From Rhodopseudomonas pentothenatexigens (lineage in GTDB: Bacteria > Pseudomonadota > Alphaproteobacteria > Rhizobiales > Xanthobacteraceae): a stretch of DNA of 64,000 nt. Shown here one piece after another: positions 1 through 64,000 of this stretch. Location of the stretch: assembly GCF_900218015.1 (NCBI RefSeq), contig NZ_UFQQ01000003.1:186001-250000 (forward strand). Reading direction: 5' to 3'. The position numbers and the translations under genes were made by a program. Within the stretch, counting starts at the first letter, position 1, and the number at the start of each line of letters is the position of its first letter. The notes beneath the pieces are model-generated. The model was not told the DNA's origin, did no database searches, and saw only the letters and a list, made by a program, of their open reading frames with translations.

Positions 1-302
1 GCATCATCCGCTCCCGAATTCAGCAAAGCACGCGACCTCAGCAGAGTACGCGACCCGAGAGGGGCTTGCCGGCACGGCGACGCCGTTCACGTGGCGCGCG
101 CTCGTGATCCGCAATCTGCCAAGAATATCCGACCCCGCGGACACCAACCGCATCGCGACCTCCGGAATTCATCGATTGATTCCGGAAGCATCCTGCACCT
201 TCAAGCCATTTCGGCGTACCGCCAGCGATTGTTGCAACGCAAAAGAGCGCCGGCAGAACCGGCGCTCTCGACGCGATCAACGTGGTGCAAAAGGAAAGTG
301 AC
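1..302. other. Intergenic left edge, no convincing gene
   Basis: Short open frames exist on both strands, but none has a good ribosome binding site or a recognisable product. The only clear element is the hairpin at 241-268, described separately. Confidence 0.5.
241..268 (-). terminator. Intrinsic terminator of the stress-type gene at 303-836
   Basis: A 10-bp perfect stem (AGAGCGCCGG / CCGGCGCTCT) with a 5-nt loop is followed, in leftward reading, by TTTT. It lies 35 bp past the stop of the leftward gene ending at 303, which fits a Rho-independent terminator. Confidence 0.8.
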
Positions 303-836
303 TCAGCGACCGGCCAGCACCGGCAGGCCGAGCATCGACGAGAACGGCGCCGGATTGTTGATCAACTGGGCCGAGGCCTTCTGATTGGCGGCCAGCGAGG
401 ACCAGGCATCCTGGTTCTTGGTCAGCGCCGACCACGGCTTCTGGCTGGCGGCCAGCGACGACCAAGGCTTCTGCGAGGCCGACAGCAGCGGGCCGAACAT
501 CGAGGACAGGAAGAAGTTCGGGCTGGTCAGCTCGGGGAAGATCCCGCCCAGGGTGGTGCGGGAGTCGGTCAGCCGCGGCGCGCCGGTCAGGCGGGTGGAC
601 GAATCCGTCAGCGAGGCGCTGCCGCCATGGCGGCTGGAAACGTCCCGGATCGCGCCGTGGCGGTTGAGGATGGCGTCGGCCTGACCGCCCTTGCCGAACG
701 GCGGGTCGACCGTCACCACGGTACCGTCCTTGTCACTGGAGACAATCGCGGCGTTGCTAAACGAAGCCGCCTTCAACTCCGCGACAGCCGCCTGCGCCTT
801 GGCGACGTCCTGATACACTTTGAAGATCTGCGTCAT
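303..836 (-). CDS. Conserved hypothetical protein, stress-type N-terminus with Trp-containing C-terminal repeats
   Basis: 177 aa with no signal peptide or membrane segment. Residues 1-60 (MTQIFKVYQDVAKAQAAVAE...) form an alpha/beta segment that looks like the N-terminus of general-stress-protein 17M-type domains, a resemblance by eye only. From about residue 118 a degenerate unit of roughly 10 residues built on W-S-x-L-x-x-x-Q-K (KPWSSLAASQ, KPWSALTKNQ, AWSSLAANQK) is repeated three to four times. The start has a good upstream AGAGGAAGG. The gene stands alone, ends at a strong terminator, and no partner suggests a function. Presence as a gene is well supported; the role is unknown. Confidence 0.75.
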   Translation of the reverse strand: MTQIFKVYQDVAKAQAAVAELKAASFSNAAIVSSDKDGTVVTVDPPFGKGGQADAILNRHGAIRDVSSRHGGSASLTDSSTRLTGAPRLTDSRTTLGGIFPELTSPNFFLSSMFGPLLSASQKPWSSLAASQKPWSALTKNQDAWSSLAANQKASAQLINNPAPFSSMLGLPVLAGR

Positions 837-1348
837 TACTACCTTCCTCTAGAGTGATGCGTTGGTTGGAATTTCAGTCTTTGACCGACAATTCGTTGGC
901 AACCCACCCAGTTCCCAACTTGGCATAGTTTCGCGACGCGGCAAGCCTTGCAAACACTCGGCTACCGGCGGCATCGCGCCGCAGCAGAACCTGCTTGCTT
1001 GCAGTAAACAATCACTTGCGATCAAGTCGGTTCGACCATCTCCAGACGCGTCGACAATTCACGAATTCGTTGATCGGTAGTCTGGTATAGTTTTCGTCGA
1101 GTCGACGCCCTGTCGACGAACCTGTCACCGCCGCGATTCCTGCCGGGCCGGATCTTGCCGGCTGTCTCCGACAGTCGAATGACTCTGAAGCCACAGGCGC
1201 CGCCGGAGCCCTGGTTGAAGATTACCCCGGCGGCCATCGGTTCACGGCGCTGACGCACGACTGTGCAACCACGGCGGTTCGGATGCGGTGACGCTCGGAA
1301 CAAAGCCGCGCCCTACCGCGTCAGAGACCGACATGGGGAGACAGGTGA
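837..1348. other. 512-bp intergenic region between divergent genes
   Basis: It holds the leftward ribosome binding site of the 303-836 gene and, close to 1349, the leader of the GH13 gene with a possible EcfG-like promoter at 1297-1322. The middle shows only short imperfect inverted repeats (for example two GTCGAC copies near 1100). No gene is supported here. Confidence 0.5.
1297..1322 (+). promoter_or_regulatory. Possible EcfG-type (general stress sigma) promoter
   Basis: GGAAC, 17 nt, then CGTC, ending 26 bp before the GH13 start codon. The EcfG consensus in Rhizobiales is GGAAC-N16/17-CGTT, so the last base of the -10 element is off. Control of glucan or trehalose genes by the general stress response is common in this group, which makes the site plausible but not secure. 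Confidence 0.35.
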
Positions 1349-2965
1349 ATGGAAACTGTTGCGAGCGCGTCGTGGTGGGCGGCGGGGGTGCTGTATCAGA
1401 TCTATCCGCGTTCGTTTCAGGACAGCAACAGCGACGGCATCGGCGATCTGCGCGGCATCATCGATCGGCTCGGCTATCTGTCCGATCTCGGCGTCGATGC
1501 GATCTGGCTGTCGCCGATCTTTCCGTCGCCGATGGCCGACTTCGGCTACGACGTCGCCGATTATGTCGGCATCGATCCGATCTTCGGCACCATGGACGAT
1601 TTCGACGCGCTGGTGCTCACCGCGCACGCCCGCGGGCTCAAGGTCATCCTCGATCTGGTGCCGAACCATTCGTCCGACCAGCATCCTTGGTTCATCGAGA
1701 GCCGGTCGTCTCGCGACAATCCGAAGCGTGATTGGTACATCTGGCGCGATCCGGCGCCGGACGGAGGGCCGCCGACCAATTGGCTGTCCGAGTTCGGCGG
1801 CAGCGGCTGGGAATACGACGACGCCACCGGCCAATATTATTATCATGCCTTTCTGAAGCAGCAGCCCGACCTCAACTGGCGCAATCCGCAAGTGCGGGAT
1901 GCGATCTACCAGGCGATGCGGTTCTGGCTGCGCAAGGGCGTCGACGGCTTCCGGGTCGATGTCATCTGGCATCTGATCAAGGACGATCAGTTCCGCGACA
2001 ACCCGCCTAATCCGGACTTCCGCCCCGGCATGCCGCCGCATGCCGCGCTGATCCCGATCTACTCCGCCGATCGGCCGGAGACGCTGGATGTCGTGGCCGA
2101 ACTGCGCAGCGTGATCGAGGAGTTCGATCATCGCCTCCTGATCGGCGAGATCTATCTGCCGATCGAACGGCTGGTGGCGTATTACGGCGCCGAGCTGAAC
2201 GGCGCACAACTGCCGTTCAATTTCGCGCTGTTGTCGGCCCAGTGGCACGCCCGCGACATCGCGGCGCTGATCGATCGCTACGAGCAGGCGCTGCCCTCCG
2301 GCGCCTGGCCGAATTGGGTGCTGGGCAATCACGATCGGCCGCGGGTGGCGAGCCGGGTCGGACCGGCGCAGGCGCGTGTCGCCGCGATGCTGCTGCTGAC
2401 GCTGCGCGGCACTCCGACGATGTATTACGGCGACGAGCTCGGCATGGAGCAGGTCGAGATCGCGCCGGAGGATGTGCAGGATCCGTTCGAAAAGAACGTG
2501 CCGGGCATCGGCGTCGGCCGCGACGGCTGCCGCACCCCGATGCAGTGGGACGCCTCGGCCAACGCCGGGTTCTCCGACGCCCGGCCGTGGCTGCCGTTGG
2601 CGCCGGACGCCGCGCAGGACAGTGTCGCCAATCTGCGGGCGGATGCGCAGTCCATCCTCAACCTGTATCGCGCGCTGCTGCGGCTGCGACGGCGACTGCC
2701 GCAGCTTTCGCTCGGCGACTATCAGCCGCTCGCCGCGGAAGGTGATCTGTTGCTGTATCGCCGGCACTATCAAGGGCAGTCGGTGCTCATCGCCCTCAAT
2801 CTCGGTCCCGATCCGATCTCGGTCGCCTCAGATGCGATCGGGCTGGATGGCGAGGTGCTGCTTTCCACCATGCTCGACCGCTCCGGCGAACGCATCGGCG
2901 CCACGCTCGATCTGCGCGGCGACGAAGGCATCGTCGTCGGCCGCGCACCGGAAGAAGTGGTGTAG
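1349..2965 (+). CDS. GH13 alpha-glucosidase / oligo-glucosidase family protein
   Basis: 538 aa, a normal length for GH13 exo-acting alpha-glucosidases (oligo-1,6-glucosidase, alpha-glucosidase, trehalose-6-phosphate hydrolase type). It hydrolyses terminal alpha-glucosidic bonds or transfers glucose. The N-terminal VLYQIYPRSFQDSNSDGIGD block, the nucleophile Asp in GFRVDV (about residue 203), the acid/base Glu in LLIGEIYLP (about 267) and the stabilising Asp in GNHDRPR (about 329) are all present. There is no signal peptide, so it is cytoplasmic. The start is set by GGGGAGACAGGTGA just upstream. It converges on a second GH13 gene that has TreS-like features, suggesting a shared role in maltose, glycogen or trehalose turnover. 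The exact substrate cannot be read from the sequence. Confidence 0.9.
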   Translation: METVASASWWAAGVLYQIYPRSFQDSNSDGIGDLRGIIDRLGYLSDLGVDAIWLSPIFPSPMADFGYDVADYVGIDPIFGTMDDFDALVLTAHARGLKVILDLVPNHSSDQHPWFIESRSSRDNPKRDWYIWRDPAPDGGPPTNWLSEFGGSGWEYDDATGQYYYHAFLKQQPDLNWRNPQVRDAIYQAMRFWLRKGVDGFRVDVIWHLIKDDQFRDNPPNPDFRPGMPPHAALIPIYSADRPETLDVVAELRSVIEEFDHRLLIGEIYLPIERLVAYYGAELNGAQLPFNFALLSAQWHARDIAALIDRYEQALPSGAWPNWVLGNHDRPRVASRVGPAQARVAAMLLLTLRGTPTMYYGDELGMEQVEIAPEDVQDPFEKNVPGIGVGRDGCRTPMQWDASANAGFSDARPWLPLAPDAAQDSVANLRADAQSILNLYRALLRLRRRLPQLSLGDYQPLAAEGDLLLYRRHYQGQSVLIALNLGPDPISVASDAIGLDGEVLLSTMLDRSGERIGATLDLRGDEGIVVGRAPEEVV

Positions 2966-3004
2966 CCGGCTGAGCTGCGCCTAGCCTCGTCCAATAGCAC
3001 TTCG

Positions 3005-3076
3005 TCATTGCGAGCCAAGCAATCCAGCTCAGTACATTGAGCTGGATTGCTTCGTCGGCTTAGCCTCCTCGCAATG
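3005..3076. repeat. Dispersed palindromic repeat, family C (CATTGCGAG type), between convergent genes
   Basis: A long inverted repeat: CATTGCGAG ... CCTCGCAATG outside, and a 15-bp perfect inner stem (AAGCAATCCAGCTCA at 3017-3031 pairs with 3038-3052). It lies between two convergent GH13 genes and could serve as a bidirectional terminator. Related copies are at 4816, 8835, 14116 and 56914. Confidence 0.75.
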
Positions 3077-3095
3077 CAGAAAGCCTCCTTTTGGC

Positions 3096-4780
3096 TCAGG
3101 CCTTTGAACGTCCGCCGCCATCGACTTCGGTCCGGCGCAGCAGATAGTCCAGGCCGCCGACCCGGAACCAGCGATAGCCATAGCCTTCGATCAGCAGCTT
3201 ATGCCGGCCGCGCTCCGCATGGCTGTGATTGTGGCCGAGCAGGTCGATCAAGGTGTCGCCGGCGCCGTCCGGCAATCCGACCGCGAACGACACTTCGCGT
3301 GGCTGCTCGTCGAGATTATGCACGAACAACACCGAATTGTTGCGCCAGTCGTAACGCAGGATCAGCACCGCGGGATCGCGCACAGCGATCACCTTGAAGT
3401 CGCCCCAGCCGATTTCCGGCACTTCCTTGCGCATCCGGATGATGCGTTCGGTCCAGTTCAGCATCGAGTCCGGATCGCGGCGCTGCTGGGCGACGTTGAC
3501 GTGCTCGAAGCCATAGGCGCCGTGTCGATCACCGGGACCTCCGGCTTGTCGCTCGTGGTAAAGCCGCCGTGCGGCTCGGTCGACCATTGCATCGGCGTGC
3601 GGGCGCAGCGCCGCTCCGGCAGCGACAGGTCGTCGCCCATCGCGATCTCGTCGCCATAGCGGACCACCGGAGTGCCCGGCAGCGTCATCATCAGGCTGTA
3701 GGCGAGTTCGAGTCGCCGCTGATCGCCGCCGAGCATCGGTGCCAGCCGCCGCCGGATGCCGCGATCGTACAGCTGCATGGTTTTGTCGGGGCCGAACTTT
3801 TCGAACACCGTCTGGCGCTGAGCCTTGGTCAGCCGGCCGAGATCGAGCTCGTCGTGGTTGCGCAGGAACAGGCCCCATTGCGCGGTCGCAGGTCGTGATT
3901 TGGTGTCGACCAGCGCCCTGGCCAGCGGACCGGTGTCGGCGGCGGCGAGAGCGTAGAACAGATGCTGGTTCACATGGAAGTTGAACATCATCTGCATGCG
4001 TTCGCCGTCGTCGCCGAAATAGTGCAGATCGTCTTCGGGCCGGACGTTGGCCTCCGCCAGGATGATCGAGTCGCCTTTGCGCCATTGCAGGAATTCACGG
4101 AAGGTGCGCAGCATGTCGAACTGCTCGACCGGCTTTTTGACCTTCGGGCCCTTGGTGGCGATCACGAACGGCACCGCGTCCATCCGGAAGCCGGAGACGC
4201 CGAGCTGGATCCAGAACCCCATGATCTTCAGGATCTCTTCCTGCACATAGGGATTGGCGGTGTTGAGATCGGGCTGGAATTCGTAGAAACGGTGGAAGTA
4301 CCAAGCCATTGCCTGCTTGTCGTGAGTCCAGGTGCTTTTCTGCACGCCCGGAAACACCATGCCCTGGTCGGCATGGGCGGGCTTCCTGTCCGACCACACG
4401 TACCAGTCGCGATACGGCGAGTCCGGATCGGCGCGCGCCTGCTTGAACCAGGGGTGCTGGTCGGAGGTGTGATTGACCACGAGGTCGATGATCACCCGCA
4501 TGCCGCGCTGCTTGCAGCCATGGGTGAATTCGACGAAGTCGCCGAGCGTGCCGTAGCGCGGATCGACGCCGTAATAGTCGGAGATATCGTAGCCGTCGTC
4601 GCGATAGGGCGAGGGTTGAAACGGCATCAGCCAGATCGCCGTGACCCCGAGACCGTTCAGATAATCCAGCCGCCGGGTCAGGCCCCTGAAGTCTCCGATG
4701 CCGTCGCCGTTGGCGTCCATATACGACGCGACCGACAGGCAATAGATCACCCCGTTCTTGTACCAAAGGTCGTCGATCAT
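3096..4780 (-). pseudogene. treS-like: TreS-like GH13 gene (trehalose synthase / alpha-amylase family) with a frameshift
   Basis: The N-terminal part (4780 down to about 3522) reads WYKNGVIYCLSVASYMDANG and continues through NHTSDQHPW, GFRMDAVPF (nucleophile Asp), LAEANV (acid/base Glu) and FLRNHDELDL, a set typical of trehalose synthase-type GH13 enzymes that interconvert maltose and trehalose. After VPVIDT near 3522 the frame is lost. The normal continuation (GAYGFEHVNVAQQRRDPDSM and the C-terminal beta domain) is intact in the next frame and ends at 3096. One extra G in the run at about 3521 would restore a 561-aa protein. It is either a true single-base deletion that removes the C-terminal domain or a sequencing error; all catalytic blocks lie before the break. 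Confidence 0.8.
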
Positions 4781-4815
4781 CGGCGCTCGGCAGCTTGAGG
4801 GAGAGAGTCGATGGC

Positions 4816-4900
4816 GTCAATGCGAGCAGCGAAAGCGGCGAAGCAATCCAGGCGGCTCCGTGCATAGAGCTTTTGGATTGCCTGCTCCACTGGCAACGAC
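4816..4900. repeat. Degenerate family C palindromic repeat
   Basis: The outer arms GTCAATGCGAG and GGCAACGAC and the inner GAAGCAATCCAG / TTGGATTGC match the family C element at 3005 with several mismatches. It sits between the TreS-like gene and the PRC-barrel gene. Confidence 0.5.
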
Positions 4901-4923
4901 GCGGGTACCTGACGGTGTTGCGA

Positions 4924-5277
4924 TCAGGTCAGCGCCACGCCGTAGTAATCATCGACCTCGCGGGCACCGCGCCCGTCCCATTCTGCGCCGCGGCCGTACT
5001 TCGGCGCGCGTTCGAGCTGGTCGGCGGTGACCATCACCTGATAGCCGCCGAGGTCGACGTTGTATTTCAGGGCGGGCCAGGGCAGCGGATAGTGGTCGTC
5101 GCCGATGCCGAGGAAGCCGCCGAACGACAGCACGGCGTAGGATACCCGGCCGCTGACCTTTTCGATCATGACCCGCTCGATCGAACCGATCTTCTCGCCG
5201 TCCGGCCCGTACACCGCGGTTCCCTGCACCTTGTCGCTGCCGATCAGTTTGAGGGTTTCGTTGGCTTCTGGGTTCAT
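4924..5277 (-). CDS. PRC-barrel domain protein
   Basis: 117 aa from the start MNPEANETLKLIG. The middle (KVQGTAVYGPDGEKIGSIER...SGRVSYAVLSFGGFLGIGDD) is a PRC-barrel, the fold shared by photosynthetic reaction-centre H subunits and RimM. Stand-alone PRC-barrel proteins of this size are common in Rhizobiales and are often under the general stress response; the molecular role is not established. The frame stays open upstream, but this ATG is preferred because it follows CAGGGAGACCAAC and sits downstream of the EcfG-type promoter at 5303-5327. Soluble, no signal peptide. Confidence 0.85.
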   Translation of the reverse strand: MNPEANETLKLIGSDKVQGTAVYGPDGEKIGSIERVMIEKVSGRVSYAVLSFGGFLGIGDDHYPLPWPALKYNVDLGGYQVMVTADQLERAPKYGRGAEWDGRGAREVDDYYGVALT

Positions 5278-5302
5278 GTTGGTCTCCCTGTGAAGCGAAA
5301 CC

Positions 5303-5327
5303 AACGAGTGGGACCGGCACCTGTTCC
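5303..5327 (-). promoter_or_regulatory. EcfG-type general-stress promoter of the PRC-barrel gene
   Basis: Read leftward: GGAAC, exactly 16 nt, CGTT. This is a perfect match to the published GGAAC-N16/17-CGTT pattern of EcfG-family sigma factors. The -10 element ends 25 bp before the PRC-barrel ATG, a good promoter distance. The match is seen; activity is inferred. Confidence 0.7.
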
Positions 5328-5400
5328 GTGCCCGGTCCAGCGTCATGACCTCTTCACAAACCGCAGAATCGTATCTATCCTCACTACATCGGAAACAACG

Positions 5401-5460
5401 AAAGGAGGTGGTCCAGTGTCTCACTCGAAACGCTGTCACCTCGCTGGGGACGCCCGCTGA
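5401..5460 (+). other. Extended anti-SD complement followed by a 14-codon mini-ORF; candidate leader peptide or RNA gene
   Basis: AAAGGAGGTGGTCC at 5401-5414 pairs along its whole length with the 3' end of 16S rRNA (complement AAAGGAGGTGATCC; the single difference still allows a G-U pair). One base later a GTG at 5416 opens a 14-codon frame (M-S-H-S-K-R-C-H-L-A-G-D-A-R) that stops at 5460. About 120 bp of possibly structured sequence and a strong hairpin terminator at 5580-5619 follow, with no other gene. It could be a short peptide gene, an attenuator-like leader or a structured RNA. Nothing in the sequence decides between these. Confidence 0.45.
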
Positions 5461-5579
5461 GGTTGGCTGACTGAGCATTGTTTGCGGCGGCACGAGACCG
5501 CTGGTCGTGGATGATGCACAAGCAGTGAGCCGCTCGGCCGAGGCGTCTCGCAGCGCCTGGGAACCAGCGAGTTACGAGG

Positions 5580-5619
5580 CGCGCGTCGGCGTTCACACGC
5601 CGGCGCGCGTTTGTCGTTT
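5580..5619 (+). terminator. Intrinsic terminator
   Basis: A 13-bp stem (CGCGCGTCGGCGT / ACGCCGGCGCGCG, one G-U) with a 4-nt loop is followed by TTTGTCGTTTG. It would end a rightward transcript from the 5401 locus. Confidence 0.7.
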
Positions 5620-5712
5620 GGACTCCCGGTCGTCCGGAGTGGACGAAGTCACATCCGGAACCGGATGATCACGCATCCCGCCCGCTGCATGCGTGATGAC
5701 AAGGTCGTGTGA
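5620..5712. other. Stem-loop downstream of the TonB receptor gene
   Basis: A 9-bp inverted repeat ATCACGCAT (5668-5676) / ATGCGTGAT (5689-5697) and a small TCCGGAACCGGA palindrome lie just past the stop of the leftward TonB receptor gene. There is no T-tract, so termination here is uncertain. Confidence 0.35.
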
Positions 5713-7914
5713 TCAGAACGTCCCCGCCAGCGTCAGCCGAACCGCCAGCGGTTCCACCGGATGGACGTGGCGGTCGCTGGTGCCGCCCAGCGGCTCGCCC
5801 GGCAACCGGGACAGGTAGTAATATTCGATCTGATTGGTCTTGGCGTTGAACAGGTTCAGCACGTCGAGCTGCAGTCGCACGCCGTTGTCGAAGCGATAGC
5901 CGGCGCGGGCGTTGAAGATCAGCGACGACAGCGAGCGCACGCTGTCGTCCTCGATCAGCGGCCGCGGGCCGAAGTAGCGGCCTTTCAGCGCACCGAACCA
6001 GCCGCGCTGCTCGCCGAGCGTGATGCCGGCGCTCGCCACCCAGGCCGGTGCGCCCGGGATGAAGTCGCCGGCCGGGTCGAAATCCGTGAACCGCGCTTTG
6101 GTGTAGGCGACATCGAGATCGACGCCGAGCCAGGACAGCGGCCGATACTGGCTGGTCCATTCGATACCGACCCGGCGGCTCGGCCGGCTCGCTTCGGTGG
6201 TGCCGGCGTCGCCGACGAACAGCAGCTCCGAGTCGAAATCGAGCACGAACACCGCGAGCGACGTCGTCAGCTCCGGGATCGATTTGTTGCGGATGCCGAG
6301 TTCGGCGCCCTTGGAGCGCACCAGCAGCGGGACGCGGTTCACCGGATCGCCCGAGTTGGGGTCGACGGTGATGGTGGCGCCGCGGATATCGTTGCTGTGC
6401 AGACCGGTGCCGGCATTGCCGTAGAACTCGGTGCTGGCCCAGGGACCGAGCACGATGCCGACCTTCGGGCTGGTCATCGATGCCGAGGCGTTGCCGGAAT
6501 TCGCCGGATTATCGCTGATCACCCGTCCGGTGAAGAAATCCTGCCGAACGCCGGCGGTGGTGCGCAGCCAGTCGGTCCAGCGCACCGTGGTGTCGGTCCA
6601 GAGCCCGAGCGACTGCTCCGAGACCTCGTCGGCCCGTACCGTCGACAGCCAGTCGCGCCGCAGCGTCTTGTCGAGGCCGAGATCGATGTTGTCGGCGCGG
6701 GTCTGAAGTCCAATCCGGGTTTCCACCGGCAGCCCGGCGAACCGATAGTCGAAGCGCTGCGTGCCGTTCAGGCCGAGCACCGTGCGGCGGTCGTACTGGT
6801 TGAACTGGTCGCCGTTCACCGGATCGTCGAGGAAGTAGGTGAAGTTGTTGTAGAGCTGCAGCGACGAGCGGATCACATAGGCGTTGAGGTCGGTCTGGCC
6901 GATGTCGCTCGATTTGGCGAACCTGCCGGACAGGCTGTAGCGGCTGGAGATGCCGCCATCGGTCGGATCGAGCGAGCCGTAGCGGCCGATCAGCCCGGAG
7001 TCGATCGCGCGCTGCGCGACCTGGTCGGTCGAGGTCCAGCGGTTGGAATAGGCCATTCCGGTCAGCGAGAAGCCGTCGGTCGCGGTGCCCTGGCTGTAGC
7101 GCAGCACGCCGTTGAGCTTGCGGACGTTGTCCGGCACGTCCCACGGGCCGTTGTAGGTGCTGGCTTCGAACGCGGCCAGCCAGGTGCCGTCACCGACGCG
7201 GGTCGAGCCGGCGCCGAGCAAGCGGCGATAGCCGAAACTGCCGACCGTGACCTCGGCGAGATTCTTGGGCATCGCCCGCAAGTACTCGATGCCGAGCGCG
7301 CCGGCCGAGCCGAAGTCGCCGACATCGGCGAAATACGGCCCCTTGCGCACCGTCATGGTGCCGATCAGCTCGGCGATCAGGAAGTTGACGTCGGCATAGC
7401 CCTGGCCGTGGCCGTGGGTCGGCATGTTCACCGGCATGCCGTCGATGGTGATGGCGAGATCGGTGCCGTGGTCGAGGTTGAAGCCGCGGAGAAAATACTG
7501 GTTGGCTTTGCCTTCGCCCGAATGCTGGGTGACCACCAGTCCGGGTGCCGCTTCCAGCGCTTCGCCAGGTCGCATGAACGGCAGCGCGTTGATCTCGGCG
7601 CCGGTGATGACGCGGCTGCTCGCGGCCTGGTCCTCCGGCGCGATCCGTGCGCCCGGGCCGGCGCTCGCGGTCAAGGCTGTCGACGAAGATGGGGCTGGGG
7701 CCGATGGCGCCGGGATCGCGCGACCTTCGCGCGCCGCGGTCGCGGGTGCACGCCGCGGCGGCGGTTTGGGCTTCGCGTCGGCCGGGGCATCGACCGTGAC
7801 TTGCGGCAGTGCCTGCTCGGCCTGCGCCGTGCAACTCGTGGCAGCAAAACTCAATGCGATGCAGCCGGCCGCACAGCCGCGCATCAACTCTCGCCGGAGA
7901 CTCGCCACGCACAC
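5713..7914 (-). CDS. TonB-dependent outer-membrane receptor, probably for nickel chelates
   Basis: 733 aa. The N-terminus has basic residues then a hydrophobic stretch ending near SCTAQAEQ (signal peptide), followed by a Pro/Ala-rich spacer and a plug domain starting at SSRVITGAEINALPFMRPGEAL, with the motifs NQYFLRGFNLDHGTD and IDGMPVN. The rest is the beta-barrel, ending in a terminal Phe (RLTLAGTF) as in outer-membrane barrels. It is divergent from nikR with a perfect NikR operator between them, so Ni-responsive repression and nickel import are inferred. Such NikR-linked TonB receptors are known from comparative genomics in alphaproteobacteria. GTG at 7914 or 7908 and ATG at 7884 are possible starts; the earlier GTGs keep a more basic signal-peptide n-region. 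Confidence 0.9.
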   Translation of the reverse strand: MCVASLRRELMRGCAAGCIALSFAATSCTAQAEQALPQVTVDAPADAKPKPPPRRAPATAAREGRAIPAPSAPAPSSSTALTASAGPGARIAPEDQAASSRVITGAEINALPFMRPGEALEAAPGLVVTQHSGEGKANQYFLRGFNLDHGTDLAITIDGMPVNMPTHGHGQGYADVNFLIAELIGTMTVRKGPYFADVGDFGSAGALGIEYLRAMPKNLAEVTVGSFGYRRLLGAGSTRVGDGTWLAAFEASTYNGPWDVPDNVRKLNGVLRYSQGTATDGFSLTGMAYSNRWTSTDQVAQRAIDSGLIGRYGSLDPTDGGISSRYSLSGRFAKSSDIGQTDLNAYVIRSSLQLYNNFTYFLDDPVNGDQFNQYDRRTVLGLNGTQRFDYRFAGLPVETRIGLQTRADNIDLGLDKTLRRDWLSTVRADEVSEQSLGLWTDTTVRWTDWLRTTAGVRQDFFTGRVISDNPANSGNASASMTSPKVGIVLGPWASTEFYGNAGTGLHSNDIRGATITVDPNSGDPVNRVPLLVRSKGAELGIRNKSIPELTTSLAVFVLDFDSELLFVGDAGTTEASRPSRRVGIEWTSQYRPLSWLGVDLDVAYTKARFTDFDPAGDFIPGAPAWVASAGITLGEQRGWFGALKGRYFGPRPLIEDDSVRSLSSLIFNARAGYRFDNGVRLQLDVLNLFNAKTNQIEYYYLSRLPGEPLGGTSDRHVHPVEPLAVRLTLAGTF

Positions 7915-8011
7915 CCCCTCGTGTCCTGCATCGCTGCAAGACGCGCCCGCCCCAAATCTGATATCGCAGGCGGTCCCGGCAGAGCGCCCACGGTCGCAGC
8001 GTGCCCGGCGA

Positions 8012-8039
8012 GTATGACAAAGTCAATCAAACTTCATAC
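8012..8039. promoter_or_regulatory. NikR operator
   Basis: GTATGA, 16 nt, TCATAC: a perfect copy of the canonical NikR palindrome. It lies in the 157-bp region between the TonB receptor and nikR, 32 bp before the nikR start, so NikR can control both its own gene and the receptor. Confidence 0.93.
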
Positions 8040-8071
8040 CGACAACGCAGTCACCACGAGAGGGGCCATCG

Positions 8072-8515
8072 ATGCACCGCGTCACCATCACGCTCGACGA
8101 CGACCTGATGGAGAAGCTCGACACGATCATCGCGGCGCGCGGCTACCAGAACCGCTCCGAGGCGATCCGCGATCTGGCGCGGATCGGCATCCAGCAGACC
8201 GCGGCGGAGACCACCAGCGGGCATTGCGTCGGCGCGATGGTCTATACCTACGATCACGCCAAGCGCGGCCTGCCGGGCAAGCTGACGCAGAGCTTCCACC
8301 ATCACCACGAGCTGTCGCGGGCGACGATGCACGTGCATCTCGACCACGATCAGTGCCTGGAAGTGACGATCCTCGACGGCAATGCCAGCGAGCTGCAGCA
8401 CTTCGCCGACCACATCTTCGCCGAGCGCGGCGTGCGCTACGGACGGCTGGTGACGATCCCGGCGGAGCCGGGGGAGGAGCCGCACGCCCCCGATCAGCAC
8501 GAAGCGTCATCCTGA
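8072..8515 (+). CDS. nikR: Nickel-responsive transcriptional regulator NikR
   Basis: 147 aa. The N-terminal ribbon-helix-helix (RVTITLDDDLMEKLD...RSEAIRDLAR) binds DNA. The C-terminal ACT-like domain binds Ni(II) through His76, His87, His89 and Cys95, all found at exactly the E. coli NikR positions (FHHHH and MHVHLDHDQC). Ni-loaded NikR represses nickel uptake genes. A canonical operator lies just upstream. The C-terminal tail past about residue 133 is acidic and family-variable. Confidence 0.97.
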   Translation: MHRVTITLDDDLMEKLDTIIAARGYQNRSEAIRDLARIGIQQTAAETTSGHCVGAMVYTYDHAKRGLPGKLTQSFHHHHELSRATMHVHLDHDQCLEVTILDGNASELQHFADHIFAERGVRYGRLVTIPAEPGEEPHAPDQHEASS

Positions 8516-8834
8516 CGGGCTGGCTTGGGCGTGTACTGATGCCCTTAGCTTCGTCCAATTGGCTTGGCTTTCGCTACGGCACCAGCCGCAGTCGGAGCTG
8601 ACGAAATGGTTCCGGGAGCGCGGCGAGCGCGGTCGCAGGGGATCGATCGTCGCCTTGGCGCGCAAACCGAGCCTCCCGTCGCAAGCGGAATCCTGGCACG
8701 TCGCATCTACGGCGACCGAATGTGAGGTTGATCTGGCAGGCGAACCCAGATCCCCCGACAGGCTCGGACCCCGGTTTGCGCAAGCAGGGAGATGCCGTGG
8801 GGACAAAACCCCCTGTGAGCAATCCAGGGCCGCG
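8516..8834. other. 319-bp intergenic region between convergent nikR and a chemoreceptor gene
   Basis: No reading frame with a ribosome binding site and no clear T-tailed terminator is visible. The right edge grades into a half copy of the family C repeat that forms the end of the next gene. Confidence 0.4.
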
Positions 8835-8876
8835 TTACGACGCCCTCGATTGCTTCGCCTCGCTGGCAATGACCGG
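8835..8876. repeat. Half copy of the family C repeat forming the chemoreceptor C-terminus
   Basis: Read leftward: GTCATTGCCAGCGAGGCGAAGCAATC, the arm of the family C element (compare 14116 and 56914). It is translated as VIASEAKQS and followed closely by the stop codon. Confidence 0.65.
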
Positions 8877-10907
8877 GATATTCGCCATGAAGCGATCGAG
8901 CTCGGCACGCAGACGTGCACTCTCGGCCGACAGGCTGCGGGCCGATTGCAGCACCTGCGCCGAGGCGGCGCCGGTCTCGGCCGCACCGCGATTGACCTCG
9001 GCGATGTTGCCCGCGACCCGCTGGGTGCCCTGGGCGACGCCCTGCACGCTGCCGGCGATCGCGCGCGTGGCGGCGTCCTGCTGGGTGACGGCACTGGCGA
9101 TCGAGGCGGAGATCGTCGAGATCTCCGAGATCGTGCTGCCGATCTTCTGGATCGACGCCACCGAGTCGCGGGTCGCCTCCTGTATCTCGGCAACCTGAGA
9201 CGAAATCTCGTCGGTCGCCTTTGCGGTCTGGGTCGCCAGCGACTTCACCTCGGCGGCGACCACCGCGAAGCCGCGGCCCGCCTCGCCGGCGCGTGCGGCC
9301 TCGATGGTGGCGTTGAGCGCCAGCAGGTTGGTCTGTTCGGCGATCGTGGTGATGAGCTGCATCACCTCGCCGATCTGCTGCGCCGCCTGGGTCAGCTTGC
9401 CGATCCGGGCGTCGGTCTCGTGGGCCTGCTCGACCGCGGCTTCGGCGATCTCGCTCGACTGCCCGACCCGGCGGCCGATCTCGCCGACCGAGGCGGACAG
9501 TTCCTCGGTGGCGGAGGCGACGGCCTGCATCCCGGACGACGCCTGCTGCGAATCCCCTGCGACCTGGCCGGACAGCGCCTGCGTGGTCTCCGCGGTACGG
9601 GTCAGCGTCGCGGCGGCGCTTTCGAGCTGTGTCGCGGCTTCGGAGACATGTGCCACGATGGCGCCGACCGCGGTCTCGAATTCGCTGGCGAAGCCGAACA
9701 GTTCGGCGCGCCTCGCCGCGCGTCCGGCTTCGGCCTCGCGCTCGCGGGCGATCGCGTCCTGTTCGGCCTTGCGGGTGGCCTGGATCTTGAATTCCTCGAC
9801 GGCGGCGGCCATCTCGCCGATCTCGTCGCGGCGACCGAGCCCCGGCAGCACCACGTTGAAATCGCCGCCGGCCAGCCGCCGCATTGCAGCGCACATCGTC
9901 TGCATCGGGCGCGAGATGCCGCGGCCGAGCAGCACCGCCAGCACCGCGCCGAGCAGGAAGCCGCCGATCCCGAGTACCGCCACCATCTGCTCGGTGGCGG
10001 CGACCGTGGCGTCGGATTCGCGCTCCAGCCGCTGCTGATCGGCCAGCAGGTCCGCCTTGATCGCCTCGGAATCCTTGATGATCGCCGCCGCGGCGCCGAC
10101 CATGGTGGCGACCTTGGCGTCGATCGCCTTGACGTTGTCCGAGAGCTTGATCAACGCCTGCCGGTAAGCCTCCAGCATGGTGAAGATTTCCTTCACCGCG
10201 CCCGAGATCTCGGCGTCGCCGGACTTGATGATGTTCAGCGAATTCTCGACGAATTTCAGCCGTGCCAAGGCGTTGTCGGCGACCGGGACGCTGGAATTGA
10301 TCGCAAAGGTGTTGGCCAGCGTCATTGCGGCCGCGTATTGCTCCGAAGCCCGCTTGGCGCCGAGCTCGGCGCTCGAATCCTCGCGATCGCCCGCGGTGCT
10401 CACCAGATCGTCGAACTTGTAGCGCAGGTTGAGCCCGCCGCGCGTCAGCCCGTTCTGCACCACCCGGGCGCTGTCGGTCTTGAGCGCCACGATCTCCGCG
10501 AACAGCTTGGCGAAGGTGGAGAATTCGCCGGACAGCCGGGTCAGCGCCTCGCGCTGCGCCGGCTTGCTCGCCGCCTGCAGCGAGTGATCGATCGCGCCCT
10601 TGAGCTGATCCTGGGCCGCGAGCGCCGCCTTGGCGTCGTCGTCCTTGCCGGTGAGCACGTAGTGCCGCGCCCGGGCCTCGTAGCCGATCATCTCACGGTC
10701 GATATTGCGGGCGAGGTCGGACTGCCGGACGCCGTCGCGATAGGCGAGGACGCCGTCCGACACGCGCTCGAACCCGACAAAGGCCAGCCCCATGCTGATC
10801 GCGGTGATGCCAAGCACCACCGCAAAGCCGAGCGTCACCTTGCCACGAAACCTCAGGGCCAGCCCCGCGGATTTACCCTGCGGTCCGGCGACAGTCGTCA
10901 CGCTCAC
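8835..10907 (-). CDS. Methyl-accepting chemotaxis protein
   Basis: 690 aa chemoreceptor. TM1 is about residues 24-46. A long periplasmic helical domain (about 47-310) contains [20 protein letters not shown], a pattern like four-helix ligand-binding bundles. TM2 is about 311-333, then HAMP ([11 protein letters not shown]...[14 protein letters not shown]) and a cytoplasmic signalling domain with the invariant hairpin tip region ([20 protein letters not shown]). It would control CheA kinase in response to an unknown ligand. The start is GTG with a weak upstream SD. The last nine codons (VIASEAKQS...) come from a family C intergenic repeat that runs into the gene and supplies its end. There is no chemotaxis operon nearby. 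Confidence 0.93.
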
Positions 10908-11121
10908 TTGATCGTACCCCGTCCACGCGCCAACGCCCCGGAAACGAACCGGGTACTCCGAAGCTACGCGGCATTCTCTAAAAGCTGCGTAAACCGCTTA
11001 GTTCTGCGAACGACTCCCGGAAACGCTCGCTACGGTCACTGAACCGTCATCGATGCTCGCCGCTTCGCAGCATGCCGGCCAGCGACAAAATCCCAGTTGC
11101 AAAGTCCGGCTGCCGCGCTTC

Positions 11122-11136
11122 TAATTGGAACAATTA
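11122..11136. promoter_or_regulatory. AT-rich palindrome before the Cox-like operon, candidate operator
   Basis: TAATTG-GAA-CAATTA, a perfect 6-bp inverted repeat with a 3-bp centre, 24 bp before the first Cox-like gene and unusually AT-rich for this DNA. It may be a regulator site or part of the promoter; the regulator is unknown. Confidence 0.4.
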
Positions 11137-11160
11137 AAAATTCATCGGGAGGACTGACGC

Positions 11161-11646
11161 GTGTCCAAAGTCTCAATGACCGTCAACGGCAAGCTGGTGA
11201 CGGCGGATGTCGAGGATCGAACGCTCCTCGTGCATCTGCTGCGCGATCATCTCGGCCTGACCGGAACCCATGTCGGCTGCGATACCAGCCAATGCGGCTG
11301 CTGCGTGGTGCATATCGACGGCCGTGCGGTGAAGTCGTGCACGACGCTGGTCGGCCAGGCCGACGGCGCCAACATCACCACGATCGAAGGCATCTCCAAG
11401 GGCGACGAACTGCATCCGATGCAGGCGGCGTTCCGCGACAATCACGGTTTGCAGTGCGGCTACTGCACGCCCGGCATGATCATGTCGGCGATCGACATCG
11501 TCAACCGCTACGGCGGCAATCTCGACGAAGAGACCGTGCGCCACGAGCTCGAAGGCAACATCTGCCGGTGCACCGGCTATCATAACATCGTCAAGTCGGT
11601 GCTCGACGCCGCCTCCCGCATGAATGTGGCGCAGGCCGCCGAATAG
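11161..11646 (+). CDS. coxS-like: Cox-like molybdenum hydroxylase, small [2Fe-2S] subunit
   Basis: 161 aa, the usual size for CoxS / xanthine dehydrogenase-family iron-sulfur subunits. The N-terminal plant-ferredoxin-like cluster uses C40, C45, C48 and C60 ([10 protein letters not shown]...KSC). The C-terminal helical domain carries the second cluster ([10 protein letters not shown] and [10 protein letters not shown]). It passes electrons from the Mo site to FAD. The GTG start follows CGGGAGGACTGACGC. It is the first gene of a small-large-medium set; the partners are at 11751 and 14251. Confidence 0.93.
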
Positions 11647-11750
11647 GCCGCCTGCCCGCCTGCCGTTTCGTCGCCGACCACACGTTCGAATGATGGCTGC
11701 GACCCGCGACGTTCCGAATCCGCGCGGCCAAAGCAGTCGAAGGGAGAGAA

Positions 11751-14111
<2,361 letters not shown>

Positions 14112-14115
14112 GACC

Positions 14116-14202
14116 GTCATTGCGAGCACCCGGGTCCGCGCGTCGCGCGGTCCGGGCACAGGCTCCGCGAAGCGATCCAGAGGCTTCGCTCCTCGCAATG
14201 AC
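14116..14202. repeat. Family C palindromic repeat inside the Cox-like operon
   Basis: GTCATTGCGAGCACCCGGG ... CTCCTCGCAATGAC with inner arms GAAGCGATCCAG / CTTCG. It sits 5 bp past the large-subunit stop and before the medium subunit, where it may affect mRNA stability or read-through. A separate perfect inverted repeat TTGTTG-N6-CAACAA follows at 14210-14227. Confidence 0.75.
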
Positions 14203-14250
14203 GCAGAGCTTGTTGGACAGACAACAATCGATCTCTGACAGGAGATATTC

Positions 14251-15051
14251 ATGTATTCCACCAACTATCACCGCGCCTCCTCGGTCGACGAAGCCGTGGC
14301 GCTGATCGCCAAGGGCAGCGACGCCAAATTCCTCGCCGGCGGCCACACGCTGCTGCCGGTGATGAAGCAGCGGCTCGCAGCGCCGGGCGATCTCGTCGAC
14401 ATCGCCAAGATCCCGGCGCTGATCGGGATCGAGGCCAGCGGCGACACGCTGACCATCAAGGCGGCGACCACCTATTACGACATCATGCACAATGCCGACG
14501 TGAAGCGGCTGATCCCGGCGATCGCGCATCTCACCTCGGTGCTGGGCGATCCGGCGGTGCGTTATCGCGGCACGATCGGCGGTTCGGTCGCGACCAACGA
14601 TCCGGCCGCGGACTATCCGGCCGCGATCCTGGCGCTCAACGCCACGGTGAAGACCAACAAGCGCGAGATCCCGGCCGATCAGTTCTTCAAGGGGCTGTTC
14701 ATGACGGCGCTGGAAGACAACGAGATGATTACCGCGATCTCGTTCCCGGTGCCGGAAAAGGCCGGCTACGCCAAGATGCGCAACCCGGCGTCGCGCTTCG
14801 CGCTGACCGGCGTGTTTGTCGCCAAGCTGAAGAGCGGCGAGATCCGCGCCGCCGCGACCGGCGCGTCGCAGGACGGCGTGATGCGGGTGCCGGTGATCGA
14901 AGACGCGCTGAAGGCGAACTGGTCGGCGTCGGCGCTCGACGGCATCAAGGTCTCCGACGATGGCCTGATCGAGGACATCCACGGCACCTCCGACTACCGC
15001 GCCAACCTGATCAAGGTGATGGCGCAGCGCGCGGTGCAGGCCGCCGGCTGA
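14251..15051 (+). CDS. coxM-like: Cox-like molybdenum hydroxylase, medium FAD-binding subunit
   Basis: 266 aa, close to the usual 280-290 for CoxM-type subunits. FAD-binding motifs are [14 protein letters not shown] and [20 protein letters not shown], followed by the C-terminal CO-dehydrogenase flavoprotein domain. It takes electrons from the small subunit and hands them to the acceptor. ATG follows GACAGGAGATATTC. It completes the S-L-M order, which differs from the M-S-L order of classical CO dehydrogenase operons. Confidence 0.92.
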
Positions 15052-15071
15052 CCAATTCCATGACACGGCAG

Positions 15072-15105
15072 GCGGCGCGCGGTTTCGCGCGCCGCTTTGT
15101 TTTTG
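15072..15105 (+). terminator. Intrinsic terminator of the Cox-like operon
   Basis: A 10-bp perfect stem GCGGCGCGCG / CGCGCGCCGC with loop GTTT is followed by TTTGTTTTTG, 21 bp after the medium-subunit stop. Confidence 0.85.
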
Positions 15106-15237
15106 TGCGGTGCCGCAGCATGGCGGCATGCGGCGCTGGGACGAAAAGTCACTTGCCCGGAGCACACCGGGCATGGTGATTGATCCCGACAACAACCGCT
15201 CCGCGCCGCGCGCGGACAACAACAATGGACACCCAAG

Positions 15238-16353
15238 GTGCAAGACACAGCGACCGCCTCCCCCAAGCCGACCACGAAAGCCAACGCCAGCGGCCCGCTC
15301 GCCGGCACCCGCATCGTCGAATTCGCCGGCATCGGGCCGGGCCCGTTCGGCTCGATGCTGCTCGCCGACATGGGCGCCGAGGTGATCACGCTGGTGCGCG
15401 CCGGCCAGAAGCCGCAGGGCGCCGCCGCGCGCGGCCGCACCGTCGTCACCGTCGATCTGAAGGACAAGGCCTCGGTGGCCGACGTGCTGAAGCTGCTCGA
15501 TAGCGCCGACGCGCTGGTCGAAGGCTATCGCCCCGGCGTGATGGAACGTCTCGGCCTCGGACCCGACGTGGTGATGGCGCGCAATCCGAAGCTGGTCTAC
15601 GCGCGGATGACCGGCTGGGGCCAGACCGGCCCGCTGGCGCAGGCCGCCGGCCACGACATCAACTACATCTCGATCACCGGCGCGCTCGCGGCGATCGGCC
15701 CGGCCGACAAGCCGGTGCCGCCGCTCAACCTGGTCGGCGATTTCGGCGGCGGCTCGCTGTATCTCGTCGTCGGCATCCTTGCCGCGTTGCTCGAAGCGTC
15801 GAAGTCCGGCAAGGGCCAGGTGGTCGATGCCGCGATGTGCGACGGCGCCGCCTCGCTGATCACGATGTTCTTCGACATGACCGCGGCGGGCCGCTGGAAG
15901 GAAGGGCGCGAGAGCAACATGCTCGACGGCGGCGCGCATTTCTACGGCACCTATGCATGCGCCGACGGCCAGTTCGTCTCGATCGGCTCGATCGAACCGC
16001 AATTCTACGCGCTGCTGCGCCAGATCGCCGGCCTGACCGACGCCGACTACGACGCCCAGATGGACCAGAAGCAGTGGCCGGCGCTGAAGCAGAAGCTCGC
16101 CGCGGTGTTCAAGACCAAGACCCGCGACGAATGGTGCAAGCTGATGGAAGGCACCGACGTCTGCTTCGCACCCGTCCTGACAATGTCGGAAGCCACCAAG
16201 CATCCGCACATGGTGGCGCGCGAGGTGTTCATCAATCACGAGGGCCACACCCAGCCGGCCCCGGCGCCGCGATTCTCCCGCACGCCGTCGTCCGCGCGAC
16301 CGCCGGTGCATTCGCAGATCGGCGATGTGGTGAAGGCCTGGGGCGGGAAGTAA
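15238..16353 (+). CDS. CaiB/BaiF family (type III) CoA transferase or alpha-methylacyl-CoA racemase
   Basis: 371 aa, matching alpha-methylacyl-CoA racemases (about 360) better than longer formyl-CoA transferases. LAGTRIVEFAGIGPGPFGSM, DLKD, the GHDINY segment (catalytic Asp region), GDFGGGS and the C-terminal CFAPVLTMSEA are typical. Racemases epimerise 2-methylacyl-CoAs; some family members move CoA between acids. The first 18 residues are low-complexity. The start appears to be GTG, with no ATG upstream in frame. It is separated from the Cox-like set by a terminator, so it is probably transcribed alone. Confidence 0.88.
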   Translation: MQDTATASPKPTTKANASGPLAGTRIVEFAGIGPGPFGSMLLADMGAEVITLVRAGQKPQGAAARGRTVVTVDLKDKASVADVLKLLDSADALVEGYRPGVMERLGLGPDVVMARNPKLVYARMTGWGQTGPLAQAAGHDINYISITGALAAIGPADKPVPPLNLVGDFGGGSLYLVVGILAALLEASKSGKGQVVDAAMCDGAASLITMFFDMTAAGRWKEGRESNMLDGGAHFYGTYACADGQFVSIGSIEPQFYALLRQIAGLTDADYDAQMDQKQWPALKQKLAAVFKTKTRDEWCKLMEGTDVCFAPVLTMSEATKHPHMVAREVFINHEGHTQPAPAPRFSRTPSSARPPVHSQIGDVVKAWGGK

Positions 16354-16363
16354 CAAGTCGTCA

Positions 16364-16466
16364 CGTCATTCCGGGGCGCTCACGAAAGTGAGCGTACCCG
16401 GAATCCAGAAGTTATGATCACCTCGAGATTCCGGGTTCGCGCCTGACGGCGCGCCCCGGAATGACG
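16364..16466. repeat. Dispersed palindromic repeat, family B (GTCATTCCGGGG type)
   Basis: GTCATTCCGGGGCGC ... GATTCCGGGTTCGCGCC ... GCGCCCCGGAATGAC, about 100 bp, lies between the convergent CaiB-type and fahA genes. A close relative is at 21024-21143. Confidence 0.8.
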
Positions 16467-16476
16467 GTGCAGGGAA

Positions 16477-17745
16477 TTACTCGCTCGCCGCCAGCACCGT
16501 GCCCTCGACCTCGCCGAAGCCGACGCGGTAGCCGTCGCCCTGGCACCAGCCGCGCATCACCAGGCTGTCGCCGTCTTCGAGGAAACTGCGGGTCTCGCCG
16601 CCCGGCAGCTGCACCGGCTCCGTGTCGTTCCAGCTCAATTCCAGCAGGCTGCCGAGCTGATCCTTCGTCGGGCCCGACACCGTGCCGGAGCCGAGCAGGT
16701 CGCCGACGCTCATCGCGCAGCCGCTGGAGGCGTGGTGGACGAGCTGCTGCACCGACGACCAGTACATGTATTTGAAATTGGTGGCGCTGATCCGCGCCGG
16801 CGCATTCATTGCCGGCGTCCGTAGGGCGACTTCCAGCGCCATGTCGTAATTGTTGGCGCCCTTCTGCTGCAGATAAGGCAGCGGCGCCGGGTCCTGCGCC
16901 GGCCCGGCAATGCGGAACGGCTCCAGCGCCTCGCGGGTGACGATCCACGGGCTGATCGAGGTCGCGAACGCTTTGGCCTGGAACGGCCCGAGCGGCACGT
17001 ACTCCCATTGCTGGATGTCGCGGGCGCTCCAATCGTTGAGCAGCGTGAAGCCGAAGATCATCTCCTCGGCCTGCTGTTCGGTCAGCATCGTGCCCATCGC
17101 CGACGGCTGCCCGACCACGACGCCGATTTCGAGTTCGAAATCGAGCCGCTTGCACGGTCCGAAGCTCGGCAGTTCTGCCGACGGCGGCTTGAGCTGGCCG
17201 CGGGGGCGGTGGATCTTGGTGCCGCTGACCACGACGGTCGAGGCGCGACCGTTGTAGCCGATCGGGATGTGCAGCCAGTTCGGCAGCAGCGGGTTGGTCT
17301 TGTCGCGGAACATGGTGCCGACATTGGTGGCGTGTTCCTTCGACGAGTAGAAGTCGGTGAAGCCCTCGACGCGGAGCGGCAGATGCAGCTTCGCCTCCGC
17401 CATCGGAATCAGCGCTTGCTTGCGAAGCGCGGCGTCGTCGCGCAGCTCGGGATTGTCGTGCCGGAGCAGCGCGCTGATCCGCGCCCGCGTGCTGCGCCAG
17501 ACGTTCGGCCCGAGCGCCATGAAGGCATTGATCGAGCCTTGCGCGAACACATCCGCCGGCAGGTCGAGCAGCTTCGCAGTCTGCAGTGCGGCGAGATCGA
17601 GCACGAACTCGCCGATCGCGACACCAACCCGGGGCGATGGACTGTTCGCGGTCGAGACCACGCCGTAAGGCAGGTTCTGGATCGGAAAGTCGCAGTCGGC
17701 CTTCACCTCAATGAAGGAGCGCAGACGAGGATCGTTGGGGTGCAT
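16477..17745 (-). CDS. fahA: Fumarylacetoacetase
   Basis: 422 aa, the normal size. It hydrolyses 4-fumarylacetoacetate to fumarate and acetoacetate, the last step of homogentisate (tyrosine/phenylalanine) breakdown. An N-terminal SH3-like domain (NLPYGVVSTA...RVGVAIGEFVLDL) precedes the catalytic fold with metal-site residues in LDFELEIGVVVG and NDWSARDIQQWEYVPLGPF. It is the last gene of the leftward homogentisate cluster, separated from maiA by a family D repeat; the gap of about 200 bp may allow separate expression. Confidence 0.97.
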   Translation of the reverse strand: MHPNDPRLRSFIEVKADCDFPIQNLPYGVVSTANSPSPRVGVAIGEFVLDLAALQTAKLLDLPADVFAQGSINAFMALGPNVWRSTRARISALLRHDNPELRDDAALRKQALIPMAEAKLHLPLRVEGFTDFYSSKEHATNVGTMFRDKTNPLLPNWLHIPIGYNGRASTVVVSGTKIHRPRGQLKPPSAELPSFGPCKRLDFELEIGVVVGQPSAMGTMLTEQQAEEMIFGFTLLNDWSARDIQQWEYVPLGPFQAKAFATSISPWIVTREALEPFRIAGPAQDPAPLPYLQQKGANNYDMALEVALRTPAMNAPARISATNFKYMYWSSVQQLVHHASSGCAMSVGDLLGSGTVSGPTKDQLGSLLELSWNDTEPVQLPGGETRSFLEDGDSLVMRGWCQGDGYRVGFGEVEGTVLAASE

Positions 17746-17795
17746 GAAGGGTCCTGGAACGTTGAACGGCTCGACCGGATCGTGAAGCTCTCTTC

Positions 17796-17941
17796 ACCCT
17801 CCCCTGGAGGGGGAGGGTCGGCACGCAGCCCGCGCAGCGGGATGCGGGACGGGGTGGGGTGTGCCGCGGGCACGGCGGATGAACTCTTCGCCACCCCACC
17901 CCGCTCGCTGACGCGAGCGACCCTCCCCCTCCAGGGGAGGG
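17796..17941. repeat. Dispersed palindromic repeat, family D (CCCTCCCC-GGGGAGGG type)
   Basis: Ends ACCCTCCCCTGGAGGGGGAG and CCTCCCCCTCCAGGGGAGGGT, with internal CCACCCC / GGGGTGG arms, about 146 bp between maiA and fahA. A relative is at 49862-50029 inside the lig cluster. Confidence 0.8.
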
Positions 17942-17953
17942 TATTCGTCACGT

Positions 17954-18610
17954 TCACTCCGCATCCGGCTGCCGGCCCGGCTCGGCGGCGACGAAGGCGT
18001 CGAGCTTCATCGCTTCGGCTTCGATCTGGCGGATGCGTTCGAACGGGGCGAGGTCGGCGTCGAAGCGGCGGGCGTTGAAGATCTGCGGCACGATGCAGAT
18101 GTCGGCCAGCGTCGGCCGGTCGCCGTAGGCGAACGGCCCCGGCGTCTGCGTAAGCCGCGCCTCGATCGCGGCGAAACCCTGCTCGATCCATTGCTTCGAC
18201 CAGATCGCCCGATCGGTCTCGTCGACGCCGAGTTCGCTCAGCCGCTTCAGAATCCGCAAATTGCCGATCGGATGAATGTCGCAAGCGACCGCATAGGCGA
18301 TCTCGCGGACGATGGCGCGGGCCTTCGGATCTTTCGGCAGCAGCGGCGGCTCGGGATGAGTCTCGTCGAGATATTCGATGATCGCCAGCGATTGGCCGAG
18401 GTTGAACTCGCCCTCGCTCCAATACGGCACCAGGCCGGCCGGATTGATCCACCGATAGGCCTCGAGGTTCTGCTCGCCGTCGCGCAGATGCACGTAGCGC
18501 TGCGCCACGATGATGTTCTTGAGGTTCAGCGCGATTCTGACCCGATAGGCCGCGGAGGAACGGAAATAGCCGTACAGCACCGCAGCGTCGTGATCCTGAG
18601 CTTTGGTCAT
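17954..18610 (-). CDS. maiA: Maleylacetoacetate isomerase (zeta-class GST)
   Basis: 218 aa. It isomerises 4-maleylacetoacetate to fumarylacetoacetate using glutathione. The N-terminal thioredoxin-like domain has the zeta-class active-site motif [14 protein letters not shown] (catalytic Ser), followed by NPAGLVPYW and [11 protein letters not shown] for glutathione binding, then the helical C-terminal domain. Its ATG overlaps the hmgA stop (ATGA at 18607-18610), so the two are translationally coupled. Confidence 0.96.
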
Positions 18611-19953
18611 GGCCGGTTCGGATCGAAGCGCTTTTCGAGACCGTTCCAGCAGTCGGCGTAATCGTCCTGCAGCAGGCCCGAGTTCGCCGCATAGTCGGTG
18701 ACGCGCTGCGGGTAGCGGGTCTCGAACATGAACGCCATCGTACCGGTCAGCTTCACCGGCTTCAGCTCGCCGTTGCTGGCATGATCGAACGCCTCGCGGT
18801 CAGGCCCGTGCGGCAGCATCATGTTGTGCAGCGATGCGCCGCCGGGCACGAAGCCCTGCGGCTTGGCGTCGTACACGCCGTAGATCAGCCCCATGAACTC
18901 CGACATGATGTTCATGTGATACCACGGCGGCCGGAACGTGTTCTCCGCCACCATCCAGCGCTCGGGGAAGATCACGAAGTCGATGTTGGCGGTGCCGGCA
19001 GTCTCAGACGGCGAGGTCAGCACGGTGAAGATCGACGGATCGGGATGGTCGAAGCCGATCGCGCCGACCGGCGAATAGGTCCGAAGATCGTATTTGTACG
19101 GCGCGTAGTTGCCGTGCCAGGCGACGACGTCGATCGGCGAGTGCGGCAGCTTGGTCATGAACATCTGCCCGCCCCACTTCACGTAGAGCTCGGTCGGGGT
19201 GTCCTTGTCCTCGTAGGCCGCAACCGGGGTGAGGAAGTCGCGCGAATTGGCGAGGCAGTTGGCGCCGATCGGGCCGCGCTCCGGCAGCGTGAAGGCGCCG
19301 CCGTAGTTCTCGCACAGATAGCCGCGCGCCGGACCGTCGACCAGTTCGACCCGGAACTTGACGCCGCGCGGGATCACCGCGATCTCGGCCGGCTCGATGC
19401 TGATGACGCCGAATTCGGTGACGAGGCGCAGGCTGCCCTGCTGCGGCACGAACATCATCTCGCCGTCGGCATTGTAGAAGTGCTGATCGACCATCGACTC
19501 GGTGATCAGATAGAGATGCGTTGCCATCCCGGCCTGGGTGTTGACGTCGCCGGCGGTGGTCATGGTGCGCACGCCCTGCAGGAAGGTCAACTTCTCCTGC
19601 GGCATCGGCGGCGGATCCCAGCGCAGCTGCGCGATCGGCAGGTCGTGCTCGAAGCACGGCGCCGAACGCCACAGTCCCATCTCGGCCTTGGCGAAGCGGC
19701 CGGAGTGCTTCACCGAGGGACGGATGCGATACAGCCAGCTGCGCTCGTTGGCGCCGCGCGGCGCGGTGAAAGGCGAGCCGGACAATTGCTCGGCATAGAG
19801 CCCATAGGCGGCACGCTGCGGCGAGTTGCGCCCGATCGGCAGCGCGCCGGGCAGCGCCTCGGTCTCGAACGAATTGCCGAAGCCCGACATGTAGCCGGGC
19901 GTGATGTCCTGCGACGAGCGGCCGATGATCTGCGGGGCGGCATTGATGTTCAT
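18607..19953 (-). CDS. hmgA: Homogentisate 1,2-dioxygenase
   Basis: 448 aa, typical length. This Fe(II) enzyme opens homogentisate to maleylacetoacetate. [72 protein letters not shown] and [14 protein letters not shown] are family hallmarks that carry the Fe ligands. Coupled to maiA by a 4-nt overlap. Upstream in the same direction lie an MBL protein, a DUF2783 protein and an FAD monooxygenase. Confidence 0.98.
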
Positions 19954-20010
19954 GGTCGTGCTCCGATCGGTTGGCGCGAGGCGCGGCCGTAGCCGCGCTC
20001 GCGGTTCGGA

Positions 20011-20964
20011 CTAGCCGCCCTGCAGGGCGGCCCACATTTCGCGGTCGCGCTCGGCGGTCCAGATCACCGGATCGTCGATGCCCGAGGCTTCGTCGAACGC
20101 GCGCGAGACGTTGAACGGCAGGCAGTGCTCGTAGATCGCGAAGGACGAGAACTTCGGGTCCATCGCCTCGCGGGTGGCGTCCCAGGTCTCCTTCAGGCTG
20201 CGGCCCTTGGCGACCGAAAGTTCGGCGGCGCCGTACAGCGTGCCGACGAAATCGCGGGTCATCGCGATCGCCTCGCGCGTCGTCTCCAGCCCCTTCAGCG
20301 CGTCGCCGCGGCCGGGCGCGATCGCCTTCGGATTGAATTCGCGGATCTCGTTCAGCGTCGCCGGCCACTCGCGCAAATACGCGTCGCCGCAATAGCAGGC
20401 CGAGTGATACTCGACGAGGTCGCCGGTGAACATCACCTGTGCGTCCGGCACCCAGGCGACGATATCGCCCGAGGTGTGGCCGGCGCCGAGCTGCATCAGC
20501 CGCACCTCACGCTTGCCGAGGAAGACCGACATCTCGCCGTCGAACGCCAGCGTCGGCCAGGTCAGGCCGGGGATGCTCTCGGCATCCTGGAACAGCCGCG
20601 GAAACCGGCCGTATTCCGAATCCCAGTCCTGCTGGCCGCGCTCCTCGATCAGCCGATAGGTCTCCTGCGACGCGATGATGCCTTGCGCCTGATACGCCGA
20701 AGCGCCGAGCACGCGCACTGCGTGATAATGCGACAGCACCACGTATTTGATCGGTTTGTCGGTGACGGCGCGGACGCGCTCGATCACCTTGCCGGCCATC
20801 GCCGGCGTCGCCTGGGCGTCGAACACCAGGCAGCCGTCCTCGCCGACGATCACCGCCGAATTCGGATCGCCCTCCGCCGTGAACGCATAGAGATCGGGAC
20901 CGATCTCGGAGAACGTCACCTTCTTTTCAGTGAGGTCGGTGGTGGAGGCGAAGCCTTTGGCCAT
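20011..20964 (-). CDS. MBL-fold metallo-hydrolase with an altered metal motif
   Basis: 317 aa, soluble. The fold is shown by NSAVIVGEDGCLVFDAQATP, VVLSHYHAVRVLGAS, GAGHTSGDIVAWVPD and MFTGDLVEYH. The usual HxHxDH motif reads HYHAVR, so both the Asp and the third His are replaced (Val and Arg) while the later His and Asp ligands remain. It may bind one metal or act on an unusual substrate. Its place between the FAD monooxygenase and hmgA suggests a ring-degradation role such as an ester, lactone or thioester hydrolase; this is inference. Confidence 0.88.
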   Translation of the reverse strand: MAKGFASTTDLTEKKVTFSEIGPDLYAFTAEGDPNSAVIVGEDGCLVFDAQATPAMAGKVIERVRAVTDKPIKYVVLSHYHAVRVLGASAYQAQGIIASQETYRLIEERGQQDWDSEYGRFPRLFQDAESIPGLTWPTLAFDGEMSVFLGKREVRLMQLGAGHTSGDIVAWVPDAQVMFTGDLVEYHSACYCGDAYLREWPATLNEIREFNPKAIAPGRGDALKGLETTREAIAMTRDFVGTLYGAAELSVAKGRSLKETWDATREAMDPKFSSFAIYEHCLPFNVSRAFDEASGIDDPVIWTAERDREMWAALQGG

Positions 20965-21023
20965 GTGCGGTCCTTGTTAGTTGTCGACTCGTTCACGCGC
21001 TTATGCGCTGATCGTTCCAGGTC

Positions 21024-21143
21024 GTCATTCCGGGGCGCTCGCGCAGCGAGCGAACCCGGAATCCCGAGTTGTTCTGCGACTGCCGCTTCGCACCATCACT
21101 TCGAGATTCCGGGTTCGCGCCTGGCGGCGTGCCCCGGAATGAC
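21024..21143. repeat. Family B palindromic repeat inside the homogentisate cluster
   Basis: GTCATTCCGGGGCGCTCGCG ... GATTCCGGGTTCGCGCCTGG ... GCCCCGGAATGAC, about 120 bp, between the DUF2783 gene and the MBL gene. It matches the element at 16364-16466. Confidence 0.8.
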
Positions 21144-21190
21144 GAACCTTGGGGCGACGAGCTTGCGCCGCGCGGTTTCGTTGACGCCGG

Positions 21191-21406
21191 TCACTCCCGT
21201 TGCCCCTCCACCACGCTCCGTTTCGCCAGCGCCGCCGCTTCGCGGAGCAGACCGAGGTCGCCGACGTGGTTGGCGAGGATCAGCACCAGCGCCGCATCGA
21301 GCGCCGCGCTCTGCTCGTCGCTCAGACCGCGATGCGTCTCGACGATCAGCCGATAGGCGGCATCGGGATCGGCAAAATTGCTCTTGGTCGACAGCACGGC
21401 AGTCAA
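21191..21406 (-). CDS. Small DUF2783-type protein
   Basis: 71 aa, helical (FADPDAAYRLIVETHRGLSD, AALVLILANHVGDLGLLREA). The sequence fits the DUF2783 family, small proteins found next to MhpA-like FAD monooxygenases. The apparent start is TTG, whose last two bases belong to the monooxygenase TGA, so expression by translational coupling is expected. The function is unknown; an accessory role to the monooxygenase is a guess from constant linkage. Confidence 0.8.
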   Translation of the reverse strand: MTAVLSTKSNFADPDAAYRLIVETHRGLSDEQSAALDAALVLILANHVGDLGLLREAAALAKRSVVEGQRE

Positions 21407-23019
21407 AGCACAGCCCTCCCGCTCGCTCGCGCCAGCGCCGCATCGATTGCATCTGCCGTGGGGTGCCGGAACCGTGCGGCGACGTAGCCATCGGGGCGCA
21501 GCAGATAGGCCGAACCCGGCGCTGCATCGTAGCGCTGCGCGAAGGCGCCCTGCTGGTCGCGCAGCGGCGCGTCGTCGCCGATGCGCAGACTTGCGACTCC
21601 GGCGGGCAGCGGCGCGCGCATTGTGTTGGCGCTTTCGAGCAGCACGAAGTTACGGCCCGCCTGTGTGAACGCATCGGTGAGAAACAGCGGCTCGCCTTCG
21701 GCGGAACACAGCGGCGCATCGATCAGCGCGGCGCCAGGGCGTGGACCGGCGGCCCAGCCATCGACATCCGGCGTGGACAGGGGGCTGTCGTACACCGAGG
21801 GAGTCGACAGCCGGCCGGCATTGACCATCCGCTTGGCGAATTCGACGTCGTGGGCCAGCGCCAGCACCGCATCGCGCAGCCGGCGTTCCTGTTTCGAATG
21901 CGGCGCGATGAAATCGGTCGAGCGGGTGGAGTGGCGGATGTTGTCGTCGGCGGCCTGACTGCGCTCGATATCGTAGCTGTCGAGCAGGCTGGCGGGCGCC
22001 TGCCCGCGCAACACCAAATCGAGCTTCCAGGCGAGGTTCTCGCCGTCCTCCAGACCCGAATTGGCGCCGCGCGCGCCGAACGGCGACACCTGATGCGCCG
22101 AGTCGCCGGCGAAGATCACCCGCTCGTGCAGGAAGCGCTGCATCCGCCGACACTGGAACTTGTAGATCGAGATCCACTCGAAGCTGAAATCGCCGTGGCC
22201 GAGCATCCGCTCGATCCGCGGGCGCACCCGCTCCGGCTGGCGCTCGACTGCGGCATCGGCCTCGGCGCCGATCTGCAGATCGATCCGCCAGACGTCGTCG
22301 GGCTGGCGATGCAGCAATGCCGACTGGCCGGAGTGGAACGGCGGATCGAACCAGAACCAGCGCTCGGTGGGAAACTCCGCCGTCATCTTCACGTCGGCGA
22401 TCAGGAACTGATCTTCGAACACTTCGCCGGCGAACTCGGCGCCAACCATGCCGCGCAGGCTGGAGCGGGCGCCGTCGCAGGCGATCACATAGTCGGCGGC
22501 GAGCCGATACGGCCCATCCGGCGTTTCGATCGTCAGCTCGGCATGATCGTTGTGCTGGGCGAGCGCCGTCACCTTGTTGCGCCAGCGCAGATCGATTCCC
22601 GGCAGCTGCTGCACCCGGCCGACCAGGAACGCCTCGGCGTAGTATTGCTGCAGATTGATGAAGGCCGGCATCTTGTGGCCGGTCTCCGGCAGCAGGTCGA
22701 AGCGGTACACCATCTCGTCACGGCGAAAGATCTTGCCGACCTGCCAGATCACGCCCTTTTCGACCATCTGGGCGCCGACGCCGAGCCGGTCCCAGACCTC
22801 GAGCGCGCGCTTGGAGAAACAGATCGCGCGCGAACCTTCGCCGATCCGGTCGGCATCGTCGAGCAGCACCACGTTCTGGCCGCGTTGTGCCAGATCGATC
22901 GCCAGCGACAGCCCGACCGGGCCGGCGCCGACCACCACCACCGGATGGCGTGCCGGGTCCCGTCGATCCTGATCCGGATGCCGGCGATAGCCGAACTGGA
23001 AATGCTCCTGATGGGCCAT
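21403..23019 (-). CDS. FAD-dependent aromatic monooxygenase (MhpA / PheA-TfdB-like)
   Basis: 538 aa, group A flavoprotein monooxygenase. VVVGAGPVGLSLAIDLAQRG (about residues 28-47) binds the ADP part of FAD, YVIACDGARSSLRGMVG is the DG motif, and VIFAGDSAHQVSPFGARGAN is the GD motif; a thioredoxin-like C-terminal domain follows. About 25 residues precede the Rossmann motif, slightly longer than usual. It is the first gene leftward from a MarR-type operator and lies upstream of hmgA, so hydroxylation of a phenolic acid to homogentisate (for example 3-hydroxyphenylacetate) is plausible but not shown. Confidence 0.9.
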   Translation of the reverse strand: MAHQEHFQFGYRRHPDQDRRDPARHPVVVVGAGPVGLSLAIDLAQRGQNVVLLDDADRIGEGSRAICFSKRALEVWDRLGVGAQMVEKGVIWQVGKIFRRDEMVYRFDLLPETGHKMPAFINLQQYYAEAFLVGRVQQLPGIDLRWRNKVTALAQHNDHAELTIETPDGPYRLAADYVIACDGARSSLRGMVGAEFAGEVFEDQFLIADVKMTAEFPTERWFWFDPPFHSGQSALLHRQPDDVWRIDLQIGAEADAAVERQPERVRPRIERMLGHGDFSFEWISIYKFQCRRMQRFLHERVIFAGDSAHQVSPFGARGANSGLEDGENLAWKLDLVLRGQAPASLLDSYDIERSQAADDNIRHSTRSTDFIAPHSKQERRLRDAVLALAHDVEFAKRMVNAGRLSTPSVYDSPLSTPDVDGWAAGPRPGAALIDAPLCSAEGEPLFLTDAFTQAGRNFVLLESANTMRAPLPAGVASLRIGDDAPLRDQQGAFAQRYDAAPGSAYLLRPDGYVAARFRHPTADAIDAALARASGRAVL

Positions 23020-23081
23020 CGGCCTCAGCCCCGCCGACCCGTTCGCCGGTGCAAAGCGCTGGTCAAGGCGTCCTCCTGTGT

Positions 23082-23103
23082 GATAGTTTCATTTGCAACT
23101 ATC
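23082..23103. promoter_or_regulatory. MarR-type operator between the monooxygenase and marR genes
   Basis: GATAGTT, 8 nt, AACTATC: a perfect 7-bp inverted repeat, with further central symmetry, in the 129-bp divergent region. It resembles the ATAGTT-type palindromes of MarR regulators of aromatic catabolism and would let the adjacent MarR protein control both directions. Confidence 0.75.
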
Positions 23104-23148
23104 TAAGCCGCGATCGTCGCGCCGCGCAACCCGGCCCGGGAGAAATTT

Positions 23149-23646
23149 TTGTCGAAGCTCGATCTGTTCTCGTTCGTGCCGTTCCAGCTCAACCGGCTGG
23201 CCGCGGAAGTCAGTGCCGCGTTGTCGGAGGAGTATCAGCAGCGCTATGGGCTGGACATTCCCGGCTGGCGCATTCTCGCCACGCTCGGTTTTAGGAATGA
23301 CGCCTGCACGGCGCAGTTCATTGCGCAGTGCACACGCACGCACAAATCGACCATCAGCCGTGCGGTCACCGGCCTGCTCGAGCGTGAACTGATCGAACGC
23401 GTCGAGAACGAGGATGATCGCCGCGAGTTTCGGCTGCGCCTGACCAGGAAGGGCCGCGGCCTGTATCACGAGCTGGTGCCGCGGCTGAAACGCAAGGAAC
23501 AGGAGATCCTGTCCTGCCTGACGGAGCGGGAGCGCGAGCAACTGGCCGCCGTCCTCGGCAAGATCGAGCGGCATCTGAACCTGATCCAGGCCAGCCACGA
23601 CCATTCCGAGACGGCGCCGGCGAAGGCGCCGGCCTCGGTCGGATGA
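23149..23646 (+). CDS. MarR family transcriptional regulator
   Basis: 165 aa winged-helix regulator. The DNA-binding part is WRILATLGF...CTRTHKSTISRAVTGLLERELIERVENEDDRREFRLRLT, where the DDRR wing is typical; dimerisation helices lie at both ends. The start is TTG after CCCGGGAGAAATT. It is divergent from the homogentisate-linked cluster and probably represses it until an aromatic ligand binds. The Ala/Pro-rich tail is not conserved in the family. Confidence 0.92.
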   Translation: MSKLDLFSFVPFQLNRLAAEVSAALSEEYQQRYGLDIPGWRILATLGFRNDACTAQFIAQCTRTHKSTISRAVTGLLERELIERVENEDDRREFRLRLTRKGRGLYHELVPRLKRKEQEILSCLTEREREQLAAVLGKIERHLNLIQASHDHSETAPAKAPASVG

Positions 23647-23819
23647 TCGGCATCGGCGCCACCAAGTCGGCGACCGTCGATCGACCACGCTGATCAGCAC
23701 GAGGCAGGTCCGGGCGGCGATGATTGACAGCCGCGACGACGGTGGGGTGAGATGCGGCGCACAAGCTTTCGAGTTCGCGGCCTCGTTCGAGGCGGCATGC
23801 ACCACAGGACCGGCGTCGA

Positions 23820-25280
23820 ATGAACATCCGTCTCGGCTTGGTCGTCGTCCTCCTCGCGGCTTTGTTTGCAACGCCCTACTCGTTCGCCGCCGACGGGCCG
23901 GCCCGTGTCGCGCTGGTGATCGGCAACGGCAAGTATCCGGACGCCGACAAGCCGCTGAAGCAGCCTACCAACGACGCCCGCCTGCTCGCCGAGGAGTTGA
24001 AGCGCGCCGGCTTCGATGTCGATCTCGGCGAGGATCTCAGCGGCGACGCCATGCGCCGCGCTTTCGACCGGCTGTATCAGCGGGTCAAGCCGGGGTCGGT
24101 GGCGTTGGTGTTCTTCAGCGGATTCGGAATCCAGTCCGGCCGACAGAGCTATCTGGTGCCGGTCGACGCTCAGATCTGGACCGAGCCCGACGTCCGCCGC
24201 GACGGAATCGCGCTCGAAACCGTGCTGGGTGAGCTGAACAGTCGCGGCGCGTCGGTCAAGATCGCGCTGATCGACGCCTCGCGGCGCAATCCGTTCGAAC
24301 GGCGTTTCCGCAGTTTCTCCGCCGGGCTCGCCCCGATCATCGCCCCGGGCGGATCGCTGGTGATGTACGCCGCCGCGCTGAGCTCGGTCGTCACCGACCG
24401 TGGCGACGAGCACAGCCTGTTCGCCAGCGAGCTGCTCAAGGAAGTCCGCGCCCCGGGAATCTCCGCCGAAGAAGCGCTGAACCGCACCCGGCTCGGGGTG
24501 ACCCGGGCGTCGCGCGGCGAACAGGTGCCTTGGATTTCGTCGTCGCTCGCCGAGGAATTCTCCTTCGTCCCGGGCGCAAAGGCGGCAGACAAGCCCGTAG
24601 AGGCCAAGCCCGCGGCCGCCGCCGTGGCTGCGCCGCAGGCGGCACCCGAACCGGAGAAGCCGGCCGAACAGCCCAAGCCGGCGCCGAAGGCCTCGGCCGC
24701 GCCGGCCCAGACCGCCGCCGACCAGCGCCCGACGCCGGCTCCCGGCGAGCGGCGCGACGACGACAAGCTGGTGCTCGCGCTGGCGAGCGATCCGACGGTG
24801 AAGTCGCTCAACGCGCGGATCGCCGAGCGGCCGTCCGACGGCAATTCCTATTACCGGCGCGGTCAGGTGTACGCCAGCAAGGGCGCATATCGATCGGCGA
24901 TCAAGGACTTCGACGAAGCGATCCGGCTCAACCCCAAGGACGTCGAGGCCTACAACAACCGCTGCTGGGTCCGCACCGTGATCGGCGAACTGGAGCCTGC
25001 GCTCGCCGACTGCAATCAGGCGCTGCAGCTCAGGCCGAATTTCGTCGACGCGCTCGACAGCCGCGGGCTGCTGCACCTGAAGGGCGGCCGCGACAAGGCC
25101 GCGATCGCCGATTTCGATGCCGCGCTCAAGGTCAATCCGCGGCTGACCTCGTCGCTGTATGGCCGCGGGCTGGCGCGCAAGCGGACCGGGCTCACCTCCG
25201 AGGGCGACATCGACCTGACCACGGCGAAGAACCTGGATCCGAATATCGGCAAGGAGTTCGCCGGCTACGGCGTGCGCTGA
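23820..25280 (+). CDS. Secreted caspase-fold (C14) pseudoenzyme with TPR repeats
   Basis: 486 aa. A signal peptide (residues 1-24, ending YSFAAD) precedes a caspase-like domain: RVALVIGNGKYP, NDARLLAEELKRAGFDV, SVALVFFSGFG and KIALIDASRRNPF. In active C14 peptidases the last two motifs read SGHG and DACR. Here His is Phe102 and Cys is Ser154, so both catalytic residues are gone. A Pro/Ala/Lys-rich linker (about 258-310) leads to three to four TPR units (SYYRRGQVYASKGAYRSAIK, AYNNRCWV, ALDSRGLLHL). It probably acts as a periplasmic scaffold. An OmpA-like gene follows 140 bp downstream. Confidence 0.9.
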   Translation: MNIRLGLVVVLLAALFATPYSFAADGPARVALVIGNGKYPDADKPLKQPTNDARLLAEELKRAGFDVDLGEDLSGDAMRRAFDRLYQRVKPGSVALVFFSGFGIQSGRQSYLVPVDAQIWTEPDVRRDGIALETVLGELNSRGASVKIALIDASRRNPFERRFRSFSAGLAPIIAPGGSLVMYAAALSSVVTDRGDEHSLFASELLKEVRAPGISAEEALNRTRLGVTRASRGEQVPWISSSLAEEFSFVPGAKAADKPVEAKPAAAAVAAPQAAPEPEKPAEQPKPAPKASAAPAQTAADQRPTPAPGERRDDDKLVLALASDPTVKSLNARIAERPSDGNSYYRRGQVYASKGAYRSAIKDFDEAIRLNPKDVEAYNNRCWVRTVIGELEPALADCNQALQLRPNFVDALDSRGLLHLKGGRDKAAIADFDAALKVNPRLTSSLYGRGLARKRTGLTSEGDIDLTTAKNLDPNIGKEFAGYGVR

Positions 25281-25420
25281 GCAGATCCAACCCGATGCCG
25301 CGAGCGCCCGACGGGCGCGTTGAACCTGCCGCCGAGATGGCGCGACGATCAGGAACGAGGGTCATCAACAAACCGTCCGCCACCGGCCAACGGTGCGCGA
25401 TCGTTTACGGAGGAAGTATC

Positions 25421-26068
25421 ATGCCGCGGATGTCCGTATCCCGCCCCCGCATCGTTCTCGGAACCGCCGCTCTGGCGTTCAGCGCTGCCCTGTCGCTCGG
25501 GCCGGCGCTGGCCGGCGACGTCACATCGGACCAGATCGTCCGGGCGCTGACGCCGAACAAGCCGTTGACCCGCAGCCTGTCGGCCGCACAGCCGGCCGCC
25601 GCTGTCGACCCGACCCAGGTGCGGTTCGTCGACAGCCTGCGTAACCGGCCGACCCGGTCGCTGTCGTCGGGGGAACGCGCCCAGATCGCCGAGCTGACCA
25701 AGGACAAGCCGAACATCGATCTCGAAATCACCTTCGAGTACAACTCCGCGACCATCAGCCGCAACGCCGCTGCGGCGGTCGAGGCCCTGGGCAAGGCGCT
25801 GTCCAGCCCCGACCTCAAGGGCGCCACCTTCGTGGTGGCCGGTCACACCGACAGCGTCGGCGGTGACGCCTTCAATCAGGAGCTTTCGGAGCGGCGCGCC
25901 GACACCATCAAGCGGGTGCTGGTGGAGAAGTACGGCATCGCCGGCACCGATCTCGTCACCGTCGGATACGGTGAAAGCCGGTTGAAGGACCCGGAACGCC
26001 CTGCCGACGGACTCAATCGGCGCGTCCAGGTCGTCAACATGTCCGATCAGAGCGCTGCGGCCAAATGA
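25421..26068 (+). CDS. OmpA-like peptidoglycan-binding protein
   Basis: 215 aa. A signal peptide (residues 1-31, ending GPALAGD) is followed by a variable spacer with an [N/T]R-x-P-TRSL repeat, then an OmpA C-terminal domain: ITFEYNSATISRNAAAAV, VVAGHTDSVGGDAFNQELSE with RRAD, and VGYGESRLKDPERPADGLNR. The Asp and Arg that bind diaminopimelate are kept. There is no N-terminal beta-barrel, so it is a periplasmic or lipid-independent wall-binding protein. The ATG follows ACGGAGGAAGTATC. It may work with the upstream pseudo-caspase; they share strand but not a tight operon. Confidence 0.9.
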   Translation: MPRMSVSRPRIVLGTAALAFSAALSLGPALAGDVTSDQIVRALTPNKPLTRSLSAAQPAAAVDPTQVRFVDSLRNRPTRSLSSGERAQIAELTKDKPNIDLEITFEYNSATISRNAAAAVEALGKALSSPDLKGATFVVAGHTDSVGGDAFNQELSERRADTIKRVLVEKYGIAGTDLVTVGYGESRLKDPERPADGLNRRVQVVNMSDQSAAAK

Positions 26069-26099
26069 TCGCCGCTTTGGCCGATCACCACAGCTCTTC

Positions 26100-26136
26100 A
26101 AGGCGTCCCGCGATCCGGGACGCCTTCGCTGTTTTG
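26100..26136 (+). terminator. Intrinsic terminator after the OmpA-like gene
   Basis: An 11-bp stem AAGGCGTCCCG / CGGGACGCCTT with loop CGATC is followed by CGCTGTTTTG, 31 bp past the stop. Confidence 0.8.
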
Positions 26137-26225
26137 TCACTATCGAGCGGTGTATAGAAGTTCCCCGCGCGCACCATAGTGGGGCCGGCTTGCGCCGAGG
26201 TTTCGAAGGTTTGCCGAGTACTCCG

Positions 26226-27122
26226 ATGATCGACGCGTGGACCCGCTCCAACCTGTTGCCGGCACGCGCCGCGATCGCCGCCGGCATCCTCTGCGGCATC
26301 GTCACGATGCTGCCGGCGCGCGCGGATCAGCCGGCCGGGGACCATGCCGGCGTGCAGGTCGTCGTCGCCAAAGCGACCAGCGCCTGTTTTTCCGACAAAG
26401 TCCACGTGACCGGCTTCGTGGTGCCGCGTCGGGAAGCTGTGGTGATCGCCGACAGCGACGGCCGCGTCACCGACGTTCTGGTCCGCGAGGGCGGCGTTGT
26501 CACCGAGAACCAGGATGTCGTGCGCATCGTCGGTGCGGCGGGCAGCAGGACCCTGAAGGCGCCGGCGGCGGGACTGATCACCGAGGTGCGGACCATCGCC
26601 GGCGCGCCGGCTTCGCCGCTGGCCGGACCGATGCTGCGCATCGCGGTCGGCAACGAGCTCGAAGTCGAGGCCGAAGTGCCGAGCATCCACGCCCTCAAGG
26701 TGGGGCCCGGCGCCACCGCACGGATCAGCCGCGACGACGGCGTCGAGCTCAACGGCGCGGTGCGGCTCGGCGCACCGCAGATCGACCGCAAGACCCAATT
26801 CGGTCAGGTGCGGATTTCACTGGTGGCCTCGCCCACGCTGAAGGTCGGCATGTTCGTGCGCGTGACCATCGATGCGCGGCGGAGCTGCGGCGTGGCGATC
26901 CCCCGCTCGGCGATCGACCATTCCACCGTGCAGGTGGTGAAAGACAGCGTGGTCGAGACCCGACCGGTCAAGATCGGCCTGGTGTCCGACAATGCGATCG
27001 AGATTCTCGAGGGCGTGCGCGAAGGCGAGACGGTGGTCGCCGACGCCGGCACCTCGCTGCACGACGGCGATCGCATCAAGCCGATATTCCCCGACGATTC
27101 CGAGCGATCGAAAGCGCGCTGA
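26226..27122 (+). CDS. Short RND-type periplasmic adaptor (HlyD/MFP family)
   Basis: 298 aa from the ATG at 26226; a TTG at 26190 would add 12 residues. A signal peptide ends near MLPARADQ. The two lipoyl halves (VVPRREAVVIADSDGRVTDV ... TLKAPAAGLITEVRTIAGAP) are joined by only about 20 residues, so the long alpha-helical hairpin that reaches an outer-membrane channel is missing. Beta-barrel and membrane-proximal domains follow. The stop overlaps the pump start (TGATG). A paralogue of the same length lies at 32216-33112. It should link to the RND pump but cannot contact a TolC-type channel in the usual way. Confidence 0.9.
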   Translation: MIDAWTRSNLLPARAAIAAGILCGIVTMLPARADQPAGDHAGVQVVVAKATSACFSDKVHVTGFVVPRREAVVIADSDGRVTDVLVREGGVVTENQDVVRIVGAAGSRTLKAPAAGLITEVRTIAGAPASPLAGPMLRIAVGNELEVEAEVPSIHALKVGPGATARISRDDGVELNGAVRLGAPQIDRKTQFGQVRISLVASPTLKVGMFVRVTIDARRSCGVAIPRSAIDHSTVQVVKDSVVETRPVKIGLVSDNAIEILEGVREGETVVADAGTSLHDGDRIKPIFPDDSERSKAR

Positions 27123-30100
27123 TGGGCCTCAACGTCTCCTCCTGGTCGATCCGGCACCCTCTGCCGTCGATCCTGTTTTCGATCATCCTGCTGGCGCTGG
27201 GCTGGATCAGCTTCACCAAGCTGGCGGTGACGCGGCTGCCGAGCGCCGACATCCCGGTGATCTCGGTGGCCGTCTCGCAGTTCGGAGCGGCCCCGGCCGA
27301 GCTGGAAGCGCAGGTCACCAAGACCATCGAGGACGGCGTCTCCGGCGTCGAAGGCGTGCGCCACATCGCCTCGTCGATCACCGACGGCTTGTCGGTGACG
27401 ACGATCCAGTTCGCGCTGGAGACCAACACCGATCGCGCGCTCAACGACGTCAAGGACGCGGTGACCCGGGTCCGCGCCAACCTGCCGCAGAACATCAACG
27501 AGCCGCTGATCCAGCGCGTCGACGTGATCGGCCTGCCGATCGTCACCTACGCGGCGATCTCGCCCGGCAAGACCCCCGAGCAGTTGTCCTGGTTCGTCGA
27601 CGACGTGGTCAAACGCGCGCTGCAGGGCGTGCGCGGTGTCGCCCAGGTCGAGCGCATCGGCGGCGTCGAGCGCGAGATCCTGGTGTCGCTCGATCCCGAC
27701 CGGCTGAGAGCGGCGGGACTGACCGCGCTCGACGTGTCGCGGCGGCTGCGCGGCACCAATGTCGACCTCGCCGGCGGCCGCGCCGAAATCGGCAACAACG
27801 ACCAGGCGATCCGCACCCTCGCCGGCGCCCGGACGCTGAACGATCTCGCCGGCACCATGATCAGCCTGAATTCCGGCGGCGAAGTGCGGCTCGACGATCT
27901 CGGCACCGTCACCGACACCATCGCGGCGCGCCACACTTTCGCGCGCTTCAACGGCGAGCCGGTGGTGGCGCTCGGCATCAAGCGTTCCAAGGGCGCCAGC
28001 GACGTGGTGGTCGCCGAGGCGGTGCAGAAGCGGATCGATGCGCTGGCCGCGCAATATCCCGATGTCGAGCTGAAGCTGATCGACACCTCGGTCGACTACA
28101 CCAAAGGCAATTACGAGGCGGCGATCTCGACGCTGTTCGAGGGCGCCATCCTCGCCGTCATCGTGGTGTTCCTGTTCCTGCGCGATCTCCGCGCCACCGT
28201 GATCGCGGCGATCTCGCTGCCGCTGTCGATCTTCCCGGCGTTCTGGGCGATGGACATGCTGGGGTTCTCGCTGAACCTGGTCAGCTTCCTGGCGATCACG
28301 CTGTCGACCGGCATCCTGGTCGACGACGCCATCGTCGAGATCGAGAACATCGTCCGCCACATGCGAATGGGCAAATCGCCTTATCAGGCGGCGATCGAAG
28401 CCGCCGACGAGATCGGGCTGGCAGTGATCGCGATTTCGCTGACCATCATCGCGATCTTCGCACCCGCCAGCTTCATGTCGGGCATCGCCGGGCAGTTCTT
28501 CAAGCAATTCGGCATCACGGTGTCGGTGCAGGTGTTCTTCTCGCTGCTGGCGGCGCGGTTCGTCACGCCGGTGCTGGCGGCGTATTTCCTGAAAGACCAT
28601 CCGCATGTCGAGAAACCGCCGGGTCGCGTGCTGCGGGGCTATACGCGGATCGTCACCTGGTCGGTGCAGCACTATTACATCACGGTGCTGATCGGGCTCG
28701 GCATCTTCGCCGCCTCGATCTGGAGCATCGTGCTGCTGCCGCAGGGCTTCCTGCCGGCGCAGGACACCGCCCGTTCGGTGCTGGCGATGCAACTGCCGCC
28801 CGGCACCCAGATCGGCACGACCGAAAAGACCACCGAGGCGATCGTCAAGCTGCTGCGCGAGCGGCCCGAAGTCAGAAGCGTGTTCGTCGATGGCGGCCGG
28901 GTGCCGCCCGGCATCCAGGAAGTCCGCCGCGCCTCGCTGATCATCAACTACACGCCGAAGAGTGACCGCTCGATCACCCAGCGCGAGCTCGAGCACGACA
29001 TCAGCAAGCAGCTCGATCTGGTGCCCGACATCCGCTACTGGTTCCTCGACGAGAACGGGCTCCGTGCGATCTCGCTGGTGGTGACCGGCGACGACAGCAC
29101 CGTGGTCAACAACGTCGCCCAGGAACTGGCGTCGCAGATGAAGCGGATTCCGCTGATATCGAACGTCGTTTCGGAGACGGCGCTGGATCGACCCGAACTG
29201 CGGATTCGCCCCCGCGCCGATCTCGCCGCGCGGCTCGGGGTCTCGACCGAGAGCCTGTCCGAGACCATCCGGGTCGCGACCATCGGCGATGTCGGCCCGG
29301 CGCTCGCCAAGTTCGACGCCGGCGACCGGCTGGTGCCGATCCGGGTGCAGCTCGAGGATTCGGCGCGCGGCGAGCTCGCCACCCTGGAGCAGCTTCAGGT
29401 GCCGATCTATGGCGGCCGCGGTGCGGTGCCGCTGTCGGTGGTCGCCGACGTCAGGTTCGACCAGGGGCCGACCAGCATCAACCGTTACGACCGGCTGCGC
29501 CAGGCGACGGTCGCGGCCGACCTCGTCGGCAATGCCGCGCTCGGCGATGCCACCAAGCAGATCAACGAGCTGCCGGTGATGAAGTCGCTGCCGAAGGGCG
29601 TCAAAATCAGTCCCTCGGGCGATGCCGAAAACCTCGCCGAACTGTCGGACGGCTTCGCCACCGCGATCAGCGGCGGCCTGATGATGGTGTATGCGGTGCT
29701 GGTGCTGCTGTTCGGCACCTTCCTGCAGCCGATCACCATCCTGTTCTCGCTGCCGCTGTCGATCGGCGGCGCGATCGGGGCGCTGCTGCTGACCGGCAAG
29801 CAGCTCACCACGCCGGTCTGGATCGGCATCCTGATGCTGATGGGCATCGTCACCAAGAACGCCATCATGCTGATCGAATTCGCCATGGAGGCGATGCGCG
29901 AAGGCAAGAGCCGCGACGCCGCGATCATCGACGCCGGCCAGAAGCGCGCCCGACCGATCGTGATGACGACGATCGCGATGGTCGCCGGCATGACGCCGAG
30001 CGCACTGGCGTTCGGCGCCGGCGGCGAATTCCGTTCGCCGATGGCGCTGGCGGTGATCGGCGGCCTGATCTTCTCCACGGTGCTGTCGCTGATTTTCGTG

Positions 30101-30274
30101 CCCGCGGTGTTCATGATGATGGACGACGTCGGCCGAGGCTTCTGGGCGGTCGGCAAGCGCCTGCTCAGCGGCAGCGGGCGGGAGGCAGCCGAGGCGGCGC
30201 CGGCGGCAGCGACGCCCTCTGCCCCCACCGAACCGCCGCCGTCCGCCAAGAAACCGTCGTTCTGGCGCGGCTAG
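27122..30274 (+). CDS. RND efflux permease (AcrB/MexF-like, HAE1-type)
   Basis: 1050 aa, full length for tripartite RND pumps. It has TM1 (PSILFSIILLALGWISF), two large periplasmic loops and a TM4 proton relay Asp pair in STGILVDDAIVEIENIV (about residue 399). The second half repeats the fold (GIVTKNAIMLIEFAMEAM). It exports small molecules by proton antiport, with unknown substrates. The start overlaps the upstream adaptor by one base. The Pro/Ala-rich tail is cytoplasmic. No outer-membrane factor is encoded nearby. Confidence 0.95.
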   Translation: MGLNVSSWSIRHPLPSILFSIILLALGWISFTKLAVTRLPSADIPVISVAVSQFGAAPAELEAQVTKTIEDGVSGVEGVRHIASSITDGLSVTTIQFALETNTDRALNDVKDAVTRVRANLPQNINEPLIQRVDVIGLPIVTYAAISPGKTPEQLSWFVDDVVKRALQGVRGVAQVERIGGVEREILVSLDPDRLRAAGLTALDVSRRLRGTNVDLAGGRAEIGNNDQAIRTLAGARTLNDLAGTMISLNSGGEVRLDDLGTVTDTIAARHTFARFNGEPVVALGIKRSKGASDVVVAEAVQKRIDALAAQYPDVELKLIDTSVDYTKGNYEAAISTLFEGAILAVIVVFLFLRDLRATVIAAISLPLSIFPAFWAMDMLGFSLNLVSFLAITLSTGILVDDAIVEIENIVRHMRMGKSPYQAAIEAADEIGLAVIAISLTIIAIFAPASFMSGIAGQFFKQFGITVSVQVFFSLLAARFVTPVLAAYFLKDHPHVEKPPGRVLRGYTRIVTWSVQHYYITVLIGLGIFAASIWSIVLLPQGFLPAQDTARSVLAMQLPPGTQIGTTEKTTEAIVKLLRERPEVRSVFVDGGRVPPGIQEVRRASLIINYTPKSDRSITQRELEHDISKQLDLVPDIRYWFLDENGLRAISLVVTGDDSTVVNNVAQELASQMKRIPLISNVVSETALDRPELRIRPRADLAARLGVSTESLSETIRVATIGDVGPALAKFDAGDRLVPIRVQLEDSARGELATLEQLQVPIYGGRGAVPLSVVADVRFDQGPTSINRYDRLRQATVAADLVGNAALGDATKQINELPVMKSLPKGVKISPSGDAENLAELSDGFATAISGGLMMVYAVLVLLFGTFLQPITILFSLPLSIGGAIGALLLTGKQLTTPVWIGILMLMGIVTKNAIMLIEFAMEAMREGKSRDAAIIDAGQKRARPIVMTTIAMVAGMTPSALAFGAGGEFRSPMALAVIGGLIFSTVLSLIFVPAVFMMMDDVGRGFWAVGKRLLSGSGREAAEAAPAAATPSAPTEPPPSAKKPSFWRG

Positions 30275-30319
30275 GCGAATGCAATCGGGCGACGTCCGCC
30301 GCATGGGTGAGGAGCCAAG

Positions 30320-32134
30320 ATGAAGCCGATCCGGATCGCGGGCGCCATTGCGGCTCTGCTTCTCGTCGCGGCCGCGCTGTTGATCGCGATCGGGATTCCG
30401 GCCGGGCCGCTGACCGCCGCGATGCAGAGCCGGATCGAACGCGACACCGGCTACCGCGTGAGGTTCGCCGGCTCCGGCACCGTCCGGCTGTTTCCGGCGG
30501 TGGCGCTGACCTTGCACGATGTCAACGCCGAGGTGCCGGGCGGTCGCCCAACCGATCCGCGGCTGAAGATCGCCACCATCCGCGCCGAACTGCCGCTGAC
30601 CAGTCTGATGTCGGGAACGCCGCGGATCACCGAACTGACGCTGATCAAGCCCGAGCTGTCCCTGCCGCTGCTGCGCCGACGCGACCAGGCGGTCGTAACG
30701 CCTGCACCCGCGCGTCCAGGCGGGACGGGGCTTGCCGAGATCGAGCACGTCGTGATCCAGGACGGCGTGGTGGTGATGACCAGCGCGGCCGACGGCGTCG
30801 AACGGCGGATCGCCGGCATCCAGGCCGACGTGGAGCGCGACGACCCCAAGGGTCCGATCACCGCCAGCGGGTCTGCGACGCTCGGGCGTTCGCCGGTTTC
30901 TTTCGAGCTCACCGCCGCGCCGACAGCCGACGACCAGCAGCCGATGCTGGTCGGCCTCACCCTCGACGCGCCGGGACTGCTGACGTCGCGCCTCAGCGCG
31001 AAGGCGGAAACGCGGCTGCGCGGCACGACGCTGACGATCAACGGCGTCAGCGGCAAGCTCGGCGATGCGCCATTCAACGGTTGGGCGTCGGTGGACGTCG
31101 CCGGCAAGCCGCTGGTCAAGCTCGACCTCGACTTTCAACGGCTCGATCTCGTCGCCATCACGCGCTCGGCGCCGCCCGGCGCGCCGTGGAGCGAGACGCC
31201 GTTCGATCTCGTCGGCCTCAACTACGTCGATGCCGAGATCCGGCTGTCCGCGACCGAACTGAACATCGGTCCGGCGCGGATCGGCCCGGCCTTGGCCGAC
31301 GCCAAGCTGGCCGCCGGGGTGCTGTCGGTGCAAGCGAGCCGTCTCGGCGCCTATGGCGGGCAAGCGACCGGGACGCTGGTGATCGACGCCTCCGGCGCCA
31401 CGCCCGCTTTCGATCTGCGGTGCGACATCGACGGCGTTCACGCTCTGCCGCTGCTCGATGGCCTGGCCGATTTCGATCGGATCGACGGCAAACTGCAGGC
31501 GCAGCTGGCGCTGCGCAGTCAGGGCGGCAGCGCACGCGCCATCGCCCAAGGCCTCGGCGGCACCGCGGCTGTGGGCGTCCGGGACGGTGCGATCCGAGGC
31601 CTCGACCTCGCCCGGATGATCCGCAACCTGACCGCGCATATTCAGGACGGCTGGCAGTTCGCGCCGACCGAGGTCACCGATCTCAGCGCGTTGGCCGTAT
31701 CGTTCAAGATCACGCAAGGCCAGGCCGAGACCTCCGACCTCAAGCTCGCAGGGCCGCTGGTGCGGATGACCGGTGCCGGCAGCATCGACCTGCCGGCCAA
31801 GATGCTGGCGCTGCGGGTCGAGCCGAAACTGGTGCCGACCACACAGGGGCAAAGCGCATTGGAGCGCGGCATCGCCGCGCCGGGCGAGCCGATCGGGTTC
31901 GGCATTCCGGTCAGGATCGAAGGCCCGTGGATCGCTCCGCGGATCTTTCCCGATATCGCCGGCGTGCTCGACGATCCGGATGCGGCGTACAAGCGCCTGC
32001 GCGAGATCGGCAGCGGCCTGTTCGGCCTGCTCGGGAGCAGCCGCCCCGGCAACGATCCAGGCGGCACGGACCGGCCCCGCGACGACGGCGGCGCCGCGGT
32101 GGATGCGGTCATCAAACAATTGTTCGGACGGTGA
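30320..32134 (+). CDS. AsmA family protein
   Basis: 604 aa. An N-terminal membrane anchor (IAGAIAALLLVAAALLIAIGIP) precedes a long periplasmic beta-rich region; residues 40-120 show the AsmA start (RIERDTGYRVRFAGSGTVRL) and about 430-560 the AsmA C-terminal domain (LDLARMIRNLTAHIQDGWQF, GPLVRMTGAGSIDLPAKMLA). AsmA-like proteins help move lipids or build the outer membrane. GAGGAGCCAAG precedes the ATG. It is 45 bp after the RND gene, so an envelope operon is likely. Confidence 0.9.
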   Translation: MKPIRIAGAIAALLLVAAALLIAIGIPAGPLTAAMQSRIERDTGYRVRFAGSGTVRLFPAVALTLHDVNAEVPGGRPTDPRLKIATIRAELPLTSLMSGTPRITELTLIKPELSLPLLRRRDQAVVTPAPARPGGTGLAEIEHVVIQDGVVVMTSAADGVERRIAGIQADVERDDPKGPITASGSATLGRSPVSFELTAAPTADDQQPMLVGLTLDAPGLLTSRLSAKAETRLRGTTLTINGVSGKLGDAPFNGWASVDVAGKPLVKLDLDFQRLDLVAITRSAPPGAPWSETPFDLVGLNYVDAEIRLSATELNIGPARIGPALADAKLAAGVLSVQASRLGAYGGQATGTLVIDASGATPAFDLRCDIDGVHALPLLDGLADFDRIDGKLQAQLALRSQGGSARAIAQGLGGTAAVGVRDGAIRGLDLARMIRNLTAHIQDGWQFAPTEVTDLSALAVSFKITQGQAETSDLKLAGPLVRMTGAGSIDLPAKMLALRVEPKLVPTTQGQSALERGIAAPGEPIGFGIPVRIEGPWIAPRIFPDIAGVLDDPDAAYKRLREIGSGLFGLLGSSRPGNDPGGTDRPRDDGGAAVDAVIKQLFGR

Positions 32135-32215
32135 GGCGCGATGCCGCAGATCGACAACATCAGGACCGGCGCGGTGCGGGCTTCCGATCGCGATCGGTCA
32201 CGACGAGGAACCAGG

Positions 32216-33112
32216 ATGACGGCGAGGTTCGCTCTCCCCCGGCGCAGCCATCCTGGCTACCGGACCGCGGCGCTGCTGGCGCTGGCGATCGCCTGCGCGC
32301 AGATGCAGCCTGCCCGGGCTCAGCAAAGCGACGTCAACGGCCAGACCGTAACGGTGTTCGTCGCGGCCAGGGCCTGCTTCCCGGCGACCGTCGAAGTATC
32401 CGGCTTCCTGATCCCGCGCGACGAAGTCTCGGTTCGTCCGGAGCGGCCGACCGCCAAGGTCACCGACGTGCTGATCGACGCCGGCGAGACCGTCACCCAG
32501 GGTCAGGCCCTTGCCAGGCTCGAAGGCGGCGCGACGGTGCAGGCACCGGTCGCCGGCCTGGTGTCGGCCTCGACGGCGCTGATCGGCGCACCGGCCTCGC
32601 CCAAGGGGGAAGCATTGTTCACCATCGTCACAAGGGGTGAATTCGATCTGGTCGGCCAAGTGCCGACCCGCGACATGCCGCAGCTCTCGGTCGGGCAGAC
32701 CGCGACCGTCAAGGTGGTCGGCGACAAGAACGAGGTGCAAGGCAAGGTCCGCCGCATCTCCGCGACGGTGGAGCCGAAGACCCAGCTCGGCAACGTGTTC
32801 GTCGGCCTCGGTACCGACAAGCGCCTGCTCGCCAACGCCTCCGGCCGCGCCACCATCAAGACCGGCGAAAGCTGCGGCATTTCGGTACCACTCACCGCGG
32901 TGATCTATAATCCGGTCGGCACCATCGTGCAGGTCGTCCGGCGCCAGATCGTGGAAACCCGCCGCGTCGAGACCGGCCTGATGAACGGCGGCAATATCGA
33001 AATCCGCGAGGGCTTGAAGGAAGGCGACATCGTGGTCGAACGCGCCGGCGCGCAGCTCCGCGAAGGCGACGCGGTGCGCCCGGTGCTGGCCGCCGGTGCC
33101 TCCGCCAAGTAA
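32216..33112 (+). CDS. Second short RND-type periplasmic adaptor
   Basis: 298 aa, the same length as the adaptor at 26226 and clearly paralogous: both start the mature part with a Cys motif (RACFPATVEVSGFLIPRDEV here, SACFSDKVHVTGFVVPRREA there). A signal peptide ends near MQPARAQQ. The lipoyl halves are joined directly with no helical hairpin. The ATG at 32216 follows AGGAACCAGG; an ATG at 32141 would add 25 non-signal residues. It may replace or pair with the first adaptor on the pump, or serve another pump. Confidence 0.88.
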   Translation: MTARFALPRRSHPGYRTAALLALAIACAQMQPARAQQSDVNGQTVTVFVAARACFPATVEVSGFLIPRDEVSVRPERPTAKVTDVLIDAGETVTQGQALARLEGGATVQAPVAGLVSASTALIGAPASPKGEALFTIVTRGEFDLVGQVPTRDMPQLSVGQTATVKVVGDKNEVQGKVRRISATVEPKTQLGNVFVGLGTDKRLLANASGRATIKTGESCGISVPLTAVIYNPVGTIVQVVRRQIVETRRVETGLMNGGNIEIREGLKEGDIVVERAGAQLREGDAVRPVLAAGASAK

Positions 33113-33181
33113 TCACCGAGGCGCCTCGCCGATTTGAAACGGCGTGGCGATCGACCCGATGCAGGTCGGCCAGGCGCGATC

Positions 33182-34819
33182 CTACGCGCTGCGCGCCAGC
33201 GCGCCGTCGATCATCGACACTGCATTGCCGACGCCGTAGACGGCGACGAACGAGCCGAACCGCGGGCCTTTTTCCTGGCCGAGCAGCACCTGGTACAGCA
33301 TGTTGAACCAGTCGAGCGACACGCCCGGCTTGCCGTCCTTGGCGGCCTTCTTGTGATCGAGGAACGGCTCGCGGCGGCCGATCTCGTAGACGACGTCCTG
33401 GATCGCTTCCGCGGTCGCGTCCGCCGGCAGCTGTGACAGTGCATCGCGCAGGTCCTGCAAAGCGGCGCGCTCCTGATCGGTCGGATCGCGGAACACTTTG
33501 GTCGGGGCGACGAAGTCGCGATAGTAATTGATCGCGTAGCCGACCATGGCGTCGAGCTTGGGATGCGTCTGCGGCGTCACGCCCGGCCGGTAGCGGCCGA
33601 TGAAGCCCCACAGCGTCTCGGCGTTTTCGGCATTGGACGACGACACCAGCGTCAGCAGCAGCTGGAACGTCACCGGCATGTCGGCCTGCGGCGGATTGCC
33701 GGAATGGATGTGCCAGACCGGATTGGCGAGCCGCTGCTTGGTATCCTGACGCGCATAGCCGTCGAGGAACTGCTGATAGTCGTCGACATTGCGCGGGATC
33801 ACGTCGAAATACAGCCGCTTCGCCGCCTTTGGCTCGCGATACATGAACAGCGACAGCGATTCCGGCGAGGCGTAGCGCAGCCACTCCTCGATCGTCAGGC
33901 CGTTGCCCTTCGACTTGGAGATCTTCTGGCCCTTCTCGTCGAGGAACAGTTCGTAGTTGAACCCTTCCGGCGGGGTGCCGCCGATCGCCTGGGCGATCTT
34001 GCCGGACAGCTTCACCGAATCGATCAGGTCCTTGCCGGCCATCTCGTAGTCGACGCCGAGCGCGGTCCAGCGCATCGCCCAGTCCGGCTTCCATTGCAGC
34101 TTGCAGTGGCCGCCGGTGACCGGCAGTGTCACCCGTTCCTTGGTTTCCGGATCGTCATAGGACACCGTGCCGGCCGCAACGTCGTGCGCGACGATCGGCA
34201 CCTGCAGCACCACGCCGGTGCGCGGGCAGACGGGGAGGAACGGCGAGTAGCTGGCGGCGCGCTCCTCGCGCAAGCTCGGCAGCATGATCGCCATCACCTT
34301 GTCGAGCCGTTCCAGCACCTTCAATAGCGTCGCATCGAACCGCCCCGACTTGTAGTAATCGGTCGCCGAGGCGAATTCATAGTCGAACCCGAACGTATCG
34401 AGGAACTGACGAAGCCGGGCGTTGTTGTGGGCGCCGAACGAGTCGTGGGTGCCGAACGGATCCGGCACGCTGGTCAGCGACTTGCCGAGATTCTTCTCCA
34501 GCAGCTCCTTGTTCGGCACGTTGTCCGGCACCTTGCGCAGGCCGTCCATGTCGTCCGAGAACGCCAGCAGCTTGGTCTTGATCTTGTCGTCGGTCAGCAC
34601 GCGAAAGGCATGGCGCACCATCGTGGTGCGCGCGACCTCGCCGAACGTGCCGATATGCGGCAGCCCGGACGGTCCGTAGCCGGTCTCGAACAGCACCTCG
34701 TCCTTCGGATGCTTCTTCAGCCGGTTCACCAGCGCGCGCGCCTGTTCGAACGGCCAGGCGTTGGATTGTTCGGCGAGGGTGCGCAGCTCGGAAGCGCTCG
34801 GAAGGTCGATCGTGGTCAT
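33182..34819 (-). CDS. lysK: Lysyl-tRNA synthetase, class I
   Basis: 545 aa. It charges tRNA-Lys. It is the class I form found in archaea and many alphaproteobacteria, not the common class II LysS. The HIGH motif reads PHIGT (residues 54-58) and the KMSKS loop is KISKSKG (about 298-304); the C-terminal helical anticodon-binding part is complete. It converges with the adaptor gene at 33112. A periplasmic binding protein gene starts 34 bp upstream on the same strand, so the two may be co-transcribed. Confidence 0.96.
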
Positions 34820-34852
34820 TCAGGTCTCCGACCGCCAGTGAAGGCGGGTCTT

Positions 34853-35779
34853 TCAAAACGGGCTGACGGAAAAATACCGCAGCCAAAGATCAGTGTACTG
34901 GCCCTTGTCCCAAACCCGGAACAGCGCCCAATTCAGCGCTTGGCGCAACGTGTCGTTGCCCTTGCGCACGGCGATGCCGACACCCTCGCCGAAATAGCGA
35001 CTCTCCAGGAACGGAGCGCCGGAAAACGCGCAGCAGTTCTCCGAGTCGGTGCCGTTGATCCAGAACGCCAGCGAGATTGCGTCGCCGAAGATGAAGTCGA
35101 CGTCGCCGCGCTTCAACGCCGTACGCAGCGCCTCGGCATTCGGATAAGACTGTAACACGGCGTCGGTGAACATCGCCTTCAGATAGGCTTCGTGCGCCGA
35201 GCCGGCGACCGCACCGACCTTGCGGCCTTCGAGACGTTCCGGCCGCATCTCCGGCATCACCGCGTCCTTGCGGGCGACGAAGCGGCCAGGCGTGCGGTAG
35301 TACGGATCGGTGAAGTCGACCTTGGCGCGGGTTTGCGGCGTCACCGCGAGCGAGGCGATGATGGCATCGCCGCGGTTACTGCCGAGCGCATCCAGCAGGG
35401 TCTCGAACTTGCGCATCTGCACGGTGCAGGTGACCTTGATCTCCTCGCACAGCGCCCGCGCCAGATCGACGTTGAAGCCCGCCGGATTGCCGTCGGCGCC
35501 GGTGAAATTGAACGGCGGATAGTCGACCTCGGTCAGGAACCGGATCATCGTTAGCCGGGACAGGTCCGGCCGCTCCGGCCGGCGCCGCGGATCCCAGAAC
35601 CCCGGCACCGCATGCGCGGTGGCTGCAGCAACCGCCTTGGTTTCCGGACTGGTCTCTGCGGCCCGCGCGGACATCGGCGCCAGCAGCGCGATCGCGACGG
35701 CATACGCCAGCGCCACTAGGCGCGCGCGCGATGCCGCGAGTCGTCTCTTGCCGAAAAAAACAATCTGTGGTTGCATCAT
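34853..35779 (-). CDS. Family 3 extracellular solute-binding protein (amino-acid type)
   Basis: 308 aa from the paired ATGs at 35779/35776, followed by a signal peptide (LVALAYAVAIALLAPMSARA). Domain: TMIRFLTEVDYPPFNFTGAD, NPAGFNVDLARALCEEIKVT, IASLAVTPQTRAKVDFTDPY and YLKAMFTDAVLQSYPNAEAL. This is the SBP_bac_3 fold of polar amino-acid ABC transporters and related sensors. No permease or ATPase gene is adjacent, so it is an orphan receptor. The frame is open farther upstream, but that extension would overlap the divergent gene start. Confidence 0.88.
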   Translation of the reverse strand: MMQPQIVFFGKRRLAASRARLVALAYAVAIALLAPMSARAAETSPETKAVAAATAHAVPGFWDPRRRPERPDLSRLTMIRFLTEVDYPPFNFTGADGNPAGFNVDLARALCEEIKVTCTVQMRKFETLLDALGSNRGDAIIASLAVTPQTRAKVDFTDPYYRTPGRFVARKDAVMPEMRPERLEGRKVGAVAGSAHEAYLKAMFTDAVLQSYPNAEALRTALKRGDVDFIFGDAISLAFWINGTDSENCCAFSGAPFLESRYFGEGVGIAVRKGNDTLRQALNWALFRVWDKGQYTDLWLRYFSVSPF

Positions 35780-35828
35780 CAGGGGTTCCGCACCGGCGGT
35801 CTTATAGACCATCCGGTGCGGGAGGCGA

Positions 35829-37931
35829 GTGCCGTTTGCGTTGGGGCGTGCCATGGTCGTGACCGACCGCGCCGGACTGCACGATACGATCACGGGGCAG
35901 CGCGGCGATGATGAGGCGATCGCCTCATGGGGCGGACGCTCAGGCTCTCCGGCCTGCCGGCCCGTCGCTCTCAAAAATCAGGATCTCGGCGGCGGAGGTG
36001 CCCACCGGCTTGGCTGGCTCAATGGCATCGGAACGCCCGAACTGGACTGCCTTCGCGGCGTGTTGACACCGGCGCTGCTGCAAGCGGCGGCCCAGCGCAG
36101 TCAGGACCTTCAGATCGGCGCCGATCGTGTCCTGATCCACTGGGAACTGATCGACGAAGCCTCCTATCTTCGATACCTCTCCCACGCACTTCAGCTTGCC
36201 TTCGAAGACTTCGAGGATGTCGGCCGATCCGATTGTCCGTTGAGCGACGAGCAGATCCCGCGCGCGGCGGCTACCGGCATCGTCCCGCTTCGCATGAACG
36301 GGGACCTGCTCTGGGTGATCGCGCCGCAGCGTCTGGCCTGCCGTGGGCTGTGCCGGCTGGTGCAGGAGTATCCGCAGATCCGGTCGCGGCTGCGGCTCAG
36401 CTCGCCTGCAATGCTGCAGACCTTCCTCGCACATCATGGCGCGTCGGCGCTCGCCGAAGCGGCCAGCACAGACCTGCATCGCAGGTTTCCGACCCTGTCG
36501 GCGGCGCCGCGTCGGGCCGAGCCGTTGTGGCGGCAACGGCTGCGGCGCGGTGCCTGCGTGGCAGCCCTGCTGATGTTGCCTTTCCTGCTGGACCGCGAAG
36601 TCACCACCACGGTGCTCGCGGCATGGTTCGTCGGCTTCGCAGGATTGCGGCTGCTCGCCAGCCTGTGGCCGTCGCACGCGCTCCCACCGACCCGGCGGAA
36701 GGCGGATGCGGAGTTGCCTGTCTACACCGTGGTGGCGGCGCTGTATCGCGAAGCCGAATCGGTCGGGCCGCTGGTCGATGCGCTCGAAGCTCTCGACTAC
36801 CCGCGCGAGAAACTCGATATGATTCTGGTGATCGAGCCCGACGATCTCGCGACCCGCGCGGCGCTGGCACGACTGAAGCCGCGATCGCATCTAAGGGTGC
36901 TGATCGCGCCCGACGCGGCGCCGCAGACCAAGCCGAAAGCCCTCAACTACGCGCTGGCCTTCGCACGCGGCAGCTTCATTGCGATCTTCGACGCCGAGGA
37001 TCGGCCGGCCCCGGATCAGCTCCGCGCCGCGCTCGCCGCGTTCGATGCGGCCGATCCTTCGACGGCCTGCGTGCAGGCCAGCCTGTGCATCGACAACCTG
37101 ACCCATAACTGGCTGTCGCGCACCTTCCTGGCCGAATATGCCGGCCAGTTCGCGCTGTTTCTGCCCGGCCTTGCCGCGCTCGGCCTGCCGCTGCCGCTCG
37201 GCGGCTCGTCGAACCACTTCCGCACCGACGTGCTGCGGACGATCGGCGGCTGGGACCCGCACAACGTCACCGAAGATGCCGATCTAGGCTTCCGGTTGGC
37301 GCGGTTCGGCTTTCGCTGTGCCACCTTTGCGTCGAGCACGTTCGAGGAGGCCCCGCTCGCATTCGGCAACTGGCTGCGCCAGCGGACGCGCTGGATGAAG
37401 GGCTGGCTGCAAACCTGGCAGGTCCACATGCGGAACCCGTTGCGGCTGTTGCGCCAGACCGGTCCGCATGGATTTCTTGCCCTCAATCTGATGCTCGGCG
37501 GCAACGTGCTGTCGGCGCTGGCCTACCCGCTGCTCGTGATCGTCGCGGTGATGTCCGCCGCGGACTGGGCGGATCTGTCGCCGTCGCGGCCGGCGCAGGA
37601 CATGCCTACCGCCTTGCATTGGCTCGCGATCTGGTCGGGCATCGCTTCGACGGTCGTCGTCGGCCTGCTCGGTCTGATTCGGCGGAGGCAATGGCAGCAT
37701 GCCGGTGTGCTGGCGTTGACGCCGTTGTACTGGCTGTGCCTGTCGCTGGCGGCGTGGCGCGCGCTGGCGCATTTCGTCTGGTGTCCGTATCGCTGGGAAA
37801 AGACCCAGCACGGCGTCGCCCGGCGTCCGGATCCGCTCGAGCCTCTGTCTCCTGGACAGCGGCGGAGAGGTGCAGCGGCGTCTACAAGTACCGCTTCAGA
37901 TCGGCAGCAGCCTCCTCGGGCTTGCGCTTGA
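35829..37931 (+). CDS. GT2 membrane glycosyltransferase with a GspE-N/MshEN-like N-terminal domain
   Basis: 700 aa. Residues about 70-210 (LQIGADRVLIHWELIDEASY, AAATGIVPLRMNGDLLWVIA) resemble the N-terminal domain of type II secretion ATPases (GspE-N/MshEN), some of which bind c-di-GMP. Two TM helices (about 240-280) precede the processive GT2 domain with VIEPDD, DAED (about 386), TEDAD (about 480) and QRTRW (about 517), the cellulose synthase-like set. Three to four more TM helices follow. It should polymerise a surface polysaccharide. NfrB of E. coli has a similar pair of domains in the opposite order. GTG at 35829 or ATG at 35853 may be the start. Confidence 0.88.
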   Translation: MPFALGRAMVVTDRAGLHDTITGQRGDDEAIASWGGRSGSPACRPVALKNQDLGGGGAHRLGWLNGIGTPELDCLRGVLTPALLQAAAQRSQDLQIGADRVLIHWELIDEASYLRYLSHALQLAFEDFEDVGRSDCPLSDEQIPRAAATGIVPLRMNGDLLWVIAPQRLACRGLCRLVQEYPQIRSRLRLSSPAMLQTFLAHHGASALAEAASTDLHRRFPTLSAAPRRAEPLWRQRLRRGACVAALLMLPFLLDREVTTTVLAAWFVGFAGLRLLASLWPSHALPPTRRKADAELPVYTVVAALYREAESVGPLVDALEALDYPREKLDMILVIEPDDLATRAALARLKPRSHLRVLIAPDAAPQTKPKALNYALAFARGSFIAIFDAEDRPAPDQLRAALAAFDAADPSTACVQASLCIDNLTHNWLSRTFLAEYAGQFALFLPGLAALGLPLPLGGSSNHFRTDVLRTIGGWDPHNVTEDADLGFRLARFGFRCATFASSTFEEAPLAFGNWLRQRTRWMKGWLQTWQVHMRNPLRLLRQTGPHGFLALNLMLGGNVLSALAYPLLVIVAVMSAADWADLSPSRPAQDMPTALHWLAIWSGIASTVVVGLLGLIRRRQWQHAGVLALTPLYWLCLSLAAWRALAHFVWCPYRWEKTQHGVARRPDPLEPLSPGQRRRGAAASTSTASDRQQPPRACA

Positions 37932-38481
37932 TGTTGAACGGCGCCACGAAATTCCCGGACTTGTCCATCAGGTAGATCAGCGCGGTGTGATCCATCGTGT
38001 AGTCGCCGTCCTTGAGCGGCACCTTCTTGGCATAGACCCGATAGCCCTTTTCGATCTTCTCGGTGGCCTCCGGCGTTCCGACCAGCCCCTTCAGATGCGG
38101 ATCGAAACTCGACAGATACTCCTTCATCGACTGCGGCGTGTCGCGCTCCGGATCGACCGAGACGAAATAGGCGTTGAGCCGATCGGCGTCGGAGCCCAGC
38201 GCTGCGAGCACCTGGGACAATTCGAACAGCGAGGTCGGGCAGACGTCGGGGCAGCGGGTGAAGCCGAAGAAGATCAGCGTCGGCTTGCCCTTCATGCTCT
38301 GCTCGGTGACGATCTGGCCGGTGTGGTCGGTGAGCCGGAACGGGCCGCCGATCGTCGCCGGCGCCGAGATCTTCTGAAGGCCGCCGAGCAGCCACAGCAC
38401 GACGACGAGGCCGACGACCAGACTGCCGGCGAAGGTGGCGACGATGACGAGCGGTCGGATGGATTTGGCTGGTGCTGACAT
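37882..38481 (-). CDS. SCO1/SenC family copper chaperone
   Basis: 199 aa. An N-terminal membrane anchor (LVIVATFAGSLVVGLVVVLW) leads to a periplasmic thioredoxin fold. It delivers Cu to the CuA centre of cytochrome oxidase or acts as a thiol-disulfide reductase. Copper ligands are visible: C77 and C81 in FTRCPDVCPTS and the His in DHTALIYLMD. The 3' end overlaps the convergent glycosyltransferase by 50 bp. No cytochrome oxidase genes are adjacent. Confidence 0.95.
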   Translation of the reverse strand: MSAPAKSIRPLVIVATFAGSLVVGLVVVLWLLGGLQKISAPATIGGPFRLTDHTGQIVTEQSMKGKPTLIFFGFTRCPDVCPTSLFELSQVLAALGSDADRLNAYFVSVDPERDTPQSMKEYLSSFDPHLKGLVGTPEATEKIEKGYRVYAKKVPLKDGDYTMDHTALIYLMDKSGNFVAPFNIKRKPEEAAADLKRYL

Positions 38482-38659
38482 CGACGGAATCCTCGCGAAC
38501 CCGGATCGGCCGATGTGGCGTCATTTCCGCAGGGCCGGTGCGACGTGCGGATCGAGCCGCACCGCCCCCCAATAGAGCGCCCCGTGGCGGCCGGCAAGCC
38601 GGGACGCCGCTGCGCCGATCACGTGATGCGGAGAACGAGCCGCCGCCACTCCGGAGGCG

Positions 38660-39118
38660 TCAGCGTCCCGCCTGCGCTCGCGCGTCCATGTAGCAGGGGC
38701 GGTACATCGACATCAATTGCTTGCCACGCAGGAAGATCATGTGGCGCGTCAGGCCGCCGCGCTTGGCGATCCAGCGGCGGATGTTGGCCGGATACATCGT
38801 GTACAGCATCTGAGTCGCTTCGGCGTTGGTGATGGCCCGGCCGTTCGAGCCGAGATCCCATGCCGCGTGAAAGCCGAGATTGGCTCGCGAGGTCACGCAG
38901 ATCTTGTGGTGCGGCACCGCTCCCAACACGATCGTGCAGGCCGAGGCGCACAGTCCGTCGATCATCACGGTCTCGCCGGAGCTGCGCAGCGACTGGTACT
39001 TGTCGACGTAAGTTCCGATCCGGCCGCCGCGATCCTCGGCGATTCGAACCATCGCCTGGCTCGATGCCACGCCGGCGAACAGCAGCACCGCCGCAAGCAT
39101 CCCCGTGATCAGTCTCAT
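38660..39118 (-). CDS. Periplasmic protein with a ClpP/crotonase-like active-site motif
   Basis: 152 aa from the ATG at 39118. A signal peptide ends near GVASSQA. The motif VMIDGLCASACTIVLGAV (Ser59) resembles the G-x-C-x-S-A-C-T signature of small periplasmic ClpP/enoyl-hydratase-fold proteins (COG3904 type), where the Ser sits at the nucleophile position. His70/His71 (VPHHK) follow. It may be a serine peptidase; activity is unproven. The frame is open upstream, but only this ATG gives a signal peptide. Confidence 0.78.
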   Translation of the reverse strand: MRLITGMLAAVLLFAGVASSQAMVRIAEDRGGRIGTYVDKYQSLRSSGETVMIDGLCASACTIVLGAVPHHKICVTSRANLGFHAAWDLGSNGRAITNAEATQMLYTMYPANIRRWIAKRGGLTRHMIFLRGKQLMSMYRPCYMDARAQAGR

Positions 39119-39795
39119 GGCTCCCCCACCCATCCCCGTCGCGAACCCGTCCGTGACACGGATTCGAAACAGACCCAGCGTGATTTCCGATCGGCGCTTT
39201 GTCCAGATCGATGCGCAAGGTCCGGTGAATTTCAAATCGAGTGTTGCTCGCAGGATGCACCGCCGCGTCAGCGGTCCCAAACTGAAACAGACCTGCGACC
39301 AACGATCGCTCCCCCATGCAACGACCACGCGCCGTTTGGTTCCGGGCCAGGAACAGGAAGCTCTGCATCGACACCGGACGAGAGCGTTCCGGCTCGACGC
39401 GTCAGAAGTCTTTAAGGACTTCGTACCCGGCGTTTGAACGGCGACATCAGCCGGCTCCTCCGACTTCGGACCCGTTTCGCTCGGTCATCGCAACAGGTGT
39501 CCCGGACGGCCGGCGCCCCGATCGTCTTGCGAAGCTCTCGCGACAACTAACAGCCGCGTCCCGGGATTCTGCGGGGATTTCCCTGCAGCGGAATTGTTTA
39601 AGGCAAACTTAGCAAGAGCAGCCCAGTATCGGCCTCATTGACCTCGACCTGCTCGCCGCCCGACGTCGGTTTTGCATTATCGCGCGTGCTGCCCCGCCCG
39701 ATGGCGCCTGGCGTCGGCAGCATTGCGGCAACGCTGCGGGCAAGGCCGAGACCACGCCTCAAAACGACCGAGACAGAACGACCTCAGGACCCTCG
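39119..39795. other. 677-bp intergenic region
   Basis: It lies between two divergent genes. Open frames here lack ribosome binding sites and recognisable products. A GGAAC/CGTT pair in leftward reading at 39320-39343 has a 15-bp spacer, one short of the EcfG rule. An AT-richer stretch near 39590-39620 (GAATTGTTTAAGGCAAACTTAGC) may be promoter for the chemoreceptor. No RNA gene was recognised. Confidence 0.45.
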
Positions 39796-41766
39796 ATGAC
39801 CTTTCGCCTCAGCCTCTCCCACAAAATCAACTCCATCGCGGTGGTCGGTATCGTCGGCGTCTTGACGCTCGGCACGCTCTACATGGTCGGCGCGGCGTCC
39901 CAGGACGCCGCACGCGTCGTCGACGAAAAGGCCCGGACGCTCGGCGACAGCAACGCCGCCCTGCAGATCGCCCTGCTCGAACAACGTCGCGCCGAGAAGA
40001 ACTTCCTGATGCGGAAAGACGAGCAGTATCTCGGCTTGTTTCAGCAGAACGGCAAGATCGCCGGGGACACGATTGCGGACATGATCCGCCAGACCGAAGC
40101 CAACGGCCAGATCGAACTGACCCGCACCTTGAACTCGGTTCGCACCGGTTTTCAGGACTACCAGCTCCAGTTCGGCAAGCTCGCCGCGGCCGCCGTGAAG
40201 CTCGGCCTGAAGGAGGACCTCGGACTCGAAGGCAGCCTGCGCACCTCGGTGCACGACATCGAGAAGGCGCTGAGCGGCTTCGATTCACCGAGGCTGATGG
40301 TCAAGATGCTGATGATGCGGCGGCATGAGAAGGATTTCATGCTCCGTCGCAATCCGAAATACGGCGAGGACATGAAGAAGCGCGCCGCCGAATTCTCGAC
40401 GGAACTGGCCGCGTCCAATCTGCCCGATTCCGCCAAAACGATGCTGGGCGAGAAGCTCGCCGCTTATCAGCGAGATTTCTTCGTCTGGATGGACGGCGCG
40501 ATCACATCCGAACGCGAAGAGAAGAATATGGTGGCGACCTACCGGTCTCTGCAGCCGGCGATCGACGAATTGTCCGCCGCGGTGAAGCAGCAGGTGGACC
40601 GCGCCAAAGCGATGGCCGCAACGGCGCGCCAGAGCACCGAAACCCGGATGCAGATCTCGATCGCCACCATCATCGCGGCGGTGGTGCTGCTGGGCATCTT
40701 GATCGGCCGCTCGATCACCAAACCGCTGGGCGGACTGAGCCATGGAGTTCGGCGGCTCGGCGACGGCGAACTCGATCTGGTGTTGCCCGGCCTGCAGCGC
40801 AGCGACGAGATCGGCGACATGGCCCGCGCGGTTGAGTCCTGCAAGCTGAAAGCGCAGGAGCGCGCTGCCGCCGAGGCCGCCGCTCAGGCCGAGCAGGAGC
40901 GGCTCGCGGCCGCGCAGCGCAAGCGCGACATGATCACGCTCGCCGACAAGTTCGAAGGAGCAGTGGGCGAGATCGTCCAGACGGTGTCGTCAGCCTCCAC
41001 CGAACTCGAGGCTTCGGCCACGACGCTGACATCGACCGCCGAACGTGCGCAGCAGTTCACGACCCTGGTCGCCGCCGCGTCGGAGGAGGCGTCCACCAAT
41101 GTGCAATCGGTGGCCTCGGCCACCGAGGAGATGGCTTCGTCCGTCAACGAGATCAGCCGTCAGGTGCAGGAATCGGCGAGGATCGCCAGCGAAGCGGTCA
41201 CCCAGGCGCAGGTCACCAACGAGCGCGTCAGCCATCTTTCCGAGGCCGCGGCACGGATCGGTGACGTGGTCGAACTGATCAACACCATCGCGTCGCAGAC
41301 CAACCTGCTCGCGCTCAACGCCACCATCGAGGCGGCGCGGGCAGGGGAGGCCGGCCGCGGCTTTGCGGTGGTCGCAGCCGAAGTGAAGCAACTCGCCGAG
41401 CAGACCGCCCGGGCCACCGAGCAGATCAGCCAGCAGGTCGGCGGCATCCAGAGCGCGACCGACCAGTCGGTGAGCGCGATCCGGGAGATCGGGAATACCA
41501 TCGCCCGGATGTCCGAGATCTCCGCAACCATCGCCTCGGCGGTGGAAGAGCAAGGGGCCGCCACCCAGGAGATTTCCCGCAACGTCCATCATGCCGCGGA
41601 AGGCACGCACCAGGTCTCCGCCAACATCGTCGAGGTCCAGCGTGGCGCGACCGCGACCGGCTCCGCCTCCGTGCAGGTGTTGTCGTCGGCGCAATCGCTG
41701 GCCCAGGACAGCACCCGACTGAAGGACGAGGTGTCCCGCTTCCTCGGCACGGTGCGGGCGGCGTGA
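39796..41766 (+). CDS. Methyl-accepting chemotaxis protein with an HBM-type sensor
   Basis: 656 aa. TM1 is about residues 12-33. The periplasmic region to about 285 has the two-module helical pattern of HBM sensors, with the paired motifs [20 protein letters not shown] and [23 protein letters not shown] domains often sense organic acids. TM2 is about 286-306, then HAMP ([20 protein letters not shown]) and a signalling domain with the tip [20 protein letters not shown]. The ATG follows AGGACCCTCG. It stands alone. Confidence 0.94.
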
Positions 41767-41912
41767 TCGGGCCGTGCATCTCCACAGTGACCAAGTCCTT
41801 ACCACGGCATGGCGTTAATGATCTTCGTAAAGGTTGATTCCGCTCGATCGTTGACGGACCTCATGATCACAACAATCATGCGGTGATAGTCATCTGGCGC
41901 TGAGGATCGTCC

Positions 41913-42290
41913 ATGTCTCGCTTGTCCGCCGCTCTGCTCGCTTCCGCCGTCGTGGCCGGCACCGCCGTCGCGCTGCCGACCGCCGCCTCCGCCTGTTACG
42001 GCTGCGCCCCGCCGCCGTGCTACACTTGTTATCAGCAGCAATACGTGGCTCCGGAGTACCGCACCGTCGAGGAAACGGTGATGGTCAATCCGGGCCGTGT
42101 CGTCGCGCATCGCATTCCGCCGCAATATCGCACCGTGATGGTGCCGAAGACCGTGATGGTCTCGCCTGGTGGGGTCGAATACGAGCGCATTCCGCCCCAA
42201 TACGCCACCCGCGAACGCGTCGAGATGGTTTCGCCGGGCTACAGCTATTACGCGCCGGTGCGCCCGCGCTGCGGCGGCTGCGGTTGGTAA
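41913..42290 (+). CDS. Small secreted protein with internal repeats
   Basis: 125 aa. A signal peptide ends near AASACYG. The mature part has Cys-rich ends (CYGCAPPPCYTCY and CGGCGW) and a middle of about three degenerate units of 23-25 residues: ETVMVNPGRVVAHRIPPQYR, KTVMVSPGGVEYERIPPQYA and RVEMVSPGYSYY. The repeat core is VMV[NS]PG...RIPPQY. It is probably envelope or periplasmic with a structural role; I do not recognise a family. Confidence 0.8.
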   Translation: MSRLSAALLASAVVAGTAVALPTAASACYGCAPPPCYTCYQQQYVAPEYRTVEETVMVNPGRVVAHRIPPQYRTVMVPKTVMVSPGGVEYERIPPQYATRERVEMVSPGYSYYAPVRPRCGGCGW

Positions 42291-42327
42291 CGGCTCGCGG
42301 TGACGTCGGAGGATGGGTTGGGCTCTC

Positions 42328-42370
42328 GCGAAACCCATCTGGAGGCGTCGAACGGTTCGATGGGTTTCGC
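42328..42370. repeat. Inverted repeat GCGAAACCCAT ... ATGGGTTTCGC
   Basis: An 11-bp perfect inverted repeat with a 21-nt loop. Further GATGGGTT and AACCCATC copies on either side (42311-42395) give alternative hairpins. It lies downstream of the small secreted protein gene. Confidence 0.6.
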
Positions 42371-42424
42371 TTGCTCAACCCATCCCATCGGCTTCGCTCT
42401 TAGTTGGGTCGGCAGCAGCGTCGT

Positions 42425-42455
42425 CATGGCCGGGCTTCGTCCCGGCCATCTGCGT
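42425..42455. terminator. Hairpin between convergent genes
   Basis: A 9-bp stem ATGGCCGGG / CCCGGCCAT with loop CTTCGT is followed rightward by CTGCGTTTT. It may end the secreted-protein transcript and resembles the arms of the family A repeats. Confidence 0.55.
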
Positions 42456-42478
42456 TTTCAGGCGGCGCGGCTGATCTC

Positions 42479-43642
42479 TCAGCTTCGCCGGAACGGCAGC
42501 TTCGGTCCGTCGAGCTTGCGCAGGCCCGACTCGCGGCGCTCCAGCCACCAGCCGTATTGCTTCGGCCAGTCGGCAAACACCTCGTCGCCCTCGGTCAGTT
42601 CAAGCTGCGCATGCAGCGCCCAGTTCGGATCGAACAGCGCCTCGCGGCCGATCGCGATCAGATCGGCCTGGCCTTGCTCGACGATCTTCTCCGCCTGATC
42701 AGGGTGCACGATCAGCCCGACCGCGATGGTCGGAATGTCGGCCTCGGTCCGGATCGTCCCGGCGAACGGCACCTGGAAGCCGTAGCCGCGCGGAATCCGG
42801 TTGGCGGTCGCCGAACCGAGCAGGCCGCCCGACGAGCAGTCGATGATGTCGGCGCCGCGCGCCTTGGCCTCGCGCGCGAACACCACCGTATCCGCCAGCT
42901 CGATGCCGCCCTCGACGCCATCGACCGACGACACCCGCACCGACAGCGGCAGCGTGTCCGGCCAAGCGGCGCGCACCGTCTCGATCACCTCCAGCGGAAA
43001 CCGCATCCGCCCGGCGCGGTCGCCGCCATAGGCGTCGGTGCGCTTGTTCGACAGCGGCGACAGGAACGAGTGCAGCAGATAGCCGTGGGCACAGTGCACT
43101 TCGAGCATCTCGAACCCGGCCTCGACCGCCCGCAGGGTCGCACTGCGCCAAGCCTCAAGCAGACGATCGAGGTCGCTCTCGGTGAGTTCCTGCGGCGTCA
43201 GCCAGCCTTCGTCCATCGGAATTGCGCTCGGCGCGACGATCTCCCACGGCTGGTCGCCGCGGGCGATGTCCTCCTCGGTGAGCGCGGCGTTGCCATACCA
43301 GGGACGCTGCATGCTCGCCTTGCGGCCGGCATGGGCGAGCTGAATCGCCGGCACCGCGCCATTGTCGCGCAGGAAGGCGGCGATCCGCTCCAAGGGGCGG
43401 ATCTGATCGTCGTTCCACAACCCGAGATCGCCATGGGTGATGCGGCCGTTGGCGGTGACCGCGGTCGCCTCGACCATCACGATGCCGGCGCCGCCTTGCG
43501 CGAATTTGCCGAGATGCACCAAGTGCCAATCGTTGGCCAGGCCGTCGACCGCGGAATACTGGCACATCGGGGAGATCAGAATGCGGTTCTTGGCGGTGAT
43601 GCCACGCAGGGTGAGAGGGCGAAACAGCGGCGGCTGCGACAT
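42479..43642 (-). CDS. NADH:flavin oxidoreductase, Old Yellow Enzyme (YqjM-like)
   Basis: 387 aa TIM-barrel FMN ene-reductase. LFRPLTLRGITAKNRILISP followed by MCQYSA carries the YqjM-type Cys (C27). IQLAHAGRKAS, the substrate-binding EVHCAHGYLLHSFLSP and the C-terminal IGREALFDPNW are family marks. It reduces activated C=C bonds with NAD(P)H; the natural substrate is unknown. The ATG at 43642 begins the conserved domain; the open frame upstream would overlap the divergent Bug gene and is unlikely to be translated. Confidence 0.93.
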   Translation of the reverse strand: MSQPPLFRPLTLRGITAKNRILISPMCQYSAVDGLANDWHLVHLGKFAQGGAGIVMVEATAVTANGRITHGDLGLWNDDQIRPLERIAAFLRDNGAVPAIQLAHAGRKASMQRPWYGNAALTEEDIARGDQPWEIVAPSAIPMDEGWLTPQELTESDLDRLLEAWRSATLRAVEAGFEMLEVHCAHGYLLHSFLSPLSNKRTDAYGGDRAGRMRFPLEVIETVRAAWPDTLPLSVRVSSVDGVEGGIELADTVVFAREAKARGADIIDCSSGGLLGSATANRIPRGYGFQVPFAGTIRTEADIPTIAVGLIVHPDQAEKIVEQGQADLIAIGREALFDPNWALHAQLELTEGDEVFADWPKQYGWWLERRESGLRKLDGPKLPFRRS

Positions 43643-43809
43643 CGGGACTCCACAACGTTCCTCGGAAGACTTCTTCTTCAGTCGGGCGGACACCTCGCGC
43701 CTGCGACAGGCCCGTCCCGTTCGTTGCCCAGGATTCTGACGATCCGGCCGGATCAGGTCAACGCCAGTCGTCGCTGTGAAATCCGCCTCGTTTGGACTAT
43801 CGTCACGCC

Positions 43810-44811
43810 ATGAGCTTGATCCGTCGCATTGTTTTGTCACGCCGGGCGGTCTTGGCAACCGCCGTCGCCGCTCTGGCCGCCGCGTCGGCGGCGCCCCCCG
43901 CCGGATATGCCGAGGGACTGTATCCGAACCGCCCGGTCCGGATCGTGCTGCCGTTCGCGGCCGGTGGCGTCGCCGACCTCACCGCGCGGCTGATTGCCGA
44001 TCAGCTCGGCGCCAAGCTCGGTCAGCGATTTTATGTCGAGAACCAGCCGGGCGCCGGTGGCATCGCCGCGGCCCGCACGGTGATCGCCGCTCAGCCGGAC
44101 GGCTACACGCTGGCGCTGCTGTCGAACGGGACCGCGATCAGCGTGTCGCTGTTCAAGAAACTGCCGTTCGATCCGGTCAAGGATTTCGCGCCGATCTCGA
44201 GCCTCGGCACCTTCGACTTCCTGTTCGCGGTCCGCGCCGATTCGAAGTTCAAAACGCTCGAAGACTTCATCAAGGCGGCGAAGCAGAAGCCGGGCGCGCT
44301 CAATGTCGGCGCCATCAACAACGGCAGCACCCAGAATCTCGCCGCCGAGCTGTTCAAGACGGCGGCAGGGGTGGACTTCGTGATCGTTCCGTATCGCGGA
44401 ACGCCGGAGGTGTTGGTCGCATTGCTTCAAGGCGGCGTCGACCTGACGATCGACAGCTACTCGGCGCTGAAAGGCAGTCTTGCGGATCGCAAGATCAGGG
44501 CGCTCGCGGCGACCGGTCCGCTCCGCTCGAAGATCACCCCCGACGTTCCGACGCTGCGCGAAAGCGGAATCGAAGCCAGCATCGAATCCTGGAACGGGCT
44601 GTTCGCGCCGGCCGGCACGCCGCCGGCGGTGATCAGTGCGCTGAACACGGCCCTGCAGGAGATCCTGGTCGATCCCGCTTTAAAGAAGAAAATGCTCGAA
44701 CTCGGGATCGACGCCAAACCGTCGACGCCGGAACAACTGGCTACGCGGCTGCGCACCGATATCGAGAAGTGGCGCGCGGTGATCGAACAGGCCGGGATCG
44801 AGCGGCAATAG
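43810..44811 (+). CDS. Bug/TctC-type tripartite tricarboxylate transporter substrate-binding protein
   Basis: 333 aa. The signal peptide has a twin-arginine flavour (RRIVLSRRAVLA...GYAEG). Mature: YPNRPVRIVLPFAAGGVADL, QRFYVENQPGAGGIAAARTV, DFAPISSLG, FVIVPYRGTPEVLVALLQGG and GLFAPAGTPPAVISALN are classic Bug motifs. It captures small carboxylates or aromatic acids. No TctA/TctB membrane genes are adjacent. The next gene is a LysR regulator 21 bp later, then the lig cluster, so uptake or sensing of a pathway acid such as protocatechuate is inferred. Confidence 0.92.
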   Translation: MSLIRRIVLSRRAVLATAVAALAAASAAPPAGYAEGLYPNRPVRIVLPFAAGGVADLTARLIADQLGAKLGQRFYVENQPGAGGIAAARTVIAAQPDGYTLALLSNGTAISVSLFKKLPFDPVKDFAPISSLGTFDFLFAVRADSKFKTLEDFIKAAKQKPGALNVGAINNGSTQNLAAELFKTAAGVDFVIVPYRGTPEVLVALLQGGVDLTIDSYSALKGSLADRKIRALAATGPLRSKITPDVPTLRESGIEASIESWNGLFAPAGTPPAVISALNTALQEILVDPALKKKMLELGIDAKPSTPEQLATRLRTDIEKWRAVIEQAGIERQ

Positions 44812-44832
44812 CGGCGGGCCCGCGATCCAGCG

Positions 44833-45735
44833 ATGAACCTCAAGCAGCTCGAATATTTCATGCACGTCGCCGAGCTCGGCTCGTTCAGCAAGGCCGCGAT
44901 GGTGCTGGACGTTGCGCAGCCGGCGCTGAGCCGGCAGGTGCGCGGGCTGGAGACCGAGCTGCGCCAGCAACTGTTTCTGCGCAACGGCCGCGGCGTGGCG
45001 CTGACCGAGGCCGGACGGCGGCTGTTCGACCATTCGGTCGCGATCATGCAGATGGTCGCGCATGCGCGCGAGGATCTCGGCGCCAGCCGCGACGCGCCGG
45101 TCGGCCGCGTCACCATCGGGTTGCCGCCGTCGATCGCCCGCCAGCTCACGCTGCCGCTGATCGATCATTTCAAGCGGGCGCTGCCGGCGGCACGGTTGGC
45201 GATCGTCGAAGGCCTGTCGTCGCACATCGTCGAATGGGTGACCACCGGCCGCGCCGATGTCGGCCTGGTCTACAATCCGGACGCGCAGTCGGGCATCGAG
45301 ATCACGCCGCTGCTGCAGGAACCGCTCGGTCTGGTCAGCCACGCACCCACCGCCAAGCGCCGCGCCGCCGCGGCGCCGCTGCCGTTCAAGGACCTGTCCG
45401 ACTATCCGCTGATTGTTCCCGAGCGCGTGCACGCGATGCGCCGGCTGCTCGAAAACGAGGCGGCGCTGGCCGGGGTCAAGCTCGATATCGCCTGGGAGGT
45501 GTCGAGCGTGCCGTCGATCATCGAGCTGGTGTGCGCCGGCTACGGCCATGCGGTGCTGACGCGCAGCGGTGTCGCCGCTTCGCCGCGCGCGACCGAGCTG
45601 GTGATGCGCCCGCTGGTCGACCCGGCGCCGGCCAGTGCGTTATGTCTGGTGGTGTCGGCGACGCGGCGGCCGACGCCGCTCGCACAGCACGCCATGCGAT
45701 TGCTGACCGACCTGGTCAAACAACTGCCGACCTGA
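44833..45735 (+). CDS. LysR family transcriptional regulator
   Basis: 300 aa. The N-terminal HTH (MNLKQLEYFMHVAELGSFSK, AQPALSRQVRGLETEL) and a periplasmic-binding-fold effector domain are complete. It lies between the Bug gene and galD on the same strand, upstream of the protocatechuate genes, and is the likely activator of that cluster with a pathway intermediate as co-inducer (inference). Confidence 0.93.
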   Translation: MNLKQLEYFMHVAELGSFSKAAMVLDVAQPALSRQVRGLETELRQQLFLRNGRGVALTEAGRRLFDHSVAIMQMVAHAREDLGASRDAPVGRVTIGLPPSIARQLTLPLIDHFKRALPAARLAIVEGLSSHIVEWVTTGRADVGLVYNPDAQSGIEITPLLQEPLGLVSHAPTAKRRAAAAPLPFKDLSDYPLIVPERVHAMRRLLENEAALAGVKLDIAWEVSSVPSIIELVCAGYGHAVLTRSGVAASPRATELVMRPLVDPAPASALCLVVSATRRPTPLAQHAMRLLTDLVKQLPT

Positions 45736-45867
45736 GCTCGGCACACAGTTTCGGCATCGATTTTCCGCACTTGCCATGCCGGAAGCCGATAGCTGTTATA
45801 GACCACCCGCCGTGGCGCCGGTCAGGCCGCACGGCCAAAATAGCAATAACGATGCGGAAGGAAACGA

Positions 45868-46983
45868 ATGCAAACCGCAATTCCCTGCCTTTTCATGCGC
45901 GGCGGGACCTCACGCGGCCCCTTCTTCAACGCAGACGATCTGCCGGGTGACATCGCCACCCGGGACAAGGTGCTGCTCGCGGTGATGGGCTCGCCCGATC
46001 GCCGCCAGATCGACGGCCTCGGCGGCGCGCATCCGCTCACCAGCAAGGTCGGCATCGTTTCCAAGGGCAGCAAGCCTGGCGTCGATCTCGATTTTCTGTT
46101 CGCCCAGTTGCAGCCGGACAAGGACACGGTCGACACCACACCGAACTGCGGCAACATGCTGGCCGCCGTGGTCCCGTTCGCGCTCGAAACCGGTCTGGTG
46201 ACGCCGCAGGGGTCGACCACCACGCTGCGGGTGCTGACGCTCAACACCGACATGCAGTGCGACATCACGGTGCAGACGCCGGAAGGCCATGTCGAATACG
46301 AGGGCGACGCGCGGATCGACGGCGCCCCGGGCACCTCGGCGCCGATCAAGATCAACTTCCTCGATACCGCCGGTTCGGTGGCGCCCGGCCTGCTGCCGAC
46401 CGGCAACGTCCGTGATGTCATCGACGGCGTCGAGGTTACTTGCATCGACAACGGCATGCCGCTGGTGATGTTTCGGGCTGAAGCCGTCGGCCGCACCGGC
46501 TATGAGGGCGTCGCGCAGCTCAATGCCGATACCGAGCTGAAGGCGCGGCTGGAGCAACTGCGGATCGCCTGCGGCCACGCCATGCAACTCGGCGACGTCA
46601 CCTCCAAGAACTATCCGAAGATGACGCTGATCGCGGCGCCGCGCGCCGGCGGCAGCATCTCGACCCGCAGCTTCATCCCGCACGTCTGCCACGACGCGAT
46701 TGGCGTGCTCGCCGCCGTGACGGTGGCGACCGCCTGCGTGCTGAAGGGCAGCGTCACCGAAGGAATCGCGCAGGTGCCGCACGGCACGGTGAAGCAGATC
46801 TCGGTCGAGCATCCGACCGGCGAGTTCTCGGTCGAAATCGAAGTCCATCCGGCCAATCCGCAGACCGTCACCCGCGCCGCGCTGCTGCGCACCGCGCGCC
46901 TGATCATGCGCGGCGAAGCGATGGTGCCGGCGGCGGTGTGGGGCGGGAAGCAAGCCGACGCGGCGCTGCGGCGGGCGGGGTGA
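45868..46983 (+). CDS. galD: 4-oxalomesaconate tautomerase
   Basis: 371 aa PrpF/DAP-epimerase fold protein. PCLFMRGGTSRGPFFNADDL, the Cys motif TTPNCGNMLAAVVPFALETG and HPTGEFSVEIEV are typical. GalD converts the keto form of 4-oxalomesaconate to the enol form used by the hydratase, in protocatechuate 4,5-cleavage and gallate degradation. The ATG follows GCGGAAGGAAACGA. It is the first gene of the rightward lig set; the 132-bp upstream gap is the best place for a LysR-controlled promoter. Confidence 0.93.
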   Translation: MQTAIPCLFMRGGTSRGPFFNADDLPGDIATRDKVLLAVMGSPDRRQIDGLGGAHPLTSKVGIVSKGSKPGVDLDFLFAQLQPDKDTVDTTPNCGNMLAAVVPFALETGLVTPQGSTTTLRVLTLNTDMQCDITVQTPEGHVEYEGDARIDGAPGTSAPIKINFLDTAGSVAPGLLPTGNVRDVIDGVEVTCIDNGMPLVMFRAEAVGRTGYEGVAQLNADTELKARLEQLRIACGHAMQLGDVTSKNYPKMTLIAAPRAGGSISTRSFIPHVCHDAIGVLAAVTVATACVLKGSVTEGIAQVPHGTVKQISVEHPTGEFSVEIEVHPANPQTVTRAALLRTARLIMRGEAMVPAAVWGGKQADAALRRAG

Positions 46984-47049
46984 AACAACGACGAAACTGG
47001 AACGCGTATCGATGCTCGCTGAGTTAGCGAGCGGGGCATATACAACAGG

Positions 47050-47124
47050 CGTCATGCGCGGGCTTGACCCGCGCATCCATCTTCAGAAGAGCGATGGATT
47101 GCCGGGTCAAGCCCGGCAATGACG
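47050..47124. repeat. Dispersed palindromic repeat, family A (CGTCATGC-CGGGCTTG type)
   Basis: CGTCATGCGCGGGCTTGACC ... GATGGATTGCCGGGTCAAGC ... GGCAATGACG between galD and ligJ; each half is itself a hairpin. A relative is at 51029-51115. Confidence 0.8.
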
Positions 47125-47149
47125 AAGAACAAGCAGTTAGGGACACCCG

Positions 47150-48178
47150 ATGATCATCGACATTCACGGCCACTACACCACCGCGCCGAAGGCGCTGGAG
47201 GATTGGCGCAACCGGCAGATCGCGGGCATCAAGGATCCGTCTGTGATGCCGAAAGTGTCCGAGCTGAAGATCAGCGACGATGAGCTGCGCGCCTCGATCA
47301 TCGACAACCAGCTCAAGAAAATGCAGGAGCGCGGCAGCGACCTGACGGTGTTCAGCCCACGCGCCTCGTTCATGGCGCACCACATCGGCGACTTCAACGT
47401 GTCGTCGACCTGGGCGGCGATTTGTAACGAGCTGTGCTACCGCGTGTCGCAGCTGTTCCCGGACAATTTCATCGGCGCCGCGATGCTGCCGCAGTCGCCG
47501 GGGGTGGACCCTGCGACCTGCATTCCCGAGCTTGAGAAGTGCGTCAAGGAGTACGGCTTCGTCGCCATCAACCTCAATCCCGATCCGTCGGGCGGCCATT
47601 GGACCTCGCCGCCGCTGACCGACCGGAACTGGTACCCGATCTACGAGAAGATGGTCGAGCTGCAGATCCCGGCGATGATCCATGTCTCTACGAGCTGCAA
47701 CGCCTGCTTCCACACCACCGGTGCGCATTATCTCAACGCCGACACCACCGCCTTCATGCAGTGCGTCACCGGCGACCTGTTCAAAGATTTTCCGGAACTG
47801 AAATTCATCATCCCGCACGGCGGCGGCGCGGTGCCGTATCACTGGGGGCGGTTCCGCGGTCTGGCGCAGGAAATGAAGAAGCCGCTGCTCGAGGACCATG
47901 TCCTCAACAACATCTTCTTCGACACCTGCGTGTATCACCAGCCCGGCATCGACCTCTTGAACACCGTGATCCCGGTCGACAACGTGCTGTTCGCCTCGGA
48001 GATGATCGGCGCGGTGCGCGGCATCGACCCGCGGACAGGCTTCTACTATGACGACACCAAGCGCTACATCGAGGCGTCGACGATCCTGACGCCTGAAGAG
48101 AAGCAGCAGATCTACGAAGGCAACGCCCGCCGCGTCTATCCGCGGCTCGATGCGGCGCTCAAGGCGAAGGGCAAGTAA
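47150..48178 (+). CDS. ligJ: 4-oxalomesaconate hydratase
   Basis: 342 aa amidohydrolase-fold hydratase. It adds water to 4-oxalomesaconate to give 4-carboxy-4-hydroxy-2-oxoadipate. The metal-binding HxH motif is at the N-terminus ([10 protein letters not shown]), with further His in [11 protein letters not shown] and [16 protein letters not shown]. The length fits LigJ. Only 2 bp separate it from ligK. Confidence 0.94.
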
Positions 48179-48180
48179 CA

Positions 48181-48876
48181 ATGACCGTGCGGATGAACGA
48201 TCTCGGCATCGTCAAGCGCAACATCGACCGCGCCGACAAGGCGGCGGTCGAGAAGCTGTCGCGGTTCGGCGTCGCCACCGTGCACGAGGCGATGGGCCGC
48301 GTCGGACTGATGCATCCCTATATGCGGCCGATCTATCCGGGCGCGCATATCTGCGGCACCGCCGTCACCGTGCTGCTGCAGCCGGGCGACAACTGGATGA
48401 TGCACGTCGCCGCCGAGCAATTGCAGCCGGGCGACGTCGTGGTGGCGGCGTGCACGGCGGATTCCACCGACGGCTTCTTCGGCGATCTGCTCGCCACCAG
48501 CTTCCGCGCCCGCGGCGCGCTCGGCCTGATCATCGACGCCGGCGTGCGCGACGTCCGCGATCTCACCGAGATGAAGTTTCCGGTATGGTCGAAGGCGATC
48601 CACGCCAAGGGCACCGTCAAGGCGACGCTCGGCTCGGTCAACATTCCGGTGGTCGCGGCCGGTGCTTATGTCACGCCCGGCGACGTGGTGATCGCCGATG
48701 ACGACGGCGTCGTGATCGTGCCGGCCGCGGTGGCGCAGATGGCGGCCGATGCCGCCGAAGCCCGCGAAGCCAACGAGGCCGAGAAGCGCGCCAAGCTCGC
48801 TTCCGGTGTGCTCGGCCTCGACATGTACAAGATGCGCGAGCCGCTGGAACAAGCCGGACTGAAGTACACCGACTGA
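48181..48876 (+). CDS. ligK: 4-carboxy-4-hydroxy-2-oxoadipate aldolase / oxaloacetate decarboxylase
   Basis: 231 aa RraA-fold class II aldolase (LigK/ProA/HMG aldolase family). It splits 4-carboxy-4-hydroxy-2-oxoadipate to pyruvate and oxaloacetate, the last step. [46 protein letters not shown] and [16 protein letters not shown] show the metal- and substrate-binding loops. The stop overlaps the next start (TGATG). Confidence 0.95.
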
Positions 48877-49805
48877 TGAGCAGCGATCCGAAACAGTGGC
48901 GCATCGGGATCGTCGGCTACGGCGAGGTCGGCAAGATTCTCGCCGAGGAACTGCGCGCGCAGGGCGTCAAGGTCGCGGCCTACGATCTCAAGCTGGACGA
49001 CGACCGCGGCGGGCCGCTGCGCGAACACGCCGGCCGCCACGGCGTGACACCGGCCTCGTCGCACGCCGATCTGGCAACGCGCAGCGACTTCATCGTGTCG
49101 GCGGTGACGGCCAGCCAGACCGTCGCGGTGGCGGAAGCCTGCGCCGGCGCCATCAACCAGGACACCTGGTTTCTCGACTTCAACTCGGCTTCGCCCGGCG
49201 CCAAGCAGCGAGCCGCGGCGCTGATCCATGGCGCGCAAGGGCGCTACGTCGAAGGCGCGGTGATGACCTCGGTGCCGCCCTATCGGATCAAGGTGCCGCT
49301 GCTGCTCGGCGGGCCGCATGCTGCCGAACTGGCCCCGCTGATCAATGCGCTTGGCTTCGCCGCCAAGCCGGCGAGCGACACGCTCGGCGTCGCCTCGGCC
49401 ACCAAGATGTGCCGCAGCATCATGATCAAGGGGCTCGAGGCGATGGTGATCGAGAGCTTCACCACCGCCCGCGCCTACGGCGTCGAGGACGCGGTGATCG
49501 CCTCGCTTGCCGAGACGTTTCCGTCGATCGATTGGGAGAAGCAGGGCGCGTATTTCTTCCAGCGCGTCATCGAACACGGCCGCCGCCGCGCCGAGGAAGT
49601 CCGCGAAGTCGCCGAGACCGTGCGCGACGCCGGTCTGACGCCGTGGTCGGCGCAAGGCACCGCCGAGCGGCAGGCGTGGGTGGCGGATCTAGCGGAGGAG
49701 GGCTTGTTCGGGACGCGCGGCGACAAAGGTTTTGCGCGCAGCGCGGATTGGCGGAGCGAGGCGGATCGGATTCTGGCGAAGGTGAAGGGCGAGACGAAAG
49801 CGTAA
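48876..49805 (+). CDS. NAD(P)-binding 6-phosphogluconate-dehydrogenase-like oxidoreductase (DUF1932 type)
   Basis: 309 aa. The Rossmann motif is RIGIVGYGEVGKILAEEL, followed by DFIVSAVTASQTVAVAEACA and a helical C-terminal domain (TKMCRSIMIKGLEAMVIESF) of the beta-hydroxyacid-dehydrogenase-like DUF1932 group. It is translationally coupled to ligK by one base. No step of the standard protocatechuate 4,5-pathway needs it, so it may handle a side product or a related acid; this is inference. Confidence 0.88.
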   Translation: MSSDPKQWRIGIVGYGEVGKILAEELRAQGVKVAAYDLKLDDDRGGPLREHAGRHGVTPASSHADLATRSDFIVSAVTASQTVAVAEACAGAINQDTWFLDFNSASPGAKQRAAALIHGAQGRYVEGAVMTSVPPYRIKVPLLLGGPHAAELAPLINALGFAAKPASDTLGVASATKMCRSIMIKGLEAMVIESFTTARAYGVEDAVIASLAETFPSIDWEKQGAYFFQRVIEHGRRRAEEVREVAETVRDAGLTPWSAQGTAERQAWVADLAEEGLFGTRGDKGFARSADWRSEADRILAKVKGETKA

Positions 49806-49861
49806 CGCCGCAGCGATTGGCGGCTGAGCGGCAGTCGTGGTTGGCCGCGGTGCTGATGGCA

Positions 49862-50029
49862 CCCCTCCCCCTTGCGGGGAGGGTCGCATAGGCGGCCTTC
49901 GGCCGCCGTTAAGGAGAAACACGCCGATGCTCCGCATCGGCTATGGCGAAGCGGAGGCCGGGGTGGAGGTCCACGAGTCGCAGTGCCTGGGGCCCCCCAC
50001 CCCCGACCCCTCCCCGCAAGGGGGAGGGG
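49862..50029. repeat. Family D palindromic repeat in the lig cluster
   Basis: Ends CCCCTCCCCCTTGCGGGGAG and CTCCCCGCAAGGGGGAGGGG, with a 120-bp centre containing GGCCGGGGTGGAGG. It fills most of the 304-bp gap between the oxidoreductase and ligI; the rest of the gap shows no gene. A relative is at 17796-17941. Confidence 0.8.
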
Positions 50030-50109
50030 AGCGAGAGGCCGAGGCGTAACAACGACTGACTTAAACGAGCGCGCACTGTGACGCGCGCTGATTTGAGACG
50101 AGTACCTGA

Positions 50110-51024
50110 ATGACCTTCGAAAAGACCTCCGGCTGGCTGGACTGGTACCAAGGGCCGTCGAGGCCGAAATTCAAAGTCCCGGCAGGCGCTGTCGACGCGC
50201 ATTGTCATGTGTTTGGGCCGGGTGAAGAATTTCCGTTCGCGCCGGAGCGCAAATACACGCCGTGCGACGCTTCCAACGAACAACTTTATGCGCTGCGCGA
50301 CCATCTCGGCTTTACCCGCAATGTCGTGGTGCAGGCGACCTGTCACGGCGCCGACAACCGCGCGATGATCGATGCGCTGGTGAATTCGGGCGGCAAGGCG
50401 CGCGGCGTCGCGACCGTCAAGCGCAGCGTCACCGATGCCGAGCTGCAGGCGATGCATGATGCCGGCGTCCGCGGTGTGCGCTTCAACTTCGTCAAGCGGC
50501 TTGTCGACTTCACCCCGAAGGACGAGCTGGTCGAGATCGCCGAGCGCATCAAGCAGCTCGGCTGGCACGTGGTGATCTATTTCGAGGCGGTGGACCTGCC
50601 GGAGCTGTGGGACTTCTTCACCGCGCTGCCGACCACCGTGGTGGTCGATCACATGGGCCGGCCGGATGTCACCAAGCCGGTCGACGGGCCGGAGTTCGAA
50701 CTGTTCGTCCGTTTCATGCGCGAGCACGGCAATGTCTGGTCGAAGGTCAGCTGCCCGGAGCGGCTGTCGGTGTCCGGTCCGCCGGCGCTGAACGGCGAGC
50801 GATCCGCCTATCGCGACGTGGTGCCGTTCGCCCGCCGCATCGTCGAAACTTTCCCGGACCGCGTGCTGTGGGGCACCGACTGGCCGCACCCGAACCTGAA
50901 GGACCACATGCCCGACGACGGCCTGCTGGTCGACTTCATCCCGCACATCGCGACGACGCCGGAACTTCAACGCAAACTGCTGGTCGATAACCCGATGAGG
51001 CTGTATTGGCCGGAGGAGAAGTAA
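50110..51024 (+). CDS. ligI: 2-pyrone-4,6-dicarboxylate hydrolase
   Basis: 304 aa amidohydrolase. It opens 2-pyrone-4,6-dicarboxylate to 4-oxalomesaconate. The HxH motif is VDAHCHVFGP, with VVQATCHGADNRAMIDAL, VVVDHMGRPDV and the catalytic-Asp region WGTDWPHPN, as in LigI. Flanked by family D and family A repeats. Confidence 0.96.
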   Translation: MTFEKTSGWLDWYQGPSRPKFKVPAGAVDAHCHVFGPGEEFPFAPERKYTPCDASNEQLYALRDHLGFTRNVVVQATCHGADNRAMIDALVNSGGKARGVATVKRSVTDAELQAMHDAGVRGVRFNFVKRLVDFTPKDELVEIAERIKQLGWHVVIYFEAVDLPELWDFFTALPTTVVVDHMGRPDVTKPVDGPEFELFVRFMREHGNVWSKVSCPERLSVSGPPALNGERSAYRDVVPFARRIVETFPDRVLWGTDWPHPNLKDHMPDDGLLVDFIPHIATTPELQRKLLVDNPMRLYWPEEK

Positions 51025-51028
51025 CACC

Positions 51029-51115
51029 GTCATGCCCGGGCTTGTCCCGGGCATCCACGAAAGCGGACGCTCCGCAACAAGAACGTGGATGGCCGGGACA
51101 AGCCCGACCATGACG
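51029..51115. repeat. Family A palindromic repeat between ligI and ligA
   Basis: CGTCATGCCCGGGCTTGTCC ... CGTGGATGGCCGGGACAAGC ... GACCATGACG, with strong hairpins in each half. It may separate ligI from ligABC mRNA. Confidence 0.85.
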
Positions 51116-51124
51116 AGCTAATAA

Positions 51125-52393
<1,269 letters not shown>

Positions 52394-52394
52394 C

Positions 52395-53354
52395 ATGGCA
52401 CAGACGATCAAGGTCGCGCTCGCGGGAGCGGGCGCGTTCGGCATCAAGCATCTCGACGGCATCAAGAACATCGACGGCGTCGAGGTGGTGTCGCTGATCG
52501 GCCGCCGGCTGGAGCCGACCCAGGAGGTCGCCAAGAAGTACGGCATCGCGCACGTCTCGACCGACCTCGCCGACGCGCTGGCGATCAAGGAGGTCGATGC
52601 CGTCATCCTGTGCACCCCGACCCAGATGCACGCGCAGCAGGGCATCGACTGCCTGCGGGCCGGCAAGCACGTCCAGATCGAAATCCCGCTGGCGGACTCG
52701 CTGAAGGACGCGCAGGCGGTGGTCGATCTGCAGAAGCAGACCGGGCTGGTGGCGATGTGCGGCCACACCCGCCGCTTCAATCCGAGCCATCAGTACGTGC
52801 ACAACAAGATCAAGGCCGGCGAGCTCAACATCCAGCAGATGGATGTGCAGACCTACTTCTTCCGCCGCACCAACATGAATGCGCTCGGCCAGCCGCGCAG
52901 CTGGACCGATCACCTGCTGTGGCACCACGCCGCCCACACCGTCGATCTGTTCGCCTATCAGGCCGGCTCGCCGATCGTGAAGGCTAATGCGGTGCAGGGC
53001 CCGATCCATCCGGATCTCGGCATCGCCATGGACATGTCGATCCAGCTCAAGGCGGCCAACGGCGCGATCTGCACGCTGTCGCTCTCGTTCAACAATGACG
53101 GCCCGCTCGGCACCTTCTTCCGCTACATCTGCGACAACGGCACCTACATCGCCCGCTACGACGATCTGGTGAACGGCAAGGAAGAGAAGATCGACGTCTC
53201 CAAGGTCGACGTCTCGATGAACGGCATCGAGCTGCAGGACCGCGAGTTCTTCGCCGCGATCCGCGACGGCCGCGAACCGAACGCCTCCGTCGCGCAGGTG
53301 CTGCCGTGCTACCAGGTGCTGCACGACCTCGACCAGCAGCTCGCCAAGGGCTGA
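52395..53354 (+). CDS. ligC: 4-carboxy-2-hydroxymuconate-6-semialdehyde dehydrogenase
   Basis: 319 aa Gfo/Idh/MocA-type NADP enzyme. It oxidises the hemiacetal of the ring-cleavage product to 2-pyrone-4,6-dicarboxylate. Rossmann motif VALAGAGAFGIKHLDGI; EIPLADSLKDAQ takes the place of the usual EKP loop; CGHTRRFNPSHQYVHNKI and WTDHLLWHHAAHTVDLFAYQ shape the active site. It begins one base after the ligB stop and ends the operon before a terminator. Confidence 0.96.
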   Translation: MAQTIKVALAGAGAFGIKHLDGIKNIDGVEVVSLIGRRLEPTQEVAKKYGIAHVSTDLADALAIKEVDAVILCTPTQMHAQQGIDCLRAGKHVQIEIPLADSLKDAQAVVDLQKQTGLVAMCGHTRRFNPSHQYVHNKIKAGELNIQQMDVQTYFFRRTNMNALGQPRSWTDHLLWHHAAHTVDLFAYQAGSPIVKANAVQGPIHPDLGIAMDMSIQLKAANGAICTLSLSFNNDGPLGTFFRYICDNGTYIARYDDLVNGKEEKIDVSKVDVSMNGIELQDREFFAAIRDGREPNASVAQVLPCYQVLHDLDQQLAKG

Positions 53355-53387
53355 GTCCTCAGCCGAGCTGCCAGCTTGACGCGACCG

Positions 53388-53416
53388 AATGGCCGGGCAC
53401 GTCCCGGCCATTTTCT
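53388..53416 (+). terminator. Terminator of the lig operon
   Basis: A 10-bp stem AATGGCCGGG / CCCGGCCATT with loop CACGT is followed by TTCTTG, 34 bp past ligC. Confidence 0.75.
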
Positions 53417-53541
53417 TGATCGCTCTCGGAACCAGGTCCCGCCGCAGCGCTCCTTGTGTTTCCAAAACGGAACCATAGCTGCTTGACAGCGGTTGTCTCT
53501 GCGGATCTCCCAGACACAACCGCGTCAGGCGGAGGATGCAG

Positions 53542-53958
53542 ATGCAGAAGCGCAAATCCTTGTGGTCGGGCGGCCGGGCCGTCGCGATCGTCACCGCTGT
53601 GGCGCTGGCCGTGCCGGTGTTCGAACCCGCCGCGGCCTTCGCCGCCACTCCTGGCAAGGTGCAGAGCGCGGCCCCGGCGACGGAGGCCGCTCCGCTCACC
53701 GACGTCAGCGCCCGTAAGCGACGCCATGTCCGCCGTGGCGGCAACAACAATGCGGCCGCCGCCGCGGCGTTCGTCGGGATCATCGGAACGATCGGCGCGA
53801 TCGCGGCCGCTCAAGCGCGACGCGACGCGTACGAAAGTCGCTACCGCTATTACTACGGACCCGGACCGGGCTATTACGGCCCTGGGCCGGCCTATTACGG
53901 CGGTCCGCGCTATTATGGCGTACCTTATGGACCACGACCGTACTACTACGGCTACTGA
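53542..53958 (+). CDS. Secreted Gly/Tyr-rich hypothetical protein
   Basis: 138 aa. Two ATGs, 53536 and 53542, are in frame; GGAGG at 53531-53535 touches the first and is 6 bp from the second, so 53542 is preferred. A signal peptide or anchor (AVAIVTAVALAVPVF) is followed by a basic patch (RKRRHVRRGG), a second hydrophobic stretch (AAAAAFVGIIGTIGAIAAAQ) and a tail of YYGPGPGYYGPGPAYYGG-type repeats. The role is unknown, perhaps envelope-associated. GGAAC-N17-GGTT at 53469-53494 is near the EcfG pattern but off at one base. Confidence 0.75.
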   Translation: MQKRKSLWSGGRAVAIVTAVALAVPVFEPAAAFAATPGKVQSAAPATEAAPLTDVSARKRRHVRRGGNNNAAAAAAFVGIIGTIGAIAAAQARRDAYESRYRYYYGPGPGYYGPGPAYYGGPRYYGVPYGPRPYYYGY

Positions 53959-54063
53959 AAACGCGCATTTCAGTTCGGACGACGCGACGACCACCTCGAA
54001 AGGCGGACGTCGCGTCTGAGTTGCGTTTACACGACTGACATTGAAACCAGCTAAGCTATTGGA

Positions 54064-54465
54064 ATGACTGATTCGCTCGACCGCCTCTATCAGGCCGTGC
54101 TGGCGGCGCGGGATCTCGATCCCGCGACCTCGCGGACGGCTCGGCTGTTTCAGCGCGGTTCCGGCAAGATGGCCAAGAAGCTTGCCGAGGAAGCGATCGA
54201 GGTGGTGATCGATGCCGTCGCCGGCAACCGCGAAGCGGTGGTCCGCGAGAGTGCCGATTTGCTGTACAATCTCACCGTGCTGTGGGCTTCGGCCGGCGTC
54301 CGCCCCGAGGACGTCTGGGCCGAGATGCGACGTCGGGAGAACCTGCTCGGCATCGCCGAAAAGCTGCCGAAATCGAGCGTCGACGTCGGCAAGCCGCCTC
54401 CGCCCCGCCCCGCCCGCCGTTCCGTGCCGCAGCAAGAGGCGCGCGTGGTGCGCAAGCGCCGCTGA
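54064..54465 (+). CDS. HisE-like phosphoribosyl-ATP diphosphatase family protein
   Basis: 133 aa all-alpha NTP pyrophosphohydrolase. KKLAEEAIEVVIDAVAG and ESADLLYNLTVLWASAG supply the E-x-x-E and D metal ligands of HisE (PRA-PH), which removes pyrophosphate from phosphoribosyl-ATP in histidine synthesis. No other his genes are near, and a Pro/Arg-rich tail of about 30 residues (PPPPRPARRS...) is added, so a paralogue with another nucleotide substrate is possible. Confidence 0.82.
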   Translation: MTDSLDRLYQAVLAARDLDPATSRTARLFQRGSGKMAKKLAEEAIEVVIDAVAGNREAVVRESADLLYNLTVLWASAGVRPEDVWAEMRRRENLLGIAEKLPKSSVDVGKPPPPRPARRSVPQQEARVVRKRR

Positions 54466-54534
54466 AGCTGTTCTCCGGCATCTGTGCTTTTTGCGTCATG
54501 GACAAACCAGCGACGGAATGGTTGATCGCGGCCC

Positions 54535-55116
54535 ATGTTGCGCAAAATCTACGACTGGTGCATCGACGCCGCCCACAAGCCCTACGCTCTCTGGATTCTC
54601 GGCCTGGTCTCGTTCGCGGAAAGCTCGTTCTTTCCGGTGCCGCCGGACGTGATGCTGATCCCGATGTCGCTGGCGCGGCCGCAGCGCGCCTGGTTCTATG
54701 CGGGGCTGTGCACGGTCACCTCGGTGGCCGGCGGGGTCGTCGGCTACGCGATCGGCGCATTGCTGTACGACTCGGTCGGGCACTGGCTGATCCAGCTTTA
54801 CGGCTACGCCGACAAGGTCGAGGCATTCCGCGCCGGCTATGCAGAATGGGGCGCCTGGATCATCCTGCTCAAGGGCCTCACCCCGATTCCCTACAAGCTG
54901 GTCACCATCACGTCGGGCTTCGCGGGCTACGACATCTGGTCGTTCATCCTGTTTTCGATCATCGCCCGCGGCGGCCGGTTCTTCATCGTCGCGATCGTGC
55001 TGAACCGCTACGGCGTCGTGATCCGCGAGCAGATCGAGAAGCGGCTCGGGCTCTGGGTGACGATCGGGGCAGTGGTGCTGGTGCTTGGTTTCGTGATCGC
55101 CTTCAAGCTGGTGTAG
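54535..55116 (+). CDS. YqaA-type (DedA/SNARE-associated) membrane protein
   Basis: 193 aa with about five hydrophobic segments. YALWILGLVSFAESSFFPVP and PPDVMLIPMSL form the first conserved block; WGAWIILLKGLTPIPYKLVT and SGFAGYDIWSFILFSIIARG the second, containing the G-x-x-P-x-P/R motif of DedA-like lipid scramblases. It lies 69 bp after the HisE-like gene. A role in membrane lipid movement is family-level inference. Confidence 0.88.
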   Translation: MLRKIYDWCIDAAHKPYALWILGLVSFAESSFFPVPPDVMLIPMSLARPQRAWFYAGLCTVTSVAGGVVGYAIGALLYDSVGHWLIQLYGYADKVEAFRAGYAEWGAWIILLKGLTPIPYKLVTITSGFAGYDIWSFILFSIIARGGRFFIVAIVLNRYGVVIREQIEKRLGLWVTIGAVVLVLGFVIAFKLV

Positions 55117-55172
55117 AGCCAGGGCTGGACAACCGGCTTCTCTCCGCCGGCGCATCGGCGTAGGGTCAGGTC

Positions 55173-55769
55173 ATGCCCACTCCGAACCGCATGTTGCGCC
55201 GATGTCTTCGGCCGCAGCGCATCGTCGTCGCCGCTGCCGTGATGCTGGCGTTGCTTTCTGCCGGCGCGCCGGCCGCGGCGCAGCCCGCGCCGCCACCCCC
55301 GCCGCCGGGAGATCGCCCGCCGCCACCGCCGCGCGACAATCCGGGCCTCGTCAACGAAATCCAGAAACTGCTGAGCAGCCCGTCGAAGCTGCTGCCATCG
55401 TTCGGTCGCGACGACGCCGGCGAACGATCTCTGCGGCCACCCGGCGAGCAGCCACTACCGCCTCCACCCGCGCCGGTCGCCGGCCCCGCACCATCACCGC
55501 TGCCGCCGTCCCCTTCGCCCGCACCATCCTCGCCGATGGTGCCGTCGGTGGTCACCGGGCACCAGGTCTGCCCCGTGGTGCCCGGCAGCGGGCCGAACTG
55601 CCAGGCAGCCGCCGACATCCTGTGCCGATCGAAGGGCTACACTCTCGGCAAGAGCCTCGGCGTCGACTCCACCGAGAAGTGCTCCGCCAAGGTGCTGATC
55701 CCCGGACGGCCGCGCGAACCGGGCGATTGCCGCACCGAAAATTTCGTCACACGGGCATGGTGCCAGTAA
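55173..55769 (+). CDS. Secreted proline-rich protein with a Cys-containing C-terminal domain
   Basis: 198 aa. A signal peptide (IVVAAAVMLALLSAGAPAAA) is followed by Pro tracts (PAPPPPPPGDRPPPPPRD and PPPPAPVAGPAPSPLPPSPS) that flank a short helical stretch (NEIQKLLSSPSKLLPSFG), then a compact end domain with four Cys (CPVVPGSGPNCQAAADILC, KCSAKV) and CRTENFVTRAWC. The Pro-rich part may span or bind peptidoglycan. I do not recognise the family. Confidence 0.78.
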   Translation: MPTPNRMLRRCLRPQRIVVAAAVMLALLSAGAPAAAQPAPPPPPPGDRPPPPPRDNPGLVNEIQKLLSSPSKLLPSFGRDDAGERSLRPPGEQPLPPPPAPVAGPAPSPLPPSPSPAPSSPMVPSVVTGHQVCPVVPGSGPNCQAAADILCRSKGYTLGKSLGVDSTEKCSAKVLIPGRPREPGDCRTENFVTRAWCQ

Positions 55770-55913
55770 TCGGCCCGTGATCTATGCGACGAAGCGCGCG
55801 CTTGCGTCGAAAGACTGCGAATTCGCCAAATCCCACCTTGCAGGTCGGTTCCTCGCTTGCTTTTGTGTCGCCGCGGTCGCGCCGCCAAACACAACAAACA
55901 AGGAGAAACTCGA

Positions 55914-56882
55914 ATGCCCATGCCTGCATTGTTCAAGGGCCGCCTGTCGGTCCCGGTGATCGGCTCACCGCTGTTCATTATCTCGGGGCCCGAGCTGGTG
56001 ATCGCGCAATGCAAGGCCGGCGTGGTCGGATCGTTTCCGGCGCTGAACGCGCGTCCCGCGGCGCTGCTCGACGAATGGCTGCACCAGATCAAGGAAGAGC
56101 TCGCGGCCTACGACAAGGCGCATCCCGAGCGTCCGTCGGCGCCGTTCGCCGTCAACCAGATCGTGCACAAATCCAACAACCGGCTCGATGCCGACCTCGC
56201 GCTGTGTGAGAAGCACAAGGTGCCGATGCTGATCACCTCGCTCGGCGCCCGTGAGGAGCTGAACCAGGCCGCGCACAACTGGGGCGGCATCGTGTTCCAC
56301 GACGTCATCAACCAGAAGTTCGCCCACAAGGCGGTCGAGAAGGGCGCCGACGGACTGATCCTGGTGGCGGCCGGCGCCGGCGGCCACGCCGGAATGCAAT
56401 CGCCGTTCGCCTTCGTCACCGAAACGCGCGCCTGGTACAACGGACCGATCGCCCTGTCCGGCGCGATCGCCAACGGCCGCGCGATCCGCGCCGCTCGCGT
56501 GCTCGGCGCCGACTTCGCCTATATCGGCTCGGCCTTCATCGCCACAAGGGAAGCCAACGCGGTCGAGCGCTACAAGGAGATGATCACCACCTCCGGCGCC
56601 GACGACATCGTGTACTCCAACCTGTTCACCGGCGTGCACGGCAACTACCTGAAGCCGTCGATCGTCGCGGCGGGGATGGACCCGGACAATCTCGAACAGT
56701 CCGATCCGTCGAAGATGAATTTCGGCACCGACGAATCCGGCGAGCGCGCCAAGCCGAAAGCCTGGAAGGAGATCTGGGGTGCGGGCCAGGGCATCGGCAG
56801 CATCGACGCGGTGCTGCCCGCCGGCGAACTGATCGCCCGCTTCAAGAAGGAATACGACGAGGCGATCGACCCGCCGCTGTGA
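55914..56882 (+). CDS. Nitronate monooxygenase family FMN protein
   Basis: 322 aa TIM barrel. GSPLFIISGPELVIAQCKAG, GLILVAAGAGGHAGMQSPFA and ALSGAIANGRAIRAARVLGA form the FMN site; TGVHGNYLKPSIVAAGMD is in the C-terminal part. The family oxidises alkyl nitronates such as propionate-3-nitronate; some members act as enoyl reductases. The ATG at 55914 has AAGGAGAAACTCGA just upstream. Confidence 0.9.
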   Translation: MPMPALFKGRLSVPVIGSPLFIISGPELVIAQCKAGVVGSFPALNARPAALLDEWLHQIKEELAAYDKAHPERPSAPFAVNQIVHKSNNRLDADLALCEKHKVPMLITSLGAREELNQAAHNWGGIVFHDVINQKFAHKAVEKGADGLILVAAGAGGHAGMQSPFAFVTETRAWYNGPIALSGAIANGRAIRAARVLGADFAYIGSAFIATREANAVERYKEMITTSGADDIVYSNLFTGVHGNYLKPSIVAAGMDPDNLEQSDPSKMNFGTDESGERAKPKAWKEIWGAGQGIGSIDAVLPAGELIARFKKEYDEAIDPPL

Positions 56883-56913
56883 GGCGATAACCGTCGTCTC
56901 CTCTGCTACTCCT

Positions 56914-56993
56914 GTCATTGCGAGGCGTGAAACGACGACGCAATCCAGCTCCGTGCACCGGGCCCTGGATTGCTTCGCTCCGTTCGCAGTGAC
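56914..56993. repeat. Family C palindromic repeat
   Basis: GTCATTGCGAGGCG ... GCAATCCAGCTC / GGCCCTGGATTGC ... TTCGCAGTGAC, between the nitronate monooxygenase and thioesterase genes; a copy of the family seen at 3005 and 14116. Confidence 0.8.
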
Positions 56994-57035
56994 GGGAGCT
57001 TCGATCTCGCCAGCTCAACTCGTGGAAGTCACCGC

Positions 57036-57809
57036 ATGGACTCCATCTATCGCATCGACGGCATCAATATCGAAACCAGCCCGAATGCGGCCGGGCCGTG
57101 GGATCCGACGATGCAGCACGGCTCGCCGCCGTCGGCGCTCGTGACCCATCTGGCCGAGCAGATCCCGACGCCGTCGCCGATGCAGATCTCGCGTGTCACC
57201 GTCGACCTGTTGCGGCCGGTGCCGGTGGGGCCGCTGACCTATCAGACCGAGGTGCTGCGCGAGGGCCGCAAGATCCAGCTCTGCGCCGTGCGGCTGCTGT
57301 CGAAAGGCGTCGTCGTGGTCGGCGCCACGGTGCTGAAGATCCGCGTCGCTCCGCCTGATCTGCCGGACGACATCGAGCACCCGCCGCTCGACGTGCCGCA
57401 CCCCGACGACTGCCCGCCGCTCGACCCGAACTTCACGCGCAATCCGTTCGTCGGCGGGATGTCGCTGCGCAAGGTCTATGGCGGCTTCGGCGAGATCGGG
57501 CCCGGCGCGACCTGGTATCGCGCCGACCGACCACTCGTGGAAGGGCGGCCGACCTCGCAGGCGATGCGCGCCGTGGTCGCCGCCGACTTCAGCAACGCGA
57601 CTTCGTCGATCCTGGATTTCAAGCACTGGACCTTCATCAACGCCGACCTCAACGTGTTCTTCGGACGGCAGCCGGTCGGCGACTGGGTGTTGCTGAACTC
57701 GGAGATGTGGCTGGGGCCGGACGGCGCCGGGATCGCATCGTCGAAGCTGGCGGATGTCGACGGTTATTTCGGCCGCGCGATCCAGAACCTCGTGGTCGAG
57801 CAGCGCTGA
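57036..57809 (+). CDS. Acyl-CoA thioesterase family protein (double hotdog, TesB-like)
   Basis: 257 aa from the ATG at 57036 (MDSIYRIDGINIE). The N-terminal hotdog (TMQHGSPPSALVTHLAEQIP, ISRVTVDLLRPVPVGPLTYQ) and C-terminal hotdog (SQAMRAVVAADFSNATSSIL, FKHWTFINADLNVFFGRQPV) match the TesB-like thioesterase fold that hydrolyses acyl-CoA. No operon partner shows the substrate. Confidence 0.85.
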   Translation: MDSIYRIDGINIETSPNAAGPWDPTMQHGSPPSALVTHLAEQIPTPSPMQISRVTVDLLRPVPVGPLTYQTEVLREGRKIQLCAVRLLSKGVVVVGATVLKIRVAPPDLPDDIEHPPLDVPHPDDCPPLDPNFTRNPFVGGMSLRKVYGGFGEIGPGATWYRADRPLVEGRPTSQAMRAVVAADFSNATSSILDFKHWTFINADLNVFFGRQPVGDWVLLNSEMWLGPDGAGIASSKLADVDGYFGRAIQNLVVEQR

Positions 57810-57993
57810 TACGCCAGGGATTTCGGCTGCAGGGATCGCTCCGCGTATTTCCACGAGGCCGCCGGGCCGCCGGGATCAATTTAAGACCCCATTAACCATC
57901 CCTAGCCCATCAATAGAGCCGCCGCGACGCGGGGCTCTCGGGACGATCGATCCTGCATCGCCGGCGTACACCACAGCCGAAGTGGACGTCGCC

Positions 57994-58248
57994 ATGCTGT
58001 ATGTCGAAAAGACTTCCGCGACTCTCGACGAACTCCGCATCCGGGTTGCTCACGCGCTGCACCGCCATCCGCTGTGCCGCGACGTCCGGTTCGACATCGT
58101 CGCCACGCCCCGCACCCGCAAAGGCGGCAACTGGACGATCAGCATCCAGTCGGTCGCGCCGGATGCGCTGTGGGAGGCCTCGGAAATCATCGCCGACATC
58201 CAGGAAGCTTACGAGCTCGCCGAAATGCCGATGTACGCGGCGGCCTGA
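57994..58248 (+). CDS. Small conserved hypothetical protein
   Basis: 84 aa from MLYVEKTSATL; a GTG at 57982 is also possible. A compact alpha/beta protein (LDELRIRVAHALHRHPLCRD, GNWTISIQSVAPDALWEASE, IIADIQEAYELAEMP). It looks like small conserved proteins of Rhizobiales; function unknown. The upstream 180 bp is open in frame but reads as non-coding. Confidence 0.7.
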   Translation: MLYVEKTSATLDELRIRVAHALHRHPLCRDVRFDIVATPRTRKGGNWTISIQSVAPDALWEASEIIADIQEAYELAEMPMYAAA

Positions 58249-58368
58249 TCCTCGCAGCCGGCCGGAACCGCTGCGGCCGGCAGAACAGCCGCAAGTTGCC
58301 GGCAGCCATATTTCGTCTGCATTCTTGCGCAATACCGACAGTCATTCGTCGCCGCGACGGAGATCAGC

Positions 58369-59112
58369 TTGACCAAGGTCGTTACCCTTTCCGCGTTGGC
58401 CTGCGTGCTTCTGGCCAGTGTGTCCGCGGCCAGCATCCTTGCGCGTGCCAGCGTGCCCGCCGCAGGTTCTGCCGGCGTCGCCGCGATCGGGCAGCCTGTC
58501 GCCAATCGCGAACTGAAAGCCGACAAGCTCGAGGTCGCACGACTGCAGCCCGCAGCGGCCGAGCTCGAAGCCGCTCAGGAACGACCTGCTGAAGAACAGC
58601 CCGCTGAAGACCTGACCGCGGCGGCTGCTGCGGAGCCGAGTAACCCGACCAAGCCGGTCCGGCTTGCTTATGCCACCGACGAACTGCCGGTCGCGGTGAT
58701 TCCCGAGGCGGCCTCGCCCGAGCCGAGCGCAGCTCCGAAAGCCACCAGCAAGCTGCCGCCGGTGATCGCCACCGCACCGGCTCACAGGCCGAAGCCGAAG
58801 CCGGCCGCAAAGGAAGCGCTGCTCAGCGACGGCCAGATCGCGAAGATCAAGACCCGTCTCAATCTGTCGTCGTCGCAGGAATATTATTGGCCCTCGGTCG
58901 AGCAGGCGCTGCGCGCGATCGGGCGGAAGCTGGATGCGAACTCGCACACCCGTGACGGCGGAACGCCGATGATCGATCCGGACAGCACCGAGGTCCAGCA
59001 GCTCAAATTCGCCGCGATGCCGCTGCTGTTCCAGTTGCGCGAGGATCAGAAGCAGGAAGTTCGCAAGCTGGCCCGCACCATGGGCCTCGAACAGGTCGCC
59101 CAGCAGATCTGA
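58369..59112 (+). CDS. Secreted hypothetical protein with a C-terminal helical domain
   Basis: 247 aa from a TTG start preceded by CGGAGATCAGC. A signal peptide (VVTLSALACVLLASVSAASI) is followed by a low-complexity Ala/Pro/Glu region (about 35-140) and a helical domain (LLSDGQIAKIKTRLNLSSSQ, YYWPSVEQALRAIGRKLDAN, LLFQLREDQKQEVRKLARTM). The end domain recalls Spy/CpxP-like helical periplasmic proteins by composition only. It converges with the regulator gene ending at 59170. Confidence 0.78.
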   Translation: MTKVVTLSALACVLLASVSAASILARASVPAAGSAGVAAIGQPVANRELKADKLEVARLQPAAAELEAAQERPAEEQPAEDLTAAAAAEPSNPTKPVRLAYATDELPVAVIPEAASPEPSAAPKATSKLPPVIATAPAHRPKPKPAAKEALLSDGQIAKIKTRLNLSSSQEYYWPSVEQALRAIGRKLDANSHTRDGGTPMIDPDSTEVQQLKFAAMPLLFQLREDQKQEVRKLARTMGLEQVAQQI

Positions 59113-59169
59113 CGGTGAAGACGGCGGTACCCGATGTGCCGCAGAACACCGCGTTCAACGCCACTGATC

Positions 59170-60915
59170 CTACGCAGCCGTTTCCCGACTGTCCCGCTCC
59201 GGCCAATCCGGCGGCCGGCCCGGTACCAACTTCAGCCCTTCGACGAGATGATCGACCCAGGTGCGATCGACGAACGGCAGCCAATCCAGAAAGCGTCTCG
59301 AGAAGGTCGGCTTGATGGCGAGCAATTCGTCGCAGGCGATCCGCGCTGCGTCGAGCTGGCCGATCCGCACCAGCGCGTTGATCTTGAGGACGTGCGCGTA
59401 CCAATAGGCCGGCCGGCGCGCCAGAGACAAAGTGGCGTGTTCGATCGCCTCCGGCCACTGTCCCAGCATGGTGTGGGCCAGGGCCAGCTCGCCCAGCGAA
59501 TAGAAGATGTTGGGATCGTTCGACGACAGCCGCATCGCGGTCTTGAGCTGGACAATGGCCCGGTCGGGCTCGCCGGCGAGGTTGAAGCAGCCGCCGAGCT
59601 GGGCATGCGCAAGCGCCAGGCTGGGCGTCAGCGTGATCGCCTGCTTCAGCAGGTTCTTCGCCTCGTTCGGGTGCCGCAGCCACATCTCGGCGATACCGGC
59701 AAGCATGAAGCCGCGCCCGTCGTCGGGATCGGCGAGCATCCCCTGCTGCGCCAGCTTGCGCATCCGCAGGATCTGCTCCTGAGGCTGGCGGCCGGCCCAG
59801 ATCGACCACGCCAGCGCCGCCGTCGCCTGGATCAGCGCTTCGGGTGAGTTGGGATCGAGCGCCAGCGCTTCGGCAAACAGCTCCTGCGCCATTTCGGAAT
59901 CCGCACGGGTCAGACGGTTGAGGTGCCAGCGACCGCGCCAGATTAGATCACTGACGCCGAGACGGTCCTGCCGTTTGCCGCGAATGCGGATCTGCTCGGC
60001 GTGATCGATCCGGCTCTCGAGCTGCGCCACTAATTCATTGACGAACGGTTCGAGTTCGTTGTGGGCCGTCGGCGACTTCAACGTGAACCGCCGCGACCAC
60101 AACGAATAGCCGGTGATTGCCTCCGACAAGGACGCCGATACGCCATACGAATCGTGGGCGCGGTACAGGCGGCCGTCGACCAGATATTGGGCGCCGAGTC
60201 GCTGACCGATCAGCTTGCGATCGTCGCTTTCGCTGAACGAGAAGCTGGAATTGCGCGAGATCACCGGGAGCCAGCGGATCCGCGACAACCCGACGATCAG
60301 TTCCTCACCGATGCCTTCGGCCAGATAGTCCAGCGTCTCGTCGCCGGTGGCATTGGCGAACGGCAGCACCGCGATCGCCGGCCGGCCGGCAAACCCCACC
60401 GGCGGTTGTGAGATGTCCACGATGTGGGACGGCAGCAAGCCGGTACCGACGCCCCCGAGCGCTGGCAGCGCCTCGCCCGAGGGGAGCTTCAGCCCCGCGC
60501 GCTGCTCCCGCAGCCACTCGCCAAAGCCGCGCTCGCTGGGAATATCGAGGCCTTCGAGAAATTCGCCTGTCGAGGCGCCCGGTCGGGCGATGAAGATATC
60601 GATATCGATCAGATCGGTTCGCAGCCGAACCCTGTCGCGGTCCCCGACCAGCAAAGCCGCGTCTTGCGAGTTCACCAGCTTTCTCAGGTTCGACAGCTCC
60701 CGGCGCAAGCTACCTGCAGCCTCTGCCTTGCGGCGACTGCCCCACAGCCGATCCTGCAACCAGCCGCGGGTTCGCTCGCCATCGCGGGACATGGCCAGCA
60801 TCGCGATGACGGCTGCCCCCTTCTTGCTGGTGATCTCGACCCGGCGCCCCCCCGGCGCCGTGAGTTCGAAAGGGCCGAGCAGCCGAAGCGCAAACCGCTG
60901 CGAATTTGCTGCCAT
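59170..60915 (-). CDS. SARP-like transcriptional regulator with TolB-N/FlgO-like and TPR domains
   Basis: 581 aa from the ATG at 60915, which follows GGGAGGGAGCTGCAGG. Residues 5-110 form an OmpR/SARP winged helix (LRLLGPFELTAPGGRRVEIT, LQDRLWGSRRKAEAAGSLRR with ELSNLRKLV). Residues about 180-290 (AIAVLPFANATGDETLDYLA, LVDGRLYRAHDSYGVSASLS) match the middle domain of adenylate-cyclase-like/TolB-N proteins. The C-terminal half is TPR helices. It is divergent from the PatA-like subtilase gene; the 240 bp between them should hold both promoters. It is probably the regulator of that locus. Confidence 0.88.
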   Translation of the reverse strand: MAANSQRFALRLLGPFELTAPGGRRVEITSKKGAAVIAMLAMSRDGERTRGWLQDRLWGSRRKAEAAGSLRRELSNLRKLVNSQDAALLVGDRDRVRLRTDLIDIDIFIARPGASTGEFLEGLDIPSERGFGEWLREQRAGLKLPSGEALPALGGVGTGLLPSHIVDISQPPVGFAGRPAIAVLPFANATGDETLDYLAEGIGEELIVGLSRIRWLPVISRNSSFSFSESDDRKLIGQRLGAQYLVDGRLYRAHDSYGVSASLSEAITGYSLWSRRFTLKSPTAHNELEPFVNELVAQLESRIDHAEQIRIRGKRQDRLGVSDLIWRGRWHLNRLTRADSEMAQELFAEALALDPNSPEALIQATAALAWSIWAGRQPQEQILRMRKLAQQGMLADPDDGRGFMLAGIAEMWLRHPNEAKNLLKQAITLTPSLALAHAQLGGCFNLAGEPDRAIVQLKTAMRLSSNDPNIFYSLGELALAHTMLGQWPEAIEHATLSLARRPAYWYAHVLKINALVRIGQLDAARIACDELLAIKPTFSRRFLDWLPFVDRTWVDHLVEGLKLVPGRPPDWPERDSRETAA

Positions 60916-61155
60916 CCTGCAGCTCCCTCCCACTTTCGGGGTCAAACTAACACTTTTCACGCGTCAATCACGCCATTTTCACGCTGAGGCCGCATCGATA
61001 AGGAGACGTTCCGCGACGCAATAAGGAATATGGAACATCTATCTTGATCGGTACGAAAATTGCGTAACAAATAGAAGCAAACTGGCGGTTGCAGGAGCGC
61101 AAGCAGGAGCGAGCTGCCTGCGCAGGTCGCAGTAGCATTCGGTGCGGGCGGGGTC
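60916..61155. promoter_or_regulatory. Divergent control region of the SARP-like and PatA-like genes
   Basis: An AT-rich segment at about 61020-61085 (TATCTTGATCGG, ACAAATAGAAGC) contrasts with the GC-rich surroundings and probably contains promoters. AAGGAAT at 61024 leads to a five-codon frame (ATG GAA CAT CTA TCT TGA). No precursor-peptide gene of useful length was found here. Confidence 0.4.
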
Positions 61156-62127
61156 ATGATTGGCGTTTCTGGAAGCGAGCTCCACCAGGAGCTGCTGTTT
61201 GCGTTCGGCGGCGGCGATCGCGACATCGCTGTCGCGGTGCTGGACGGTCCTGTCGATCGGACTCATGACTGTTTCATCGGCGCGCCGCTGACGCCGCTCC
61301 ACACCGTGGTGACGCAGCGCAGTGATGAGGATGCGCCATCGACCGCGCAGGGCACTCATCTGGCCAGCCTGATCTTCGGTCAGCCCTGCCGGTCGGTCGA
61401 GGGCATTGCACCGCTGTGCCGAGGCGTGATCGCGCCGATCTTCCGCGACAGTCGTCTGATGTGCGCACAAGCCGATCTCGCCTACGCGATGAATCGGGCC
61501 CTGGACTACGACGCGCAGATCATCCTGATCGGCGCCGGCTCGTTCGAACAACCATGGTACCCTGGCCCCTCGCTGGCGAGCGCAATCGCGCGGTGCAACG
61601 CCCGCAATACGCTGATTGTCGCCAGTGCCGACCGCCAGGGGTGCAGTACCCTTTTGCGCCGGTGCGGCACCTTGAACTTGCTGCCGGTCGCCGCCCTGGA
61701 TGGTGCCGGGCAGCCGCTCGGCGGCCATGACGGCGATCTGAACGACATCGGGATCGCCGCCCCAGGATCGAGCGTATCCGGCGCAACCTTGGAGGGGCGG
61801 GTGGTGCGGCGGAGCCATCCAAACGTCGCGGCTGCCCTGGTCACGGGCGCGGCGGCGCTGCTGCTGGGCGTCCAGCGCAACGCGGGACTTGCTCCGAATC
61901 CCGCCGCCGTCGCCGAGGCTCTTCGGATGACGGCGACGCCGCAGACCTCGCCGGCCGGATCCGCGCTGCCTCCGGCCTGGACCGGCCGGAAGAGCCTCGA
62001 AGCGGCAGCGGCGTACCTGACGGGACGCTACGAGAGCGCCTACGCGTCCAGCCTGTTCGAGGCCTGGTATCGCGCCCGGGCGGGCGCGACCCGGTCCGAT
62101 CACGCCGCGTTCCGCCCCAGGGCGTGA
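61156..62127 (+). CDS. PatA/PatG-like subtilisin-fold (S8) protein with an altered active site
   Basis: 323 aa, no signal peptide. DIAVAVLDGPVDRTHDCF (Asp30) is the hallmark of PatA/PatG-type proteases of RiPP (cyanobactin) pathways, and GTHLASLIFG (His68) is the His motif. The oxyanion Asn block (SAGNDG in relatives) reads SADRQG. The Ser block, normally GTS-x-A-x-P, reads RRSHPNVAAALVTGAAALL: aligned on the following TG-x-A-A-LL, the catalytic Ser position is Asn223 and the Pro is lost; Ser220 lies three residues earlier. It may be inactive or use a shifted Ser. It is much shorter than PatA, with no C-terminal domain. The 3' end overlaps the convergent DUF2478 gene by 28 bp. Confidence 0.85.
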   Translation: MIGVSGSELHQELLFAFGGGDRDIAVAVLDGPVDRTHDCFIGAPLTPLHTVVTQRSDEDAPSTAQGTHLASLIFGQPCRSVEGIAPLCRGVIAPIFRDSRLMCAQADLAYAMNRALDYDAQIILIGAGSFEQPWYPGPSLASAIARCNARNTLIVASADRQGCSTLLRRCGTLNLLPVAALDGAGQPLGGHDGDLNDIGIAAPGSSVSGATLEGRVVRRSHPNVAAALVTGAAALLLGVQRNAGLAPNPAAVAEALRMTATPQTSPAGSALPPAWTGRKSLEAAAAYLTGRYESAYASSLFEAWYRARAGATRSDHAAFRPRA

Positions 62128-62690
62128 TCGCGCCACCACGCTTCCAGCGCCTCCGCCTCCGGCGGCAGCGACACCGACAGCCCCTGGGCGAAATCGTTCC
62201 AGACGTCTTCGGCCTTCGGCGTCACCACGCAGGCGACCGGCACGCCGGCGGCGATCGCCGCCTGGAACGCCGACATCAGCCCGCCGCGTACCGCTTCCTG
62301 GCCGCCGAACCGGCTCAGCACCACCAGCGCCGGCTTGCGCGCCACCGCGCGCTCGACCGCCCCCGCAGCCAGCGCCAGCGACGACGAGTTGAGATTGCAG
62401 GCCTGTGATCCCGAGCCGAGATCCTGATGCATCGCGTAGCGATCGCCGGTGGCGATGTCGACCAGTTCGCTGCGGCATTCGCAGCCTTCGTGGCCGCCGC
62501 CATGACCTGCGCCATGGCCATGGCCGTGATGGCCGCGGCCGGTGTCCTCCGGCGGCACGATCACGCCGACGATGTCGACGCCTTCGGCCTTGCGGCGCAA
62601 CGCGAATGCGGTCAGCACGTCGGCCGCCGGCGTTCCGGGCCCGCCGCGCAGCGCCGCGATCGGCATCGATTGATTGCTTTCGAACGACAT
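62100..62690 (-). CDS. DUF2478 protein with a His-rich loop, molybdate locus
   Basis: 196 aa from the ATG at 62690 (MSFESNQSM). A P-loop-like start region (IAALRGGPGTPAADVLTAFA) leads to VDIVGVIVPPEDTGRGHHGH, a His/Gly/Cys-rich insert (GHGHGAGHGGGHEGCECRS), then DLGSGSQACNLNSSSLALAA and LVVLSRFGGQEAVRGGLMSA. DUF2478 proteins are linked to molybdenum ABC transporter genes, as here with modC 149 bp upstream on the same strand. The His/Cys loop suggests metal binding. It may be an NTPase for metal or cofactor handling; function unproven. Confidence 0.85.
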   Translation of the reverse strand: MSFESNQSMPIAALRGGPGTPAADVLTAFALRRKAEGVDIVGVIVPPEDTGRGHHGHGHGAGHGGGHEGCECRSELVDIATGDRYAMHQDLGSGSQACNLNSSSLALAAGAVERAVARKPALVVLSRFGGQEAVRGGLMSAFQAAIAAGVPVACVVTPKAEDVWNDFAQGLSVSLPPEAEALEAWWRDHALGRNAA

Positions 62691-62838
62691 TGTCGAGTCT
62701 CCTTCATGAGATACGAACGCGCGCCGTCGCTGACCCGACACGACTGGTAGTCGCGTAGTCACCGACGCCGCCGTTGCAGCGATCAGCAATGAGAATGCGA
62801 AGTTCGTGCCGGCCGCACGGGACTAACCATCCGGCCAA

Positions 62839-63960
62839 CTACGCATGGCCGTCGCGGCCCGGCGCGAGCGCGACACCTTTGATCTGCGCATAGACGTCGA
62901 CGCCCTCGGCGAGCCGCAGCAGATCCCACGACCGCCGGCTGAGCCGTGCCAGCAGCCGGCCGCCGTCGCCGTCTCGTCCGAGTGTCAGCACCACCAGCAC
63001 TTCGTTGCCGCCGATCGGCGACACCGAGGCGATCCGCGCCGGCAGGGCGTTCAGGATCGAACTCGCATGCGGCGGCTCGCGCGCCAGGCTGACATCGCTG
63101 GCCGCGATCCGCACCCGTCGCAATTCGCCGCGCGCAGCCGGCGGCGACGGCACCAGCAGCCGCCCGCCGTCGATCCGCAGCGTCAGCAGGCCGTAGTCGG
63201 TGTCGTAGCTCTCGACGGTCGCGTCGAAATTCACCGCGGCATCACGCGCGATCGCCAGCGGCAGATTGGGGTCGCTCTGCAACTCGGCGAGCGGGCCGAC
63301 CGCCAGCACCTTGCCGGAATGCATCAGCACCAGATGGTCGGCGAGCCGTTCGATCTCGGTGATGTCGTGACTGACATAGATCACCGGCAGCGACAGCCGC
63401 GCGTGCAGCCGCTCCAGGAACGGCAGGATCTCGTCCTTGGTCAGCCGGTCCAGCGCCGACAGCGGCTCGTCCATCAGCAGAAGTTTCGGCTGCGACAGCA
63501 GCGCCCGGCCGATCGCGACGCGCTGCCGCTCGCCGCCGGACAGGTTGCGCGGCGACCGCTCGAGCAGCCTCGAAAGACCGAGCAGCTCGATCACCTCGTC
63601 GAAGCCGACCGCGTCGGCGCGGGCCTCGCCGGAACTGCGCGGCGCGCCGTACAACAGATTGGCCTTGACCGACAGGTGCTGAAACAGGCTGGCTTCCTGG
63701 AACACATAGCCGATCGGCCGGTGATGCGGTTTCAGGAAGGTGGAGTCGTCCTGCCAGACTTCACCGCCGACCTCGCAGTTGCTCCCGGGCAGATGCTGCA
63801 GCCCGGCCAGACAGCGCAGCACGCTGGATTTGCCGCAGCCGGACGGTCCGAACAGCCCGGTGATGCCGGTGGCCGGCACCGTGAAGGCGGCATCCAGCGT
63901 GAAGCCGCCGAGCCGGCCCCGAAACGCTGCGCGAATGCTGGGAGGCGACAGCGCCCTCAT
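62839..63960 (-). CDS. modC: Molybdate ABC transporter ATP-binding protein
   Basis: 373 aa. It powers molybdate import through ModB. Walker [10 protein letters not shown], signature LSGGERQR, Walker [13 protein letters not shown] and switch [14 protein letters not shown] are intact. The C-terminal TOBE/MOP domain ([20 protein letters not shown]) binds oxyanion. The ATG overlaps the stop of the upstream gene (ATGA), as in modBC pairs. Molybdenum supply fits the Mo-dependent Cox-like enzyme in this window. Confidence 0.97.
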
Positions 63961-64000
63961 GCCCTGATCCGTGCGGTTCGCTTTTCCAGCGTCATCATGG
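63957..64000 (-). CDS. modB: C-terminal end of a probable molybdate permease (ModB), cut by the window edge
   Basis: Only 13 codons are visible (ending [13 protein letters not shown], then TGA at 63957-63959), overlapping the modC ATG. The identity is inferred from position; the fragment is too short to recognise. Confidence 0.5.

Follow-up and report, generated by a model that had tools for sequence, protein, structure and literature searches.

Few bacterial pseudoproteases of the subtilase fold have been described, and CspC and CspA of Clostridioides difficile are known examples (PMC6636752). They belong to another subtilase branch than the protein reported here, with a prodomain, a jelly roll and a location in the spore; a retained subtilase-fold pseudoprotease is common to both cases, and the signalling role that is experimental in C. 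difficile is one that we infer here. The closest relatives by fold are the cyanobactin proteases PatA and PagA (TIGR03895; PDB 3zxy, 3zxx, 4h6w and 4h6v). On the regulatory side, SARPs bind direct repeats with an 11-bp period, placed 8 bp from the -10 element (PMC10936776), and the site of PimR consists of three heptamers with 4-bp spacers (PMC5930380). We analysed a divergent gene pair that resembles both systems in part (Table 1), located in a window (the whole stretch of DNA analysed, 64,000 nucleotides) whose proteins have their nearest named relatives in Rhodopseudomonas.

Table 1. Features of the divergent locus, in window positions
Feature	Position	Strand	Basis
PatA-type pseudoprotease, S8 fold	61156..62127	+	Peptidase_S8 and TIGR03895 matches; PagA/PatA nearest in PDB; 19 homologues without catalytic Ser
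Regulator with SARP/EmbR-like wHTH, TolB-like middle and TPR, likely 581 aa	59170..60915	-	ATG 60915, RBS-like sequence
Triple direct heptamer CGTGAAA-ATGG-CGTGATT-GACG-CGTGAAA, candidate SARP-type operator	60955..60983	-	11-bp period, 4-bp spacers; 16/16 regulator-bearing genomes
Putative -10 hexamer of the regulator promoter, TAGTTT (TATTCT in many relatives)	60944..60949	-	5 bp past third heptamer; inferred promoter
Decayed counterpart of palindrome ATGCGA-N5-TCGCAT	61118..61132 (about 61115-61135)	+	degenerate in window
Asp30, retained catalytic Asp position	61243..61245	+	invariant 19/19
His68, retained catalytic His position	61357..61359	+	invariant 19/19
Arg160 codon, oxyanion Asn position	61633..61635	+	alignment
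Asn223 codon AAC, catalytic Ser position (PatA Ser218)	61822..61824	+	alignment

The plus-strand gene encodes 323 aa with a subtilase fold. It matches Peptidase_S8 (Pfam) and the PatA family TIGR03895 (NCBIfam; E 2e-38), the latter with 132.5 bits, below the curated cut-off of 421, whereas intact alphaproteobacterial relatives reach 473-679 bits. PagA 4h6w (E 5e-48) and PatA 4h6v, 3zxx and 3zxy are the closest solved structures, and PagA/PatA were again the top PDB matches of an AlphaFold2 model (mean pLDDT 82; TM 0.84-0.86 on the target), so that the original prediction of a PatA-like subtilase is confirmed by family, structure and predicted fold. Identity to the cyanobactin proteases is about 35-40% over the catalytic domain, and their Asp and His motifs, DG..D and GTH, are retained. 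However, the catalytic Ser, the oxyanion Asn, the SNWG loop and the long C-terminal part of PatA are missing, and no precursor peptide gene or heterocyclase gene adjoins the pseudoprotease gene, as had been predicted; inspection by eye gave no evident signal peptide. The motif DGPVD had also been read as a PatA/PatG signature of RiPP maturation; it is indeed the Asp motif of the family, but taken alone it says nothing about RiPP maturation, and TIGR03895 or S8 matches outside cyanobactin clusters are not to be taken as RiPP maturation proteases. We found no Rhodopseudomonas PatA-like protein in the literature.

In the alignment, the Ser block has the sequence SHPNVAAALVTG, in which Asn223 occupies the position of the catalytic Ser, and the oxyanion AGN block has become ADRQG, with Arg160 in place of the Asn, which bears out the prediction of a broken Ser block and a changed oxyanion residue. 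The catalytic Ser is absent from all 19 short homologues (Asn in 17, Cys in two), as is the SNWG loop; the GTSxAxP block is gone, and the oxyanion Asn persists in R. rhenobacensis only (1/19). This is the pattern of a pseudoprotease, which would be inactive in vitro. The protein might still be an enzyme with a non-standard layout, acting by self-cleavage at Asn, through a Cys nucleophile in two of the genomes or through a shifted Ser220, and the invariance of both Asp30 and His68, together with the two Cys residues at the Ser position, would fit such a layout. Yet the oxyanion Asn is lost in 18 of the 19 along with GTSxAxP and SNWG, and Ser220, which had been proposed as a shifted nucleophile, is ruled out by the Arg found in its place in seven genomes; we consider residual catalysis very unlikely. 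The Cys-bearing proteins, from R. faecalis (L016) and R. palustris JSC-3b (L017), recall thiol-subtilisin, but their oxyanion Asn is lost. All 19 short proteins share two further residues, A64 and C78, that occur in none of 15 intact relatives, which suggests, at the level of the alignment, a new constraint specific to the clade.

The short form of the gene is present in all 16 genomes of the genus and in three close relatives, and it is open in all 19. Elsewhere in a sample of 398 genomes from the order, the only relatives found were three long ones, in all of which the GTS block and the AGN motif are intact. In the phylogenetic tree, the 19 short proteins form one clade apart from the 15 intact PatA-likes (support 100/100). 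Pairwise dN/dS of the pseudoprotease gene is 0.14-0.30, similar to that of neighbouring genes. A sequencing error, which the original prediction had allowed for in case homologues showed a normal GTSxAxP block, is ruled out, as is a pseudogene, by the open genes and the dN/dS values, and the genus homologues are without GTSxAxP. The pseudoprotease does diverge faster than its neighbours, with about 50% protein identity where the regulator holds 75%, as a decaying gene might; with 19 open genes, dN/dS at this level and a conserved fold core, we give decay next to no credence. The comparison thus strongly supports a maintained pseudoprotease, in which the loss of Ser is clade-wide and the fold is kept by selection. 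The inactive half of the predicted "inactive sensor/adaptor" agrees with this clade-wide Ser loss, purifying selection and retained fold; the sensor or adaptor half is a role that the protein may have.

The pseudoprotease gene has modC, DUF2478, the regulator and housekeeping-type genes as conserved neighbours. The convergent gene on its 3' side encodes a DUF2478 protein (PF10649, E 2e-44), followed by what we take, by eye, to be a ModC-like ABC ATPase. On the other side the regulator ORF is open to a GTG at 60960 (59170-60960, minus strand, 596 aa), and the start at ATG 60915 is favoured, since relatives prefer it and an RBS-like GGGAGGGAG lies upstream of it. The divergent order of pseudoprotease and regulator is kept in 16 of the 19 genomes. 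In R. faecalis, JSC-3b and R. rhenobacensis the pseudoprotease gene lies between the same outer neighbours without the regulator, and no DUF2478 gene was detectable at the locus in these three. They are sister to the rest in the ModC tree, so that one branch has gained the regulator or else the other has lost it. The pair is conserved, and the prediction that it forms one unit holds for gene order and the common divergent promoter region; as an obligatory unit it does not hold, because three genomes have the pseudoprotease without the regulator and relatives of the regulator adjoin another gene with no PatA-like gene beside them.

Profile search related the regulator N-terminus to EmbR (2fez, E 1e-7) and AfsR (8hvr, E 7e-4), and it thus has the OmpR-type wHTH of EmbR and of the SARPs AfsR and PimR; the Pfam match to Trans_reg_C is weak and present in only three of ten members. 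The C-terminal part is TPR, as in AfsR. The middle part we recognise, without a family match, as TolB-like, presumably resembling the TolB-like/TPR sensors of alphaproteobacteria, in which it differs from AfsR, PimR and EmbR. No Pfam match to a BTAD was found after the winged helix and no NOD was detected; the structure model is poor (mean pLDDT 58), and of low confidence for a BTAD. Since no BTAD was detected, we use the term SARP-like and not SARP. The genome encodes a single paralogue of the regulator, with 38% identity (L115:6255-8348, contig C57).

The divergent region contains a direct repeat of the type found with AfsR, PimR and EmbR. Three CGTGA cores at 11-bp spacing are present in all 16 regulator-bearing genomes, and a pattern scan of the 16 genus genomes found exactly one triple heptamer per genome in the 14 that have the regulator and none in the two that lack it, while the reversed control pattern was absent from all of them. 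When the intergenic region of the window was shuffled 2000 times, no shuffle attained the score of the site. When one mismatch is allowed, the only other triple site in this genome is a near-copy upstream of the paralogue (L115 8384-8410), so the site is nearly unique in the genome; the two-heptamer form is likewise limited to the regulator locus in most genomes. The repeats are oriented towards the promoter of the regulator itself, and the putative -10 follows the last repeat after 5 bp, not 8 bp as at SARP sites. Going by this pattern, there is a good case for autoactivation, with the regulator acting at the triple heptamer to switch on its own promoter. At the regulator locus of G173, which represents another genus of the family, a candidate operator was rejected, as its triple is weak and about 10% of shuffles attain its score.

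The pseudoprotease has an upstream element of its own, the palindrome ATGCGA-N5-TCGCAT, which 8 of 16 genomes have in exact form and 4 more with at most one changed base. It begins 45-59 bp before the start codon in relatives and is rare (0-2 sites per genome). Comparison of relatives brought out no conserved short ORF in the divergent region. A short minus-strand reading frame (60957-61110) ends inside the operator (RENGVIDA*) and is open in many relatives, several of which begin with MRxTRI. We rejected it as a hidden precursor peptide: neither its sequence nor its length is stable among relatives, and a period of 11 bp does not correspond to a whole number of codons, so that the operator better explains the conserved end of the frame. 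The frame probably results from the operator and an upstream palindrome, with a leader peptide still conceivable.

The regulator is also associated with a second gene. In seven Rhodopseudomonas s.l. genomes a protein of 1490 aa, with P450 and DyP-peroxidase signatures, is encoded directly 3' of it, and this gene is missing from the locus in 9 of the 16 regulator-bearing genomes; the window lineage lacks it there, and so do three further genomes. The tandem of regulator and P450-DyP also occurs in G173; in other families it carries a cyclase-like N-terminus in place of the winged helix, and in neither case does a PatA-like gene adjoin. A paralogous pair lies on contig C57 of this genome, where no PatA-like gene was found. 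Because such tandems occur elsewhere without a PatA-like gene, the regulator does not descend from a dedicated partner of the pseudoprotease, though it may have become one secondarily. Giant proteins with an N-terminal P450 signature and a C-terminal DyP-type peroxidase signature (about 1400-1700 aa; L034:12057-16526, plus strand; L033, L035, L036, L037, L040, L086; L115:1331-6409, minus strand) are usually encoded directly 3' of a TolB-like/TPR sensor with a winged-helix or cyclase-like output, and we found no description of such fusions in the literature. An IS3-like transposase gene is close to the paralogous pair on contig C57.

These associations bear on whether the two divergent genes work together. 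They might be mere neighbours, with an independent pseudoprotease and a regulator that, as part of a module with P450-DyP (lost in the window lineage), controls only itself and that enzyme. The recurrence of the tandem in the seven genomes, in G173, in other families and as a paralogous pair, the sister position of the regulator-less clade and the separate palindrome at the pseudoprotease all speak for such independence, but P450-DyP is absent in 9 of the 16 genomes and yet regulator and operator are intact there and the divergent order is never broken; we regard independence as a real possibility, with a probability short of even. We put at about an even chance the reading we prefer, a cytosolic pseudoprotease that binds peptide or protein beside a self-controlled SARP-like TPR regulator, to which it may be coupled. 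Such coupling, physical or regulatory, may exist and is somewhat favoured, because the divergent order is unbroken in 16 genomes; what weakens it is the lack of the regulator in three genomes, together with the separate palindrome. Against the preferred reading as a whole stand the three genomes (R. rhenobacensis, R. faecalis and JSC-3b) in which the pseudoprotease persists although the regulator is missing, the heptamers that face the regulator promoter, and the palindrome that the pseudoprotease has to itself in 12 genomes. No interaction or expression data for the pair were found in the literature.

The preferred reading might then be pictured as follows. A full-length PatA-type protease would have lost its C-terminal half, the catalytic Ser, the oxyanion Asn and the SNWG loop and kept its fold and Asp-His pair, and selection would maintain the product, most likely as a module that binds peptides or proteins in the cytosol. 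The SARP-like TPR regulator would most likely use the triple heptamer to activate its own transcription, and in seven genomes this would also drive the downstream P450-DyP fusion; the pseudoprotease, by binding a peptide or the TPR surface, could set the activity of the regulator. More tentatively, and with a rather low probability, the peptide-recognition fold of a RiPP maturation protease could have become the sensory partner of the regulator, in a one-component-plus-adaptor circuit with a single operator per genome. A PatA-derived pseudoprotease, fixed genus-wide beside a regulator with about one operator per genome, offers a small and manageable example of how an enzyme can become a non-enzymatic component.

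At the other end of the pseudoprotease gene, the 3' end overlaps with that of the antisense DUF2478 gene (62100-62127), and this overlap may be at least part of the reason for the conserved C-terminal SDHAAFRPRA.
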